Shown: in pieces, positions 1-64,000 of the stretch
How the letters are laid out: each line of letters starts with the position of its first letter
How positions within the stretch are numbered: the stretch's first letter is position 1
From: Microcella alkalica
Lineage (GTDB): Bacteria > Actinomycetota > Actinomycetes > Actinomycetales > Microbacteriaceae
Reading direction: 5' to 3'
Length of the DNA: 64,000 nt
Assembly: GCF_014595885.1 (NCBI RefSeq)
Contig: NZ_JABUKC010000002.1
Span: 1 to 64,000 of the forward strand
Made by a program: the position numbers and the translations under genes
Notes under the pieces: generated by a model
Seen by the model: the letters and a program-made list of their open reading frames with translations, nothing else
Database searches by the model: none
Told to the model about the DNA's origin: nothing

Positions 1-86
1 GCCACCGCCGACCCCAGGCGCCCAAGCTGCCCGAGGCCGCCTGGATCAACCAGCCCTCACAGGAGGCCCTCATACAGACCGCCTGA
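1..86 (+). CDS. Possible 3' end of an unknown gene
   Basis: An open plus-strand frame enters from the left edge and ends with TGA at 84-86. The 27 visible codons have mostly G or C in third position, and the tail (..LPEAAWINQPSQEALIQTA) reads like a real protein end. It would converge on and overlap the ATPase gene by 17 bases. Too little is visible to name it, and chance openness of a GC-rich frame cannot be excluded. Confidence 0.3.
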   Translation, partial: HRRPQAPKLPEAAWINQPSQEALIQTA

Positions 87-1041
87 CGGAATCTGTCTCA
101 CCCGCCTTGACACTTTCCGGCCGAGCGACACGTCCTGCCTCCACAGCGCGACGTAGGTACTCGTTGAGGTTCTTCTGATCCGGCAGAAGGTGTCGCAGAT
201 CCTCAGACCTGATGCCGTCCGGGTAGCGACTCACGGTTTCGATCAGCTCGAGCATCGGTTCCCCGACGCTCTTGTTCGCCTTCACGATTCGAGCGTTTGT
301 CTTCGCCTGCTCAAGCGAGTCACCGTCGAGCGTCCACACGCCCGCATCGCTCATCGTGAGCGCGTACTCGCCCTCCACAGCGTCGCGCGAAGTGACTTGG
401 AGGGTTGCCCGCTTCTCGTGCCGCTCGCGCCGCAGAACAAGCACGGAATCCGCAGCTCCGGCAATGCCCTGCGTCCCGCTCACGGCGTCGAGGAAGTCGC
501 CTGCGTCGTTCTTGCGCGTGTGGTGGACGATGAGCAGCGACGAACCCGGTACGGCGTCACAGGTGCTCTTGAGAGCCGACAGCACCGCATAGTCGTGGCC
601 GTACTGATTGCCGTTCCCTGCGGGCGGCATCACCTTCCCGAGTGTGTCGAGAATGACGACAGGATCTTGCCCGTCGAAGGCGTCGATGAAGCTGCTGATC
701 GTTGAGACGACCTGACCGTTCTCGATTGCCGTCTGAAACTGCAACCGGTCATCGACTGTCGTGACACCCATGAACCGAAGACGGGACTGCAAACGCCGAG
801 GGCCGTCCTCAAGCGCGAGATACAGCACCGGGCGCGGTTTGCCGACCGGAAGCACGCCGAACGCGTCACCGCCCTGCGAGAGGGCAAGTCCAAGTCCGAG
901 CACCATCCATGACTTGCCGATCTTCGGGGCGGCGACGAGCAGGCTCATGCCTTCGGGGATGATGCCCGGTACGACGTACTGAAGCGGGGGGAACTCCTGC
1001 GCCATGAGCCACTTAGCGCCGAACATTGTGGGCGCGCTCAT
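70..1041 (-). CDS. AAA ATPase, RepA-helicase/RecA-like (mobile element)
   Basis: A 323-residue P-loop ATPase of the AAA_25/RepA hexameric-helicase type common in plasmids, phages and integrative elements, where it probably unwinds or remodels DNA for element replication. A Walker A motif (APKIGKSW) lies near residues 40-47, a Walker B-like stretch (PVVILDTLGK) near 130, and a sensor-like IVHHTRK near 172. The C-terminal part resembles a winged-helix segment. I start at ATG 1041, not the upstream in-frame start at 1056, because ATG 1041 overlaps the TGA of the preceding gene (ATGA), which suggests translational coupling. It is the last visible gene of the minus-strand operon. Specific replication function is inferred from family and context only. 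Confidence 0.8.
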   Translation of the reverse strand: MSAPTMFGAKWLMAQEFPPLQYVVPGIIPEGMSLLVAAPKIGKSWMVLGLGLALSQGGDAFGVLPVGKPRPVLYLALEDGPRRLQSRLRFMGVTTVDDRLQFQTAIENGQVVSTISSFIDAFDGQDPVVILDTLGKVMPPAGNGNQYGHDYAVLSALKSTCDAVPGSSLLIVHHTRKNDAGDFLDAVSGTQGIAGAADSVLVLRRERHEKRATLQVTSRDAVEGEYALTMSDAGVWTLDGDSLEQAKTNARIVKANKSVGEPMLELIETVSRYPDGIRSEDLRHLLPDQKNLNEYLRRAVEAGRVARPESVKAGETDSVRRSV

Positions 1042-1334
1042 TCGCCCTGCTCCCACAGCGCATCGGTCTGCGCCTTCATGAAGTCGCCGGCCGTCTTGCC
1101 GGGGTTGTTCGCGACGAAGTACCAGGTGTCGCGCTCGTAGCTCAGACGGGCGATGCGGTGCTCTAGCTCGTGATGCGTCGCTGCCCGCCCCTGCTCATAG
1201 CCGAGCAGGTAAAGCGTGGTGACGGCGGGCGGGAGCTGCGCGAGCGACTTCGAGCCGTCAGCGAGCGCGTCGGCCCACTCGTGAAGCCACTTCTCAGCGG
1301 TGGGGGAGATTCGCACGATGTTGCCAGCGGTCAT
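1038..1334 (-). CDS. Hypothetical protein of the integrative element
   Basis: A 98-residue protein of unknown function. It starts at ATG 1334, which overlaps the stop of the upstream gene (ATGA), and its own stop overlaps the start of the ATPase gene, so it is locked into a coupled operon. It has no membrane segment or cysteine motif, and looks soluble and helical, with a charged middle (HHELEHRIARLSYERDTWYFV). Such proteins often sit next to replication ATPases of actinobacterial mobile elements. I cannot assign a role. Confidence 0.65.
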   Translation of the reverse strand: MTAGNIVRISPTAEKWLHEWADALADGSKSLAQLPPAVTTLYLLGYEQGRAATHHELEHRIARLSYERDTWYFVANNPGKTAGDFMKAQTDALWEQGE

Positions 1335-1645
1335 CGGGTCACCGCCGTTCGCCCAGCCCACTCCACGTTTGCCAGGGCATGCGCGGCGGTGGGGTCGGCA
1401 TATCCGGTCGCGCTGAACAGCTCGAAACCGCGCCAGGTCGCCTTGTGCTGCTCACGGTCGATATACGCGTCAATCTGACGGCGCACCGTCGCCGGGTTCA
1501 GACTGAATGCGCGCCGAATCACCTTCGACGCCTTCGAGGGTCGGAACTCGACGCCGACCCGTTCGAACTCGCTCGCGGCATAGCGGATGAGCTGTTCTAC
1601 CGTCTCGTACTGCCCGGTCTGCGTGGAGTGCGTCGGGCGGTTCAA
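1331..1645 (-). CDS. Hypothetical protein of the integrative element
   Basis: A 104-residue basic protein of unknown function, rich in Arg and Lys in its centre (RPSKASKVIRRAF, ATVRRQIDAYIDRE), which would fit a nucleic-acid-binding role but is not diagnostic. The start is TTG 1645, chosen because the TGA stop of the 39-codon gene just upstream overlaps it (TTGA). Its stop overlaps the next start (ATGA). It belongs to the coupled string leading to the ATPase. Confidence 0.6.
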   Translation of the reverse strand: MNRPTHSTQTGQYETVEQLIRYAASEFERVGVEFRPSKASKVIRRAFSLNPATVRRQIDAYIDREQHKATWRGFELFSATGYADPTAAHALANVEWAGRTAVTR

Positions 1646-1761
1646 GAGGCATCACCGCCCTTGAAGCCTGCGAACGCGGCGAGAATCGCCTCACGCTGCG
1701 AGTCAGTGAGAGGGGGAGCGCTCGAAACGATGCGCTCGATGTAGGCAGTGCAGTCGGCCAT
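1642..1761 (-). CDS. 39-residue leader ORF of the element operon
   Basis: A short reading frame from ATG 1761 to TGA 1642-1644 encoding 39 residues, beginning MADCTAYIERIVSSAPPL and ending FKGGDAS. It lies at the head of the minus-strand operon, and its stop overlaps the TTG start of the next gene. The pattern of acidic residues, then PPLT(D/E)xQR, then an Ala/Leu-rich helix, resembles very short proteins often found beside replication genes in actinobacterial phages and integrative elements. A GGATCTCC stretch just upstream could serve as ribosome binding site. No function is known to me. Confidence 0.55.
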   Translation of the reverse strand: MADCTAYIERIVSSAPPLTDSQREAILAAFAGFKGGDAS

Positions 1762-1780
1762 TGGAGATCCCTTGAGCCAA

Positions 1781-1814
1781 GGAATCCCGCACACTCTCAG
1801 AGCGGGGGATTCCT
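1781..1814. repeat. Imperfect hairpin upstream of small ORF
   Basis: GGAATCCCGC and GCGGGGGATTCC face each other around a short loop, pairing over about ten bases with a two-base bulge. It lies just upstream of the 39-codon gene and could be an mRNA leader structure or part of its control region. Confidence 0.4.
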
Positions 1815-1872
1815 ACCAGGGATCCACGGCCAGCACGGATCGGTTTCGCCTACATTAGACGGGGCCTGAGAA

Positions 1873-1890
1873 GAGGTTACGCATAACCTC
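1873..1890. promoter_or_regulatory. 18-bp palindrome, candidate operator
   Basis: GAGGTTA-CGCA-TAACCTC is a perfect inverted repeat with 7-base arms. It lies in the 152-bp gap between the 106-residue gene and the operon that begins at 1761, where the operon promoter should be. A repressor or excisionase-type regulator would be the expected ligand. None is identifiable in the visible part of the element. Confidence 0.5.
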
Positions 1891-1913
1891 CGACATTCCT
1901 ACGCGACACGCCG

Positions 1914-2234
1914 CTAATCGGGCAGCGAGTCGCACACGAGCGGCTTGCCCGTTGCACGTGACGCTTCGAGCGCCTTCGCAAAGTCGATCAGATGTGACTT
2001 GTTGCAGTTCTTGCAGAGCACGAAGGCCGAAGTGAACTCGCCCTCGTGCTGGAACCCCTCAACAGGCGTCTGCTTGCGTTCCGCAGCGCGGCTCATTGTC
2101 AGGCCGTTTCGATCCAGGTTCTTGCGGGTGACGATCGCCTGCCGCCACACGAGAAGGTTGCCGGTGGGCTTCTCCTCGATCCAGGCGAGCACGTGTCTCT
2201 TTGCCGCGCACACTGCCACTCTTTGGATGCTCAT
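1914..2234 (-). CDS. Hypothetical protein with CxxC motif
   Basis: A 106-residue protein of unknown function in the element. A CKNC pair near residues 74-77, plus two further cysteines, suggests a small metal- or nucleic-acid-binding fold, but the motif is not specific. The start ATG 2234 follows a GAAGGAAC ribosome binding site. Base composition is visibly less GC-rich than the chromosome to the right. It lies between the operon palindrome and a hairpin at 2254-2282. Confidence 0.6.
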   Translation of the reverse strand: MSIQRVAVCAAKRHVLAWIEEKPTGNLLVWRQAIVTRKNLDRNGLTMSRAAERKQTPVEGFQHEGEFTSAFVLCKNCNKSHLIDFAKALEASRATGKPLVCDSLPD

Positions 2235-2253
2235 TGCGGTTCCTTCGGCTCGA

Positions 2254-2282
2254 GGGGGTGCCCGATTGTCTCAGGCACCCCC
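2254..2282 (-). terminator. Hairpin downstream of the 167-residue gene
   Basis: GGGGGTGCC and GGCACCCCC form a perfect 9-bp stem around an 11-base loop, immediately after the stop of the upstream minus-strand gene. There is no T tract, so termination strength is uncertain. Confidence 0.55.
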
Positions 2283-2295
2283 GACATGCGAATGA

Positions 2296-2799
2296 TCAGG
2301 CCGAGAACTTGTCGATCTCGTCAGCAGCGTTCAACAGGCTCGCCGCGATGCGACGCAAAGCCGCCGCGTCAACCTCGACACCCTCCCCCGTCAGCCACAT
2401 GAGAACCGACTCGTCACCGACCCGCACCTCGTCCGCGTCCACGTCGTACACGTCCTCCCTGATGCGCGAGATCGTGACGTGCTCGTCCTGGTGCACGTTC
2501 CGCACCCACTCGCCGACCGGCAAGTTCTCCCCACCGGTCTGCTCCTCGACCGACGACAGCTCGGGGTCGGCCCAGTCGGGGGCGACCAGCTTGTCGGTCG
2601 AAACGCGGGCGACGGTCGAGAGGTACAGGCGGCCCAGCAGCTCGGGGTCGGTGATCGCGGCGACTCGGACGGCCGTCCATCCGCGCTCGGGGTTGTCGCG
2701 CAGGTGCTCGATGATCTCGAGGTGCATCGGGCTGCGGGGCTCGATGGACTGCGCCGCCTGCACCATCGCGGCGTAGGACGTAAACTGGTTGGTGTTCAT
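2296..2799 (-). CDS. Hypothetical acidic protein of the element
   Basis: A 167-residue acidic, soluble protein with no recognised domain, signal peptide or membrane segment. The start ATG 2799 follows an AAGGGAG ribosome binding site. It lies directly downstream of the integrase in the same orientation, 69 bases after its stop, so the two could be co-transcribed. The position next to an integrase could suit a directionality factor, but the sequence does not look like a typical small basic excisionase, so I do not propose it. Confidence 0.6.
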   Translation of the reverse strand: MNTNQFTSYAAMVQAAQSIEPRSPMHLEIIEHLRDNPERGWTAVRVAAITDPELLGRLYLSTVARVSTDKLVAPDWADPELSSVEEQTGGENLPVGEWVRNVHQDEHVTISRIREDVYDVDADEVRVGDESVLMWLTGEGVEVDAAALRRIAASLLNAADEIDKFSA

Positions 2800-2868
2800 T
2801 GCTTTTCTCCCTTGATTTGTGATGAACCGCCCTCGATCCGCTGCAACGGGTCGGGGGCATCTTCGTAG

Positions 2869-4227
2869 TTACCGGAATTCGATAACCACATCTTCCGGGC
2901 GGAACTCATTACGTCCACCCCGTTTAGTTGGCATGATTCGCACCGTGAACAGAGCGTCAATAATGCGCCGCTTGTTCATGAGCGTCATAGAGTCACGCCA
3001 GAAACCTGAAATGTCGGCCGACTGAATAACGGCGTTCAGCGCCGGGTTACTTGAGTCAAGCTTCGCGCGGATCGTCGCGAGCCGCTCCCGCAGCCTTGAA
3101 GACTGTTCCTGCACGGCGACCTTGGACAGAAGCCCGTCGGCAAACAACTCCGCGAGCCCGTCCAGTCGCGCCCGCAATTCCTGCGCCTCTGACGCGAGCG
3201 CCGCCTCATCAACAGTCGGCGTCAACAGTGCCGCCGCATCAGCCGCCGACAGGCGAGCAACAACAGCCGCTTCGACAAGCTCGTCAACAGCAGCAAGCCG
3301 CCGCCGCACGTGATAGTCGTGACACTGATACACCGGGTTGCCCGACTTGAAATCACGCGTCACCATGACCGGCGCGTCACACACCCCGCACCGGTACAAG
3401 CCCGATCCGACAAACTTGAGCGACTTTGACCAATCCTGCGTGTGACGACGAGCCGCTAGAGCGGTGCTGAAACGCTCCCAGGTGGCCTTGTCGATGATCG
3501 GCGGCCACTGGCCCTCCTCGTTCGCCGTTTCGCCCTTGTAGAGCCGCACACCGGCCAAAGCGGGGTTTGTAGCTCGCAACGTGAGGTTCTGGTAGCTGAA
3601 CGGCTTGCCGTTCATCCCGACCACGCCGCGCGCTTTCAGATCTTTCGCGATTGAGTAGAACGTTTCTCCGGCGATGTACCGGTTCACCGTTTCGCGTAAT
3701 ACAGCCGCCTCTGAGTCAACGATCTTCCACTCGGCGTCCGACTTCTCGTATCCGTAGGGGCGGGCCGATACGTGCCGAACGCCGAGAAGGGCGCGCTTGC
3801 GGTTCGCGTCAATCTGCCGCTCGGACTTGTGCTCAATCTCATACCGGGCAACACCGGCAGTCATGGTCGCAAACATGCGCCCGGTCGGGTTGCTCAAGTC
3901 GAGGTCACCGCCGCTGACAGTCATGATGTGCAGCGGGTGCTTCTCTGCCATGTCCATGAGCCGCACAAGGTCTTTGACCTGCCTGTAGAGGCGGTCGGTG
4001 TGCCAGACGACGATGACACTGAATTCCTCGCGCTCGAGCCGTTCGATCATCGACTCGAAACCGGGACGGCTGCCCTTGCTAGCGGAAGTGTCATTCTCCG
4101 TGATTGTGTCAATCACCTCGAGGTCGCGCGCGTTCGCGAGTTCACGACACTTGGCGAGCTGGCGCTCCACGGCGACACCCTCGCCCGCGCGGTCGAGGCT
4201 CTGCCTCACGTAGATGACTGCTCGCAT
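2869..4227 (-). CDS. Large serine integrase (site-specific recombinase)
   Basis: A 452-residue large serine recombinase. The N-terminal resolvase/invertase domain starts RAVIYVRQS, with the predicted nucleophile Ser10. It is followed by a recombinase domain (about 150-260, with GKPFSYQNLTLRATNPALAGVR), a zinc ribbon (CGVC at about 285 and a later Cys/His pair YQCHDYH) and a C-terminal coiled-coil-like helix (about 335-395). It would catalyse integration and excision of the element between attP and attB. I prefer ATG 4227 because homology to serine recombinases begins there, although a TTG at 4248 would add seven residues. Serine integrases usually lie beside their attachment site, and here the gene start abuts the truncated ssb gene, which marks the element's end. 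Confidence 0.93.
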   Translation of the reverse strand: MRAVIYVRQSLDRAGEGVAVERQLAKCRELANARDLEVIDTITENDTSASKGSRPGFESMIERLEREEFSVIVVWHTDRLYRQVKDLVRLMDMAEKHPLHIMTVSGGDLDLSNPTGRMFATMTAGVARYEIEHKSERQIDANRKRALLGVRHVSARPYGYEKSDAEWKIVDSEAAVLRETVNRYIAGETFYSIAKDLKARGVVGMNGKPFSYQNLTLRATNPALAGVRLYKGETANEEGQWPPIIDKATWERFSTALAARRHTQDWSKSLKFVGSGLYRCGVCDAPVMVTRDFKSGNPVYQCHDYHVRRRLAAVDELVEAAVVARLSAADAAALLTPTVDEAALASEAQELRARLDGLAELFADGLLSKVAVQEQSSRLRERLATIRAKLDSSNPALNAVIQSADISGFWRDSMTLMNKRRIIDALFTVRIMPTKRGGRNEFRPEDVVIEFR

Positions 4228-4253
4228 GTGGACATAGTAGGCACACAACTACC
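4228..4253. other. Predicted attachment junction of the integrative element
   Basis: The crossover should fall between the integrase start (4227) and the first codon that clearly belongs to SSB (ACC GAG GGG at 4251). The in-frame codons before this (AGG CAC ACA ACT) only partly match the usual SSB text, as expected at a hybrid attachment site. The exact core cannot be set without the other end of the element. Confidence 0.6.
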
Positions 4254-4691
4254 GAGGGGCTCGCGATCACCTCGTTCCGGCTCGCGAGCAATCAGCGTCG
4301 CTTCGACCGCGCGAAGAACGCGTGGGTCGACGGCGACACCAACTGGTACACCGTGACGAGCTTCCGCCAGCTCGGCACCCACGTCGCGAGCTCGGTGCAC
4401 AAGGGCGAGCGCGTCATCGTGTGCGGGCGCGTGCGCATCCGCGACTGGACGAGCGGTGAGAAGGCGGGCACGACCATCGAGATCGACGCCGAGGCCGTCG
4501 GTCACGACCTGACCTGGGGCCGAGCGAGCTTCACCCGCAGCGTCATCGTCGGTCGCGGCGACGGCGTCGACGGCAACGACGCGGCGACGGATGCCCGACC
4601 GGAGTCCGACGAGGCGGCAGCCGTGCCCGACGACGCCTCGCAGCTCGCCCCGCGCGAGCTCGTCGACGACGTCGCCGCACCGCCGTTCTGA
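4251..4691 (+). pseudogene. ssb: Single-stranded DNA-binding protein, 5'-truncated by the element
   Basis: The frame ending at TGA 4689-4691 encodes the body of an actinobacterial SSB paralogue: TEGLAITSFRLASNQRRFDR, then WVDGDTNWYTVTSFRQLG, then HKGERVIVCGRVRIRDW, an OB-fold with the usual aromatic and basic contacts, and an acidic tail ending APPF. The first 20 or so residues of the normal protein are missing. Reading backwards in frame, no ATG, GTG or TTG occurs before a TGA at 4215, so the piece has no proper start; the first GTG inside it (4353) is too far in. An element integrated into ssb explains this. The missing 5' part should lie at the far end of the element. Confidence 0.85.
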
Positions 4692-4708
4692 GCGAGCCGC
4701 GCGGCGCC

Positions 4709-4735
4709 GCGTCGCCCACGGAGGCTGGGCGCCGC
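4709..4735. terminator. Weak hairpin between convergent genes
   Basis: GCGTCGCCCA and TGGGCGCCGC can pair with one mismatch around a 7-base loop, in the 74-bp gap between the end of the ssb remnant and the end of the response regulator gene. It may stop transcription from both sides. Confidence 0.35.
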
Positions 4736-4765
4736 GACGTCGGCGCACCCAGCGCCGCGAGCGGA

Positions 4766-5407
4766 TCAGCGCACGCGGATGCCGCCGCGCTGCCACATGG
4801 TGACGGCAGCGACCCTGGGGTTCGCGCTCTCGCCAGTGTCGAGCCCGAGCGCGGCGAACAGTCTGGTCAGCATGGTCTCGACGGCGCGGACGGTTGTGCC
4901 GCGGTGCTCGGCCAGGGCCCGCGTCGACGCCCCCTCGGCGAGCAGGCGCAGCACGTCGGCCTGGGCCGCCGTGACGGTCGGCACGTCGTCGTCGTCGCGC
5001 GTGACGTCGTCGGCCTGCCCGCTGATGGAGCGATGCACCGCATCGATGAGGTCGTCGATCGCGCCGAGCTGCGACTTGACGAGGTAGACCACCCCGGGCG
5101 GAATGCGCCGGGGATTGGGCACGGCGAGTTCGGGGGAGCGGTGGGAGGTGAGCACGACGATCCCGATCCAGGGGTACTCCTCGGCGACCTCGGCGAGGAG
5201 GTCGGCTCCGGACTCGCCTGCCCCGAAGTTCAGGTCCGAGATGAGCGCGTGCGGGTCGGTCTCCGCGACGACCGCCAGCGCCTCCGCGACTGACGTCGCA
5301 CTCGACACCTCGAAGCCGCGGGCGGCGAGCCCGCCGCTCACGAGCGACACGGTGAACACGTCGTCATCGGCGACCACGACCCGCAGTGCCCTGCTCTCGA
5401 CCGTCAT
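4766..5407 (-). CDS. NarL/FixJ-type response regulator
   Basis: A 213-residue response regulator. The N-terminal receiver has the acidic cluster ADDD near residues 13-16, the likely phospho-acceptor Asp58 (LISDLN) and the conserved Lys111 (LVKS). The C-terminal LuxR-type helix-turn-helix spans about 142-205 and includes TRALAEHRGTTVRAVETMLTRLFAALGL. It probably binds DNA when phosphorylated by the hybrid kinase, whose gene it overlaps by 4 bases (5404-5407). It is the last gene of a four-gene minus-strand operon. The receiver is unusually long between beta3 and alpha4 (GAGESGADLLAE). Targets are unknown. Confidence 0.88.
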   Translation of the reverse strand: MTVESRALRVVVADDDVFTVSLVSGGLAARGFEVSSATSVAEALAVVAETDPHALISDLNFGAGESGADLLAEVAEEYPWIGIVVLTSHRSPELAVPNPRRIPPGVVYLVKSQLGAIDDLIDAVHRSISGQADDVTRDDDDVPTVTAAQADVLRLLAEGASTRALAEHRGTTVRAVETMLTRLFAALGLDTGESANPRVAAVTMWQRGGIRVR

Positions 5408-8100
5408 CCATCCGCTCCTCTCGAGCCAGCACTGCTCTCCGGGCCATGGTGCGCGGGCGCCTGCGCGTGGTCAAGCACAACGCGCACCGTCGACAGCAGG
5501 AGCTCGGTCGTGTAGGGCTTCGGGAGGAAGGCCGCGACGCCCATCCCCGCGCTGCGCTCGGCGCCGCCCTCCGATGTCAGACCGCTCGCCGCGATGACGG
5601 GCAGGTGCGGGTATCGCTGCTCGAGCTCGGCGGTCGTCGCGGCGCCGTCCATGACCGGCATCATCATGTCGGTCAGCACCAGGTCGAGGCGACCGCCCAG
5701 GTCGTCGATGATCGTCAGAGCCTCACGCCCGTGACCGGCCGTGAGGACCCGGTAGCCATGCTCCTCGAGGGTCCGAGCCGCGATCGTGCGGATCGGTTGA
5801 TCGTCGTCGACGACGAGCACGAGCTCGCCGCGACCGCGCGAGATCGGTCGTGCGGAGGGGGTCGCCCGTGTCGGCGAGCGATCGGTGCGGGCGACGGCGG
5901 GCAGCAGCATCGAGAAACGGGTGCCGCGACCGAGCTCGCTATAGACGCGGAGAGCGCCGCCGTGGCTGCGCACGATCGCGAGCGAGCTCGCCAGGCCGAG
6001 TCCCGTGCCCTTCCCGACCGACTTCGTCGTGTAGAAGGGCTCGAAGATCTTCTCGACGACGTGAGCGGGCATCCCCACGCCGGAATCGACGACGTCGATG
6101 AGCAGGTACTCGCCGGGAGGAACCCGATACGACTCGGCCGAGAGTCTGTCGGCAAGATGGAGGAGAGAGGCGCTGAGGTCGAGTCTGCCCCCGCGTGGCA
6201 TGGCGTCACGGGCGTTCGTGACCAGGTTCGAGAGGACCTGGAGCAGCTGCGTGCTGTCCCCGAGCACGTCGGGCAGCTCGTCCTCGACTTCGATCTCCAA
6301 CCGGATCTCGGCTGGCAGCATCTCGCCCGCGAAGCGACGGATCTCCTCGAGCAGCTGTTCGACGGCGACCCGTTCGCGTCTGCCGTCGACTCCGCGGGCG
6401 AACGAGAGCACCTGTCGGATCATGTCGGCCCCTCGATGCGCGGCGGCTTCCATGGTGTCCAGCAGCTCGCGTCGCGAGGGATCCTGCTCCGTCGATCGCA
6501 GCATCTGAGTGGACATGAGGATGGGCGTGAGCACGTTGTTGAGGTCGTGGGCGATCCCTCCAGCGAACGTCCCCAGGCTCTCCATCCGCGAGGCACGGGC
6601 TCGTAGATCCTCGTCGCGCCGCCACTCCGTCACGTCGGTGTCGACGGAGAGGATGGCGTCGGGGGAGCCGTCGTCCGCGCGCAGCAGCTGCCACCGGCAG
6701 TCCAGGACGAGCGACCGGCCGTCCTCGGTGCGATGGGGCACCTCCTCGGCGTAGTACCCCTCGCGAAGGGTGATCGCGTCGTAGTGCGCGAACGCGATGC
6801 CCAGCAGGTCCCCGATCTCCTGACCGATGGCCTCCTCCGCGGGAATCCCATAGATCGTCTCCGCCGCCCGGTTCCAGTGGCGCACCACCCCGTCCAGCCC
6901 CCGCACGATGATCGCGTCATTGACGGCGTCGATGAGCTCGGCCTGTTCAGCGATGCGTCTCTGCGCGATCGAGACCTTCTGCCGAGTCAGCTCGTCCTCG
7001 GTCACGTCGCGGAAGTAGAGGGCGAGCCCCGTGCGGGTCGGGTAGGCCGTCGCGTCGATCCAGCGCGCCGACGGGGCGTGGAACTGCCGCGTGGTCGTGC
7101 GGACGCGGTCGCGCACCGCGCGCTGGTAGGCGAGCTCGAGCTCGGTGTCGGCGAGCTGCGGGAACGCCTCCCAGAGGTTGTGCCCTTCGAACTCCGCGAA
7201 GGGGATGCCCGCCAGCAGCTCCGTGCGCCGGTTGGCGTACACGATGCGCCAGGCCTCGTCGACGAAGAGGAAGCCATCCTCGATGGAGTCGAGCGTCTCG
7301 TCCAGGCGCGCCCGCAGTTCCGCCTCGCGCTCGAAGCCCTCCACGGCGTCCGTGATGTCCCAGAGCGCCCCGTGGATCCCCGTGATCGCGCCCTGCCTGT
7401 CGCGCACCGCTTCGGCGACGACCCGGACGAACTGGCAAACGCCTTCCCCGTTCCGGATCTGCGACTGGAACGCGATCGGCGTGCCGTGCTCGAAGCACTG
7501 CTCGATGGCGCTCACGACCTCCTCGCGGTTCAGCGGCGCGAACAGCTCGAGCGTGTCGACCACATCCAGGGTCTGATCCTTGTCCAGGCTGAGCACGGCC
7601 CTGGCCTGCGACGAGAGGCGGACGGACTCCGTCGCGCGATCGATCGAGAAACCCCCGAAGGATGCGAGGTCGCCGGCGATGCGGAGGAGGCTGTCGGCTT
7701 CGGCGTACTCCCGCTCGCGCTCCTCCATCTGGTCGATCGAGAACGCCGTCATGAGCACCGCGGTGACGTCTCCGTCGTCGAGGACGGGGGTGTAGGTGAC
7801 CGAAGCGCGTCGAGGGATGGCGTCGGCGCGGGCGCTCGTCCGGAAGCGGCGCACGGCGCCCTGTGCCGCAGCGGCGAATTGGTCGGCGATCATGGAGCGG
7901 TCCTCGGGGAGGGCCCACTGCAGGAAGTGGGAGCCCAGGAGACGCTCGCGGTCGATGCCGCTCTGCCGAACCATCGGCTCGCTGGCGCCGATCACGGTGC
8001 CGTCGGGAGCGATGAGGAGGACGGGATCCGGATAGGCGGCGCCGAGCGCCTCCACGGCCCGCGCGAGCTGCGCGAGCGGGAGCGATCCGGGAGCGCTCAC
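5404..8100 (-). CDS. Soluble PAS-domain hybrid sensor histidine kinase
   Basis: An 898-residue cytoplasmic hybrid kinase without membrane segments. About four PAS-like sensor domains (roughly 15-125, 150-250, 265-375, 385-495) precede a HisKA dimerisation domain with the phospho-acceptor His518 in GGIAHDLNN. The HATPase domain has the N box (NLVTN, 625-629), G1 (DSGVG, 672-676), an FYTTK segment and the GTGLGL G2 box. A C-terminal receiver (about 758-878) has Asp811 (LTDMMMP) and Lys861. The start is GTG 8100, overlapping the stop of the upstream receiver gene (GTGA). A hybrid kinase normally needs a phosphotransfer partner; the single receiver and the membrane DHp-like protein of the same operon are candidates. 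The PAS ligands are unknown. Confidence 0.92.
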   Translation of the reverse strand: MSAPGSLPLAQLARAVEALGAAYPDPVLLIAPDGTVIGASEPMVRQSGIDRERLLGSHFLQWALPEDRSMIADQFAAAAQGAVRRFRTSARADAIPRRASVTYTPVLDDGDVTAVLMTAFSIDQMEEREREYAEADSLLRIAGDLASFGGFSIDRATESVRLSSQARAVLSLDKDQTLDVVDTLELFAPLNREEVVSAIEQCFEHGTPIAFQSQIRNGEGVCQFVRVVAEAVRDRQGAITGIHGALWDITDAVEGFEREAELRARLDETLDSIEDGFLFVDEAWRIVYANRRTELLAGIPFAEFEGHNLWEAFPQLADTELELAYQRAVRDRVRTTTRQFHAPSARWIDATAYPTRTGLALYFRDVTEDELTRQKVSIAQRRIAEQAELIDAVNDAIIVRGLDGVVRHWNRAAETIYGIPAEEAIGQEIGDLLGIAFAHYDAITLREGYYAEEVPHRTEDGRSLVLDCRWQLLRADDGSPDAILSVDTDVTEWRRDEDLRARASRMESLGTFAGGIAHDLNNVLTPILMSTQMLRSTEQDPSRRELLDTMEAAAHRGADMIRQVLSFARGVDGRRERVAVEQLLEEIRRFAGEMLPAEIRLEIEVEDELPDVLGDSTQLLQVLSNLVTNARDAMPRGGRLDLSASLLHLADRLSAESYRVPPGEYLLIDVVDSGVGMPAHVVEKIFEPFYTTKSVGKGTGLGLASSLAIVRSHGGALRVYSELGRGTRFSMLLPAVARTDRSPTRATPSARPISRGRGELVLVVDDDQPIRTIAARTLEEHGYRVLTAGHGREALTIIDDLGGRLDLVLTDMMMPVMDGAATTAELEQRYPHLPVIAASGLTSEGGAERSAGMGVAAFLPKPYTTELLLSTVRVVLDHAQAPAHHGPESSAGSRGADG

Positions 8101-8480
8101 GCCACCGACCCGCTCCCGCTCGGTGCGAGCAGACTCGAGACAAGCTCCTCGAACTTCGCCAGGTCCACCGGCTTGCGGGCGAACGCGTCCGCTTCCTCGC
8201 GGCCGCGCGGCGCCTCTTCGCCGCTCACCAGGAGCACTTTGGGAGCGGGGTCACGGCCCCGGAGGAGCGCGATGGTCGAGAGCACGTCCGCACCGGGCAT
8301 GTTGACGTCCAGCACGGCCACAGCGATGGCCAGCCACGCGTCCAGTCCGGCGATCTCGTCGGCGCTCCTCGCCTCGACGACGTCCGCGCCCATGCCCTGC
8401 AGCGCCATGCGCACCACCGTGCGCACCAGCGGGTCGTCGTCGGCGACCAGGACGATCGGACGGGCTGCGGGGTCAGCCAT
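8097..8480 (-). CDS. Single-domain response regulator (receiver only)
   Basis: A 127-residue CheY-like protein with only a receiver domain: the acidic triad DDD at 14-16, phospho-acceptor Asp58 (VLDVNMPG) and conserved Lys103 (RKPVD). There is no output domain. It starts at ATG 8480, ten bases after the stop of the membrane protein gene, and its stop overlaps the GTG start of the hybrid kinase, so it lies in the middle of a four-gene operon. In such a setting it likely shuttles phosphate between kinase domains or acts through protein contacts. Confidence 0.88.
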   Translation of the reverse strand: MADPAARPIVLVADDDPLVRTVVRMALQGMGADVVEARSADEIAGLDAWLAIAVAVLDVNMPGADVLSTIALLRGRDPAPKVLLVSGEEAPRGREEADAFARKPVDLAKFEELVSSLLAPSGSGSVA

Positions 8481-8490
8481 GCGACCGAGT

Positions 8491-9888
8491 CTAGGCCGGG
8501 GTGCCGGAGTACGCGGCCCCTCCGTTCGGGGGGAACCCTCGAGCGATGGTCGCGAGATCGTGGGAGGCGGCGCCGAGATGTTCGAGCACCTGGTCGGCGA
8601 CGTCAGCGAGGGTCTCCTGATCGCTGTCGGCGTGGAAGTTGAAGGCCATGACGCACGCGGCGATCCTGCCCTGCACGGGCCCGTGGAGGAGGTCGGTGAG
8701 TCGACGGCGCTCTCGTTCGATCGACGCGCGACGAGCAGCGTCCCATCGCTCGACGTCCGCGCGCGCCACGCGCAGCGTCGACTCGTCGTGCTCGTTGGCG
8801 CGAGCGAGTAGCAGGGCGGCGACCACGACCACGATGGAGAGCAGCAGGCCCGAGCTGACGACCGGGAGCAGGACGACTCCGTGTGCGGCGACCGGGTCGA
8901 TCCCCGCACCGAGCAGCACGATCGCGCAGAGCGCGACCGCCGCGCCGCCCGCCGCCAGGGTCACGGACGAGGCGGCGGCCGCGCGACCCCGGCGCATCGT
9001 CCGGCCCGCATGGAGGACCGCCCCGAACACTGCTCCCGCCGAGGAGGCGGCGACGATGATCTCGAGCGCTGCCGCCCCTCCGTAGATCCGCCAGGCATCC
9101 AGCAGCGTGAGGGCGAGCGTCAGAAGCACGACGAGCCCCGCCTTCGCCCAGGGCCGACCGAAGGGGATGTCGAAGATCTCCAGCAGCGTCACCCGGTTCC
9201 TCACCGACGGCAGCGCCGACTCCCCGCCACCGGCGGTGTCGATCACTCTCAGCAGCTCGTCGTGCAGCCGAGCGAGGCTCGCGCTGACCTCCTCGAACGA
9301 CCGACGATCGAGCTCCCCACGGAGGGAGCCGAGCCGGGTCCGCAGGTCGTCGAGAACGGGCAGCACGCTCGCGCCCAGTGCCTCCGCCAGGCGGGTGCTC
9401 GTCGTCGCCTCCGCCTCCTCGAATCGCGCGACGCTCGCCGTGAGCTGGCTTCGCGCGCTCTCGAGCTCGGTGAGGAGGTCGCGTCGGCGCTCGAACTGCG
9501 CGAGACCGTAGACGACGAGCGGTGCCCACGTGAGCATGAGGAGCAACCAGGACGCGATCCGGAAGGCGGCATCGCCGGGGACCCCCGCCACGGACTCGGC
9601 GATGCCAGCGCCGATGAGCCCTCGCGCCACGCAGGCCGTCGACCACAGGAGCAGGAACACGGTGACGGGCAGCAGCGGCCACCGCCGCCGGAGGAGGGTG
9701 CCTCCGACGACCACGATGAGTCCGACGGCGAAGTGCTGCAGGAGCGCGGAGACGAGCGGCCACCACCATGCCGGGTACTCGGTCGTCGACTCGCGCACCG
9801 CGATGATGAGGATGCTCGGCGGCAGGAAGGCGAGCCACAACCCCCAGTGCGTCGCCCAGCGACCTCCGAGTGCCTCGTTCAGCGTCAT
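8491..9888 (-). CDS. Membrane protein with histidine-kinase DHp-like end but no ATPase domain
   Basis: A 465-residue protein with about four or five hydrophobic segments near the N terminus (roughly 15-145), a soluble coiled segment (145-245), a second set of membrane segments (about 255-375), and a C-terminal helix, ERERRRLTDLLHGPVQGR, resembling the dimerisation and phospho-acceptor helix of HisKA_3-type kinases. Only about 60 residues follow, and no N, G1 or G2 ATP-binding motifs are present, so it cannot be a complete kinase. ATG 9888 is preferred over the in-frame start at 9921 because of a GGAGAGG ribosome binding site. It may be a sensor or phosphotransfer partner of the soluble hybrid kinase, or a degenerate kinase. 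Confidence 0.75.
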   Translation of the reverse strand: MTLNEALGGRWATHWGLWLAFLPPSILIIAVRESTTEYPAWWWPLVSALLQHFAVGLIVVVGGTLLRRRWPLLPVTVFLLLWSTACVARGLIGAGIAESVAGVPGDAAFRIASWLLLMLTWAPLVVYGLAQFERRRDLLTELESARSQLTASVARFEEAEATTSTRLAEALGASVLPVLDDLRTRLGSLRGELDRRSFEEVSASLARLHDELLRVIDTAGGGESALPSVRNRVTLLEIFDIPFGRPWAKAGLVVLLTLALTLLDAWRIYGGAAALEIIVAASSAGAVFGAVLHAGRTMRRGRAAAASSVTLAAGGAAVALCAIVLLGAGIDPVAAHGVVLLPVVSSGLLLSIVVVVAALLLARANEHDESTLRVARADVERWDAARRASIERERRRLTDLLHGPVQGRIAACVMAFNFHADSDQETLADVADQVLEHLGAASHDLATIARGFPPNGGAAYSGTPA

Positions 9889-9945
9889 CCGGCCTCTCCG
9901 CCCCGCCGCGCAGGACCCCAACCCATGATCGCCCAGGACACGTCG

Positions 9946-9990
9946 AAGCGGCCGCCCCGGCTCAACCCGAATGAGCCGTGGCGGCCGCTT
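9946..9990. promoter_or_regulatory. 45-bp two-tier inverted repeat upstream of membrane sensor gene
   Basis: Outer arms AAGCGGCCGCC and GGCGGCCGCTT (11 bp, perfect) enclose inner arms GGCTCA and TGAGCC (6 bp), separated by a 2-base internal mismatch. The inner loop is ACCCGAA. It begins 58 bases upstream of ATG 9888 of the minus-strand operon. It could be an operator, a stable leader hairpin or a terminator. Confidence 0.5.
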
Positions 9991-10136
9991 GCTCCGCAGT
10001 GCTCCAGCCCGACCCGAACGGGCGAGGTCACCGCCGCCGGTCTGCGCCCCCCGGGGGTCCCCCGACCCCGTTCGCTTTCCGTGCCACCATTGTGCGGCGG
10101 GGGCGAGACCCCCGCAAACGTCATCGATCGCGCTCT

Positions 10137-10151
10137 GTTCGCATTGCGAAC
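10137..10151. promoter_or_regulatory. GTTCGC-ATT-GCGAAC palindrome
   Basis: A perfect inverted repeat with 6-base arms about 68 bases upstream of the lipoprotein gene that precedes ettA. GTTCGC/GCGAAC half-sites are known in ClgR-type boxes of actinobacteria, but spacing there is longer, so assignment to ClgR is only a suggestion. Confidence 0.4.
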
Positions 10152-10218
10152 GAGAGTCATGTAAGCCCCATGTGGCCCCGTCATCGAGCGCTCCGGGGCA
10201 TCGGGAGGGAGAGGTGGG

Positions 10219-10704
10219 ATGCGGCGCAACCTCGGTAGGGCATCCGCGGCCATGGGGGTCGTCCTCGCGATCGCGGCGCTCGCCGCGGGGTGCGCGCCGT
10301 CGCCCGACCCCGATCCGGCGCCGACGCCGACGTCGACCTCGAGCGCCTCGGCCGCACCGAGCGCGTCGCCCGAACCCGCGCCGACCTTCGCCCCGGAGGG
10401 CGCCGCGGAGGAGAACCTCCCGATCGTGAAGGCGGCGCTGCAGCCGCTCGTCGCGGCCGGCGGCATCCCGGCCGGTCGCTCGGTGGTCGACGCGCTCACC
10501 GCGGCGGGCATCCCGCTCAGCGCCGTGCAGGTGACCGCCGATCAGACGGCGATCGGGCTGCCGGTCGACTCGCTGCTGTTCTCGGTGCTCGTCGGGCAGG
10601 AGTGCGTGCTCGGCCAGTTCGACGGCGACGGCTTCACGACGACGACGGCGCCTGTGCTCTCCACGGGGGCGTGCCTGGTGGGGGCGACCGCTTCAATAGA
10701 CTGA
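10219..10704 (+). CDS. Small lipoprotein (DUF6993-like)
   Basis: A 161-residue predicted lipoprotein. A short basic N terminus and hydrophobic stretch end in a lipobox, LAAGC (Cys25). A Pro/Ser/Thr-rich linker follows (about 27-60), then a compact globular domain (about 65-155) with two cysteines (QECVLG and TGACLVG) that could form a disulfide outside the cell. It resembles what I recall as DUF6993, found next to ettA in Microbacteriaceae. It ends four bases before the ettA start, so the two are probably co-transcribed. Function unknown. Confidence 0.75.
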   Translation: MRRNLGRASAAMGVVLAIAALAAGCAPSPDPDPAPTPTSTSSASAAPSASPEPAPTFAPEGAAEENLPIVKAALQPLVAAGGIPAGRSVVDALTAAGIPLSAVQVTADQTAIGLPVDSLLFSVLVGQECVLGQFDGDGFTTTTAPVLSTGACLVGATASID

Positions 10705-10708
10705 GGCA

Positions 10709-12391
<1,683 letters not shown>

Positions 12392-12408
12392 GCGCGACCC
12401 GGGGCGAA

Positions 12409-12424
12409 CGGCCCGCACGGGCCG
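12409..12424. terminator. Short hairpin after ettA
   Basis: CGGCCCG-CA-CGGGCCG is a perfect inverted repeat 18 bases after the ettA stop and just before the next gene. The 2-base turn means the outer five pairs would form. It could act as a partial terminator. Confidence 0.35.
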
Positions 12425-12439
12425 AGAACGGAGCGACTC

Positions 12440-13750
12440 GTGAACGGAATGCGCTACCGGATCCGGCGAGTCCTCGACTCGTTCTGGTTCGTCCCGGGCA
12501 TCGGGCTGCTCCTCGCGCTGCTCGTCGCGGAGGCGCTCGTGGCCCTCGAGCCGGCTCTGCCGAGCGCGATCGGTGACGTCATCCCGGCGGTGGGGCCCGA
12601 CGGCAGCCGGGGCCTCCTGAGCGCGATCGCGACGTCGATGCTCGCGGCGGCCGCGACGACGTTCTCGATCACGATCGCGGTGCTCACGCTCACGTCGTCG
12701 GCCTACGGGCCGCGCCTCGTGCGCAGTCTCATGGCCGATCGCGGCAACCAGGTCGTGCTCGCCCTGCTCGTCTCGACCTCGCTCTTCGCGATGCTCGTCG
12801 TGCGGCACGTCCGGGCGGGCGATGACTCGGAGTTCGTGCCGCACCTCGCGGTCAACATCGCGATCGTGCTCGCCGTCGTCTCGATCGTCGCGCTCGTGTA
12901 CTTCATCCATCACATCAGCGCGAGCATCCAGATCTCGCGCCTCGCGACGGGGGTGCGCGACCAGCTCGTCACCCTCCTCGACGACCTCTACCCCGAGCAG
13001 ACCTCGACGCGGCGGGCCCTCGCGTCCCGGTGGGCGGCGATCGACGAGGGCAGGGATGTCCGTGCCAGCACGAGCGGCTACGTTGCGAGCATCGACCATA
13101 GGCACCTCGTCGCGGCGGCGGCCCGCGCCGGCGCGCGCGTCGAGCTGCTGGTCCGGCCGGGCACGCTCGTGTGCGCGGAGGATCCGATCGCGCGGGTGTC
13201 GTCCGAGCCCGCGCCGTCGACCCGACCGGAGGCCGCCGCGAGACTGGACGCGGCGGTGGTCGCGGCGGTCTCGATCGACGACGAGCGGACTCCCGTGCAG
13301 GACGCCGAGCACCTGGTCCGCCAGCTCGTCGACGTCGCGGCCCGGGCGCTCAGCCCGGGCGTGAACGACCCGATCACGGCCGTCACCGCGATCGACGCCC
13401 TAACGATCGCGATGGCGAGCGCGGCCGGGCGCCCCGACCCGCGCGGGGTCCTCCTCGACGACGCGGATGCCCCGCGCGTGCTCGTCGCGCCGCGGGAGCT
13501 CTCCGCGCTCGCGGTGGATGCCGTGGACCTCATCCGCCAGTACGTCGCGGATCAGCCGCTCGTCGCGCACCGCCTGCTGGATCTGCTCGAGCGGCTCATC
13601 GCGCGAGAGGAGGCGTCCGATCGTTCAGCCGCCTACCGCGGCGCGGTCGACCGCGTCGTGCGATCCGCGATCGGGCCCGGCACGCTTCCGGAGGACGCCG
13701 CCGCGCTCGAGCGCCGCCGCGCCGACATCGTGCAGTCAGGAGCCGCATGA
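12440..13750 (+). CDS. DUF2254 family membrane protein
   Basis: A 436-residue predicted membrane protein of the DUF2254 family, with unknown function. Hydrophobic segments fall near residues 15-35, 58-85, 105-125 and 135-160 and include the conserved ITIAVLTLTSSAYGPRLVR region. A large cytoplasmic or peripheral C-terminal part (about 170-436) contains the conserved SPGVNDPITA motif. It starts at GTG 12440, 48 bases after ettA. Its stop overlaps the start of the thioesterase gene (ATGA). No regulatory clue is visible. Confidence 0.8.
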   Translation: MNGMRYRIRRVLDSFWFVPGIGLLLALLVAEALVALEPALPSAIGDVIPAVGPDGSRGLLSAIATSMLAAAATTFSITIAVLTLTSSAYGPRLVRSLMADRGNQVVLALLVSTSLFAMLVVRHVRAGDDSEFVPHLAVNIAIVLAVVSIVALVYFIHHISASIQISRLATGVRDQLVTLLDDLYPEQTSTRRALASRWAAIDEGRDVRASTSGYVASIDHRHLVAAAARAGARVELLVRPGTLVCAEDPIARVSSEPAPSTRPEAAARLDAAVVAAVSIDDERTPVQDAEHLVRQLVDVAARALSPGVNDPITAVTAIDALTIAMASAAGRPDPRGVLLDDADAPRVLVAPRELSALAVDAVDLIRQYVADQPLVAHRLLDLLERLIAREEASDRSAAYRGAVDRVVRSAIGPGTLPEDAAALERRRADIVQSGAA

Positions 13751-14211
13751 CCCGCATCCACGTCCCCATCGCGCTGCGCTGGAGCGATCTCGACGCCTAC
13801 GGGCACGTCAACAACGCGCGGATGCTCACGCTCCTCGAGGAGGCGCGCATCGAGGTCTTCTGGCGCGGGCGCGGCGCGTCGGCGAGCCCGCTGCCCGAGC
13901 TGCACATCGACGAGGGGTCGCAGAGCCTCATCGCCCGGCAGGAGGTCGAGTACCTCGCGCAGATCCCTCACCTGCGCGACCCGCTCGACGTGCAGCTCTG
14001 GATCGGCGCGCTCGGCGGGGCGAGCCTCGACGTCTGCTACGAGGTCTGCTCGCCGGTCGGCGTCGAGCCGCGCACCGTGTTCGCCCGCGCGATGTCGACG
14101 CTCGTCCTCGTCGATCAGGAGACCGGGAGGCCGCGGCGCATCAGCGAGCGCGAGCGCGCCCTGTGGGGTCCGTACATCGAGGAGCCCGTGGCCTTCCGTC
14201 GCCGGAGCTGA
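13747..14211 (+). CDS. Acyl-CoA thioesterase, 4HBT hotdog family
   Basis: A 154-residue hotdog-fold thioesterase of the 4-hydroxybenzoyl-CoA/YbgC type. The catalytic-region signature RWSDLDAYGHVNNARM lies at residues 11-26 with the typical Asp and His-Val-Asn-Asn. Length is normal for the family. ATG 13747 overlaps the stop of the DUF2254 gene. Similar genes are common beside ettA in Microbacteriaceae, as I recall, and probably hydrolyse medium or short acyl-CoA thioesters. The substrate cannot be read from sequence. Confidence 0.85.
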   Translation: MTRIHVPIALRWSDLDAYGHVNNARMLTLLEEARIEVFWRGRGASASPLPELHIDEGSQSLIARQEVEYLAQIPHLRDPLDVQLWIGALGGASLDVCYEVCSPVGVEPRTVFARAMSTLVLVDQETGRPRRISERERALWGPYIEEPVAFRRRS

Positions 14212-14268
14212 CGCGGCTGCGGTTGCCGTCGTCGCGGCTGGCGTCGAATCGGCGGATGCTCCGCGCGG

Positions 14269-14817
14269 CTAGGTCGCCGGCGCGAGGACCCACAGCACCT
14301 CGCACCCCTCCTCGGCGGAGGCGTTGTGCCAGGTGTGCGGGTCGCGGCCGCGGAAGGTCATCGAGTCGCCCGCGGCGAGCTCGTGCTCGTCGTCGCCGAG
14401 GATGATCGTGAGGCGCCCGCGCAGCACGTAGACGAACTCGACGTCGCAGTCGAGGCTGTAGAGGTCGTCTCCGGCGGTGCCGCCGGGGTCGATGATCGAG
14501 CGGATGACCTCGACGTCGGTCTGCGTGCCCGGCGTGAGCAGAAACTCCTCCGCTCCCTCGCCGCCGAAGTTGATGGGCGCGCCCTCGCCGGCACGCACGA
14601 TCTGCGACGGCGGCGGCTCGAACAGCTCGCCGACCTTGAGGCCGACGGCCTCGCAGATCGCGACGAGGGAGGCGACGGAGGGTGAGACCTGGTCGCGCTC
14701 GAGCTTGCTGACGAACCCCTGGCTGATGCCCGCGGCGGCGCCCACGGCTTCGAGCGTGAGCCCGCGCGCGAGTCGCGCCGCTCGCAGTCGGGCGCCGATC
14801 CTCACGTCGCTGGCCAT
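14269..14817 (-). CDS. XRE-family regulator with C-terminal cupin
   Basis: A 182-residue regulator. The N-terminal Cro/CI-type helix-turn-helix (about 8-62) contains LTLEAVGAAAGISQGFVSKLERDQVSPS. A cupin sensor domain (about 100-180) contains FVYVLRGRLTIILGDDEHELAAGDSMTF and PHTWHN. I start at ATG 14817 rather than the in-frame start at 14859, since homology starts there. It lies 55 bases downstream of the cyclase-family hydrolase in the same direction and probably regulates that gene and the divergent permease-ureohydrolase operon. The cupin pocket likely senses a metabolite of the pathway. Confidence 0.85.
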   Translation of the reverse strand: MASDVRIGARLRAARLARGLTLEAVGAAAGISQGFVSKLERDQVSPSVASLVAICEAVGLKVGELFEPPPSQIVRAGEGAPINFGGEGAEEFLLTPGTQTDVEVIRSIIDPGGTAGDDLYSLDCDVEFVYVLRGRLTIILGDDEHELAAGDSMTFRGRDPHTWHNASAEEGCEVLWVLAPAT

Positions 14818-14871
14818 GCTCCTATCCTGACGCACGCCGCTGACACCCGGTGGCGTCATGGCCGCCCCGGC

Positions 14872-15537
14872 TCAGCCGTGCTCGATCGCGACCGCGCGCA
14901 CGGGGGCGCCGTCGGCCCCGATGAACCGCAGCGGCAGCACCGAGATGAGGGGATGCTCGGCGCGCACCTGGCCGAGGTTCGTCAGGTTCTCGATGATGAC
15001 GCCTCCGACCTCGGCGATGAGGTGGTGGCAGGGGAACCCCTCGCCGGGGTGCTCGTCGTCGGGCGTCTCGTCGAGGTTGATGGCGTCGATGCCGATGGTG
15101 CGGATGCCGCGCTCGAGCAGCAGCTCGCATGCCGCGCGGTCGAGGAACGGGTGCTCGAAGTAGGTCGGGGTGCCGTAGTGCTCGCTCCAGTCGGTGCGGA
15201 GGAGCACGATGCGGCCGGGCTCGAGCTTCTCGAGCACGGGGGCGTGGTGGTCGACCGTGATGCGGCCGCGCGCGGCGAGGCCCCGGGCATCCACGATCAC
15301 GCCCTCGCCGACGAAGCGCTCAAGGGGAAGCTCGTCGATGCGGGGCGTGGAGTCGTCGAAGTGGTACGGCGCGTCGACGTGCGTGCCGCTCTGCGAGCCC
15401 ATGCGCACTGACAGCAGGTTGAACCCGTCGGCGGCGATCGTCGCGTGCGGGGCGAAGGCGACGGTCGGGTCGCCGGGGTACACCTGGGTGCTCTCGGTGA
15501 CGGGCACGGAGAGGTCGACGACGCGCTCTATCCTCAT
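14872..15537 (-). CDS. Cyclase/kynurenine-formamidase-like metal hydrolase
   Basis: A 221-residue member of the Cyclase (PF04199) family, metal-dependent amide hydrolases that include kynurenine formamidase and isatin hydrolase. The signature SGTHVDAPYHF lies near residues 50-60, with a later GEGFPCHHLI segment. In many relatives the first position of the motif is His (HxGTH); here it is Ser. The start is ATG 15537. The gene is divergent from an NCS1 permease and followed by the XRE-cupin regulator, so it likely opens or deformylates an amide in the same catabolic route as the downstream ureohydrolase. The substrate is not determined. Confidence 0.82.
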   Translation of the reverse strand: MRIERVVDLSVPVTESTQVYPGDPTVAFAPHATIAADGFNLLSVRMGSQSGTHVDAPYHFDDSTPRIDELPLERFVGEGVIVDARGLAARGRITVDHHAPVLEKLEPGRIVLLRTDWSEHYGTPTYFEHPFLDRAACELLLERGIRTIGIDAINLDETPDDEHPGEGFPCHHLIAEVGGVIIENLTNLGQVRAEHPLISVLPLRFIGADGAPVRAVAIEHG

Positions 15538-15547
15538 GGTCAAGAAC

Positions 15548-15565
15548 CTTTGCATATTTGGCATA
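15548..15565 (-). promoter_or_regulatory. Tandem 9-bp repeat upstream of cyclase gene
   Basis: On the minus strand TATGCCAAA is followed directly by TATGCAAAG, a head-to-tail repeat with 7 of 9 positions identical. It is AT-rich in a GC-rich context and lies 11 bases before the cyclase start, in the 84-bp divergent gap. It could be an operator for the XRE regulator. Confidence 0.4.
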
Positions 15566-15621
15566 CTCAGGGCTAGAGTCGGCCCACCCGATCCTCTGCC
15601 CCTGAGTCGAAGGACACACCC

Positions 15622-17184
15622 ATGACTGGCAACAGAGTCGTTGTCGACCACTCCGACGTCGCCCTCAACCCGCGCCCGCGCGCGACGGAGGTGGAGCAGC
15701 GCGGCATCGACACGGTGCCCGACGCCGACCGCACCTCCACCTGGGTCGACCTCATGCGCATCCAGTTCGGCGGCGCCAACACGTTCGCGACGGTGCTGCT
15801 CGGCACCTTCCCGATCCTGCTCGGGCTGTCGTTCTGGCAGGCCGTCGCCGCGACCCTCGTCGGCCTCGGCCTCGGCATCCTCGTGCTCATGCCGATGGGT
15901 CTGTTCGGCCCGAAGACCGGCACCAACAACGCCGTCTCCTCCGGCGCGTTCTTCGGCGTGCGCGGTCGCGTTGTCGGCTCGTTCCTGTCGCTGCTGACCG
16001 CCGTCGCCTTCTACTCGATCTCGGTCTGGGTCGGCGGCGACGCCCTCGTCGGCGCGCTCAACCGGCTCGCCGGCGTGCCCGACTCGGTCGGCCTGCGCAC
16101 AGTCATCTACGGGCTCATCGGCCTCATCGTGATCGTCGTCGTCGTGTACGGCTACCAGTTCATGCTGCTCATCAACAAGACGGCGGTCATCGCGAACTCG
16201 GTGCTGTTCCTGCTCGCCTTCGTCGCGTTCGCCGGCACCTTCGACCCGTCGTACGACCCGGGCGCCGAGGCCTACGCGCTCGGCAGCTTCTGGCCGACGT
16301 TCGTGCTCTCGGTGCTCATCGTGATGTCGAACCCCGTCTCGTTCGGCGCCTTCCTCGGTGACTGGAGCCGCTACATCCCCGCGTCGACGCCCGCGCGCAA
16401 GCTCTTCGGCGCGACAGCGCTCGGCCAAGGCCTCACGGTCATCCCGTTCCTCTTCGGCGTGGCGACGGCGACCCTCGTCGCCGGCGAGGCCGACTACGTC
16501 TTCGCGCTCATCCAGACCTCGCCGCTGTGGTACGCGGTGCTGCTCATGGCGGTCGCGTTCATCGGCGGCTTGTCGACCGGCTCGACGTCGCTCTACGGCA
16601 CGGGCCTGGACTTCTCGTCGGTCTTCCCGCGCTTCAGCCGCGTGCAGGCGACGATCTTCATCGGCACGATCGCGTTCCTGTTCATCCTGCTGGGCCGCAT
16701 CTTCTTCGACCTGCTCGGCGCGGTGAACGCCTTCGTCGGCGCGATCATCGTCACGACGACGCCGTGGATGATCATCATGGCGATCGGCTACTTCGTGCGT
16801 CGCGGCTCGTTCTCGCGCGACGACCTGCAGGTGTTCAACCGCGGTCAGGTCGGCGGGCGCTACTGGTTCACCGGCGGCGTCAACTGGCGCGGCATGGTCG
16901 CCTGGATCGCCTCGGCGGTGCTCGGCCTGCTCTTCGCCTACTACCCGCCGGTCATCGTCGGGCCGCTCAATGGCGTCGCCGGCGGTGTCGACATCAGCCT
17001 GCTCGTCGCGATCGTCTCGGCGGCGGTGCTGTACCTCGGCGCGCTCGTGCTCTTCCCCGAGCCGGAGTACGTCTACCCCCCGCAGGGCACGCGCCTGGTG
17101 CGCGAGTCGAGCGCGCCGCTGCAGCCGATCGAGACCGACCACGGCTCGGCGGCCGCGAAGGCCGCCGCCCGCCGGGCGAGCTGA
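15622..17184 (+). CDS. NCS1-family nucleobase/purine permease
   Basis: A 520-residue polytopic membrane protein of the NCS1 (cytosine/purine/uracil/thiamine/allantoin) permease family. An N-terminal cytoplasmic stretch (ERRGID-like [14 protein letters not shown]) precedes about twelve hydrophobic segments. Conserved-looking elements are [11 protein letters not shown] in helix 1, [19 protein letters not shown] and [14 protein letters not shown]. It would import a nucleobase or related nitrogen compound with Na+ or H+. The start ATG 15622 is followed downstream by the ureohydrolase after a 103-base gap with alternative hairpins. The substrate is probably linked to the ureohydrolase and cyclase, but cannot be fixed. 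Confidence 0.88.
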
Positions 17185-17187
17185 GCC

Positions 17188-17249
17188 GGATGCCCGGGGG
17201 CGGCCCCGCAGACCGCCCCCGGCGTCCTGCCCGGTCGCCCCGGGCATCC
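17188..17249 (+). promoter_or_regulatory. Two mutually exclusive hairpins before the ureohydrolase gene
   Basis: Positions 17194-17203 (CCGGGGGCGG) pair perfectly with 17213-17222. Positions 17188-17199 (GGATGCCCGGGG) pair perfectly with 17238-17249. The two stems share 17194-17199, so only one can form at a time. The region lies between permease and ureohydrolase in the same operon and may balance their expression or act as an attenuator. Confidence 0.4.
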
Positions 17250-17287
17250 CGCACCGACTCGAACCACCTCGAAGAAGGAGCCCCACC

Positions 17288-18265
17288 GTGGAGCAGCGCA
17301 CGCCCCGCGTGACCGAGAACGGCAACGTCGGCCAGGTCGACGCGACCCAGGTGCCCCGCTACGGCGGCGCCCCGACCTTCGCGCGCCTGCCGCGCTGGGA
17401 CGAGGTCGAGCGCGCCGACGTCGTCGTGCTCGGCGTGCCGTTCGACACGGGCGTCAGCTACCGGCCGGGGGCGCGATTCGGGCCCTCGCACATTCGCGAG
17501 TCGTCGCGACTGCTGCGGCCCTACAACCCCGCGCAGGACGCCAAGCCGTTCGCGCTGCAGCAGGTCGTCGACGGCGGCGACATCGGCGTGAACCCCTTCG
17601 ACATCGGCGAGGCGCTCGCGACGATCGAGGCGGAGGCGACGCGCGTGCTCGACGCCGGCGCGCAGCTGCTGACCCTCGGCGGCGACCACACGATCGCGCT
17701 GCCGCTGCTGCGGGCGATGCACGCCCAGCACGGGCCGATCGCGGTCGTGCACTTCGACGCGCACCTCGACACGTGGGACACCTACTTCGGCGCCGACTAC
17801 ACGCACGGCACGCCGTTCCGCCGTGCCTCGGAGGAGGGGCTGCTCGCGCAGGACTCGTGCCTGCACGTGGGCATCCGCGGACCGCTGTACACGGCGGAGG
17901 ATCTCACCGACGACGGCGACCTCGGCTTCCAGATCGTGCACTCGACCGAGATGGACGCGCTCGGCGCGTCGGGCGTGATCGAGCGCATGCGGGCGCGCGT
18001 CGGCGACCGCCCCGTGTACGTCTCGATCGACATCGACGTGCTCGACCCCGCGTTCGCGCCCGGCACGGGCACGCCCGAGGCAGGCGGCTTCACGAGCCGC
18101 GAGCTGCTCGCGGTGCTGCGCGGCTTCGCCGACGTGAACCTCGTCGGCGCCGACATCGTCGAAGTCGCCCCCGCGTACGACCACGCGCAGATCACGGGCA
18201 TCGCCGCCGCGCACGTCGCGTACGAGCTGCTGACCGTGATGGCGCGGCGCCGGAGCGCGTCGTGA
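17288..18265 (+). CDS. Agmatinase/guanidino-acid ureohydrolase
   Basis: A 325-residue arginase-superfamily enzyme releasing urea from a guanidino compound using two Mn2+ ions. Metal-site motifs are clear: GGDHTIALP (His), [10 protein letters not shown] (Asp, His, Asp) and [22 protein letters not shown] (two Asp). The GTG start at 17288 is chosen for the GAAGGAG ribosome binding site at 17273-17280. Its stop overlaps the next gene (GTGA). SpeB-type agmatinase is the closest general label. The permease and cyclase neighbours hint at a guanidino or purine-derived substrate instead, such as guanidinobutyrate. No nickel-chaperone genes typical of guanidinase are adjacent. Confidence 0.87.
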
Positions 18266-18714
18266 GCGGCGTGTCGGGCCCGATCAGCCGGAGCGACGCG
18301 ACACCGACCGCGGCGACCGGCGCTGACGAGGCCCTCGCCGCCGAGGTGCTCGCCGCGGCCGACGCGATCGTCGACGACTTCGCGCACCACCGCACCGAGG
18401 CCTACTTCGCCGGTTTCGCCGACGACGCGACCTTCGTCTTCCACACCGCCGACCGCCGGCTCGAGAGCCGCGCCGAGTACGAGGCGCTGTGGGCGCAGTG
18501 GGAGCGCGAGGACGGCTTTCGCGTGCACGCCTGCCGCTCGAGCGACCGCCGCGTGCAGCTGCTCGGCGACACCGCGATCTTCACGCACGCGGTCGACTCG
18601 CGCATCGAGCTCGGCGGGCAGGTCGACGACGTCACCGAGCGCGAGACCATCGTCTTCGCGCGCCGCGACGGCCGCTGGGTGGCCGTGCACGAGCACCTGT
18701 CGCCGCGCGCCTAG
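18262..18714 (+). CDS. NTF2-like/SnoaL-type protein
   Basis: A 150-residue protein of the NTF2-like superfamily (SnoaL/DUF4440-like cone fold). After a disordered N terminus come an alpha-helical [35 protein letters not shown] segment and an antiparallel sheet ending [21 protein letters not shown], typical of the fold. The GTG start at 18262 overlaps the stop of the ureohydrolase (GTGA), so it is the last gene of the permease operon. Such proteins can be small isomerases, hydrolases or binding proteins. Its tight coupling suggests a role in the same catabolic step. Confidence 0.78.
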
Positions 18715-18734
18715 CGCTCGCGGCGCGGGGGCGG

Positions 18735-19598
18735 TCAGGCCCCGTCGCGCGGGTGCCACTCGCGCACCCACGCCACACTCGCCGTCATGGGGTAGCCCGC
18801 CGCCTCGCGAGTCGTGCCCTCGAGCGGGAGGTCGTAGAGGTTGAGCATGAGCTGCAGGGGGTAGTCGGGCGACTGGTCGACCTCGGCAACGAGCACGTCG
18901 TCGACGTACCAGCGGGCCGCGCCGGGCATCCACTCGAGCGAGTACGTGCGGAAGCCCCGCGCGTCGCCGGCGATCGGCACGCGCGCGAACTCGTCGCGCA
19001 GTCGGGCGTCGCCGAACGGATGCACGCCCACGCCGATGCTCGTCGCGCCGAGCTCGTCGATCTCGCCGCCGAAGAGCTCGACGACGCAGAGCTCGCCCGA
19101 CTGCTCGGGCTCGGCCTCGTGCCCGATGAGCCACAGCGCCGTGAGGGCGCGCGGGTGCAGGCTCGGCCGGATGCGCGCCTCGACGAGCCCGTACCGCGGC
19201 TGCCACAGTCGGCGCTCGGGCACCGCCGTGCGCACGACGAGCCCGTCGCGGAACCGGTGCTGGCCCCTGTCGCTGCCGACCGGGCCGGAGAACGACCCCG
19301 TCTGCAGGTTCGAGACGCGCAGCTCGCCGTCGTACTCGGGCGACCAGGCCGGCTGGTCGTGGTCGACGCGCAGCTGGAGACCCGTGTCGGTGAGGCGGTA
19401 GCGGGCGGCGCTGCGGTCGGGCGTGCTCCAGTGCGGCAGGTACACGGGCAGCCACCGCGCCGGGTCGAGCGCGGCGCCGACGAAGCGCTCGTTGACGACG
19501 AGCTCGAAGCGCGAGCGGTCGAGCCTCGCGTGAGGGAGGTCGGGGGAGCGGCGCACGGGGTCAGGGTACCGATCGCGCTCCGGAGCGACGCGCGACAT
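18735..19598 (-). CDS. GH16-like (concanavalin-type) protein, atypical active-site motif
   Basis: A 287-residue protein with the jelly-roll features of glycoside hydrolase family 16: repeated Trp-containing strands, RYGLVEARIRPSLHPRALTALWLIGHE, and a late TYSLEWMPGAARWYVDDVLV segment. The usual E-hydrophobic-D-hydrophobic-E motif reads ELCVVE at residues 169-174, so both Glu are kept but the central Asp is Cys171. No signal peptide is seen, so it may act inside the cell or bind rather than cleave glycans. The start is ATG 19598. It is divergent from padR, with a shared 43-bp control region. Confidence 0.75.
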   Translation of the reverse strand: MSRVAPERDRYPDPVRRSPDLPHARLDRSRFELVVNERFVGAALDPARWLPVYLPHWSTPDRSAARYRLTDTGLQLRVDHDQPAWSPEYDGELRVSNLQTGSFSGPVGSDRGQHRFRDGLVVRTAVPERRLWQPRYGLVEARIRPSLHPRALTALWLIGHEAEPEQSGELCVVELFGGEIDELGATSIGVGVHPFGDARLRDEFARVPIAGDARGFRTYSLEWMPGAARWYVDDVLVAEVDQSPDYPLQLMLNLYDLPLEGTTREAAGYPMTASVAWVREWHPRDGA

Positions 19599-19605
19599 CG
19601 TGCCC

Positions 19606-19641
19606 TTGACGATAGTGTGTGACACACAGTACTGTGTCGAC
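19606..19641 (+). promoter_or_regulatory. padR promoter with overlapping palindrome
   Basis: TTGACG (19606-19611) and TACTGT (19630-19635) with an 18-base spacer form a good promoter for padR. The -10 box ends only six bases before ATG 19642, so the mRNA is probably nearly leaderless. The perfect palindrome ACACAGTACTGTGT (19624-19637) covers the -10 box, and a second GTGTGTGACACAC element overlaps it on the left. PadR autorepression, and control of the divergent GH16 gene, would fit. Confidence 0.6.
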
Positions 19642-19989
19642 ATGAGCCCCACCGACGAGCCCGCCCTCGACGCCGGGCACCTGCAAGAGCTGCGCCGAGG
19701 CACCGTCGTGCTCGCGAGCCTGCTCGCCCTGCGCGAGCCCGGCTACGGCTACGCGCTGCTCGAGCACCTCGAGCGCGCCGGCGTCGACGTCGAGGCCAAC
19801 ACCCTCTACCCCCTGCTGCGCCGGCTCGAGGGGCAGGGTCTGCTGTCGAGCGAGTGGAACACCGACGAGAGCCGACCGCGCAAGTTCTACCGCACGAGCC
19901 CCCAGGGCGAGGCGCTCGCCGAGCGCCTGCTCGCCGAGCACCGCCGCCTCACCGACGCCCTCGAGCGTCTCGCCGCCGAAGGAGCCTGA
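19642..19989 (+). CDS. PadR-family transcriptional regulator
   Basis: A 115-residue winged-helix repressor of the PadR family: ELRRGTVVLASLLALREPGYGYAL near residues 14-37, then EANTLYPLLRRLEGQGLL with the DNA-recognition helix, and a wing SRPRKFYRTSPQGEAL. The C-terminal helix for dimerisation is short. I use ATG 19642, since the longer frame from 19600 would overlap its own promoter. It is followed two bases later by a HAAS-type membrane protein, the usual partner of such PadR proteins. Confidence 0.9.
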   Translation: MSPTDEPALDAGHLQELRRGTVVLASLLALREPGYGYALLEHLERAGVDVEANTLYPLLRRLEGQGLLSSEWNTDESRPRKFYRTSPQGEALAERLLAEHRRLTDALERLAAEGA

Positions 19990-19991
19990 GC

Positions 19992-20969
19992 ATGACCGCC
20001 ACGACCACCCCGACCCTCACCGAGCGCTACATCGCCGCCGTCGTGCGGCGCCTGCCCGAGAAGAGCCGCGCCGACGTCGCGACCGAGCTGCGGGCATCCC
20101 TCGCCGACGACATCGAGGCGCGCACCGCGGCCGGGCTCGCGCCCGAGGCCGCCGAGCGCGAGGCCCTCGTCGCCCTCGGCGACCCCGACCGCCTCGCCGC
20201 GGGCTACGCCGGCACGCCGCTGCACCTCATCGGCCCTGCGCTCTACCTCGACTGGCGGCGCCTGCTGACGGTGCTGCTGAGCATCGTGCTGCCCGTCACC
20301 GCCGGAGGGCTCGTGCTCGCCCGCGCGCTCGCTGGCGACGACCCGGGCGAGATCGTGCTCGGCACCGCCGGCACGCTCGTGAGCGTCGCCATCGGGCTCA
20401 CCTTCTGGGTCACGACCGTCTTCGCGATCATCGAGCGAACGGGTGCCGGCGACCGCCCGCTCGTCGCCTGGCGCCCCGAGAGCCTGCCGCCCGGCGACGG
20501 CAAGCCGCAGGTCGGGGTCGACGTGCTCGTCGGGGGCGTGCTCGGGCTCGTGCTGCTGGTCGCCCTGCTGGCCGCGCAGACGGCCTGGCCCGTCTTCCGC
20601 GACGACGACGGCGCGCCCGTGCCGTTCCTGCACCCCGACCTGTGGTCGTTCTGGGTGCCCTACTTCGTCGTCGTGCTCGCCGCCGAGCTCGTCTTCTCGA
20701 TCGTGCTCTACCAGCGCCGCCGCTGGAGCCTCGGCCTCGCCGTCGCGAACATCGTCATCACGCTCGCCTCGGCGGTGCCGCTCATCGCGCTCATCGTGAG
20801 CGACTCCGTCGTGAATCCCGCGTTCTCGGCGCGGCTCGCCGACTCGGAGGGGCTCGTCACGCTCGGCCAGCAAGGCTCCGTCGTCGCTGCCATCGCGATC
20901 GGCGCCGTCGCCCTGTGGGAGTGCGTCGACGGCGTCATCAAGGCCGGTCGCGCGGCGCGCGGAGCCTGA
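19992..20969 (+). CDS. HAAS-domain membrane protein, PadR partner
   Basis: A 325-residue protein. The N-terminal soluble domain of about 75 residues (TERYIAAVVRRLPEKSRADVATELRASLADDIEAR...ALGDPDRLAAGY) matches the HAAS/permease-prefix domain that follows PadR genes in many Gram-positive bacteria. Six or so hydrophobic segments follow (about 90-115, 122-148, 180-200, 220-245, 255-280, 295-315). The start is ATG 19992, two bases after the padR stop. Such pairs usually control membrane or transporter functions, and here the divergent GH16-like gene may be their target. The mechanism is unknown. Confidence 0.8.
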   Translation: MTATTTPTLTERYIAAVVRRLPEKSRADVATELRASLADDIEARTAAGLAPEAAEREALVALGDPDRLAAGYAGTPLHLIGPALYLDWRRLLTVLLSIVLPVTAGGLVLARALAGDDPGEIVLGTAGTLVSVAIGLTFWVTTVFAIIERTGAGDRPLVAWRPESLPPGDGKPQVGVDVLVGGVLGLVLLVALLAAQTAWPVFRDDDGAPVPFLHPDLWSFWVPYFVVVLAAELVFSIVLYQRRRWSLGLAVANIVITLASAVPLIALIVSDSVVNPAFSARLADSEGLVTLGQQGSVVAAIAIGAVALWECVDGVIKAGRAARGA

Positions 20970-20975
20970 GCCCGT

Positions 20976-21019
20976 GATGGCGGATGCTCCGCCGCGACGT
21001 GCGCGGAGCATCCGCCATC
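20976..21019. terminator. Strong bidirectional hairpin
   Basis: GATGGCGGATGCTCCGC (20976-20992) and GCGGAGCATCCGCCATC (21003-21019) form a perfect 17-bp stem with a 10-base loop between the convergent HAAS and tesB genes. Confidence 0.8.
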
Positions 21020-21022
21020 GCG

Positions 21023-21946
21023 TCAGCTCTGCGGCACCCGCACCATGCCCTCCTGCGCGACGCTCGCCACGAGCTGCCCGTCGCGCGTGAAGATGCGACC
21101 CATCGACAGTCCGCGGCCGCCGATTGCGTTCGGCGACTCCTGCACGTAGCAGAGCCACTCGTCGACTCGGGCGAAGCGGTGCCACCACATCGCGTGGTCG
21201 AGGCTCGCCATCTTCAGCCCCGGCGTCGCCCACGACTGCCCGTGCCGGCGCAGGATCGGCTCGAGGATCGAGTAGTCGCTCGCGTAGGCGAGGGCCGCAC
21301 GGTGCAGGTTCTCGTCGTCGGGCAGCGGGCTGAGCGCGCGCAGCCACACCGCCTGGTGCGCGACCTGCTCGCGGTCGCCGCCGAAGTACAGGTGCCCGGG
21401 CGCGTGCCGCAGGTCGAAGGGCCGCTCGGTCGCCCAGAAGCGCGCCACCGGGTGGTCGAGCTGCTCGAGCACCTCGCGCGTGCTGGGCAGCTCCTCCGGC
21501 TGCGGGATGCCCTCCGGCATGGTCGCCTGGTGCTCGAGGCCCGGGTCGACATCCTGGAAGGAGGCGATCATCGACAGGATCGGCAGCCCCTTCTGGTACG
21601 CCTGCGTGCGCCGAGTCGAGAACGACCGCCCGTCGTGGATGCGGTCGACCGAGAAGGTGATCGGCTGGGTCACGTCGCCCGGCCGCAGGAAGTAGCCGTG
21701 CATGGAGTGGATGAAGCGGTCGCCCTCGACCGTGCGGATCGCCGCGAGCACCGACTGCGCCATGACCTGCCCGCCGAAGACGCGGCCCTGCGGCATCCAC
21801 TGGCTCGGCGCGGTGAAGATGTCCTCCGTGGTGCGGGCGCCGGTGTCGGCGAGGTCGAGCGCCTGCAGCATCGCGGCGACGGGGTCGTGGGCGGCGGTCT
21901 CAGCGGCGTCGGTCTCGGCGGGATCGGAGGCGGGGGCGTCGGTCAC
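21023..21946 (-). CDS. tesB: Acyl-CoA thioesterase II
   Basis: A 307-residue TesB-type thioesterase with a double hotdog fold. Typical text includes GRVFGGQVMAQSVLAA (about 54-69), HSMHGYFLRPGD, RRTQAYQKG and, in the second domain, SLDHAMWWHRF with the catalytic-region Asp and a GRGLSMGRIFTRDG end. It hydrolyses acyl-CoA to free acid and CoA. The start at ATG 21946 gives a longer Asp/Ala-rich N terminus than usual; a later start is possible. It is divergent from the next gene, with a 19-base gap. Confidence 0.92.
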   Translation of the reverse strand: MTDAPASDPAETDAAETAAHDPVAAMLQALDLADTGARTTEDIFTAPSQWMPQGRVFGGQVMAQSVLAAIRTVEGDRFIHSMHGYFLRPGDVTQPITFSVDRIHDGRSFSTRRTQAYQKGLPILSMIASFQDVDPGLEHQATMPEGIPQPEELPSTREVLEQLDHPVARFWATERPFDLRHAPGHLYFGGDREQVAHQAVWLRALSPLPDDENLHRAALAYASDYSILEPILRRHGQSWATPGLKMASLDHAMWWHRFARVDEWLCYVQESPNAIGGRGLSMGRIFTRDGQLVASVAQEGMVRVPQS

Positions 21947-21965
21947 GCCCGTAGTCTAGGGAGCG

Positions 21966-22634
21966 ATGTCGAGCATCCTCACGCTTCCCGACGCGCCCGC
22001 CGCGACCGACCTGCAGACGTTGCTGGGCCGGGCCGCGCGGCTCGACGAGAACGGCTCGATCCGCCTAATCCTCGACGGCGGCGTGCTCGCCGCCTACGTC
22101 GCGGTGCTGCACCCCAGGGGCCTGCTCGATCGCGCGCCGACCGTGCTCGGGCTGCGCACGCTCGCCGCCGAGGGCGACCCGATCGACGAGGTCGTGCCCA
22201 TCCGCTCGCTGCGGGCCAGGGTGGATGCGGCGCTCGCCGCCGCGAGGGAGGGCCCCGTCGCGATCGCCCTGCCCACATCCGTCGCCACGGTGGTCTGGGC
22301 GGCGATCTCGCCGCCCAGGGGAGGGTGGCAGGCCATGCAGCCGCTCGACCCGCAGCTGTTCGAAACCGCGGCCCGCGCCGGCATCGACGAGGTCGCGACG
22401 GCCGTGCCGGAGGGTCTCGGCAGCGACCTCGTGCACCGCGTGCGCAGCGAGGTGTGGGGTCGGCCGATCGAGGGCCACGACCACATCCCGGCCGGGGCGG
22501 CGTTCGCCGCGCTGAGCCTCGGGTTCCTCGGCGACGACGCCCTGCAGCAGTACGCCTCGGGCTCGTGGCTGCGGTTCACGACGCGGCGCGGGCACGTGCT
22601 CGTGAAGCAGGCCGGCTGGTCGCTCGGGCGCTGA
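21966..22634 (+). CDS. Conserved actinobacterial protein of unknown function
   Basis: A 222-residue soluble protein with no motif I recognise, no signal peptide and no membrane segment. It looks alpha/beta and contains a conserved-looking Trp-rich stretch (VVWAAISPPRGGWQAM) and a C-terminal HVLVKQAGWSLGR. Start ATG 21966 lies 19 bases from the divergent tesB start, so the two may share a control region. Coding character is supported by uniformly high GC at third positions. Confidence 0.7.
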   Translation: MSSILTLPDAPAATDLQTLLGRAARLDENGSIRLILDGGVLAAYVAVLHPRGLLDRAPTVLGLRTLAAEGDPIDEVVPIRSLRARVDAALAAAREGPVAIALPTSVATVVWAAISPPRGGWQAMQPLDPQLFETAARAGIDEVATAVPEGLGSDLVHRVRSEVWGRPIEGHDHIPAGAAFAALSLGFLGDDALQQYASGSWLRFTTRRGHVLVKQAGWSLGR

Positions 22635-22868
22635 GCCCGCGGCGTTGCGAGTGGCTCGGGCCGCGCATCCGTCACCGATCGTCGGGTGTGCCCGGCGCGC
22701 TCTCCACACCCCGGCGGGTCGATGTTGTGCACTCCGAGAGGGGTGGTCTACCGTCGAGGCAACCTCGGGCGACGATGCCCGGGTCAGTCATGCGGCCCAC
22801 CGGCCGACGGCTGTGAGGATCGACCGCGCCCGGCACACCCGCTCGGCGCGCGGCGGATCGGAGATGCG

Positions 22869-24005
22869 ATGCGTGCAACGGTGCCCGACGACCGACTCGA
22901 GGCGGAGCTCCCCGCGCCTCCCGATGCGCTCGTGCAGCTGCTCGACCCGGAGGGTCGACGACGCTCCGACCCGCTCTACGATCCGTACGTCGCCGACCTG
23001 ACCGGCGACGACCTGCTCGCGCTGCTCGACGACCTCATCGTCGTGCGCCGCATCGACGTCGAGGCGACCGCCCTCCAGCGTCAGGGCCAGCTCGGGCTGT
23101 GGCCGCCGCTGCTCGGCCAGGAGGCCGCCCAGGTGGGCTCGGCCCGCGCACTGCGCGCCGACGACTTCGTGTTCTCGAGCTATCGCGAGAACGGCGTCGC
23201 CTACTGCCGGGGCGTCGAGCTGCCCGCGATCGTCGAGGTGTGGCGCGGCACGGCGCAGGCGGGCTGGAACCCCTATGACGTCAACATGGCCACGCCCCAG
23301 ATCGTCATCGGCGCGCAGACGCTGCACGCCGTCGGCTACGCGGTCGGATGCCGGCACGACGGCGTCGACACCGCCACGATCACCTACTTCGGCGACGGCG
23401 CCACGACGCAGGGCGACGTCAACGAGGCGATGGTCTTCGCCGCTTCGTTCGGCGCGCCCGTGGTCTTCTTCTGCCAGAACAACCACTGGGCGATCTCGGA
23501 GCCCGTGGGCCTGCAGGCGCAGCGCCCGATCGCGGAGCGCGCGCCCGGCTTCGGCATCCCCTCGATGCGCGTCGACGGCAACGACGTGCTCGCCGTGCTC
23601 GCCGCCACCCGACGCGCCCTCGAGCGCGCCCACCGCGGCGACGGCCCGAGCTTCATCGAGGCTGTCACCTACCGCATGGGGCCGCACACGACCTCTGACG
23701 ACCCGACGCGCTACGTCGACCCGCTCGAGCGCGAGGCGTGGAGTGCAAAGGATCCGATCCAGCGGCTCGAGGCGCACCTGCGCGAGGCGGGCATCCTCAC
23801 CGACGAGACGTCGGCCCGCATCGCCGCGCACGCCGACGCGATCGCCGCGGAGTTCCGCGCCGGCTGTCTCGCGCTGCCGAACCCCGCCCCGCTGTCGGTG
23901 TTCGACCACGTGTACGCCGAGCCGCACCGCGGGCTCGAGCGGCAGCGGGCCGAACAGCAGGCGTATCTGCGCAGCATCGGCGAGCTCGAGGAGGCGGCGG
24001 AATGA
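22869..24005 (+). CDS. 2-oxoacid dehydrogenase E1 alpha (branched-chain type)
   Basis: A 378-residue thiamine-diphosphate E1 alpha subunit. The ThDP/Mg motif GDGATTQGDVNEAMVFAA, with the downstream Asn of NNHWAIS, is present (about 175-210), preceded by SSYRENG and followed by YRMGPHTTSDDPTRY, the phosphorylation-loop-like region. Start ATG 22869 was chosen because upstream sequence lacks homology. It overlaps the E1 beta start (ATGA). With E1 beta and E2 it would oxidise branched-chain 2-oxoacids to acyl-CoA; its link to the leucine genes favours this over pyruvate. No E3 gene is present in this window. Confidence 0.92.
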   Translation: MRATVPDDRLEAELPAPPDALVQLLDPEGRRRSDPLYDPYVADLTGDDLLALLDDLIVVRRIDVEATALQRQGQLGLWPPLLGQEAAQVGSARALRADDFVFSSYRENGVAYCRGVELPAIVEVWRGTAQAGWNPYDVNMATPQIVIGAQTLHAVGYAVGCRHDGVDTATITYFGDGATTQGDVNEAMVFAASFGAPVVFFCQNNHWAISEPVGLQAQRPIAERAPGFGIPSMRVDGNDVLAVLAATRRALERAHRGDGPSFIEAVTYRMGPHTTSDDPTRYVDPLEREAWSAKDPIQRLEAHLREAGILTDETSARIAAHADAIAAEFRAGCLALPNPAPLSVFDHVYAEPHRGLERQRAEQQAYLRSIGELEEAAE

Positions 24006-25015
24006 CGCAGCTCACCCTCGCGAAGGCGCTCAACACGGGGCTGCGACGCGCCCTCGCCGACGACGACCGCGTCGTGCTGCTGGGCGAGGACATCGGCCAG
24101 CTCGGCGGCGTCTTCCGCGTCACCGACGGCCTGCAGCAGGAGTTCGGGCGTGAGCGCGTCATGGATATGCCGCTCGCGGAATCCGGCATCATCGGCATGG
24201 CCATCGGGCTCGCCTACCGGGGGTTCCGGCCGGTGTGCGAGATCCAGTTCGACGGCTTCATCTACCCGGCCTTCGACCAGATCGTCGCGCAGGTGGCGAA
24301 ACTGCACTACCGCACGCGCGGGGCGGTGCGCATGCCGATCACGATCCGCGTGCCGTTCGGCGGCGGCATCGGCGCCGTCGAGCACCACTCCGAGTCGCCC
24401 GAGGCGTACTTCGCGCACACCGCGGGGCTGCGCGTCGTGACGTGCTCGACCCCGCAGGACGCCCACACGATGCTGCGCCAAGCGATCGCGTGCGACGACC
24501 CCGTGCTGTTCTTCGAGCCCAAGCGCCGCTACTGGACGAAGGGCGAGGTCGACGAGTCGTTCGAGCACGCCTTCGACCGCGCGCGCGTCGTCGTCGAGGG
24601 CGCCGACGTGACGCTCGTCGCCTACGGCCCGCTCGTCGCGACCGCGATCGACGCTGCCGTGGCCGCGAGCGACGAGGGCGTCTCGGTCGAGGTGATCGAC
24701 CTGCGCTCGCTCTCGCCGCTCGACCTCGACACCGTCGAGGCGAGCGTGCGCAAGACCGGCCGGCTCGTCATCACGCACGAGGCCGCGCAGTTCGGCGGCC
24801 TCGGTGCCGAGCTCGCCGCGAGCATCACCGACCGCTGCTTCGTGCACCTCGAGGCGGCGCCGGCGCGCGTGACGGGCTTCGACACCCCGTACCCGAGCGC
24901 GCGAGCGGAGGAGCACTTCCTGCCCGACCTCGACCGCATCCTCGACGGCGTCGACCGGGCGCTCGGCCGCCCGAGCGCGCGCGACCTCCTGCTCACGAGC
25001 GGGGGTGCGCGATGA
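24002..25015 (+). CDS. 2-oxoacid dehydrogenase E1 beta
   Basis: A 337-residue E1 beta (transketolase-like) subunit. Typical motifs are LGEDIGQLGGVFRVTDGL, PLAESGIIGMAIGLA, EIQFDGFIYPAFDQI, HHSESPEAYFAHTAGL and the C-terminal domain EVIDLRSLSPLD plus HEAAQFGGLGAELAA. It pairs with the alpha subunit to form the ThDP site and to transfer the acyl group to E2 lipoyl. Overlaps with both neighbours by ATGA show a tight operon. Confidence 0.93.
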   Translation: MTQLTLAKALNTGLRRALADDDRVVLLGEDIGQLGGVFRVTDGLQQEFGRERVMDMPLAESGIIGMAIGLAYRGFRPVCEIQFDGFIYPAFDQIVAQVAKLHYRTRGAVRMPITIRVPFGGGIGAVEHHSESPEAYFAHTAGLRVVTCSTPQDAHTMLRQAIACDDPVLFFEPKRRYWTKGEVDESFEHAFDRARVVVEGADVTLVAYGPLVATAIDAAVAASDEGVSVEVIDLRSLSPLDLDTVEASVRKTGRLVITHEAAQFGGLGAELAASITDRCFVHLEAAPARVTGFDTPYPSARAEEHFLPDLDRILDGVDRALGRPSARDLLLTSGGAR

Positions 25016-26391
25016 CCGTGCACGAGTTCCGCCTGCCCGACCTCGGTGAGGGCCTCACCGAGAGCGAGATCGTCGAGTGGCTCGTCGCCGTCGGCGACCG
25101 GGTGACGCTCAACCAGCCGCTCGCCGACGTCGAGACCGCGAAGGCCGTCGTGCAGCTGCCGTCGCCGTTCGCCGGCGTCATCACGGCCCTGCACGCCGAG
25201 CCCGGCACGACCGTGCAGGTCGGCGCTCCGATCGTGTCGATCGACGTACTGGCGGATGCTGCGCTCCCGTCGGCCGCCGACGCCCCCGCCGCGCCCGTCG
25301 AGGCCGCGCCGCCGGCGCACGTCGACCCGGTCGCCGAGGCTGCGCCTGCCGACGCCGCCCCCGCCGGGCAGCGCCAGTCGGTGCTCGTCGGCTACGGCCC
25401 CGCCGTCGAGTCGGGGCGCCGCCCCACGCGCAAGCCGCGCACCCTGCCCGGGCGCCCCGCCGCCGACCGCGCGGCGAGCGTCGGCCTCGAGGTCGGCACC
25501 GCTCCTGCGCGCGGTGCCGCCCTCGCGACGCCGCCCGTGCGCAAGCTCGCCCACGACCTCGGCGTCGACCTCGCGCAGGTCGTCGGCACGGGCGAGGGCG
25601 GCCAGGTGACGCGCGCCGACGTCACCCGGTTCGTCGAGCGGGCGCGAGGCGGAGCATCCGCCGCATCGTCGTCGACAGAGCCGGCGCGCGCCGACGGCCG
25701 CCCCGCCGAGGTGCGCCACCCCGTCAAGGGCGTGCGCAAGGCGACCGCTGAGGCGATGGTGCGCAGCGCGTTCACGGCGCCGCACGTGACCGAGTTCCTC
25801 ACTGTCGACGTGACGGCCGCGAGCGAGCTCGTCGCGCGGCTCAAGGCGCGCGGGCAGAGCGCGTCGATGCTCGCGCTCGTGTCGAAGGCGCTGTGCCTCG
25901 CCGTCGCGCGCAACCCGAGCCTCAACGCGCGGTGGGACGAGTCGTCGAACGAGATCGTCGAGCTGCGCGACGTGCACCTCGGCATCGCCGTGGCGACGCC
26001 GCGCGGGCTGCTCGTGCCGAGCATCCGCGACGCGCACGCGATGACGGTGGCGCAGCTGGCCGACGCGATCCGTGAGCTGGCGGTGACGGCGCGCGAGGGC
26101 CGCACGCCGCCGTCGGGGCTCACGGGCGGCACGATCACCATCACCAACATCGGCGTCTTCGGCGTCGACGCGGGCACCCCGATCATCAACCCCGGCGAGG
26201 CGGCCATTCTCGCCATGGGGGCCGTGCGGCGCCTGCCGTGGGAGTTCGAGGGCGGCATCGCTCTGCGCGACGTCATGACGCTGAGCGTCTCGTTCGACCA
26301 CCGCATGGTCGACGGCGAGCAGGGTTCGCGGTTCCTGACCGACATCGGGGGAGTGCTGCACGACCCGGCGAGCGTGCTCGCGCTCGTCTGA
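25012..26391 (+). CDS. 2-oxoacid dehydrogenase E2 (dihydrolipoyl acyltransferase)
   Basis: A 459-residue E2 component. One N-terminal lipoyl domain (about 1-78) carries the lipoyl Lys in DVETAKAVVQ. A Pro/Ala linker is followed by a peripheral subunit-binding domain (about 178-215: TPPVRKLAHDLGVDL..GTGEGGQVTRADV) and a catalytic domain (about 235-459) with the active-site His and Asp in SFDHRMVDGEQG. It passes acyl groups from lipoate to CoA. Start ATG 25012 overlaps the E1 beta stop. The single lipoyl domain and neighbours fit a branched-chain complex. Confidence 0.93.
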   Translation: MTVHEFRLPDLGEGLTESEIVEWLVAVGDRVTLNQPLADVETAKAVVQLPSPFAGVITALHAEPGTTVQVGAPIVSIDVLADAALPSAADAPAAPVEAAPPAHVDPVAEAAPADAAPAGQRQSVLVGYGPAVESGRRPTRKPRTLPGRPAADRAASVGLEVGTAPARGAALATPPVRKLAHDLGVDLAQVVGTGEGGQVTRADVTRFVERARGGASAASSSTEPARADGRPAEVRHPVKGVRKATAEAMVRSAFTAPHVTEFLTVDVTAASELVARLKARGQSASMLALVSKALCLAVARNPSLNARWDESSNEIVELRDVHLGIAVATPRGLLVPSIRDAHAMTVAQLADAIRELAVTAREGRTPPSGLTGGTITITNIGVFGVDAGTPIINPGEAAILAMGAVRRLPWEFEGGIALRDVMTLSVSFDHRMVDGEQGSRFLTDIGGVLHDPASVLALV

Positions 26392-26399
26392 GCCGGGCT

Positions 26400-26436
26400 G
26401 GGCGGGGCGGCGCGCGGGCCTGCGTGCCGCCCGCCC
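26400..26436. terminator. Hairpin between convergent E2 and tetR genes
   Basis: GGGCGGGGCGGC (26400-26411) and GCCGCCCGCCC (26426-26436) pair over 11 bases with one bulged G. It sits between the convergent ends and likely stops both transcripts. Confidence 0.6.
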
Positions 26437-26448
26437 GGCGCGGCGCGG

Positions 26449-27075
26449 CTAGGCGGTCAGCGCGGCGAGCGCCATCGCTTCGAGGATGCTCCGCGTCACC
26501 CGCGCGCCCGCCCGCGAGCTGTGCGGCGTCGAGTTGATGAGCCCGAAGCACGCGTGCGCGCGGGTGCGCAGCGCGACCCGCGCCTCCGCCGGACGCAGCC
26601 GCGCGAGCACGTCGACCCACAGCTCGACGTACTGCCGCTGCAGCGCGCGCACCGCGTGCCGGTCGTCGTCGGCGAGCGAGTCGAGGTCGTGATCCTGCAC
26701 GCGGATGACGTCGGCGTTGCTGAGCGCGAAGTCGACGTGAAAGGCGACGAGGCCCTCGAGCGCCGCGCGGGCGTCGGCCCCGGCAGCGCCGATCACGGCG
26801 CGCCCGCCGGCGAGCAGACCCTCACTCGCCTCCACGAGGATCGCCGCGAGCACCGACTGCTTGCTCACGAAGTGCTTGTAGACGGCGGGGCCGCTCACGC
26901 CCGCGGCGGCGCCGAGCTCGTCGAGCGAGACGCGCGGGAATCCGCGCTCGGCGAAGAGTCGTGCGGCCGCCGAGAGCAGCGCCGCGCGACGCTCGGCCTT
27001 CGCGCGGTCGCGCGCCGTCGCGCCGCCGGGCGTCGGCTCGGGCGCGGCCGCGGCGCGCGCATCCGTCATCGACAT
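26449..27075 (-). CDS. TetR/AcrR-family regulator of the leucine-catabolic genes
   Basis: A 208-residue TetR-type repressor. The N-terminal helix-turn-helix (about 27-75) has RRAALLSAAARLFAERGFPRVSLDELGAAAGVSGPAVYKHFVSKQSVLAAIL. The C-terminal ligand domain ends TRAHACFGLINSTPHS, a form seen in FadR/KstR2-like actinobacterial regulators that sense acyl-CoA. ATG 27075 is preferred over far-upstream starts. It is divergent from the carboxylase operon and convergent with the E2 gene, so it most likely represses one or both. The ligand is inferred, not seen. Confidence 0.87.
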   Translation of the reverse strand: MSMTDARAAAAPEPTPGGATARDRAKAERRAALLSAAARLFAERGFPRVSLDELGAAAGVSGPAVYKHFVSKQSVLAAILVEASEGLLAGGRAVIGAAGADARAALEGLVAFHVDFALSNADVIRVQDHDLDSLADDDRHAVRALQRQYVELWVDVLARLRPAEARVALRTRAHACFGLINSTPHSSRAGARVTRSILEAMALAALTA

Positions 27076-27081
27076 GCCGCC

Positions 27082-27111
27082 AGTGTAGACAGCCCGGTGA
27101 ACGATGACTAA
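27082..27111 (-). promoter_or_regulatory. tetR promoter, probably leaderless
   Basis: On the minus strand, TTAGTC (27111-27106) and TACACT (27087-27082) with an 18-base spacer form a plausible promoter. The -10 box ends only six bases before ATG 27075 and no ribosome binding site is visible, which suggests a leaderless transcript. Confidence 0.45.
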
Positions 27112-27199
27112 CCTGAACCGGTGAGCGGGCGTTAACCGAACGACCGCGCGGCACCCCATCGCAGCAGGGCCACGAGCCCGAGACGAGGAGGAGCGGTCG

Positions 27200-28798
27200 A
27201 TGGCGACCCTCGGCACGAGCATCCCCGCGGCAGGCGCGAGCAGCAGCCCGAACGCCACCGCGATGCGCGCCCTCGTCGAGGAGCTGCAGACCACGCTCGC
27301 CACCGCGGCCCTCGGCGGCCCCGAGCGCAGCCGCGAGCGGCACGTCGCCCGCGGCAAGCTGCTGCCGCGCGAGCGCATCGACGCGCTGCTCGACGAGGGC
27401 AGCCCCTTCCTCGAGCTCGCGCCGCTCGCCGCGCACGGGCTCTACGACGGCGAGGCGCCCGGCGCGGGCGTCATCGCAGGCATCGGCCTTGTGCACGGCC
27501 GCCACGTGCTCGTCATCAGCAACGATGCGACGGTCAAGGGCGGCACCTACTTCCCCCTGACGGTCAAGAAGCACCTCCGGGCTCAGGAGGTCGCGCTCGA
27601 GAACCGGCTGCCGTGCGTGTACCTCGTCGACTCCGGCGGTGCATACCTGCCGCTGCAGGCCGAGGTGTTCCCCGACCGCGACCACTTCGGGCGCATCTTC
27701 TTCAACCAGGCGCGGATGTCGGCGGCGGGCATCCCGCAGATCGCCTCGGTCATGGGGTCATGCACGGCCGGCGGCGCGTACGTGCCCGCGATGAGCGACG
27801 AGACGGTCATCGTGCGCAACCAGGGCACGATCTTCCTCGGCGGGCCGCCGCTCGTGAAGGCGGCGATCGGCGAGGTCGTGAGCGCGGAGGAGCTCGGGGG
27901 CGGCGACACCCACGCGCGCGTCTCGGGCGTCGTCGACCACCTCGCCGACGACGACCATCACGCGCTGGCGATCGTGCGCGACATCCTCGCCACGGTGCCG
28001 CCGGCCGCGGCGCCCGCGTGGGAGGTCGGCGAGAGCATCCCGCCCGCCGTCGACGAGAGCTCGCTCTACGACGTGATCCCGCCTGACGTGCAGACGCCCT
28101 ACGACGTGCGCGAGGTCATCGCGCGGCTCGTCGACGCGAGCGAGTTCCACGAGTTCAAGCGCGAGTACGGCGACACGCTCGTGACGGGCTTCGCGCGCAT
28201 CCACGGCCACCCGGTCGGCATCGTCGCCAACAACGGGGTGCTGTTCAGCGAGTCGGCGGCGAAGGGCGCCCACTTCATCGAGCTGTGTGACCAGCGCGGC
28301 GTGCCGCTGCTGTTCCTCCAGAACATCTCGGGCTTCATGGTCGGCCGCGACGCCGAGGCGGGCGGCATCGCCAAGCACGGCGCGAAGATGGTCACGGCGG
28401 TCGCGACGACGCGCGTGCCGAAGCTCACGGTCGTCATCGGCGGCTCGTTCGGCGCCGGCAACTACTCGATGTGCGGCCGGGCCTACTCGCCGCGCTTCCT
28501 CTGGATGTGGCCCAACGCCCGCATCTCGGTCATGGGCGGGCAGCAGGCCGCCGCGGTGCTCGGCACGGTGCGCCGCGAGCAGCTCGGCGACGCGTGGAGC
28601 GCCGAGGAGCAGGAGGCCTTCGAGGCGCCCATCCGCGCCCAGTACGAGGCCGAGGGCAGCCCCTACGTCTCGACCGCGCGCCTGTGGGACGACGGCATCA
28701 TCGACCCCGCCGACACCCGCACCGTGCTCGGCCTCGCCCTCGACGTCTGCAGCCGCGCGCCGCTGCCCGACCCGGCCTTCGGCCTCTTCCGGATGTGA
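27200..28798 (+). CDS. Methylcrotonyl-CoA carboxylase beta (carboxyltransferase) subunit
   Basis: A 532-residue acyl-CoA carboxyltransferase of the methylcrotonyl type. Diagnostic stretches are [30 protein letters not shown] and [17 protein letters not shown] in the N-terminal crotonase-like half, and [42 protein letters not shown] and [10 protein letters not shown] in the second half. It transfers CO2 from biotin to 3-methylcrotonyl-CoA in leucine breakdown. Start ATG 27200 follows a GAGGAGGAG ribosome binding site. It is first in a five-gene operon coupled by overlaps or short gaps. It corresponds to AccD1 (Rv2502c) by recall. Confidence 0.93.
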
Positions 28799-28803
28799 GC
28801 GCG

Positions 28804-31022
<2,219 letters not shown>

Positions 31023-31026
<4 letters not shown>

Positions 31027-32171
31027 TCGACTTCGACGACGACCAGCTCGAGCTGCAGAGCATGGTGCGCGAGTTCGCGAACGAGGTCGTCGACCCCGTC
31101 GCGTACGAGGCCGACCGCACGAAGACGCTGCCCGTGGACGTCGTGCGGCAGATGGGCGAGATGGGGCTGTTCGGGCTGCCGTTCCCGGAGGAGTACGGCG
31201 GGCAGGGCGGCACCTACGTCGAGCTGTGCCTCGCGATCGAGGAGCTCGCCCGCGTCGACCAGTCGATCGCCGTCACCCTCGAGGCCGGCGTCGGGCTCGG
31301 GGCGATGCCGATCTACCGCAGCGGCACGGAGGAGCAGAAGCAGCGCTGGCTGCCGCGCCTGACCTCGGGCGAGGCGCTCGCCGGGTTCGGGCTCACCGAG
31401 GCTGAGGCGGGCTCCGACGCGGGCGCGACCCGCACGACGGCGCGGCTCGAGGGCGGCGAGTGGGTCATCGACGGCTCGAAGCAGTTCATCACCAACTCGG
31501 GCACGCCCATCACCGAGCTCGTGACGGTCACCGCGGTCACGGGGCACGACGAGAACGGCAAGGCCGAGCTCAGCGCGATCCTCGTCCCGACCGGCACGCC
31601 CGGCTTCACCGTCGAGCCCGCATACGACAAGGTCGGCTGGCACGCCTCCGACACGCACCCGCTCACCTTCCAGGGCGCGCGCGTGCCGGAGGATCACCTG
31701 CTGGGCGAGCGCGGCCGCGGCTACGCGAACTTCATCGAGACGCTCGACGAGGGCCGCGTCGCCTTCGCCGCGCTCGGCACGGGCGCAGCGCAGGGCTGCC
31801 TCGACGAGGCGATCGCGTACGCGAAGAGCCGGAAGGTGTTCGGCCGCCCGATCGGCGCGAACCAGCACATCGCGTTCACCCTGGCGCGCATGGAGGCCCG
31901 CGTGCACCAGGCGCGGCTCGCGACCTACGACGCCGCGTTCCGGCTCGTGGGCGGCAAACCCTTCAAGAAGCAGGCGAGCATCGCCAAGATGGTGGCGAGC
32001 GAGGCGGCGATGGCGAACGCCCGCGACGCGACCCAGATCTTCGGGGGGTACGGCTTCATGAACGAGTACCGCGTGGCGCGGCACTACCGCGACTCGAAGG
32101 TCATCGAGGTCGGCGAGGGCACGACCGAGGTACAGCTGATGATCATCGCGCGCGAGCTGGGGTTCGCGTGA
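31023..32171 (+). CDS. Acyl-CoA dehydrogenase (FadE19-like)
   Basis: A 382-residue FAD-dependent acyl-CoA dehydrogenase. Signatures [15 protein letters not shown] and [20 protein letters not shown] are present. The catalytic Glu sits in the C-terminal VGEGTTEVQ, the position used by short-chain and branched-chain enzymes. Classical isovaleryl-CoA dehydrogenase has a small residue there, so strict isovaleryl-CoA dehydrogenase naming is not supported. Its place in the operon implies oxidation of isovaleryl-CoA or other branched acyl-CoA. ATG 31023 overlaps the carboxylase stop, and its stop overlaps the MaoC start (GTGA). Confidence 0.92.
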
Positions 32172-32704
32172 GCGGGGCGGATGCGCCCGGCGCAGGCGCG
32201 GCGCCCGCTCCCGGCGGCGGCGAGCCGAGCGGCCGTCGCATCGTGCAGCGCGGCCTCTGGTTCGACGAGTTCGAGGTCGGCGCGACCTACGTCCACGCCC
32301 CGGGCCGCACGCTCACCGAGGCCGACAACGTGCTCTTCACGACCCTGACGATGAACACGCAGTCGCTGCACCTCGACGCGGCGTGGTCGGCCGAGCAGCC
32401 CTTCGGCGAGCGGCTGGTGAACTCGATGCTGACGCTCTCGACCCTCGTGGGGGCATCCGTCGCCCAGCTCACGCAGGGCACGATCGTCGCCAACCTCGGC
32501 TTCACCGAGGTCGCCTTCCCGCACCCGATGCGGCACGGCGACACCCTCTACAGCGAGACGCTCGTCGAGGCGAAGCGGCTCTCGGGCTCGCGGCCCGGGC
32601 AGGGCATCGTGACCCTCCGCCACACGGGCCGCAACCAGGAGGGCGTCGTCGTCGCGACCGCGACGCGCTCGACGCTCGTCTGGTGCGAGGGCGCGGCGCC
32701 GTGA
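32168..32704 (+). CDS. MaoC-family (R)-hydratase
   Basis: A 178-residue hotdog-fold MaoC-like hydratase with an Ala/Pro/Gly-rich start. The hydratase region includes TLTEADNVLFTTLTMNTQSLHLDAAWSAEQPFGERLVNSM, which holds the positions of the catalytic Asp/His. GTG 32168 overlaps the dehydrogenase stop; the stop overlaps the next GTG. In M. tuberculosis the equivalent gene (Rv2499c, by recall) hydrates methylglutaconyl-CoA-type substrates with R stereochemistry. No crotonase-type hydratase is present in this operon, so this enzyme likely fills the step. Confidence 0.85.
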   Translation: MSGADAPGAGAAPAPGGGEPSGRRIVQRGLWFDEFEVGATYVHAPGRTLTEADNVLFTTLTMNTQSLHLDAAWSAEQPFGERLVNSMLTLSTLVGASVAQLTQGTIVANLGFTEVAFPHPMRHGDTLYSETLVEAKRLSGSRPGQGIVTLRHTGRNQEGVVVATATRSTLVWCEGAAP

Positions 32705-33546
32705 GCGCGCCAGCCGGCTCGGTGGGGGGCTTCGCGCTCGGCCCGGCGATCCTGTTCGTGCCGGGTGACCGCCCCGAGCGCTTCGCGAAGGCGGCCGACC
32801 GTGCCGATGCGGTCATCGTCGACCTCGAGGATGCCGTCGCCGCCGACGACAGGGAGCGCGCGCGCGAGGCGCTGCTCGCCTCCGATCTCGACCCGACCCG
32901 CGCGATCGTGCGAGTGAACGCGCGCGGCACGGCCGACCACCCGCTCGATGTGGAGGCGGTCTCGGCGACGCCGTACCGCATCCTCATGCTGCCGAAGGCG
33001 GAGCGCGCCGCCGATGCGGCGTCGCTGGCCGCTGAGACAGGATGCTCGATCGTCGCGCTCATCGAGACCGCGGCGGGCGTGCTCGCCGCAGAGGAGCTCG
33101 CCGCGGAGCGCTCGGTCGTCGCCCTCATGTGGGGCGCGGAGGACCTGGTGGCATCGCTCGGCGGCACCTCGAGCCGAGGCCCCGACGGCCGCTACCGCGA
33201 CGTCGCCCGGCAGGCGCGGGCGCGCGTGCTGCTCGCCGCCGGCGGTCACGGCAAGGCGGCGATCGACGCCGTGCACCTCGACATCGCCGACCTGGCCGGC
33301 CTCGAGGAGGAGGCGCGCGATGCGGTGGCGCAGGGTTTCGCGGCGACGGCGTGCATCCACCCGGGCCAGGTCGAGACGATCAGGGCCGGGTACCGGCCCT
33401 CGCCGTCGGAGGTGGCGTGGGCGCGCGGTGTGCTCGCCGCCGCGGTCGAGGCGGGAGCCGCGGGAGTCTTCGCCTTCGAGGGCCGCATGGTCGACGAGCC
33501 GGTGCTGCGTCACGCGCGGCGGGTGCTGCAGCGCGCGGGGGAGTAG
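32701..33546 (+). CDS. CitE-like HpcH/HpaI CoA-ester lyase
   Basis: A 281-residue TIM-barrel lyase of the HpcH/HpaI/CitE family. Clear motifs are ILFVPGDRPERFAKAADRADAVIVDLEDAV (N terminus), IVRVNARGTADH, LMLPKAERA, IALIETAAGV-type IVALIETAAGV with the metal-binding Glu, and the GAEDLVASLGG region. It cleaves CoA esters such as 3-hydroxy-3-methylglutaryl-CoA or citramalyl-CoA. Position as the last gene of the leucine operon matches Rv2498c of M. tuberculosis, which I recall as a lyase for (R)-HMG-CoA and (S)-citramalyl-CoA. GTG 32701 overlaps the MaoC stop. Confidence 0.88.
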   Translation: MSAPAGSVGGFALGPAILFVPGDRPERFAKAADRADAVIVDLEDAVAADDRERAREALLASDLDPTRAIVRVNARGTADHPLDVEAVSATPYRILMLPKAERAADAASLAAETGCSIVALIETAAGVLAAEELAAERSVVALMWGAEDLVASLGGTSSRGPDGRYRDVARQARARVLLAAGGHGKAAIDAVHLDIADLAGLEEEARDAVAQGFAATACIHPGQVETIRAGYRPSPSEVAWARGVLAAAVEAGAAGVFAFEGRMVDEPVLRHARRVLQRAGE

Positions 33547-33615
33547 GCGCCGGTTCCGTCCGGCAGCCGTTCCCGGTGGTCGTTTCGGCGACCATGCTGT
33601 GTGCCTCCCGCGCCG

Positions 33616-33670
33616 CTTGCAGAAGTCCGGAGTGCGTGAGCGCGATTCGCCCTCTCCGGAGTTCTGCAAG
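33616..33670. terminator. Large inverted repeat between convergent units
   Basis: CTTGCAGAAGTCCGGAG (33616-33632) and CTCCGGAGTTCTGCAAG (33654-33670) form a 17-bp stem with one mismatch around a 21-base loop, in the 176-bp gap between the lyase and globin genes. The unusual AT content in the arms suggests a mobile palindromic repeat acting as bidirectional terminator. Confidence 0.55.
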
Positions 33671-33722
33671 GCAACGACTCGGCGACTCAGCCGTCGCCCG
33701 CCGTCAGTGCTGCTCGACCGCC

Positions 33723-34136
33723 CTACTCCTCGAACGTGTTCACCATCGCGTACGCGGCGCGCTCGAGGTGATCCCAGATCGCCTCCTCGTGCAGCGGCGG
33801 CAGGGCGAGCTCGTCGAGCGCCGTGCGCATGTGCGTCAGCCAGCGGTCGCGCGCGTCTGGGTTGACCTTGAACGGCATGTGGCGCATGCGCAGGCGGGGG
33901 TGCCCGCGCTGCTCGCTGTACGTCGTCGGGCCGCCCCAGTACTGCTCGAGGAAGGCCGTCAGGCGCCAGACGGCGCCCTCCATGTCGTCGTCGGGGTACA
34001 TCGGGCGCAGCACCGGGTCGGACTCGATGCCGTCGTAGAATCGGCGCACGAGCCGCTCGAACGTCGCATGGCCGCCGACCTGCGCGAACATCGGGTCCGT
34101 CGGTCCGCCCGTGGGCCCCAGCGTGAGATCGGGCAT
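33723..34136 (-). CDS. glbO: Group II truncated hemoglobin
   Basis: A 137-residue truncated globin of group II (trHbO type). Typical text includes FYDGIESDPVLRPMYP, LTAFLEQYWGGPTTYSEQRGHPRLRMRH with the proximal His, and PFKVNPDARDRWLTHM with the conserved distal-side Trp. It binds heme and oxygen and likely handles reactive oxygen or nitrogen species. ATG overlaps the stop of the MscS gene (ATGA at 34136-34138), so the two are in one operon. A globin-pepN neighbourhood is also seen in M. tuberculosis, by recall. Confidence 0.93.
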   Translation of the reverse strand: MPDLTLGPTGGPTDPMFAQVGGHATFERLVRRFYDGIESDPVLRPMYPDDDMEGAVWRLTAFLEQYWGGPTTYSEQRGHPRLRMRHMPFKVNPDARDRWLTHMRTALDELALPPLHEEAIWDHLERAAYAMVNTFEE

Positions 34137-35131
34137 CAGTCGCCCGCCTTCGCCTCTGCCGCCGGCTTGCCGGCAGGCTTCCCCGAGGGCTTGCGGCCCT
34201 GCGCGTCCTTCGCGTCGAGACCGTCGAGCACGAGGCGGTTGAGCGCCGGCAGCGTCACGCCGAGCTCGTCGAGCGAGAGCTTCATGCGGCGCCGCAACTC
34301 GCGCGCGATGTCGAACTGGTCACCCGACCGCACCTTCATGACGAGCCGGATGACAAGCGCCTCGGCCGAGATCGACTCGATGCCCCACACCTCCGGCTTC
34401 TCGAGGATCTTGCGTCGCCAGGTAGCGTCGTCGGCGAGGCCCTGCGCCGTGTCGAGCATCGTCTTCTCGACCGCGTCGATGTCGCTCGTGTACGGGGCGG
34501 GGATGTCGAGGATGACCCGCGCCCAGCCCTGCGACTTGTTGCCGACGTTCGCGATCTCGCCGTTGCGCACGTACCAGAGCGTGCCGTTCACGTCGCGCAC
34601 TTGCGTCACGCGCACGCCCACGAGCTCGACCACGCCCGAGACCGGCCCCTGCGTCGTCACGAGGTCGACGATGTCGCCGACGCCGAGCTGATCCTCGAAC
34701 ACCATGAACAAGCCGTTGAGCATGTCCTTCACGACGTTCTGCGCGCCGAAGCCGAGGGCCGCGCCGAGCACGCCCGCGCTCGCGATGAGCGCCGTCACCG
34801 AGAACTGCAGCTCGCTCAGCACGAGCACGATCGCGACCGAGACGATCGCCCACGTCACGAGATTGTTGAGCACCGAGCCGATCGTGCGGGTGCGCTGCAC
34901 GACGCGCACCGCCATGAGCGGAGAGGCGCTGAGCTCGACGGTGTGCTCCACCGCCTGCGCCTTCTTGACGCCGTTCACGACGCGATCGACGACGCGCTTG
35001 ATCGACGCCTTGAGCACGAGGCGCAGCAGTGCGGCGCCGATGATGACGGCGAGGATGCGCAGCGGCACCCTCCACGTCAGGTAGAAGGCGTAGATGCCGT
35101 CGCCGAGGGCTGACCAGTCGAAGGAATCCAT
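34136..35131 (-). CDS. Small-conductance mechanosensitive channel (MscS family)
   Basis: A 331-residue MscS-type channel. Membrane helices lie near 17-40, 85-108 and 113-145; the pore helix contains ASAGVLGAALGFGAQNVVKDMLNGLFMVFEDQLGVGDIV, the hallmark of the family. A beta domain and C-terminal alpha/beta domain follow, then a Lys/Pro/Ala-rich tail. It would open under osmotic downshock to release ions. ATG 35131 is chosen because residues upstream (from 35188) do not match the family. It is co-transcribed with the globin gene. Confidence 0.9.
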   Translation of the reverse strand: MDSFDWSALGDGIYAFYLTWRVPLRILAVIIGAALLRLVLKASIKRVVDRVVNGVKKAQAVEHTVELSASPLMAVRVVQRTRTIGSVLNNLVTWAIVSVAIVLVLSELQFSVTALIASAGVLGAALGFGAQNVVKDMLNGLFMVFEDQLGVGDIVDLVTTQGPVSGVVELVGVRVTQVRDVNGTLWYVRNGEIANVGNKSQGWARVILDIPAPYTSDIDAVEKTMLDTAQGLADDATWRRKILEKPEVWGIESISAEALVIRLVMKVRSGDQFDIARELRRRMKLSLDELGVTLPALNRLVLDGLDAKDAQGRKPSGKPAGKPAAEAKAGD

Positions 35132-35146
35132 CCGCACCAGCGTAGC

Positions 35147-35181
35147 GACGGCCCCTGCCGAGTCGCTCAGCAGGGGCCGTC
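35147..35181 (-). terminator. Hairpin after pepN
   Basis: GACGGCCCCTGC (35147-35158) and GCAGGGGCCGTC (35170-35181) form a perfect 12-bp stem with an 11-base loop, 17 bases beyond the pepN stop. Confidence 0.7.
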
Positions 35182-35197
35182 GTCGCACCGGAGTGCG

Positions 35198-37741
35198 CTA
35201 CGCCCGATCGCGCTCCTGCGCGGCGAGCGCGCGCTCGACGCCGGCGAGGTTCTCCGACACCATGCGACGCAGCGCAGCCGGCTGGTCGGCGTTCGCGTCG
35301 AGCCAGGCCCGGGTCGCGTCGACGAGGCGCAGCGACGCGAGCGGCGTCGGGTAGAGGCCGAGGATCAGATACTCGGCGATCTTGTAGCTGCGCGACTCCC
35401 ACACCTCGACGAGCGCGTCGAAGTAGCGGCCCACGAGGCCCTCGAGGCTCGCGGGGTCGTTGACGTGCTGGAAGCCCATCGTCGCCATGCGCACGATCGC
35501 GTTCGGCACCGAGTCGTCGGTGAGCAGGTGCTCGACCGTCGCTGCCTTGCTCGCCTCGTCGGGGAACGCCGCCCGGGCGCGCGCCGCAGCCTGCTGGCCG
35601 TTCGAGGTGTTGTCACGCTCGAGCGCCGCATCGACGTCGGCGGGGGTGATCGCGCCGACGAGCGCGAGGCCCTCCAGCAGCTCCCACTCCAGGTCGGTGT
35701 CGACCGCCAGGCCCTCGAGGGTGATCGAGCCGTCGCGCAGCCCGGCGAGGACCTCGGCGTGCGACGAGGTCGCCGCCATGTTCGCGAAGAACTTCACGAA
35801 CTGGAACTGCGCGTCGCTGCCGGGCTCGGCGCCCTGGGCGAGCGCCCACAGCGCGTCGGCGACCTCCACGATCGTCTGCTCGCGGCGTGCCGGGTCGACG
35901 TAGAGGCGCGCGACGGTCGTGAGCTGCGTGAGCGTCGTGCGCAGCGTCGTCGACTCCGTCTCGGTCGCGATGTTGCCCAGCACGAGGCGCACGTAGTCGC
36001 TCGGCTTCGACTCGGCGTCGCGCGTCGCATCCCACACCGAGCCCCACACGATCGCGCGGGCCAACGGCGACTCGATCGCCGCGAGGTGCTCGATCGCCGT
36101 CGCGAGCGAGACCTCGTCGAGGCGGATCTTCGCGTACGCGAGGTCGTCGTCGTTGAGCAGGATGAGCGCGGGGCGGCTCCGGCCCACGAGTTCGGGCACG
36201 TCGGTGCGCTCGCCGTCGACGTCGAGCTCGAGGCGGTGCGTGCGCGTCAGCGCACCATCCACCAGGTCGTAGAAGCCGATCGCCATGCGGTGCGGGCGGA
36301 TCGTCGGGTAGTCGGCCGGCGCGCTCTGCAGCACGGCGAACGACGTGATGACTCCCGAGTCATCGACCGAGAGCTCGGGGCGCAGCGTGTTGACGCCCGC
36401 CGTCTCGAGCCACTTCTCGCTCCACGACGTCAGCTCGCGGCCGCTCGCGGCCTCGAGCTCGGCGAGCAGGTCGCGCAGCTCGGTGTTGCCCCAGGCGTGC
36501 TTGCGGAAGTACGCCGAGACGCCCGCGAAGAACGCCTCCTCACCGACCCACGCGACGAGCTGCTTGAGCACGCTGCCGCCCTTGGCGTAGGTGATGCCGT
36601 CGAAGTTGACCTGCACGTCCTCGAGGTCGTTGATCGTCGCGACGACGGGGTGCGTCGAGGGCAGCTGGTCCTGGCGGTACGCCCAGCTCTTCTCCATCGC
36701 CTGGAAGGTCGTCCACGCCTCGTGCCACTCGGTGGCCTCGGCCGTGGCGATCGTCGACGCCCACTCGGCGAACGACTCGTTGAGCCACAGGTCGTTCCAC
36801 CACTTCATCGTCACGAGGTCGCCGAACCACATGTGGGCGAGCTCGTGGAGGATCGTGACGACGCGGCGCTCCTTGATCGCGTCGGTGACCTTCGAGCGGA
36901 AGACGTAGGTCTCGGTGAAGGTCACGGCGCCCGCGTTCTCCATGGCGCCGGCGTTGAACTCGGGCACGAAGAGCTGGTCGTACTTCTCGAACGGGTAAGC
37001 CACGCCGAACTTCGACTCGAAGTATTCGAAGCCCTTGCGGGTGATGTCGAAGATGTAGTCGGCGTCGAGGTACTCGAAGAGCGAGGCGCGGGCGAAGATG
37101 CCGAGCGGGATGGTGCGGCCGTCGGCGCTCGTGAGCTCGGAGTGCACGCTCTGGTACGGGCCGGCGACGATCGCGGTGATGTAGCTGGAGATGCGCTTGG
37201 TCGTGGCGAACACGGTCGTGGCCGCGTCGCCCTCCTCGGTGCGCGACTCGACGGGCGAGTTCGACACGACGACCCACGAGGCCGGCGCCGTCACCGTGAA
37301 GCGGAAGGTCGCCTTGAGGTCGGGCTGCTCGAACACCGCGAACACGCGGCGGCTGTCGGGCACCTCGAACTGCGAGTACAGGTACACCTCGCCGTCGACC
37401 GGGTCAACGAAGCGGTGCAGGCCCTCGCCGGTGTTCGTGTACTCGTGGTCGGCGACGACCGTGAGCTCGTTGCGCTCGGCGAGGCCGTCGAGCTGGATGC
37501 GCGTGCCGTCGGCGATGGCGGCCGCGTCGAGCTCGACGCCGTTGAGCGTGACGCTGTGCACCGTGCGGGTGATCGCGTCGATGAACGTGCTCGCGCCGGG
37601 GGTGGCGGTGAAGACGACGGTCGACGTCGACCGGAACACCTCCGGCCCCGTGGTCAGATCGAGCGCGATGTCGTAGCTCTCGGTCGCGACGAGCGACGAG
37701 CGCTCCTGGGCTTCGGCGCGGGTCAGGTTCTCTCCGGGCAC
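35198..37741 (-). CDS. pepN: Aminopeptidase N (M1 zinc metallopeptidase)
   Basis: An 847-residue M1 aminopeptidase, soluble and intracellular. The substrate-recognition GAMEN motif (PEFNAGAMENAGAVTF) and the zinc site HELAHMWFG, with the downstream Glu in WLNESFAEWAS, are present. The C-terminal ERAP1-like helical half runs to the end (about 530-847). It removes N-terminal residues from peptides. The start is GTG 37741 (VPGENLTRAEAQ..), where family homology begins; frames upstream are not conserved. It follows no operon partner. It lies in a conserved pepN-globin neighbourhood. Confidence 0.95.
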   Translation of the reverse strand: MPGENLTRAEAQERSSLVATESYDIALDLTTGPEVFRSTSTVVFTATPGASTFIDAITRTVHSVTLNGVELDAAAIADGTRIQLDGLAERNELTVVADHEYTNTGEGLHRFVDPVDGEVYLYSQFEVPDSRRVFAVFEQPDLKATFRFTVTAPASWVVVSNSPVESRTEEGDAATTVFATTKRISSYITAIVAGPYQSVHSELTSADGRTIPLGIFARASLFEYLDADYIFDITRKGFEYFESKFGVAYPFEKYDQLFVPEFNAGAMENAGAVTFTETYVFRSKVTDAIKERRVVTILHELAHMWFGDLVTMKWWNDLWLNESFAEWASTIATAEATEWHEAWTTFQAMEKSWAYRQDQLPSTHPVVATINDLEDVQVNFDGITYAKGGSVLKQLVAWVGEEAFFAGVSAYFRKHAWGNTELRDLLAELEAASGRELTSWSEKWLETAGVNTLRPELSVDDSGVITSFAVLQSAPADYPTIRPHRMAIGFYDLVDGALTRTHRLELDVDGERTDVPELVGRSRPALILLNDDDLAYAKIRLDEVSLATAIEHLAAIESPLARAIVWGSVWDATRDAESKPSDYVRLVLGNIATETESTTLRTTLTQLTTVARLYVDPARREQTIVEVADALWALAQGAEPGSDAQFQFVKFFANMAATSSHAEVLAGLRDGSITLEGLAVDTDLEWELLEGLALVGAITPADVDAALERDNTSNGQQAAARARAAFPDEASKAATVEHLLTDDSVPNAIVRMATMGFQHVNDPASLEGLVGRYFDALVEVWESRSYKIAEYLILGLYPTPLASLRLVDATRAWLDANADQPAALRRMVSENLAGVERALAAQERDRA

Positions 37742-37842
37742 AGTGGGGCCTCCTTCGGCACACAGGGGAATGCTCAGCTCGTGGCTGGGCGGGATCAGCC
37801 TATTCGGCCCAGCCGGGCGCAGTGCAGATGCGGCCCGCTCGT

Positions 37843-38232
37843 TCAGGCAGGGGAGTCGATGGCGAGCCCGAGGTCGCGCGCAGCGTCGAGCAGTCGGAGG
37901 TCGTAGGCCACGACGACATCCGCTTCGATACGGAGCGCGGTCGCGAGGTGCAGGGCGTCCAGGCTGCGGAGGGTCGGGCCGGGCAGAACACCCGCTTCGT
38001 GGAAGATCGAGCGCGACGGGTCGATGAGATCGATGCGGGTCAGAAGGTCGGAGACCGCCGATTGATCGAGTCCCAGCCTCCCCGCCAGACGACGAAGCTC
38101 CGTCTCGAGCAGGGCGCTCGACACGATCTCCGTGTTGCTGCGCACATCGTCGAGATAGGCGGTCAACGCCTCTGACTCCGCTTCGTCGACGAGCACCTTG
38201 GCGGCGGCCGACGTGTCGAGGTAAATCCTCAT
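37843..38232 (-). CDS. vapC: VapC-like PIN-domain toxin
   Basis: A 129-residue PIN-domain ribonuclease. The acidic metal-binding residues are in place: Asp6 (YLDTSA), Glu near 43 (LLETELRR), Asp near 92 (SLDALHLATAL) and Asp near 110 (AYDLRLLDAA). PIN toxins cleave RNA, often tRNA or rRNA. ATG 38232 overlaps the stop of the antitoxin gene (ATGA). The pair sits between pepN and amylosucrase, a place where it looks inserted. Confidence 0.9.
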   Translation of the reverse strand: MRIYLDTSAAAKVLVDEAESEALTAYLDDVRSNTEIVSSALLETELRRLAGRLGLDQSAVSDLLTRIDLIDPSRSIFHEAGVLPGPTLRSLDALHLATALRIEADVVVAYDLRLLDAARDLGLAIDSPA

Positions 38233-38480
38233 CCCTCGTCGCGCAGCGCCTCGAGTGCTGATGCCGTGCTCTCGGCCGCTCGGATGCGCGGGATCTCTCG
38301 GAAAGGTCGAGCGCTGCTCGCGCGGCGGATGCGAAGAGAGCCATCAGGAGCAGGGGGGCTGAGCAGAGCGACCACCTTGCCGTGGTTCGTGATCTCGAAG
38401 GTGCCCCCGGCCGCGACGGTGCGCAGGATCTCAGAGCTGCGATTGCGCAGATCGCGGTGTGCCAGTCGCTCAACCATCAT
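38229..38480 (-). CDS. VapB/Phd-YefM-type antitoxin
   Basis: An 83-residue antitoxin. The N-terminal half (AHRDLRNRSSEILRTVAAGGTFEITNHGKVVALLSP) is a Phd/YefM-type DNA-binding dimer domain, and the C-terminal half is a charged toxin-binding tail. Start is ATG 38480 or the adjacent ATG 38477, after an AAGGAG ribosome binding site. It should neutralise the PIN toxin and repress its own promoter through the direct repeats just upstream. Confidence 0.85.
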   Translation of the reverse strand: MMVERLAHRDLRNRSSEILRTVAAGGTFEITNHGKVVALLSPPAPDGSLRIRRASSARPFREIPRIRAAESTASALEALRDEG

Positions 38481-38492
38481 GTCTCCTTAGGT

Positions 38493-38507
38493 GTAGCAAT
38501 CGTAGCA
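38493..38507 (-). promoter_or_regulatory. Direct repeats upstream of antitoxin gene
   Basis: GTAGCA occurs at 38493-38498 and 38502-38507 (TGCTAC twice on the minus strand), nine bases apart and close to the antitoxin start. This is a plausible autoregulatory operator for the toxin-antitoxin complex. Confidence 0.4.
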
Positions 38508-38525
38508 GTTTGACTGCGATCGGCT

Positions 38526-40433
38526 TTAGGCGGCTACGCGCATCCAGACGATGCCGTGCGCCGGGATCACGAGGTCGCGCCGCAGGTCGATCGCGCCGCC
38601 GTCGATGAGGCTGAGCCCGCTCGACGGCAGTCCCGAGAGCGTGAGGGCCGTCACGGTCTGCGGCTCGTCGGCCACGTTGGCGAGGCACAGCACCCGCGTG
38701 CCGACGCCGGGCCGCTGATACCCGATGACGTGGGGGTTCTTGGCGTCGAAACCGATGAGGCGGTTGCCGGCGAACTCCGGCGTGGCGCGCCGCACGGCCA
38801 GCAGGTGCGTGAGGCGCGCGAAGAGCATCCCTGCCGCGGTCGTCGCGTCGTGGCGCTGCGCGTACCGCTCGGCGGGATACGGCGGCCGGTTGACCCAGCG
38901 GCTGTCGTCGCGGTGCGCGGGGTTCTCGAGGTAGCCGTAGTCGTTGAGCTGGCCGACCTCGTCGCCGAGGTACAGCAGCGGCACGCCACCGGTCGAGAGG
39001 GGGATGCTGTGGGCCAGCACGATGCGATCGATCGCCCCCGCATCGCCCGCTTCGAGCCCCGCGAGCGATGCCGTGGTGCCCGAGATGCGGCAGTCGCCCG
39101 TCTTCGGGTTGTCCTGGAAGGGCACACCGCGCGCGAAGGAGCCGGGGAACCGGTTCACGTAGAACGCGTTGAGGAACCGCCGGTGCTCGTAGCCGTCGAT
39201 GCCGAGCTCGGCGGCGTCCTCGTCGGCGAAGGTCCATCCGATGTCGTCGTGGCTGCGCACGTAGTTGACCCACGCCGTGCCGGCGGGCAGCGCGTGACGG
39301 CGCTCGAGCGCCTGCTGCAGCAGGCGGCCGTCGCGCGTGGCGAGCGAGTTCCAGATGAGCGCCATCTGCAGCGGGTTGTAGCTGAGCTGGCACTCCTCGG
39401 GCGAGATGTACTGGATGACCTCGTCGGGGTGCACGATCGCCTCCGACTTGAACAGCACGGCGGGGGCGGCGATGCGCAGCGCGGCGTTGAACGCCTGGAT
39501 CAGCAGGTGCGCCTCGGGCAGCGACTCGCAGGCGGTGCCGAGCTGCTTCCAGATGAAGGCCACGGCGTCCATGCGCAGGATGTCGACGCCGCGGTTGGCG
39601 AGGAAGAGCATCTCGCCCGCCATGGCGCGGAAGACGGCGGGGTTGGAGTAGTTGAGGTCCCACTGGAAGCTGTGGAAGGTCGCCCAGATCCACCGCCCGG
39701 TGCGCGAGCCGTCGGGGGAGTCGGGCATGGGCACGAACGAGCCCGGGTGGTCGTCGGGGAAGATCTCGCGCACCGTCCGCTCGTAGGCGTCGGGCATCTC
39801 GCGGTCGTCGAAGACCCAGTAGTAGTCCTCGAACTCGCGCTCGCCCGCCAGCGCGCGCTGCGCCCACTCGTGCTCGTTCGAGGTGTGGTTGAAGATGAAG
39901 TCGACGACGAGCGCGATGCCCGCCTCGCGCAGCTCTGCCGCGAGGGCGGTGAGCTGCGCCATATCGCCGAGCGCAGGGCTGACCTCGCGGTAGCTCGAGA
40001 CCGCGTAGCCGCCGTCGCTGTTCTCCTCCGGTGCGAGGAAGAGCGGCATGAGGTGCAGGTAGGTCAGCCCGAGCTCCTGGAAGTAGGGGATGCGCGCGCG
40101 CACGCCCTCGAGGTCGGTCGCGTAGCGGTCGACGTAGATGACGCCGCCGAGCATCCGATTCGACTGGAACCAGTCGGCATCGGCCTCGCGGGCGGCGTCG
40201 AGGGCGCGCAGCTCGGGGGAGCGCTGCTGCCAGCTCGTCGCGAGCTGGGTCACGAGCAGCGCGAGCTCGCGCTCGGTGCGCTCGCTCTCGCCGTAGACGC
40301 GGCGGAACAGGGTCGTCAGGCGCGGCAGCTCGCGCTCGACCCTGCCGACCAGCACCGCCCAGTCGGCGTCGGTCGTGCTCGCGAGGCGGGCGGTGGCCAG
40401 GGTGTCGTGCAGTGCTCGCTCCATCGCGGGCAT
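38526..40433 (-). CDS. Amylosucrase-type GH13 enzyme
   Basis: A 635-residue GH13 alpha-transglycosylase/hydrolase of the amylosucrase/sucrose-hydrolase subfamily. After an N-terminal helical domain (about 1-85) comes the barrel with [29 protein letters not shown], nucleophile Asp in [10 protein letters not shown], acid/base Glu in LFKSEAIV and [10 protein letters not shown]. The C-terminal sheet domain ends the protein. It would act on sucrose to form glucan or glucose and fructose. Start may be ATG 40433 or ATG 40424, the latter having GAAGGG ten bases upstream. It is divergent from an FAD oxidase gene and the control region holds an 18-bp palindrome. Confidence 0.9.
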
Positions 40434-40462
40434 CCCTTCGCGCTCGGTCGTGCCGCCCGACT

Positions 40463-40480
40463 GTTGTCCATCTGGACAAC
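40463..40480. promoter_or_regulatory. 18-bp palindromic operator between amylosucrase and oxidase genes
   Basis: GTTGTCCA-TC-TGGACAAC is a perfect inverted repeat with 8-base arms. It lies 19 bases before the oxidoreductase ATG 40499 and 30 to 47 bases upstream of the amylosucrase start. A GntR- or other dimeric repressor controlling both genes is likely. No such regulator gene is adjacent. Confidence 0.65.
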
Positions 40481-40498
40481 GTGTGGCACGATGACGAT

Positions 40499-41920
40499 AT
40501 GTCGACCACGGTATTCGAACGCCAGCGGCCCGACGAGCGCGTCGTCGCGCAGTCCCTGGAGGGCTCGCGCCTGGAGGTCTTCTGGCTCGACGACCTGCCG
40601 ACCCGCTCCGCGCAGCCGGCGCTCACCGCCACGGTGCACGCCGATCTCGCGGTCGTCGGCGGCGGCTACGCCGGGCTCTGGACGGCCCTGCTCGCCAAGC
40701 GCCGCGACCCGTCGACGCGCGTAGTGCTGCTCGAGGGCCGCCGCATCGGCTGGGCCGCCTCCGGACGCAACGGCGGCTTCGTCGAGGCGACGCTGACGCA
40801 CGGGGCGAAGAACGGCGAGCAGCGGTTCCCCGACGAGCTCGCGACGCTCGACCGCCTCGGCATGCAGAACCTCGACGAGATCGAGGCGACCGTGCACGAC
40901 GAGGGCTGGCGGTGCGACTTCGAGCGCGTCGGCTCGTTCGCCGTCGCCACCGAGCCGTACCAGGTGCGCGAGCTGGCCGAGGCGCACGACGGCGACACGG
41001 AGCGCTTCTACGACGCCGCCGCGATGCAGCGCGAGATCGCCTCACCGACCTACCAGGGCGGCCTGCTGTCGACGCGCGATACGGCGCTGGCCCACCCCGG
41101 CAAGCTCGCGAGCGAGCTGCTGCGGGCGTGCCTCGAGGCCGGCGTCGAGGTCTTCGAGCACTCGCCCGTGACCGGGCTGCGCGCCGAGACGGATGCCGTG
41201 CTGCTGTCGACGAAGCCCGGCGGCGTCGTGCGCGCCGAGCGCGTCGCACTCGCGACCAACGCCTTCCCGTCGCTGCTGAAGCGCTACCGCCTGCACACCG
41301 TGCCGGTGTACGACTACGTGCTCATGACCGAGCCGCTCACGACCGAGCAGCTCGCCTCGATCGGCTGGCAGGGGCGGCAGGGCGTCGCCGACACCGCCAA
41401 CCAGTTCCACTACTACCGGCTCTCGGCCGACAACCGCATCCTCTGGGGCGGTTACGACGCGATCTACCACTACGGCGGGCGCATCCGGCCCGAGTACGAC
41501 GATCGCCCCACCTCGTTCCAGAAGCTCGCGAGCCACTTCTTCACGACCTTCCCGCAGCTGGAGGGCCTGCGCTTCACGCACCGCTGGGCCGGCGTCATCG
41601 ACACCTCGAGCAGGTTCTGCGCGTTCCACGCGACTGCACACAGCGGGCGCGTGGCCTACTCGGCGGGCTTCACCGGCCTCGGCGTCGCCGCGACGCGCTT
41701 CGCGGCGAACGTCATGCTCGACCAGCTCGCCGGGCTCGAGACCGAGCGCACCTCGCTGGCGATGGTGAACCAGATGCCGCTGCCGTTCCCGCCCGAGCCG
41801 GCGACCTTCCCCGCGGTGCAGTCGGTGCGCTGGGCACTCGACCGAGCCGACCACCGCGAAGGGCGCCGCAACCTCTTCCTGCGCACGCTCGACGCCGTGG
41901 GGCTAGGGTTCGACTCATGA
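40499..41920 (+). CDS. FAD-dependent amine/amino-acid oxidoreductase (DAO family)
   Basis: A 473-residue flavoprotein of the glycine/D-amino-acid oxidase (DAO) family, resembling gamma-glutamylputrescine oxidase PuuB. The Rossmann FAD motif [17 protein letters not shown] (near 54-70), [21 protein letters not shown] and the late [18 protein letters not shown] are typical. It would oxidise an amine with O2 or an acceptor. ATG 40499 has no strong ribosome binding site. The cupin gene starts in its stop codon (ATGA). The agmatinase elsewhere in the window also acts in polyamine routes, but the genes are 22 kb apart. Confidence 0.87.
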
Positions 41921-42264
41921 CCTCGCTGCCGCTCGACGCGCCCACGGTGCTGCAGGCCCTCACGCTCGAGCTCGAGCTCGAGCCCGTCGACGACGAGCAG
42001 GTCGTCGACGGCCAGCCCCACGTCGGCTCGCTCGCCCTCACCGAGGTCGACGACTGGGAGGTCGGCGTGTGGGAGCTCACCCCCGGCATCGTCACCGACG
42101 TCGAGGTCGAGGAGGTCTTCGTCGTGCTGCGCGGCCGGGCGATCCTTCGCCGCGAGGACGGCTCGGAGACCGAGCTGCTGCCCGGCTCGGTCGGCCGCCT
42201 CGAGGACGGCGAGGAGACCGAGTGGGAAGTGCTCGAGACGCTGCGGAAGATCTACATCGCCTGA
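41917..42264 (+). CDS. Small cupin protein
   Basis: A 115-residue single-domain cupin (Cupin_3/DUF861-like) with EEVFVVLRGRAILRREDGSETELLPGSVGRLEDGEETEWEVLETLRKIYI. The metal-binding His of classical cupins are absent in this stretch, so it may be a non-metal binding fold. ATG 41917 overlaps the stop of the amine oxidase. Such cupins commonly follow DAO genes in amine catabolic operons and may handle an unstable product, but the exact role is unknown. Confidence 0.8.
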   Translation: MTSLPLDAPTVLQALTLELELEPVDDEQVVDGQPHVGSLALTEVDDWEVGVWELTPGIVTDVEVEEVFVVLRGRAILRREDGSETELLPGSVGRLEDGEETEWEVLETLRKIYIA

Positions 42265-42300
42265 GTCGCGGCGCGCCCCGAGCATCCCGCCCGATCGCCG

Positions 42301-43077
42301 CTACCAGGTGGAGTCGCCGCGGATGACGACGTCGCTGCCGCCGTCGACGAAGATCACCTGACCGCACAGGTGCGAGTTCGCCTCGCTCGTCAGAAAGACC
42401 AGCAGGTCGGCCACGACGCGCGCGTCGGCGATGCCGTTGAGCGGCATCGGCACCATCTCGAGCAGGCCCTTCGTCGCCTCCTCCGTCGCCGTCAGATCGG
42501 CCGTCATCGGCGTGCGGATGATGCCGGGGGCGACCGCATTGAGCGGGATGCTCGCCCCGGCCCACTCGGCGCTCGCAGCGTTCCGGCGGATCCACAGGGC
42601 CAGCGCGCGCTTCGTCGTGCCGTACACCTGGCCGCCCGCGCCCGCGTCGATGAGGTGCTGCGCCCGGTGCAGCGCGGCCGGCTCGTCATGCGCGAGGCAC
42701 GCCTGCAGCAGCTCGTCGTCGACGGGGAACAGCGACGCCATCGACGCCGTCGCGACCGCGCGGGGCGCCGACGAGCCGGCCAGGAGCGGGCGCAGGCCCT
42801 CGAGCGTGGCGAGCGCGCCGAAGTAGTTGACCGCGACGGTCGCCGTCGACGGGCTCGACAGCCCCGCGTTGGCGATGACGGCGTCGAGGGTGCCGCCGCT
42901 GAGCTCGCGCGCCCGTGCGACGAGCGTCTCGCGGCCCTCATGCGTGGTGAGGTCGACCTCGATGTCGGCGTCGTGCAGGTCTGCGCCGATGACGCGGTGG
43001 CCCTGGTCGGTGAGCGCTCGCGCGGTCGCGGCGCCGATGCCGCTCGCCGAGCCCGTGACGAGGTAGGTGCGGGTCAT
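42301..43077 (-). CDS. Short-chain dehydrogenase/reductase
   Basis: A 258-residue SDR with the cofactor motif TGSASGIG (8-15), NAG in IANAGLSSP, catalytic Ser (ATASMASLF) and YGTTK, and the late PGIIRTPMT. The order is that of classical SDRs, though the stretch between Ser and Tyr is longer than usual (about 40 residues), as in 3-alpha-hydroxysteroid dehydrogenase/carbonyl-reductase types. Asp after beta2 (GADLHD) favours NAD(H). It lies alone, convergent with the cupin gene and divergent from rpiB. Substrate unknown. Confidence 0.88.
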   Translation of the reverse strand: MTRTYLVTGSASGIGAATARALTDQGHRVIGADLHDADIEVDLTTHEGRETLVARARELSGGTLDAVIANAGLSSPSTATVAVNYFGALATLEGLRPLLAGSSAPRAVATASMASLFPVDDELLQACLAHDEPAALHRAQHLIDAGAGGQVYGTTKRALALWIRRNAASAEWAGASIPLNAVAPGIIRTPMTADLTATEEATKGLLEMVPMPLNGIADARVVADLLVFLTSEANSHLCGQVIFVDGGSDVVIRGDSTW

Positions 43078-43178
43078 GATGACTCCTTCGTGATCGGATC
43101 TGCGCTCAGCTTCGCACCGCCCGCGGGCGCCCGACCAGGGACCTTCGACCCGCTTAGCGCGGGCCTAGAATCGAGCCC

Positions 43179-43664
43179 ATGCGCATCCACGTCGCCACCG
43201 ATCACGCCGGTCTCGACTTCAGCCGCACGGTGCGCGAGCACGTCGCGAGCCTCGGGCACGAGGTGCACGACCACGGCCCCGCCGACTACGACCCGCTCGA
43301 CGACTACCCGAGCTTCTGCATCAACGCCGCCCGCGCCGTCGTGCGCGACCTCGACGCCGGCGTCGAGGCGCTCGGCATCGTCTTCGGCGGCTCCGGCAAC
43401 GGCGAGCAGATCGCGGCCAACAAGGTGCGCGGCGCCCGCGCGGCGCTCGTCTGGAGCGAGGCGACCGCGACCCTCGCCCGCGAGCACAACGACGCCAACG
43501 TCATGGCCATCGGCGCCCGCCAGCACTCGGTCGACGAGGTGCTGCGCTTCATCGAGGTCTTCCTCGCCACCCCGTTCCCCGGCGAGGAGCGCCACGCCCG
43601 CCGCATCGCCCAGCTCGCCGAGTACGAGACGACGGGCGGCATCGCCGGCCACGACATCGTCTGA
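43179..43664 (+). CDS. rpiB: Ribose-5-phosphate isomerase B
   Basis: A 161-residue RpiB-family isomerase: MRIHVATDHAGLDF at the N terminus, HDHGPADYDPLDDYP, GIVFGGSGNGEQIAANKVRGARAAL and SEATATLAREHNDANVMAIGAR. It interconverts ribose-5-phosphate and ribulose-5-phosphate in the pentose phosphate pathway. Three bases separate its stop from the next gene, so the two form an operon, as rpiB and nei do in M. tuberculosis by recall. Confidence 0.94.
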   Translation: MRIHVATDHAGLDFSRTVREHVASLGHEVHDHGPADYDPLDDYPSFCINAARAVVRDLDAGVEALGIVFGGSGNGEQIAANKVRGARAALVWSEATATLAREHNDANVMAIGARQHSVDEVLRFIEVFLATPFPGEERHARRIAQLAEYETTGGIAGHDIV

Positions 43665-43667
43665 GCC

Positions 43668-44681
43668 GTGCCCGAGGGTCACTCCGTCCACCGCATCGCG
43701 CGCCAGTTCGGCCGCGCGTTCGTCGGCGACCGGGTGCGCGCCTCCTCGCCGCAGGGCCGCTTCGCCGACGGCGCCGCGCTGCTGGACGGCCGGGTCATGA
43801 CCGACGCGAAGGCGGTCGGCAAGCAGCTCTTCCTTGAGTTCGACGACGCGGTGTGGCTGCGGGTCCACCTCGGCATCTACGGCGCGTGGGACTTCGGCGG
43901 CGACGTGCACCGTGACGCGACGACGCGGGCGGCGCGCGGCCGCATGGGGCAGACGGGGATGCGCGGAGCATCCGATGACGACGACCCGGGCCCCACGACC
44001 GTCGTCGGCGCCCACGAGGAGTCGCTGTCGTCGATCGGCGCCCCCCGCCGCACCCGGCTGCGGATGGCCGAGGCCGAGGTCGAGAGCGAGCTCGACGACC
44101 TGGCGCTCGCGGGATTCCCGCCCGAGCCGGTCGGCGCCGTGCGCGTGCGCCTGCTCACCGAGCGCGCCGTCGCCGACCTGCGCGGCCCGACCGCGTGCGA
44201 GGTGCTCGACGCCGCCGGCGTGCAGCAGGTCATCGACAAGCTCGGGCCCGACCCGCTCGTCGACGACGCCGACGCGGGTGAGGAGCGCATGCTCGAGCGC
44301 ATCCGTCGCCGCCGCGTGCCCATCGGGCTGCTGCTCATGGACCAGTCGGTCGTGAGCGGCATCGGCAACGTTTACCGAGCCGAGCTGCTGTTCCGCGCGC
44401 GCCTCGACCCGCACGCGCTCGGCGCGACCCTGCCGGAGGACGTGATCCGGGGCCTCTGGCGCGACTGGCGCTACCTGCTCGGCGTCGGTGTCGACACCGG
44501 CCAGATGCTCACCATGGACGGCCTCGACGAGGAGGCCCGCCGGCTCGCGCTGCGCAACCGCGCCGACCGGCACTGGGTCTACAAGCGCGAGGGCCTGCCG
44601 TGCCGGGTGTGCGGCACGCACATCGTCATGGAGCTCGCCGCCGCCCGCAAGCTCTACTACTGCCCCAGCTGCCAGGTGTAG
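43668..44681 (+). CDS. Fpg/Nei-family DNA glycosylase (endonuclease VIII-like)
   Basis: A 337-residue base-excision repair glycosylase/AP lyase. The N-terminal PEGHSVHR carries the catalytic Pro2 and Glu3 after Met removal. A helix-two-turn-helix lies near 210-265 (DQSVVSGIGNVYRAELLFRARLDP), and a C-terminal zinc finger has CRVCG and CPSC. It removes oxidised pyrimidines or purines. There is an insertion of about 40 acidic residues near 95-135 that shorter relatives lack. The start is GTG 43668. Confidence 0.9.
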   Translation: MPEGHSVHRIARQFGRAFVGDRVRASSPQGRFADGAALLDGRVMTDAKAVGKQLFLEFDDAVWLRVHLGIYGAWDFGGDVHRDATTRAARGRMGQTGMRGASDDDDPGPTTVVGAHEESLSSIGAPRRTRLRMAEAEVESELDDLALAGFPPEPVGAVRVRLLTERAVADLRGPTACEVLDAAGVQQVIDKLGPDPLVDDADAGEERMLERIRRRRVPIGLLLMDQSVVSGIGNVYRAELLFRARLDPHALGATLPEDVIRGLWRDWRYLLGVGVDTGQMLTMDGLDEEARRLALRNRADRHWVYKREGLPCRVCGTHIVMELAAARKLYYCPSCQV

Positions 44682-44690
44682 AGGTCACGC

Positions 44691-45326
44691 ATGCGCCACA
44701 CGCCCCACTTCCTCATGACCGAGCCCGACGAGGTGCGCCGCCTCGTGCGCGAGCACCCGTGGGCGACGATCGTGTCGCACGTGCCCGAGCGGGGGCTCGT
44801 GGCGTCGCACTACCCGTTCCTGCTCGACGACGAGGCGTCGACGGGCGACGACATCGTGCTCGTCAGCCACGTGGGGCGCCCCGACGAGCAGCTGCACGAG
44901 CTCGGCGAGCACGAGGTGCTCGTGATCGTGCAGGGGCCGCACGGCTACATCTCGTCGTCGTGGTACGCCGAGGGCGACATCGTGCCGACGTGGAACCACG
45001 TCACCGCCCATCTGTACGGCACGCCCGAGATCCTGAGCGACGACGAGAACCTGCGGGTGCTCTCGCGGCTCACCGACCACTTCGAGCAGCACGTGGATGC
45101 TCCGCGCGGGCTGCACCTCGACCCCGAGTACAGTGCGCGCGTCGCGAAGGGCACGGTGGGCATCCGCCTGCGCGTGACCCGGTTCGACGCGCGCGCGAAG
45201 CTCAGCCAGAACAAGAAGCCCGAGGTCGTCGACCGCATCGTCGGCGAGCTCGAGGGCGACGGGGCCTACGCGAGCCCCGCTCTCGCCCGCGAAATGAGGA
45301 GACTGCATGATCCGCGCCATCCGTGA
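44691..45326 (+). CDS. PaiB-like FMN-binding protein
   Basis: A 211-residue member of the PaiB/FMN-binding split-barrel family. Typical stretches are HPWATIVSHVPERGLVASHYPFLLD near 21-45, QGPHGYISSSWY and PTWNHVTAHLYGTPEI. In Bacillus PaiB is described as a negative regulator of sporulation and protease genes; biochemical role here is unknown. It follows the glycosylase by nine bases, and its 3' end overlaps the amidohydrolase gene by 20 bases. Confidence 0.88.
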   Translation: MRHTPHFLMTEPDEVRRLVREHPWATIVSHVPERGLVASHYPFLLDDEASTGDDIVLVSHVGRPDEQLHELGEHEVLVIVQGPHGYISSSWYAEGDIVPTWNHVTAHLYGTPEILSDDENLRVLSRLTDHFEQHVDAPRGLHLDPEYSARVAKGTVGIRLRVTRFDARAKLSQNKKPEVVDRIVGELEGDGAYASPALAREMRRLHDPRHP

Positions 45327-46794
45327 CGCCCGCCCGCTGGGGGGCCACGCGCCGATCGACGTGACGATCGGTGACGGCGTCATCACGGGCATCCACCCGG
45401 CCGGCACGATCGCGCCGGGTGACGGCGTCGTCGACCTCGAGGGCCGCTGGCTGCTGCCGGGCCTGTGGGACGAGCACGTGCACCTCACGCAGTGGGCGCA
45501 GCACCGCCGCCGGGTCGACCTCTCGACGGCGTCGAGCGCGCGCGAGGCCGCCGATCGGGTGGCGGATGCCGCTGCCGTGGCTGCGCCGGGCGAGACGATC
45601 GTCGGCGCCGGGTTCCGCGACGGCCTGTGGCCCGATGCGCCCACCGCCGCCCTGCTCGACGCTGCCGCCCCGGAGCACCCGGTGGTGCTCGTGAGCGCCG
45701 ACGTGCACTGCGCCTGGCTGAACACGAGCGCCCTCTCGCGCTACGGCGCCGACGTCGCGCCGGCCGAGCTCGAGGCCGCGCGCGCCTCCGGGCTGCTGCG
45801 CGAGGAGGCCGCCTTCGCGGTCACGCGCCAGCTCGACGGTGCTCCCGACGAGGTGCTCGATGCGTGGGTCGCCGAGGCGGCGCGCGAGGCCGCGGCGCGC
45901 GGCGTGGTCGGCGTCGTCGACCTCGAGATGCGCTGGAATCTCGACGACTGGCGCCGCCGCGTCGCAGGCGGCTTCGACGCCCTGCGCGTGGAGTTCGGCG
46001 TCTACCCGCAGCACCTCGACCGCGCGATCGAGCAGGGGCTGCGCTCGGGCGCGGTCGTGAGCGACACGGTGTCGGTCGGCCCGCTCAAGGTCATCACCGA
46101 CGGCTCGCTCAACACGCGCACCGCTTACTGCTGCGACCCGTACCCGGATGAGACCGAGCACCCGTACGGGCTGCTCACGGTGCCGCCGTGCGAACTGCAC
46201 CCGCTGCTGGCCCGCGCCTCGGAGGCCGGGTTCGAGCTCGCGGTGCACGCGATCGGCGACGGCGCGAACAAGGTCGCGCTCGACGTCTTCCAGAAGCTCG
46301 GCCGCGGCGGCCGCATCGAGCACGCTCAGCTGCTGCACGACTCCGACCTTGCGCGCTTCGCGGCGCTCGGTGTGACGGCGAGCGTGCAGCCGGAGCACGC
46401 GATGGACGACCGCGACGTTGCCGAGCGCTACTGGCCGGGCCGCACCCGCCGCGCCTTCGCGCTGCGCTCGCTGCTCGACGCCGGCGCGCGCATCGTGCTC
46501 GGCTCCGACGCTCCCGTCGCGCCGCTCGACCCGTGGGTGGCGATCGCGGCAGCGACCTCGCGCTCGCGCGACGGCCGCGAGCCGTTCCACGGCGAGCAGG
46601 CGATCACGCCCGCGGAGGCGCTCGCCGCCTCCACCCGCACGCTCGTCGCGGTCGGCGAGCGCGCCGACCTGGTGGCGGTCGAGTCCGACCCGCTGACGGC
46701 GTCGGGGGATGCCCTGCGCGCGATGCCCGTCGCCCTCACGCTGCTCGGCGGCCGTGTGACGCACGCCGCGCTGCCGCAGCTCGCGCGCTCCTAG
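45307..46794 (+). CDS. YtcJ-like amidohydrolase
   Basis: A 495-residue metal-dependent amidohydrolase with the composite N- and C-terminal beta domain and a central barrel. Metal ligands are visible in WDEHVHLTQ (HxH), HAIGDGANK, IEHAQLL and GSDAPVAPLDPW. YtcJ-type enzymes hydrolyse N-substituted or amide bonds in varied substrates. Start ATG 45307 lies within the end of paiB, indicating coupling. A strong terminator follows at 46812-46845. Substrate cannot be inferred. Confidence 0.88.
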   Translation: MIRAIRDARPLGGHAPIDVTIGDGVITGIHPAGTIAPGDGVVDLEGRWLLPGLWDEHVHLTQWAQHRRRVDLSTASSAREAADRVADAAAVAAPGETIVGAGFRDGLWPDAPTAALLDAAAPEHPVVLVSADVHCAWLNTSALSRYGADVAPAELEAARASGLLREEAAFAVTRQLDGAPDEVLDAWVAEAAREAAARGVVGVVDLEMRWNLDDWRRRVAGGFDALRVEFGVYPQHLDRAIEQGLRSGAVVSDTVSVGPLKVITDGSLNTRTAYCCDPYPDETEHPYGLLTVPPCELHPLLARASEAGFELAVHAIGDGANKVALDVFQKLGRGGRIEHAQLLHDSDLARFAALGVTASVQPEHAMDDRDVAERYWPGRTRRAFALRSLLDAGARIVLGSDAPVAPLDPWVAIAAATSRSRDGREPFHGEQAITPAEALAASTRTLVAVGERADLVAVESDPLTASGDALRAMPVALTLLGGRVTHAALPQLARS

Positions 46795-46811
46795 CGCTCG
46801 CTGCGCACGCG

Positions 46812-46845
46812 GAAGGGCCGCGCACCGTTCGGTGCGCGGCCCTTC
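46812..46845 (+). terminator. Strong hairpin terminator
   Basis: GAAGGGCCGCGCACC and GGTGCGCGGCCCTTC form a perfect 15-bp stem with a GTTC loop. It lies between convergent amidohydrolase and dps genes and should work in both directions. Confidence 0.85.
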
Positions 46846-46874
46846 GCGATGGTACGAGGCGTCGGATGCCCGGC

Positions 46875-47363
46875 TCAGGCCTCCGCGATGTGCGAGAACA
46901 GGAACCAGCGGTCCTTCTCGAGGTCGGCGGTGATGGCGATAGCGAGATCCTGGCTCACGGGGTCGATCTCCTCGAGGCCCTCGATCGCGGCGCGCAGGCT
47001 GACGAGCGCGGCGTCGATGCAGGCGATGACGTCGGCGATGAAGTCCTCGCTGCGGGCGAAGCCTTCGCGCACCTGCGGCACGCTGGTCTTCTTGGCGATC
47101 GTGCGGGTGCGGGCGTCGAGCGGCAGCCCGAGCGAGACGATGCGCTCGGCGGCGGTGTCGCCGTATTCGCGAGCGTGGTCGACGAGGGTGTCGAGCAGCT
47201 CGTGCACGCCGATGAAGTTGGGCCCGCGCACGTGCCAGTGGGCCTGCTTGCCTTCGAGCGCGAGCGCGTTGAGGTCGACGACGACGGGGGAGAGGTACTG
47301 GGCGACGCCCGAGACCATGTCGGGGTCGGTGGTCGCTTCGGGGGCCGAGGTCACGTCGGTCAT
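46875..47363 (-). CDS. dps: Dps-family ferritin-like DNA-protection protein
   Basis: A 162-residue Dps protein. The ferroxidase site is seen in KQAHWHVRGPNFIGVHELLDTLVDHAREYGDTAAERI (His, His, Asp, Glu across the dimer interface). Dps dodecamers store iron and protect DNA in oxidative or starvation stress. I start at ATG 47363 after a GAAAGGA ribosome binding site; the longer frame from 47462 is not conserved. It is convergent with the amidohydrolase gene. Confidence 0.93.
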   Translation of the reverse strand: MTDVTSAPEATTDPDMVSGVAQYLSPVVVDLNALALEGKQAHWHVRGPNFIGVHELLDTLVDHAREYGDTAAERIVSLGLPLDARTRTIAKKTSVPQVREGFARSEDFIADVIACIDAALVSLRAAIEGLEEIDPVSQDLAIAITADLEKDRWFLFSHIAEA

Positions 47364-47486
47364 GGCGTGGTCCTTTCGCTTCGTCGGTCGGTGGGGTCGG
47401 CGCGCTCGTGGGCACCGCCTCCACGCTAGGCCGGTGGCTCCGCTCGTGGAGCGGACTCCCACGCGGCTCCCAGGTGACGAGCTGGA

Positions 47487-50400
47487 TCAGCGCAGGTCGC
47501 GGATGCGGCGCACGAGGGCCCGGGCATCCTGCAGTCGGCGCTCGTACCGGGCGGCGATCGCGACGACGGCGATGCCGGCGAGCCCCAGCCACAGCCACCA
47601 CTCGACGCTCTCGCCGATCGTGCGCAGCAGCGGCCAGCTCTGCACGACGAGGTGCACGAGCAGGACGCTGCCGCCGATGAGCACGGGCGCGCGCAGCCGA
47701 CGCACGACGCCGCCGACGAAGGCGGCGGTCGCGACGATGCCGAGCGCGACGACGCGCCACAGCTCGGGGTCGCGCTCGACGGCGAGCAGCGAGGGCACGA
47801 GCAGGGCGATGAGCCCGGGCCCGAGCCAGCGGCCGCTGCGGGTGTGGTCGTCGCGCTCGAGCGCGAGCGTGCCGATCGCGAGCAGGGCCAGGGCGAGCGG
47901 CAGGCTGAGCAGCTCGACGGGGTCGACGATGCCCGCGATGCCGAGCGCGCCCGCCGCGAGCGCGGCGAGCCCCACGCCGCCCGCGGTCACGATCCACGCC
48001 TCGCGGCTGCGTGCCGCGAACCACGCTCCGAGACCGACGTCTGCGAGCACGACGACGAGCAGCACGGCGCGCACTTGCTCGTCGGTGCCGACCGGTGACC
48101 CCACGAGCGCGGTGGTCTGCGCGATGGTGAGGGCGGCGAGGGTGGCCAGCGTCGCTCCCGCGACCGCGAGCGCGCTGCCCGGCAGGCGCTCGAGGTTCGC
48201 GCGCCGGTGTGCGGCGAGCAGGGCGAGCCCACCCGCGACCACCGCCGCGACCGCGCCGCGCAGCAGCGGCTGGTCGCCACTCGCGAGCGCGATCGGCACG
48301 CCCGCGAGCACGAGTCCTCCGCCGACGAGCGCGGATGCTCCGCGCGCCCCGCGGCCCGACCGAGCGATCCACGCCGCGAGCAGCAGCAGCGCCCCGGCCA
48401 CGGGCAGCGCGAAGGGCTCGGGTTCGCGCACCGCCTCGCGCACGAGCTGCGCCCACAGGGCCGCGACGCCGAGCGCCAGCGCGACCCAGCCGAGGCGCCG
48501 ACGCCGCGACCCGGAGCCCACGAGCCCGTCGCGACTGACGGCGATGAGCAGCACGGCCACGGCCGCAGCTAGTAGCACGAGCGGCAGCAGCGGGTTCGGC
48601 ACCGTGCCGAACCCGGGGTCGCTGAGCCCCGCACCGACGGCGGAGGCCACGACGAGCAGGAGCGTGACCCCGACTCCGGCATCCGCGGCGCGACGGAGCG
48701 CACCCGGCGACGGGGCCGTCGGGGCCGTCGGGGCCGTCGGGCGCAGTGCCGCGGTGAGGGAGGCGCCGGCGACGGCGACGAGCGCGAGCGCCGGGACCAC
48801 CTCGCCGGTGCCGCGGGGCAGTCTGTCAGCGGCGGAGAGCGAGGAGAGGGCGAGCAGCACCGCCGCAGGCCCGAGGAGCGTCGCGGCGAGGAGCGCCTCG
48901 ACCCGCCGATCGTCGGAGCCCGCCGACACCGCCCGGTCGCTCCGTCGAGCGCGGAGCACGACCGCGACCAGGGCGATCAGGGCGAGTGCACTCGCGATGA
49001 CCTGCGCGATGGCCCCCGCGGTGCGCGCGGCGGCGTCGATCGGCACGGCGTCGGGCATCCCTCCACCGAGCGCTGCCACGCCCAGCGTGCCCGCGACGAG
49101 CGCCACGGCGGACGCCGCCCGGCGTTCCTGGGGCACGAGCGCGCCGAGGGCGGAGACGAGCACGACGAGCGCCGCGAGAGCGACCACGAGCGAGCCGATC
49201 GAGACCGACACCGCCGCCGCGGCGAGGTCGGCGTGCGCGGGCCAGGCGCTGGCGATGACGATGCCCCCGCCGAGCGCCACGGCGACGGCGCGCACGGGGC
49301 GGCGCGCCGGGAGCGCGCGGCAGACAGCGATCGTGATGAGCGCCACGGCGACGCCGATGATCCACGCACCGGCGACCGCCGGAGCCACGAGCAGCGAGAG
49401 CACGGCGCCCCCGACGGCGACCGGGGACAGGCCGGCGACGAGCGCGCGACGATCGTCGCGCCCCGGCAGGTGCACCACGCGATGGAGGGCGACCGCGGCG
49501 AGCAGGGCGAGCGTGCTGGAGGCGGCCACGACCGCCCACCACGTCTCGAGCAGCGGTACGGCGATCACCAGCAGGGCGCCGAGCAGCGGTGCCAGGCCGC
49601 GCGCTCGCTCGCGGAGGCGGCCTCGAGCGGCCCAGCCGGCCGCGAGCACGCCCGCCGCGAGGGCGAGCGCGGCGATCGCGATGACGACGCCCGGCTCAGG
49701 CTGCACGATCGTGCTGTCGACCCCGATCGCGAACGGCGTGGTGCTCGCGAGGGCGGCCTCCAGGGGGGCGCCGAGCGCCACGACCCCGGCCACCCCTCCC
49801 GCGATCGCCGCGAGCGCCGCGGCGGTGAGCAGCGCCGCACGCAGCGCGCCCGCGCGCACGATCGGAGCACCGACCGTGCGACCGGCCAGGGCCTCGCTGC
49901 TCGCGCTGCGGGGCTCCAGCACGACGACGAGCAGCACGGCGAGCAGCAGGGGCACCGCGAGCGCCACCGACGGCTCCTCCCACCGGGCGGAGCCCAGCAG
50001 GGAGCCGAGCACGGCGACGACGACAGCGAGGCCCGCGACGATCGCCGCGAGCACCCGATGCACGCGTGCGGTGGCGGGCACGACGCGCGCGTGCACGGGC
50101 AGATCCTCCTGCGGCACGGTCGTGTCATCCTCGGCCGCACGACCGAGCACGACGACGTGCAGCGCGAGGGTGACGGCGAGCACGGCCGCGAGCAGCACCG
50201 TCGGTGCCGCGGCGGAGCCGAGCGCCGCCGTGAGAGTGCCCAGCCCGATGATCGCGAGCAACCCGGCGACGGCGGTCGCGACGGCCGCGACGACGAGCGC
50301 CAGCCCGGGTCGCTGCGGGCGGCGCAGGAGCGGGTGGGCCGCAGCGACGGCGATCGCCGCCGCTGCTCCGAGGGCGGTGCTCGCCGCCGGCACGAAGGTC

Positions 50401-51320
50401 GAGCCCATCGCGGCGTCGAGCGACGTCGTGGCGTCGCCGACCAGCAGCGCGGTGCCCAGCGGCGCGAGCGCAACGGCGGCGAGCGCCGGGCCGCCCAGGC
50501 GCCCCCAGCGCGACCATGCGCCGCACACGACGCCGATGACGGCGAGCGCGACGCCCCAGTAGGCCGACTCGCTCGGCGCGCCGAGCCCCGCGGCGTCGCT
50601 CGCTCGGAGCGCCCAGGCGTCGAGCACGAGCACGAGCGTGCCGAGCAGCGCCACGCCCTCCGCTGTCGCCGTGAGGCCGCGCCGCGCGAGCATGGCTGCG
50701 GCGGCGAGGGTCGCGGCGGTGCCCGCGGCGATGATCGTGAAGCGCACGCCCTCGCCGAACGTGACGAAGGCGTAGACCACGCCGAAGATCGCGAACACCG
50801 CCAGCAAGCTGATGCCCACCACTGTGAGGGCGACCTGCACCCCCGATCGGCCCGAGCGCGAGGCGACGGGGGCCGCGACTATGGGCGGCGCGAGAGCGGG
50901 CGCGAGCGCGGGATCGGTCGTCGTCGCGGCGGCGGGCTGCCCGGAGGGAGCCGAGTCGGTACTCGCCGTCGCGGCCGAGGCCGCGGTCGCTGCCGTGGTC
51001 TCTCGGCGGATGCGGCCGATGAGGGCGACGCGGGCATCCAGAAGATCGGCGGCGCGCTGCGAGACCTCGGCGAGCTCGATCGCGGCCGCGTGCGTGAGGT
51101 CGAGCGCGCAGCGCGGGCAGCGGGCGTCGCGCAGCGGTGCCTGGCACGCGGGGCACATCGAGGTGGAGCGCAGCTCGGCGGGGGAGCGCGGGAAGACGAC
51201 GCGACCGGCCCATCGCACGTCGAGGTCGCGCCGCTCGCGGTCGGCGTCGACGGGCGACGAGGCGGGCTCCGCGGGCTGGGGGGTGGCGGCGCTCGGGGGC
51301 ACGGGCGGGGCGGCACTCAT
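47487..51320 (-). CDS. Giant polytopic membrane protein (SCO7613-like)
   Basis: A 1277-residue protein with a short cytosolic N terminus that carries a zinc ribbon (CPACQ..CPRCALDL, near 56-80), a helical coil and Ala-rich linker, then roughly 30 or more hydrophobic segments of Ala, Val and Leu to near the C terminus. It matches what I recall as the SCO7613 C-terminal domain-containing membrane protein of actinobacteria. No catalytic motif is visible. It ends with a short basic tail. It starts 113 bases from the divergent ECF sigma factor. Function is unknown; the size and zinc ribbon suggest an assembly or envelope role. Confidence 0.82.
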   Translation of the reverse strand: MSAAPPVPPSAATPQPAEPASSPVDADRERRDLDVRWAGRVVFPRSPAELRSTSMCPACQAPLRDARCPRCALDLTHAAAIELAEVSQRAADLLDARVALIGRIRRETTAATAASAATASTDSAPSGQPAAATTTDPALAPALAPPIVAAPVASRSGRSGVQVALTVVGISLLAVFAIFGVVYAFVTFGEGVRFTIIAAGTAATLAAAAMLARRGLTATAEGVALLGTLVLVLDAWALRASDAAGLGAPSESAYWGVALAVIGVVCGAWSRWGRLGGPALAAVALAPLGTALLVGDATTSLDAAMGSTFVPAASTALGAAAAIAVAAAHPLLRRPQRPGLALVVAAVATAVAGLLAIIGLGTLTAALGSAAAPTVLLAAVLAVTLALHVVVLGRAAEDDTTVPQEDLPVHARVVPATARVHRVLAAIVAGLAVVVAVLGSLLGSARWEEPSVALAVPLLLAVLLVVVLEPRSASSEALAGRTVGAPIVRAGALRAALLTAAALAAIAGGVAGVVALGAPLEAALASTTPFAIGVDSTIVQPEPGVVIAIAALALAAGVLAAGWAARGRLRERARGLAPLLGALLVIAVPLLETWWAVVAASSTLALLAAVALHRVVHLPGRDDRRALVAGLSPVAVGGAVLSLLVAPAVAGAWIIGVAVALITIAVCRALPARRPVRAVAVALGGGIVIASAWPAHADLAAAAVSVSIGSLVVALAALVVLVSALGALVPQERRAASAVALVAGTLGVAALGGGMPDAVPIDAAARTAGAIAQVIASALALIALVAVVLRARRSDRAVSAGSDDRRVEALLAATLLGPAAVLLALSSLSAADRLPRGTGEVVPALALVAVAGASLTAALRPTAPTAPTAPSPGALRRAADAGVGVTLLLVVASAVGAGLSDPGFGTVPNPLLPLVLLAAAVAVLLIAVSRDGLVGSGSRRRRLGWVALALGVAALWAQLVREAVREPEPFALPVAGALLLLAAWIARSGRGARGASALVGGGLVLAGVPIALASGDQPLLRGAVAAVVAGGLALLAAHRRANLERLPGSALAVAGATLATLAALTIAQTTALVGSPVGTDEQVRAVLLVVVLADVGLGAWFAARSREAWIVTAGGVGLAALAAGALGIAGIVDPVELLSLPLALALLAIGTLALERDDHTRSGRWLGPGLIALLVPSLLAVERDPELWRVVALGIVATAAFVGGVVRRLRAPVLIGGSVLLVHLVVQSWPLLRTIGESVEWWLWLGLAGIAVVAIAARYERRLQDARALVRRIRDLR

Positions 51321-51433
51321 GCGGTCAACCTAGTGGCGCGGCACCACCCGGCCGCGGTGCCCGGCGCAGGGGCTGTGAATCGCCGCGCCGCGCAAAGCCT
51401 GGGGAGGAGCATCCGCCGCGGCAGACTGTGCCC

Positions 51434-51973
51434 ATGCCCCCCGCGACCGCCGACGAGTTCGCGGCCGTCTACTCCCGCTACCTGCCGGCCGTGAGCGCCT
51501 ACCTCGCGCGCCGCGTCGAGCGCGACGCCGTCGACGACCTCGCCGCCGACGTGTTCGCGATCGCCTGGCGCAAGCGGGCCGCCGTGACCGAGGGCGAAGA
51601 GCTGCCGTGGCTGTACCGCATCGCCAGCTACCTCGTCGCCAACCACCGGCGTCGCGCCGCCTCGCGGCTCAGCGCGCTCGCAATCCTCGCCGCGCCCGAC
51701 TCCGCCCCGAGCACGGAGGACATCGTGCTCGGCGACCTCGCCCTCGCCCGGGCGTGGGAGGAGCTGCGCCCCCGCGACCGCGAGGTGCTCGCCCTCGCCG
51801 TGCTCGAAGACATCCCGGTGAGCGCGATCGCCGTCGCCCTCGCGATCACGCCCAACGCCGTGAGCGTGCGCCTGCATCGGGCGAAGAAGGCGCTCGCCGA
51901 GGCGCTCGAGCGCGCGCAGGCGCGCGATGCCGACGAGACGCCGGGGGATGCCCGGGGCGGCACAGCGGGCTGA
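51434..51973 (+). CDS. ECF-type RNA polymerase sigma factor
   Basis: A 179-residue extracytoplasmic-function sigma factor. Region 2 is in AVYSRYLPAVSAYLARRVERDAVDDLAADVFAIAWRK and region 4 in LRPRDREVLALAVLEDIPVSAIAVALAITPNAVSVRLHRAKKAL. It directs RNA polymerase to a small regulon. ATG 51434 is preferred because the N-terminal homology begins there. The downstream gene, 48 bases away, encodes a single-pass membrane protein that may sense the envelope and hold the sigma factor. Confidence 0.9.
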   Translation: MPPATADEFAAVYSRYLPAVSAYLARRVERDAVDDLAADVFAIAWRKRAAVTEGEELPWLYRIASYLVANHRRRAASRLSALAILAAPDSAPSTEDIVLGDLALARAWEELRPRDREVLALAVLEDIPVSAIAVALAITPNAVSVRLHRAKKALAEALERAQARDADETPGDARGGTAG

Positions 51974-52021
51974 TCGCGACCGCGCGCGAAAGATACGACC
52001 CCGGCTCGACATAGACCGGGT

Positions 52022-53575
52022 ATGAACAGCACTCCGCACGACGACGTCGAGGCCCGGCTGCGCCGCGCCGTGGCCGGGGGCGAGAACGCCCCGGCCCTGT
52101 CCGAGTCCCTCGTGACCGAGGCGCCCACGCGCCGCGCCCCCCGCCTCATCAACCACGGTCGTGTGCTGCGGGCCTCCGGTGCGTCGGTCGCCGCGGTCGC
52201 CGCCGTCACGGCGGGCGCGCTCGTCGTCGCCCAGCCGTGGCAGACCCGAGCGCCGCTGTTCACCGCGGCGGGCGCGACCGAGCAGGCGACGCTCGGCGCC
52301 GCCGCCGAGTCGTCCGACCTCCGCATCGGCGTGTGGAAGCAGTACGAGTACGTCGCCGGTGACGGCCTCGGCTCCAGCGGCGGCTCGGGCGGCGTCTACG
52401 CCCTCGAGCGCCGCGGCACGCCGGAAGGCACGCTCGCCGAGCTCGCCGACGTCTTCGGGCTCACCGGCGACGCCGAGCGCTCCAGCTACTACGACGACGC
52501 GTACCCCTCGTACGTCGTCGGCCCGGAGGACGGCACGGCACCCGCGCTCACGATCACCTGGGCCGGCACCGCGAGCTGGTGGTACAACGACCCCGCCGCG
52601 AGCGGCTGGTGGTCGTGCAGCGCCCCCGGTTCGACCGGCGAGGAGCCCGCCGACGGCTCGGCGGAGGCCCCCGCCGACCAGCCGATCACCGAGCAGTGCG
52701 AGCCCGAGCAGCCCGCCGACGGCGTCATGCCGAGCGAGGATGAGGCGCGCGGCCAGGCCGCCGACCTGCTCGCCGCCACCGGACTCGACGTCGAGGCATC
52801 GAGCATCCGCGTAACCGCCGACGATTGGCAGACGGTCGCGAGCGCGAACCTCGTCGTCGACGGCGTCACCACCGCGCTCGACTGGTCGATCGCGTGGGGC
52901 CCGACGGGCGAGATCGCGTGGGCCTACGGCCACGCGGTCGAGGTCGTCGACCGAGGCGACTTCGGCACCGTCTCGGAGCGCGACGCGGTTTCCCGCCTCG
53001 CCGACGGCCGCTGGTTCGGCGCCGCCGGCCCCGATTACCAGGGCGGCATGGTCGGCATCGCCGAGATGGCGCGCGACGGCGCGGTCACGAGCGAGGGGAT
53101 GCCCGAGGGCGGCGTCGACGGATCCGCCGGCACTGAGGGCGGTGCGATCGAGCCGCAGCCCGCGCCGGTCGAGCCCGTCGACCCGCAGCAGCCGAGCGCG
53201 CCCGAGCAGCCCGCCGAGCCTGCGCCTATCGACCCGGCGCCGACCGACCCTGCGCCCGTGGACCCCACGGAGCCGGCCGAGCCGAGCGAGCCGCCGGTCG
53301 ACCCGAGCCCGATCGACCCGAGCGAGCCCATCGTCGAGCCCACGCCGGAACCGCTGCCGACGCCCGAGGTCGAGGTCGTGACGCTCGACGAGGCCGAGGC
53401 GACGCTGCTGCTCATGTGGGACTCGGAGGGGAACGCCTGGCTCGTCCCCGGCTACGCCTACCCGATGGAGGAGGGCTGGTGGAGCTCGGTCGTCTCCCTC
53501 GTCGAGGGCGTCATCGCCCTGCCCGAGCCGATCGACTACCGCATCGAGCCGATGCCCCTGCCCGCGGAGGAGTAA
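52022..53575 (+). CDS. Single-pass membrane protein linked to the ECF sigma factor
   Basis: A 517-residue protein. Residues 1-46 are cytosolic; a single transmembrane helix lies near 47-69 (GRVLRASGASVAAVAAVTAGALVV); the rest would be outside. The outside part has two globular parts (about 95-165 and 240-360), acidic stretches and a Pro-rich segment (about 375-455) with repeated xPAPxDPxP patterns. The classic HxxxCxxC anti-sigma motif is absent. Position after the sigma gene suggests a membrane regulator or anti-sigma-like partner. A structural or adhesive role is also possible. Confidence 0.75.
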   Translation: MNSTPHDDVEARLRRAVAGGENAPALSESLVTEAPTRRAPRLINHGRVLRASGASVAAVAAVTAGALVVAQPWQTRAPLFTAAGATEQATLGAAAESSDLRIGVWKQYEYVAGDGLGSSGGSGGVYALERRGTPEGTLAELADVFGLTGDAERSSYYDDAYPSYVVGPEDGTAPALTITWAGTASWWYNDPAASGWWSCSAPGSTGEEPADGSAEAPADQPITEQCEPEQPADGVMPSEDEARGQAADLLAATGLDVEASSIRVTADDWQTVASANLVVDGVTTALDWSIAWGPTGEIAWAYGHAVEVVDRGDFGTVSERDAVSRLADGRWFGAAGPDYQGGMVGIAEMARDGAVTSEGMPEGGVDGSAGTEGGAIEPQPAPVEPVDPQQPSAPEQPAEPAPIDPAPTDPAPVDPTEPAEPSEPPVDPSPIDPSEPIVEPTPEPLPTPEVEVVTLDEAEATLLLMWDSEGNAWLVPGYAYPMEEGWWSSVVSLVEGVIALPEPIDYRIEPMPLPAEE

Positions 53576-53579
53576 GCGC

Positions 53580-53651
53580 CGCACGCACCACCGTTTCGGG
53601 CACACACTGCGCCGCCGAGCGTGTGCTGTGCCGTGAACCGTGTGGTGTGCG
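53580..53651 (+). terminator. Imperfect hairpin after the membrane protein gene
   Basis: CGCACGCACCACCGTTTCGGGCAC (left arm, near 53580-53603) and the right arm around 53625-53651 (GTGCCGTGAACCGTGTGGTGTGCG) pair imperfectly over about 25 bases. It probably ends the sigma-factor operon. Confidence 0.35.
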
Positions 53652-53763
53652 GGCCCTGGCTCGCGTCGAGCCCGAGCGCAGTCGGCGTCGGCCGGGGCCT
53701 GGGCGTTCGATCCGCTGCAACGGGGCGATCGCCGCAGGAGTGGCGGCCAACCCACTAGTACAG

Positions 53764-53834
53764 AGGGGATGACGGGAATCGAACCCGCACCATCAGTTTG
53801 GAAGACTGAGGCTCTACCATTGAGCTACATCCCC
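53764..53834 (-). tRNA. tRNA-Gly (TCC anticodon)
   Basis: Cloverleaf is complete: acceptor stem GGGGATG/CATCCCC, D arm with AGCTCAATGGTAGAG, anticodon stem TCAGT/ACTGA with loop CTTCCAA (anticodon TCC), and T arm GCGGGTTCGATTCCCGT. No CCA is encoded. It is divergent from tRNA-Pro. Confidence 0.93.
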
Positions 53835-53994
53835 ACGAGGCCGTTCCGGCCGCGTGCGGGTGCCAGCGTATCGCATCGGCTCGGCCGCCCCGGCGGGCCC
53901 GGCGGCGCGCGCCCGGGCCTCGGCTAGACTTGCCGAGGCCGTTTTGCGTTCGACCTCGCGTCTTCCGCCCAACTGGTCGATGGTCGCCAGTCAT

Positions 53995-54072
53995 CGGGGC
54001 GTAGCTCAGCTTGGCTAGAGCGCCCGCTTTGGGAGCGGGAGGCCGCAGGTTCAAATCCTGTCGCCCCGACCA
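53995..54072 (+). tRNA. tRNA-Pro (TGG anticodon)
   Basis: Acceptor CGGGGCG/CGCCCCG, D arm TAGCTCAGCTTGGCTAGAGC, anticodon stem CCCGC/GCGGG with loop TTTGGGA (anticodon TGG), and T arm GCAGGTTCAAATCCTGT. The 3' CCA is encoded (54070-54072). It lies 37 bases before the trigger factor gene. Confidence 0.95.
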
Positions 54073-54109
54073 GACCCACCAGCCCCAGAACCTTCAGGAG
54101 AAACCCCAA

Positions 54110-55462
54110 TTGGTCCAGTCCACGGTTGAGAAGCTCAGCGCCACGCGGGTCAAGATCGCCATCACGGTGACGCCCGACGAGCTCAAGCCCAGCATCCAGC
54201 ACGCGTACAAGCACATCGCCGAGTCGGTGAACATCCCGGGCTTCCGCAAGGGCAAGGTGCCGCCGCCCATCATCGACCAGCGCGTCGGCCGCGGCGAGGT
54301 CATCAACCACGCCGTCAGCGAGGGTCTGGACACGTTCTTCCGCGACGCGGTGCAGCAGAACAAGCTGCGCACGCTCGGCCGCCCCTCGGCCGACGTGACC
54401 GAGTGGCCGAGCGAGAAGGACTTCTCCGGCGACCTCAAGGTCGAGATCGAGGTGGATGTCCGCCCCGAGTTCGAGATCCCCGCCTACGAGGGCATCGAGC
54501 TCACCGTCGACGCCGCCGAGGTGACCGACGAGGAGGTGCAGGCCGAGCTCGAGAACCTGCGCAGCCGCTTCGGCACGCTCGTCACCGTCGACCGCCCCGC
54601 CAAGAGCGGCGACTTCGTGCAGGTCGACCTCGTCGCCACCGTCGGCGGCACCACGGTCGACACGGCCAACTCGATCTCCTACGAGGTCGGCTCCGGCCAG
54701 CTCATCGAGGGCATCGACGAGGCGCTCGACTCGCTCAGCGCGGGTGAGACGACCACGTTCGAGTCGGTGCTGCTCGGCGGCGACCACGAGGGCGAGACCG
54801 CGCAGATCGAGGTCACGCTGCAGTCGGTGAAGGAGCGCGAGCTGCCCGAGGCCGACGACGAGTTCGCGCAGATCGCCAGCCAGTTCGACACGATCGGCGA
54901 GCTGACCGACGACATCCGCGAGCAGGTCAAGCGCCAGAAGGCCTTCGGCCAGGGCGCGCAGGCCCGCGACCTGCTGCTGGAGAAGCTGCTCGAGCAGGTC
55001 GAGATCCCCGTGCCGGAGGCGCTCGTCGAGACCGAGGTGCACCGTCACCTCGAGAACGAGAACCGCCTCGAGGACGACGTGCACCGCGCCGAGGTCACCG
55101 AGTCGACGCAGAAGACGTTCGTCAACCAGATCTTCCTCGACGCGCTCGCCGAGAAGGAGGAGGTGAAAGTGAGCCAGCAGGAGCTCACCCAGTACCTCAT
55201 CCAGGGCGCCGCGCAGTACAACATGGAGCCGGGCGAGTTCATCAAGATCCTCGACCAGAACGGCCAGATCCCCCAGATGGTCGGCGAGGTCGCCCGCTCG
55301 AAGGCGCTCTCGATCGCCCTCAGCAAGGCGAAGGTCGTCGACAGCAAGGGCGAGACCGTCGACCTGTCGGCGTTTACGGCCGCCGCGACGGCGCCTGTCG
55401 CCGAGTCGGTCGTCGTCGACGACGAGGGCGACGACCACGACCACGAGGGCCACGACCACTAG
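54110..55462 (+). CDS. tig: Trigger factor, ribosome-bound chaperone and PPIase
   Basis: A 450-residue trigger factor. The N-terminal ribosome-binding domain has the signature GFRKGKVPP (near 45), followed by an FKBP-type prolyl isomerase domain (about 155-245) and a helical C-terminal chaperone domain. It ends in an acidic His/Asp-rich tail ([10 protein letters not shown]). The start is TTG 54110, supported by CAGGAGA at 54095-54101. It heads a gene block followed by clpP1, clpP2 and clpX, as in other actinobacteria. The terminator 55481-55512 ends the transcript. Confidence 0.96.
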
Positions 55463-55480
55463 TCGATCCGCCGTCGCACG

Positions 55481-55512
55481 ACGGGCCCGGAGCGTTCGCG
55501 CTCCGGGCCCGT
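55481..55512 (+). terminator. Hairpin terminator with TTCG tetraloop after tig
   Basis: ACGGGCCCGGAGCG-TTCG-CGCTCCGGGCCCGT, a 14-bp perfect stem. It sits between convergent tig and GNAT genes. Confidence 0.88.
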
Positions 55513-55553
55513 TCGCGTGAGCGAGGGAGCGCGAGACCGCCCCGCGCCGCCCC

Positions 55554-56150
55554 TCAGAGCCGCAGGCCGAGGATGAGCCCGCCGTCGTCCTCGACGGCGA
55601 CCTCCGCGAATCCGAGATGCCGGTAGAACGCGATCGCTCGGGCGTTGTCGGCGTCGACCCCGAGGTGCAGGCCGCTGATGCCGCGCTGCCGCAGCCGGTC
55701 GACGAGCCGCTCGATGAGCATCCGCCCGATGCCCTGCCCCTGCGCGCGCGGCAGCAGGTTGACGTGCAGATGCGCCGGGAACACCTCGGTGATCGCCGCC
55801 GGCGTGACCTCGGGGCGGTGGATGCTGCGCACGAGCGCCTCGTCGGCCTCGCGCCGCGCGACCCCGAGCGGATACCGCTCGCGCAGCCCCGGCCACCACC
55901 GCTGCTCGCACCACGCCTCGAAGTCGGAGGTCGACCCCACCCCGACGAGGTACCCGGCCACGCCCCGCTCGTCGTCGACGACGTCGCACAGCGCCGGGTC
56001 GAACGTCGCCTGCGGCCCGACCCACAGGTGGCCGAGCAGGTCGGGGTCGTCGTGATCGGCGCTCGCGTCGTCGCCCGCGCGCCCGGTCAGCAAACACGCG
56101 CGGTACAGGGCGGGCAGATCGGCGGCGATCGGAGCTCGGAAGCGCACCAT
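55554..56150 (-). CDS. GNAT-family N-acetyltransferase
   Basis: A 198-residue GNAT acetyltransferase. The acetyl-CoA binding motif (Q/R-x-x-G-x-G/A) is RAQGQGIGRML (near 135-145), preceded by HLHVNLLP and followed by LHLGVDADNARAIAFYRHLGFAEV, typical of motif B. It has a long N-terminal segment of the kind found in O-GlcNAcase-like or sialidase-associated acetyltransferases. ATG 56150 is chosen over the frame from 56345. Substrate unknown. Confidence 0.88.
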   Translation of the reverse strand: MVRFRAPIAADLPALYRACLLTGRAGDDASADHDDPDLLGHLWVGPQATFDPALCDVVDDERGVAGYLVGVGSTSDFEAWCEQRWWPGLRERYPLGVARREADEALVRSIHRPEVTPAAITEVFPAHLHVNLLPRAQGQGIGRMLIERLVDRLRQRGISGLHLGVDADNARAIAFYRHLGFAEVAVEDDGGLILGLRL

Positions 56151-56262
56151 GCCGCCACGGTAGCCCGGCGGGCCGCACGCCGCGCATTGCCGGGTATCGC
56201 GCGCAGGAGTAGCGTGCGAGCAGTCCTGCACCGCCCTCGCCCCACCCCTCGAGAGGCCCCTC

Positions 56263-56853
56263 GTGAACGCTCGCATCATCGCCCCGACCCTCCTCGCACT
56301 GCTCGCGGCGCCGCTCCTCGCGGGATGCGCCGCCGACGTCGACACGAGCGGAGCGGTGCGCGTCGATCAGCCGACCTCGGTGACGGCCGACGAGCTGGCG
56401 ACCGCCGCCGAGGGCGTCGTCGCCGAGCAGGGGTTCGACGTCGACATCGACTGCGGCACCGACGACGTTCCGCTCGAGGTCGGCACCGCGGTCGAGTGCG
56501 CCGGGTTCGACGAGGCGAGCGAGACCTCCGGCACGTACACGGTCACGATCACGAGCGTCGACGGCGCCGACTACGGCATCGAGGTCGTCGGCAGCGCGGC
56601 GCAGCCGAGCGACCCGGCCGCGCCGGAACCCGCCCTGGAGTCGGCCGCCGCGTTCACCGAGCTCGTGGCCAGCCTCGTCACCGACCAGACCGGCGAGGAG
56701 GCGACCGTCGACTGCGGCACTGCCGACATCGAGATCTTCGAGGGTCAGGAGGTGCGCTGCAGCTACGAGACCGCCTCGTACATGGGGGTGCTCATCGCCA
56801 CCGTGACCCTGTTCGACGGCTCGTACTACGAGATCTCCGTCGCCGACGAGTAG
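56263..56853 (+). CDS. Lipoprotein with two DUF4333-like repeats
   Basis: A 196-residue lipoprotein with signal sequence and lipobox LLAGC (Cys22). The rest contains two similar repeats, each with an ECG-type pattern: VDIDCGTDDVPLEVGTAVECAGF.. and ATVDCGTADIEIFEGQEVRCSY... each with two Cys that could make a disulfide. This resembles DUF4333. The start is GTG 56263. It is divergent from the GNAT gene and upstream of clpP1. Function unknown. Confidence 0.78.
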   Translation: MNARIIAPTLLALLAAPLLAGCAADVDTSGAVRVDQPTSVTADELATAAEGVVAEQGFDVDIDCGTDDVPLEVGTAVECAGFDEASETSGTYTVTITSVDGADYGIEVVGSAAQPSDPAAPEPALESAAAFTELVASLVTDQTGEEATVDCGTADIEIFEGQEVRCSYETASYMGVLIATVTLFDGSYYEISVADE

Positions 56854-56878
56854 CCCTCGCGACACCTGCTCTGCCCAC

Positions 56879-56918
56879 GGCGAACACGGCCGGGCGGGCG
56901 GTTCAGCTTCTGTAGATT
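56879..56918 (+). promoter_or_regulatory. clpP1 promoter with GGCGAAC half-site
   Basis: TAGATT (56913-56918) is a good -10 box but no matching -35 box is seen 16-18 bases upstream, as in activator-dependent promoters. GGCGAAC at 56879-56885 matches one half of the ClgR box (RGCGAAC). ClgR activation of clpP1P2 is known in corynebacteria and Streptomyces; its action here is inferred. Confidence 0.45.
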
Positions 56919-56949
56919 CGACTCACGAGACGAACAGGAGCTCATCCCC

Positions 56950-57537
56950 ATGGCCGAACCGGCAATGCCCAACAGCGTTTTCGACCGACTCCTCAAAGAC
57001 CGCATCATCTGGCTCGGGTCGGAGGTGCGCGACGAGAACGCCAATGAGATCGCGGCGAAGCTGCTGCTGCTCGCGGCGGAGGACCCCGAGAAGGACATCT
57101 ACCTCTACATCAACAGCCCGGGCGGCTCGATCACGGCGGGCATGGCGATCTACGACACGATGCAGTTCGTGCCGAACGACATCGTCACGGTCGGCATCGG
57201 CATGGCCGCCTCGATGGGGCAGCTGCTGCTGACGGCCGGCACGAAGGGCAAGCGCTACATCACGCCGAACGCGCGCGTGCTGCTGCACCAGCCGCACGGC
57301 GGCTTCGGCGGCACGGCGAGCGACATCCAGACGCAGGCCGCGCTCATCACCGACATGAAGCACCGCCTCGCCGCGATCACCGCCGAGGCGACGGGCAAGA
57401 CCGTCGAGCAGATCAACGCGGACGGCGACCGCGACCGCTGGTTCAACGCCGACGAGGCGCTCGAGTACGGCTTCGTCGACCACATCCGCGCCTCGGCCTC
57501 CGACGTGGTCGGCGGCGGCGGCACCGAGCACAGCTGA
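56950..57537 (+). CDS. clpP1: ATP-dependent Clp protease proteolytic subunit ClpP1
   Basis: A 195-residue ClpP peptidase. The catalytic triad is Ser88 (GMAASMGQ), His113 (LLHQPHGG) and an Asp in the DRDRW segment near 160. It forms a double-ring serine protease with ClpP2 and works with ClpX or ClpC. ATG 56950 follows an ACAGGAG ribosome binding site. Twenty-five bases separate it from clpP2, so they are co-transcribed. Confidence 0.96.
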
Positions 57538-57562
57538 TCGCGCGAGACGAGAAGAGAGAGAC

Positions 57563-58225
57563 ATGGAGACCCCGAACCTCGGCGGCACCCCGCTCGCGAT
57601 GCCGAGCAGCCGCTACATCCTCCCCAGCTTCGAGGAGCGCACGGCCTACGGCTACAAGCGTCAGGATCCGTACGCGAAGCTCTTCGAGGACCGCATCATC
57701 TTCCTCGGCGTGCAGGTCGACGACGCGAGCGCCGATGACGTCATGGCCCAGCTGCTCGTGCTCGAGTCGCAGGATCCCGATCGCGACATCGTCATGTACA
57801 TCAACAGCCCCGGCGGCTCGTTCACGGCGATGACCGCGATCTACGACACGATGCAGTACATCCGCCCGCAGATCCAGACGGTCGTGCTCGGCCAGGCGGC
57901 GTCGGCCGCGGCGGTGCTGCTGGCCGCCGGCACGCCCGGCAAGCGCCTCGCGCTGCCGAACGCGCGCGTGCTCATTCACCAGCCGGCGACCGGTGACGCG
58001 GGTCGCGGCCAGGCGAGCGACATCGAGATCCAGGCGAAGGAGATCGCGCGCCTGCGCGAGTGGCTCGAGGTGACGCTCTCGAAGCACTCCAACCGCACCG
58101 TCGAGCAGGTCAACAAGGACATCGACCGCGACAAGATCCTCATCGCGGAGGAGGCCCTGGAGTACGGCCTCATCGACCAGGTGCTCACGAGCCGCAAGAC
58201 GCTGCCGGCGCTCACCGCGAGCTGA
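57563..58225 (+). CDS. clpP2: ATP-dependent Clp protease proteolytic subunit ClpP2
   Basis: A 220-residue second ClpP. The catalytic Ser114 (GQAASAAAV) and His139 (LIHQPATG) are present, as are the NSPGGSFTA and [11 protein letters not shown] segments. The longer N terminus ([30 protein letters not shown]) is typical of actinobacterial ClpP2. It forms the mixed ClpP1P2 tetradecamer. The 22-bp hairpin 58247-58296 ends the operon. Confidence 0.96.
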
Positions 58226-58246
58226 CGTCACCGGCGCCGACGCGCG

Positions 58247-58296
58247 AACGACCGCGGGCCCCGCATCCGACTACCGGATGCGGGGCCCGCGTCGTT
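58247..58296. terminator. Strong bidirectional hairpin after clpP2
   Basis: Left arm 58247-58269 and right arm 58275-58296 pair over 22 bases with a single bulged C; the core is CGCGGGCCCCGCATCCG. It separates clpP2 from the convergent CopC-domain gene. Confidence 0.88.
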
Positions 58297-58305
58297 CTCG
58301 CCCGC

Positions 58306-58947
58306 TCAGTCGCCGGCGGGTCGGCGTCGATTCGCGAGCACGATGGTCGTCGCGACGGCGGCCGCGGCGAGGATGCCCCCACCGATCCACGCGACGGCAC
58401 CGAGCACCGCCGCACCCTCATCGCCGGCCGCGCCCGTCGCGGGCTCCTCGCCGGAGCCGGAGCCGGAGCCCGCCGTCGCCTCACCGCTCGCCTCGCCGCC
58501 GCATGCCGGCTGCTCGGTCGAGCCTTCGCTCACGACGGCGTCGCCCGTCGGCGCGTAGGTGAAGGCGTAGGTGTCCGACAGCGTGTGGCCGTCGCTCGAG
58601 ACGTACTGGAAGGTCATCGAGTACTCGCCGGCCTCACCGAGCGCGGCGGGAGCCGACATCGTCGGCCCCTCCACCTCGACGCAGCCGTCGCCGTAGTACC
58701 GCCCCTCGGCGTCGGTGACGACGATCGCGAAGGCGCTGCCGTTGCCGTCGAGCTCGAGCAGCGGGTTGTTGGCCGTCACCGTCCACGCCGCGGGCAGCTC
58801 GGTGATCGTCGCGCCGTCAGCGGGCGTGGAGTCGACGACGTAGTCGTGCGCCGCCGCGGGCGAGGCGAGGCCGACCGCGAGCGCGACGCCCGCGAGGGCG
58901 CCGAGCCCGGCGACGGCGCGCCGCGAGCGGGTCACGCCGGCGGTCAC
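58306..58947 (-). CDS. CopC-domain copper-binding protein
   Basis: A 213-residue exported protein. The signal peptide ends at PAAAHDYVV, leaving an N-terminal His (residue 34) as in CopC copper sites. The CopC domain (about 34-135) has VDSTPADGATITELPAAWTVT and SSDGHTLSDTYAFTY, with the second His. A Gly/Glu/Ser-rich linker leads to a C-terminal membrane helix (about 182-205). The start is GTG 58947, overlapping the stop of the ycnI-like gene (GTGA). Together they likely handle copper at the cell surface. Confidence 0.85.
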   Translation of the reverse strand: MTAGVTRSRRAVAGLGALAGVALAVGLASPAAAHDYVVDSTPADGATITELPAAWTVTANNPLLELDGNGSAFAIVVTDAEGRYYGDGCVEVEGPTMSAPAALGEAGEYSMTFQYVSSDGHTLSDTYAFTYAPTGDAVVSEGSTEQPACGGEASGEATAGSGSGSGEEPATGAAGDEGAAVLGAVAWIGGGILAAAAVATTIVLANRRRPAGD

Positions 58948-59687
58948 GAGGTCGCGCCCTTCCGGCGGACGAGCGCCAGGGTGAGCGCCGCGGTGCCGGC
59001 GACGAGGCCGAGCGCGCCGAGGATGCGTGCGACGAGGTCATCGCCCGGCGCGGCCGCCACGGCGGTGCTCGACGAGGCGAGCTCGGTCGAGCCCTCGTCG
59101 CCGTGCTCTGCCGCACCGTCGGCGTGCGCGTCAGCGGCGCCGTGCTCGTCGGCCGCGACGGCGTCGGTGAGGGTCACGCTGGGCGCATCCTCACCGGCCC
59201 ACGTCGCCGTGCCGACCTCGCACGTCTGGGTCGTCGGGAACTCGATGCGCTCGCCCGCCTCGCCCTCCGGCAGGGTGAGCTGCAGCTCGAAGGTGTCGCG
59301 GTAGCCGTCCTGCAGGGGGGCGTCGATCGCGGTGTAGACGACCTGGCCGACGCGCTCGGTGAGCGTCTCGTACTCGGTCTCGATCGGCTCGTCGAGGGGC
59401 ACCATGACCTTCTCGACGGTCCAGAGCGGGTTGATGGTCGGCGTCACGGCGGGGATCGCCTCGGGGATGTCGATCGTGACGACGCGCGTCGGCGAGCCCT
59501 CGCAGCCGTGCGGCACCGAGAAGGTGACGACGGCGCGGCCACCGGGAGCGGTCGAGTCGCTCGACGCGCCCACGTGGGCGAGGGCCGCGGTCGGCGCGGC
59601 GAGCGCGAGGGCGGTGCCGCCGGCGAGGGCGAGTGCGGCGAGCCAAGCGCGGTCCGCGCGCATGGTGCTGGTGCGGAAAGCGGTCAT
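58944..59687 (-). CDS. YcnI-like copper-binding protein (DUF1775)
   Basis: A 247-residue exported protein of the YcnI/DUF1775 family. The signal peptide ends ALAHVGA, placing a His at the mature N terminus (copper ligand in YcnI). The domain has FSVPHGCEGSPTRVVTIDIPEAI, NPLWTVEKV and the late FPTTQTCEVGTATWAG. A His/Asp-rich linker (DEHGAADAHADGAAEHGDE) precedes a C-terminal membrane helix. It is co-translated with the CopC-domain gene. Copper binding is inferred from family and conserved His. Confidence 0.87.
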   Translation of the reverse strand: MTAFRTSTMRADRAWLAALALAGGTALALAAPTAALAHVGASSDSTAPGGRAVVTFSVPHGCEGSPTRVVTIDIPEAIPAVTPTINPLWTVEKVMVPLDEPIETEYETLTERVGQVVYTAIDAPLQDGYRDTFELQLTLPEGEAGERIEFPTTQTCEVGTATWAGEDAPSVTLTDAVAADEHGAADAHADGAAEHGDEGSTELASSSTAVAAAPGDDLVARILGALGLVAGTAALTLALVRRKGATS

Positions 59688-59767
59688 GGTCGTGCTCCTT
59701 GCTGAGAGTGCGCACGGGCATCGTCGGATGCCGGCTGGTGCGCGGTGAGAGAGGGGTCGCGGGATGC

Positions 59768-60436
59768 TCAGCGCGCGACGCGCGCGAGCCCCAGCACGGG
59801 CGGCCCGCGCCGACCCGACCCGCCGAGCACGACCACGACGAGGGCGAGGGGGTGCTCGACGGCGCCGAGCGGCGCGCGAGCGGGGGAGCGGAGCGCGGTC
59901 GCGGCGACCGGCTCCACGAGTCGCGTGAGCGCGAGCTCAAGCGCCTCGAGCGCAGCCGCGATCGCGGCGGCGCCGCGGCGCAGCAGCATGAACGACACGA
60001 TCGCCGCGAGCGCGTGGTGCGCGCCCATGAGGGCCGGCGCGGCTGCGTCGAGGGGGATGCCCGTGGCCGCGATCGCGGCGGAGGGCGCGGCGTGCGCGGC
60101 GTGCCCCGCGTGGCCGGCCACGGCATCCGCGGAGGCTGCGGCCGCACCGCCGCCTGCCGGCGCCAGCAGCGTGAACGCCGCGTGCTGCACGAGCTGGTCG
60201 AGGGCGACGAGGCCGGCGAGGCCGAGGCGCGAGAGCGCGCCGCTGCGCAGGGCCGAGAGCGCCGCCATGCCCAGGAATCCGGAGACGAGCCCCGCGACGA
60301 CGAGCGCCGTGAGGTGCGGGGGTGCGCCACCGGCGAGGGTGTGCGCGCTCGCGGCGACGACCGTGACGATGAGGGCGACGATCCACGCCGCGGCGACGCG
60401 CGAGCGGCGGGCGGCCAGGTCGGCGTGCATGGTCAT
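59768..60436 (-). CDS. His-rich membrane protein at head of copper cluster
   Basis: A 222-residue membrane protein with about five hydrophobic segments (near 15-35, 42-62, 72-93, 125-150, 155-180). Many His occur in the middle (AGHAGHAAHAAP and MGAHHALAA), which could bind metal. ATG 60436 follows a GGAAGGA ribosome binding site. It lies 80 bases upstream of the YcnI-like gene in the same direction. No family name is certain. A copper-transport or delivery role is suggested by context only. Confidence 0.65.
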   Translation of the reverse strand: MTMHADLAARRSRVAAAWIVALIVTVVAASAHTLAGGAPPHLTALVVAGLVSGFLGMAALSALRSGALSRLGLAGLVALDQLVQHAAFTLLAPAGGGAAAASADAVAGHAGHAAHAAPSAAIAATGIPLDAAAPALMGAHHALAAIVSFMLLRRGAAAIAAALEALELALTRLVEPVAATALRSPARAPLGAVEHPLALVVVVLGGSGRRGPPVLGLARVAR

Positions 60437-60617
60437 CGTCCTTCCAGGGTACGCCCGCGAGCGCGGGGTCGAGCTGTGTTCGGAGCGGCCCCGCCGAACG
60501 GTGGCTGAGAAGCCGTCGCGACCCGGCCGGAGGCTTGCTCGACACCCCGAGTCGCGGCGTGTCACGAACGTCGGTGCGGCGGGCTAGGCTCGGGGGCAAC
60601 CAGGGAGGAGGGCGCTC

Positions 60618-61895
<1,278 letters not shown>

Positions 61896-61986
61896 CCGCC
61901 TTAGGCCGCTTTCGCCCCGCGCGGGCAGTCGCTCGCCGCGCGCGTGCGCACTCGATTCACGGGGATGCCCGGTCTACGCTGACGCC

Positions 61987-62511
61987 ATGATCGAGCCCCA
62001 GCGCGACCGCCTGCGATCCCTGCCCGACTTCCCCGCCGAGCTGCCGACCTTCGACCCCGAGTCGGCGCCCGCCGACCCGCAGCAGCTCTTCGTCGCATGG
62101 CTCGACGACGCTCTCGCCCACGGCGTGCTACAGCCGCACGCGTGCACGCTGTCGACCGCCGGCCCGACCGGGCACGTGACCGCGCGCACGCTCATCCTGA
62201 AAGACCTCGTCGACGGCCTCTGGGTCTTCGCTGGCGCCCGCTCCACCCGCAAGGGCGTCGACCTCGCCGCGAACCCCTCCGCCGCGCTCACCTTCTACTG
62301 GCCGACCCGGGGCCGACAGGTGCGCGTCACCGGTGAGGTCGAGGAGCTGCCGAGCGAGGTCGCCGCCGCCGACTGGCGCGCCCGCCCGGCGACGACGGGC
62401 GACACGAACCCCGACTGGGCGGCGTGGGCGCTCACGCCGACCGAGATCGAGTTCTGGCAGGCGCGGCACGACCGCGACCACGTGCGCCACTGGTACCGCT
62501 TCGGCGGCTGA
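61987..62511 (+). CDS. Pyridoxamine 5'-phosphate oxidase family, short PdxH-like
   Basis: A 174-residue FMN-binding split barrel protein with ARTLILKDLVDGLWVFAGARSTRKGVDLAANPSAALTFYWPTRGRQVRVTGEVEEL, as in PdxH, and a C-terminal FWQARHDRDHVRHWYRF. Full PdxH is usually 210-230 residues and ends in an RLxP motif, which is not seen; thus it may be a related phenazine-type or general PNPOx enzyme. Start ATG 61987. It lies 91 bases after clpX and is followed by a terminator. Confidence 0.82.
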   Translation: MIEPQRDRLRSLPDFPAELPTFDPESAPADPQQLFVAWLDDALAHGVLQPHACTLSTAGPTGHVTARTLILKDLVDGLWVFAGARSTRKGVDLAANPSAALTFYWPTRGRQVRVTGEVEELPSEVAAADWRARPATTGDTNPDWAAWALTPTEIEFWQARHDRDHVRHWYRFGG

Positions 62512-62572
62512 CCCCCCCTGCGGTGCGCGCTGCGCCGCGCCGCTCGCCTCGCCGCACCGCCGTTCCCTTTCC

Positions 62573-62611
62573 CCGACGCCGCCCGTCGCCTTTTCGGCCG
62601 GGCGGCGTCGG
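62573..62611 (+). terminator. Hairpin terminator after PdxH-like gene
   Basis: CCGACGCCGCCCG (62573-62585) and CGGGCGGCGTCGG (62599-62611) form a perfect 13-bp stem, with TTTT inside the 13-base loop. Confidence 0.75.
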
Positions 62612-62630
62612 CGTGTCCGCGCGCCAACGC

Positions 62631-62679
62631 TTGACATCTTTCGGGACTTCATTCTACGGTTTGTTTAGTCCTGAACTAA
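62631..62679 (+). promoter_or_regulatory. ROK gene promoter and operator
   Basis: TTGACA (62631-62636) is a consensus -35 box; TACGGT (62655-62660, 18-base spacer) or TCTACG (16-base spacer) serve as -10. Just downstream TTAGT-CCTGA-ACTAA (62665-62679) is an inverted repeat fitting ROK-family operators, placed to block transcription. Confidence 0.65.
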
Positions 62680-62687
62680 GGGGAACG

Positions 62688-63938
62688 ATGATGTCTCGCC
62701 CGATGGCCCGCTCCGACGTCAACCGGTCGGCGATCCTCGCCCACCTCGGTGCCCACGGTCCCGCCTCGCGCGCCGAGCTGGCCCGCGCGCTCGCGGTCTC
62801 GCCGGCGCTGATGACGCAGCTCACGAAAGACCTCATCGCCGACGGGCTCATCTCAGAGCGCGAGCAGCAGGCCTCGCAGGGCGGGCGGCCCGCGCGCATG
62901 CTCGGTCTCGTCGCCGAGGCGGGTCGGGCGGTGGGCGTGAAGGTCGCCGCCGACCACGTCGCCTTCGTGGAGGTCGGCATCGATGGCGGCGTCGTGCGCA
63001 CCGCCTCCGAGCCCTTCGAGGCGGCCTCGACGACGATGCTCACCGAGCTCGTTGGCCTGCTGCGCCGCTTCATCGACGGCGGCGCCGACACCCCGCTGCT
63101 GGGCATCGGCGTGGGCGTGCCCGGCGAGGTGGATGCCCAGGCCAGCGGCGTCGTCAACTCCACGCAGCTCGGCTGGCGCAACGCGCCCATCGGCGACACG
63201 CTGCGGCGTGAGCTGCGCATGCCCGTGCTCGTCGAGAACAACGTCAACGCCCTCGCGATGGCCGAGCGGCTCTACGGCCTCGGCCAGCGGCACCGCAGCT
63301 TCCTCGTCGTCACGATCGGCACCGGCGTCGGCGCCGCGATCGTCATCGACGGTCTCGTCGTGCGCGGCACGAGCGGCGGCGCCGGCGAGATCGGCCACAT
63401 CCCTGTGCGCGAGACCGGCCCCGTCTGCTCGTGCGGCGGCATCGGCTGCCTCGAGACCTTCGTGGGCGAGGCGGGCCTCGTGCGCACGGCGCGCGAGCGC
63501 GGCGTCATCGGCGCGAGCGCGGGCATCGCGGCGCTGCGCTCGGCGGCCGCCTCGGGCGACGCGGCCGCCGTGGCCGTCTTCGAGGAGGCCGGGCACCTGC
63601 TCGGCCGCACGCTCGCCGGGCTCGTGCACGCGCTCGACCCGGAGATCATCATCGTGCTTGGCGAGGGCACCGCCGACTGGGAGCACTGGTCGTTCGGCTT
63701 CGAGCCCGCCTTCCGCGCCGCCCTCATGGCGTCGCGCCGCGGGCTGCCGGTCGCGGTCGAGTCGTGGCAGGACGACAGCTGGGCGCAGGGTGCGGCGACG
63801 CTCGTGCTCGCGACGCCCTTCGACGCCGAGGGTCTCGCCGGCGAGCAGGGCGACCTCGTGCGCCAGCGACTCGTCACGCAGGCCGGAGTCGCCGGCGACG
63901 GCGCGAGCGGCTCGGCATCCCCGGGTGGCGCGCGATGA
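62688..63938 (+). CDS. ROK-family transcriptional regulator
   Basis: A 416-residue ROK regulator (NagC/XylR type). An N-terminal winged helix (about 5-70: NRSAILAHLGAHGPASRAELARALAVSPALMTQLTKDLIADGLI) precedes a sugar-kinase-like domain with the conserved GIGVGVPGEVD, ENNVNALAMAE, IGTGVGAAIVIDG, GEIGHIPV and the zinc site CSCGGIGCLE. It should sense a sugar or sugar phosphate. Start ATG 62688, or ATG 62691, after AAGGGGA. The next gene starts in its stop (ATGA), so it heads a sugar-uptake or sugar-use operon. Confidence 0.93.
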   Translation: MMSRPMARSDVNRSAILAHLGAHGPASRAELARALAVSPALMTQLTKDLIADGLISEREQQASQGGRPARMLGLVAEAGRAVGVKVAADHVAFVEVGIDGGVVRTASEPFEAASTTMLTELVGLLRRFIDGGADTPLLGIGVGVPGEVDAQASGVVNSTQLGWRNAPIGDTLRRELRMPVLVENNVNALAMAERLYGLGQRHRSFLVVTIGTGVGAAIVIDGLVVRGTSGGAGEIGHIPVRETGPVCSCGGIGCLETFVGEAGLVRTARERGVIGASAGIAALRSAAASGDAAAVAVFEEAGHLLGRTLAGLVHALDPEIIIVLGEGTADWEHWSFGFEPAFRAALMASRRGLPVAVESWQDDSWAQGAATLVLATPFDAEGLAGEQGDLVRQRLVTQAGVAGDGASGSASPGGAR

Positions 63939-64000
63939 GCATCCTCGCCGCGCCGCAGGCGATCGCGGAGGCCGCCGAGAGCGCACCCCCGACCCGGATG
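63935..64000 (+). CDS. Start of unknown gene, truncated by window edge
   Basis: ATG 63935 overlaps the ROK stop (ATGA), and 22 codons are visible (MSILAAPQAI..APPTRM). A sugar transporter, kinase or dehydrogenase is typical after a ROK regulator, but the visible part is too short to tell. Confidence 0.55.
   Translation, partial: MSILAAPQAIAEAAESAPPTRM

Follow-up and report, generated by a model that had tools for sequence, protein, structure and literature searches.

A large serine integrase has placed a mobile element in the second SSB gene (ssb) of Microcella alkalica at codons 21–23, which splits the gene and leaves a 6-bp core at both ends of the element. Many elements with related integrases lie in other DNA-uptake genes, which suggests that such elements disarm the natural transformation of their hosts. 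Our preferred reading, to which we give a probability of roughly 0.6, is that an actinobacterial mobile-element lineage integrates into, and disables, transformation genes, the second ssb among them. The anatomy is visible at the two junctions, and from it we infer the effect on transformation. The DNA analyzed (the window) comprises 64,000 nucleotides, positions 1–64,000 of contig C2 of the host genome (G000), and its first base is the contig end. The features are collected in Table 1.

Table 1. Features of the element and of its insertion site, and genes that adjoin related integrases. Plain coordinates refer to the window; C4 is another contig of the same genome; L numbers are loci.
Feature	Position or locus	Strand	Basis or remark
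End of multi-copy IS-like repeat	1–119		119–120 bp in common with other contig ends
Element, right part	120–4258		In window
AAA_25 (RepA/helicase-like) protein	70–1056	-	PF13481, 1.8e-24
Small element ORF	1038–1361	-	Homologues beside integrases in L151, L152, L153
Small element ORF	1331–1645	-	Homologues beside integrases in L150, L153
Small element ORF	1642–1794	-	Homologues beside integrases in L150, L151, L152
Small element ORF	1914–2234	-	No protein family found
Element ORF	2296–2799	-	No protein family found
Large serine integrase, 452 aa	2869–4227 (ATG)	-	PF00239, PF07508; phrog_95 integrase, 1.1e-93
attR core CGAGGG	4253–4258	+	Same 6 bp as attL at C4 4703–4708
ssb paralogue, 3´ part	4259–4691	+	PF00436, 1.6e-13; open frame, no usable start; comparison with relatives
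Element, left part (L054)	C4 120–4708		Outside window
HTH_17 protein	C4 837–1235		Weak excisionase match; weak small-terminase match (phrog_57, 0.00023)
HK97-type major capsid protein	C4 1246–2505		PF05065, 1.1e-58; TIGR01554, 1.9e-78
Tape-measure protein, 503 aa	C4 2872–4380		PHROG tape-measure families, down to 2.2e-17
Target: flp-like pilin gene between tadC and tadE	L082, L083, L084, L085, L098		5 relatives
Target: tadC near 3´ end	L087, L090, L091, L092, L095, L096		6 relatives
Target: tadA-like ATPase (T2SSE; tadB-like gene next)	L093, L099		2 relatives; Pfam
Target: DUF4244 gene cut after N-terminal part, T2SSF gene beyond	L110		27.1 bits against a cut-off of 27
Target: comEC	L086		PF03772, 1.1e-34
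Target: dprA, C-terminal part	L103, L105		2 relatives; Pfam
Target: comM 3´ end, dprA next	L088, L089		Mg_chelatase_C, 1.8e-08 and 1.3e-05
Target: DNA-glycosylase-like frame beside guaB	L097		By eye; stretch searched without Pfam match
Target: Fpg-like zinc finger	L108		7.3e-06
Target: luciferase-like monooxygenase	L109		One tight clade with L106 and L107; L109 alone searched

The plus-strand frame that ends at 4691 matches the SSB profile over profile positions 22–102. An in-frame stop lies at 4215–4217, and ATG, GTG and TTG are absent before 4353. The window lacks the first 20 codons of ssb in full and also two bases of codon 21, which confirms the sequence-only reading that the integrase adjoins an SSB frame without its first 20 or so codons and without a start. 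That reading had also put the attachment site inside ssb at about 4228–4253; the site does lie inside ssb, with its core just to the right of this range and 25 bp from the integrase ATG. A tRNA attachment site was rejected, as the window has just two tRNAs, both at around 54 kb, and the surroundings of the far end of the element revealed none. The integrase carries an N-terminal resolvase catalytic domain (PF00239, 6.8e-30) followed by a recombinase domain (PF07508, 5.8e-13), the domain order of large serine integrases. The attachment sites are likewise those of this class, with attP beside the integrase gene and a short core common to attL, attR and attB; 13 of 21 relatives have CGAGGG at the unoccupied site in their ssb.

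The far end of the element had been predicted to carry the 5´ part of ssb and a repeat of the core, and both are found on contig C4. The 5´ part and its upstream DNA occupy 4703–6205 on the minus strand and are 79% identical to the relative G002 over 1.5 kb; this flank continues to MTDTITLTGLVATTPRHIVTSEG, after which the sequence is foreign. The flanks, joined by script, encode an unbroken 166-aa SSB. After the split, the left side encodes a 51-aa peptide, and the right side retains a frame that has no usual start.

The orthologue set was drawn from 24 same-genus relatives, 21 of which have a close orthologue; G012, G016 and G018 are incomplete assemblies with a weaker SSB match only. The orthologue is whole in all 21, starts with M(T/S)D and runs unbroken into ITSFRLASNQR. 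In the nearest relatives, the protein reads MTDTITLTGLVATTPRHIVTS and then EGLAITS across the site. The short frame thus occurs in none of the 21, and the displaced 5´ end is linked to an element border, as the sequence-only reading requires. Among the matches listed in the family search, rows other than G000 start at query residue 1–3, and G000 starts at residue 15. The host genome has one further SSB-family match, on contig C5.

Decay of the split gene was considered and rejected. Its dN/dS against five relatives is 0.115–0.203, within the range of ten other pairs (0.070–0.246; first 112 residues), which fits a recent insertion. The same absence of decay would also suit a reversible genetic switch, as first suggested for this site, in which the host would regain ssb on demand through regulated excision. 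However, a recent insertion explains the absent decay equally well, no excision factor was identified among the element proteins, and the AAA gene is apparently cut by the repeat. One-way disruption fits the integrase relatives better. We regard such a switch as highly improbable, and its use by the host is unsupported.

The element is about 8.7 kb in size, plus one repeat copy, and is broken over two contigs, as an assembly chimaera would also be. Yet both host–element junctions lie inside contigs and have the core in common, the joined gene is unbroken, and the gene order matches that of related elements; a chimaera of two contigs is next to negligible as an explanation. C4:1–119 is identical to the starts of C8 and C10, and C2:1–119 to the ends of C7 and C8. 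We read this pattern as one collapsed IS-like repeat between C4:119 and C2:120, which cuts the AAA gene, whose 3´ end is apparently replaced by the repeat at about 119; the IS nature is assigned by eye. Inspection by eye of the repeat (1–119 of the window and of L054) revealed TIR-like ends and a transposase-like C-terminus. The element is unlikely to lack a large central part, because AAA and HTH are separated by about 400–600 bp in three relatives and the contig ends share the repeat.

Judged by its genes, which include an integrase, an AAA protein, an HTH protein, an HK97 capsid protein and a short tape-measure gene, the element appears to be phage-satellite-like. The tape-measure assignment is made by PHROGs, and the Pfam and NCBIfam matches of this protein fall below cut-offs. 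A small opposite-strand gene adjoins attL. Among the element proteins searched, a set that leaves out some small ORFs and the repeat copy, we found no portal, large terminase or lysis gene, and likewise no relaxase or FtsK/Tra protein. We disfavour a conjugative element, since no transfer gene occurs among the searched proteins and a phage connection is indicated by the capsid and tape-measure genes. An integrase together with a major capsid gene outside a full prophage is also what defines candidate PICIs (PMC10654092). The closest capsid proteins found (G402 and G069) are 40–42% identical; a distance of 3.6 kb separates the capsid gene of G402 from its tape-measure gene, which resembles a full prophage. 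Peptide scans of genome_contigs and viral_contigs detected no close relative of the integrase or the capsid protein, and the scan of viral_contigs detected three of the tape-measure protein. Tail shortening was rejected, as two complete homologues on viral contigs have 495 and 533 aa against 503 aa here.

Integrase relatives in G116, G313 and G049 are accompanied by an AAA homologue (57–66% identical), an HTH gene and some of the small genes. The element of G275 has the integrase, HTH and small genes in common and a DUF3631 gene at the place of AAA. So, by gene content, the element is one of a set of satellite-like elements. Tape-measure proteins are recognized by PHROGs in the elements of G275 and G313, and one of 879 aa by eye in G049. 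The tape-measure genes of related elements encode about 880–940 aa (L152, 5813–8626; L150, 14700–17446; L154, 8018–10657), with that of L154 assigned by eye and that of L150 divided between two frames. Among the proteins searched in these three elements, none was recognized as a capsid protein. G049 has another serine integrase a few kb past the element (L154, 17641–19221), perhaps in a tandem element.

A total of 398 family genomes were searched, and 37 including G000 have an integrase match at E 1e-40 or better. Thirty of the 38 matches listed came with a locus (ours and 29 relatives), and the gene adjoining the integrase N-terminus was read in each. As assigned from profile matches and gene order, a gene of natural transformation or of a Tad/Flp pilus locus adjoins the integrase in 19 of the 29 relatives, so that integrases of this kind in Microbacteriaceae often appear beside such genes. 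Both halves of the split flp-like gene are seen in G116, G313, G275 and G049, with the N-terminal part at the far element end; one truncated side is seen for the other target classes. The gene is whole in G002, where it encodes 58 aa. The joined 58-aa protein matched no Pfam or NCBIfam model, and "flp-like" is a name by position. The att core of the relatives was not found by exact match, and their att sites were worked out by reading the tad genes. For L110, tadB was rejected as the target: the T2SSF gene lies farther out, and the integrase adjoins a DUF4244 pilin-like gene, whose family we take to belong to Tad loci.

The integrase tree contains 30 rows, namely the 30 loci without a 151-aa fragment (L098) and with the second integrase of the host (L079). 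Our integrase falls in a clade (97/99) with four full-length integrases at flp-like genes, L086 (comEC), and L103 and L105 (dprA), so that its clade mates are in transformation or Tad genes in seven of seven cases. The six tadC integrases form a separate group (95/98). Because the root is arbitrary, L079 forms a long branch and several forks are open, we claim no order of target switches.

These positions could reflect ordinary site choice, in which serine integrases settle in conserved yet dispensable sequences, transformation genes happen to qualify, and the loss of ssb brings no benefit. The ssb paralogue is indeed widespread in the family, as the family search shows, yet its loss is tolerated here, and ten of the 29 relatives are in other genes, including the Fpg-like and luciferase-like ones, or in places without assignment (L094, L100, L101, L102 and L104). 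The concentration of the 19 relatives and of every clade mate in one pathway, a tiny fraction of the genome, is not expected from such a choice, which we consider unlikely. Another possibility is that the Tad pilus acts as a phage receptor and that the elements break it to exclude pilus-dependent phages, since Tad-locus genes are the targets in 14 of 29 relatives (flp-like, 5; DUF4244, 1; tadA, 2; tadC, 6). ComEC, DprA, ComM and SSB act after DNA binding, and insertions in their genes would leave the receptor unaltered; a phage-receptor role is accordingly a very unlikely explanation.

A weaker contrast is provided by the more distant serine integrases of the genus (14 loci, L068–L081). L079 adjoins an flp-like gene and L069 (G019) a tadA-like gene (T2SSE, 1e-41); L070 and L080, two places in one genome, adjoin a lepA-like gene by eye. 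Ten of the 14 are without assignment. An ssb within reach of the integrase is found for ours alone among the 44 loci (the 30 and these 14).

The host genome has ComEC, and tadC on contig C1. It also carries a second insert of about 9 kb (L164, C1:734001–752000, at about 4645–13625 of the locus), which interrupts the flp-like gene located between tadC and tadE. The integrase of this insert (11998–13596 of L164; 532 aa) is of the serine type and 25% identical to ours. The ssb is therefore not the sole lesion, and its loss may add little in this cell; the double lesion in a pilin-like gene and the second ssb fits the pattern across the elements. ComEC occurs in 388 of 398 genomes and is so nearly universal that its co-occurrence with the ssb paralogue says little. 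Several genomes (G057, G073, G074 and others) keep ComEC with one weak SSB match, which indicates that the paralogue is not needed wherever ComEC is present. Downstream of the split ssb, at a distance of about 6 kb, lies an EttA-like ABC-F gene (10709–12391 of the window; assigned by eye); in other Actinobacteria, ettA is a neighbour of ssb paralogues.

The serine integrase has inserted the element at the 6-bp core in ssb, whose reading frame has lost its start and would regain it upon excision. In the mechanism that we propose, selection has favoured insertion of the lineage into transformation genes, since a host unable to transform could not delete the element by recombination with imported DNA. 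The ssb paralogue would then serve transformation, as SsbB does in Streptococcus, which makes the second SSB of Microbacteriaceae a candidate transformation SSB. No transformation phenotype was found for the paralogue, and "ssb" is absent from the Micrococcus luteus literature examined. In the accessible part of one such report, the tad genes of this species are required for transformation, and loss of tadB reduces it by a factor of more than 100 but does not eliminate it (PMC4322843). A wider reading, tentative and to our minds a little short of even odds, is that a serine-integrase lineage of Actinobacteria, at least partly in small satellite-like elements, has spread by retargeting within the set of Tad/Flp pilus, ComEC, DprA, ComM and SSB genes, that its att sites mark transformation genes, and that transformation in Microbacteriaceae is served by their conserved second SSB.

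Related integrases of one actinobacterial family are thus found in six or seven genes of the transformation pathway besides ssb. If the preferred reading is true, natural transformation of Microbacteriaceae is frequent enough to be selected against, their widespread second SSB acquires a testable role, and integrases become available whose natural attB sites lie in comEC, dprA, comM, tad genes and ssb. The satellite-like elements with tape-measure genes in Actinobacteria would join the recently described satellites that bear such genes. In the literature searched, largely confined to journals readable without subscription, we found nothing on serine integrases with comEC or competence in actinobacteria, on Microbacteriaceae satellites with a serine integrase, or on actinobacterial phage satellites with a tape-measure and a major capsid gene.

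The splitting of a host gene by the element is a trait of transformation-disrupting mobile elements, of which it is probably a representative in Actinobacteria, with many targets, ssb included, among related integrases. Firmicutes and Proteobacteria offer documented cases of mobile elements in conflict with transformation, according to the available portions of Croucher et al. (2016; PMC4774983), which describe elements in comM, comFA, comK, comEC and comYC and explain them as a defence against deletion by transformation. Our element resembles these in disrupting a candidate transformation gene; neither "actinobacteria" nor "ssbB" appears in that text. A close parallel is provided by pneumococcal prophages, which disrupt comYC and ssbB in the part of the source available (PMC12637031). 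PMC8637289 lists serine integrases for two of them, PPH085 at an SSB gene and PPH100 in comGC. The attssbB and attcomYC prophages are like our element in that the integrase interrupts an ssb paralogue or the gene of a competence pilin. However, the pneumococcal elements are prophages of Firmicutes with targets of known transformation role, whereas here a small satellite-like element occurs in Actinobacteria and a role of ssb in transformation is proposed. The pneumococcal integrases are also described, in the portions seen, as having evolved independently for each competence site, whereas here several genes of the pathway serve as sites for related integrases of a single tree.

In gene content, the element resembles the candidate PICIs of Mycobacterium with capsid genes and phiRv1/phiRv2, which, as far as the available text of PMC10654092 goes, combine an actinobacterial integrase, in some cases of the serine type, with a major capsid gene without a full prophage. 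In our element, a tape-measure gene follows the capsid gene; "tape measure" is absent from the text of PMC10654092. The PLE satellites of Vibrio cholerae carry their own tape-measure protein, and a figure legend in the accessible part of the same source mentions putative tmp genes in cf-PICIs (PMC12987554). Our element is likewise small and has its own tape-measure gene, a likeness of gene content; chimaeric tails and use of the helper are demonstrated for PLE in that part of the source, whereas the element described here is known from its genes.
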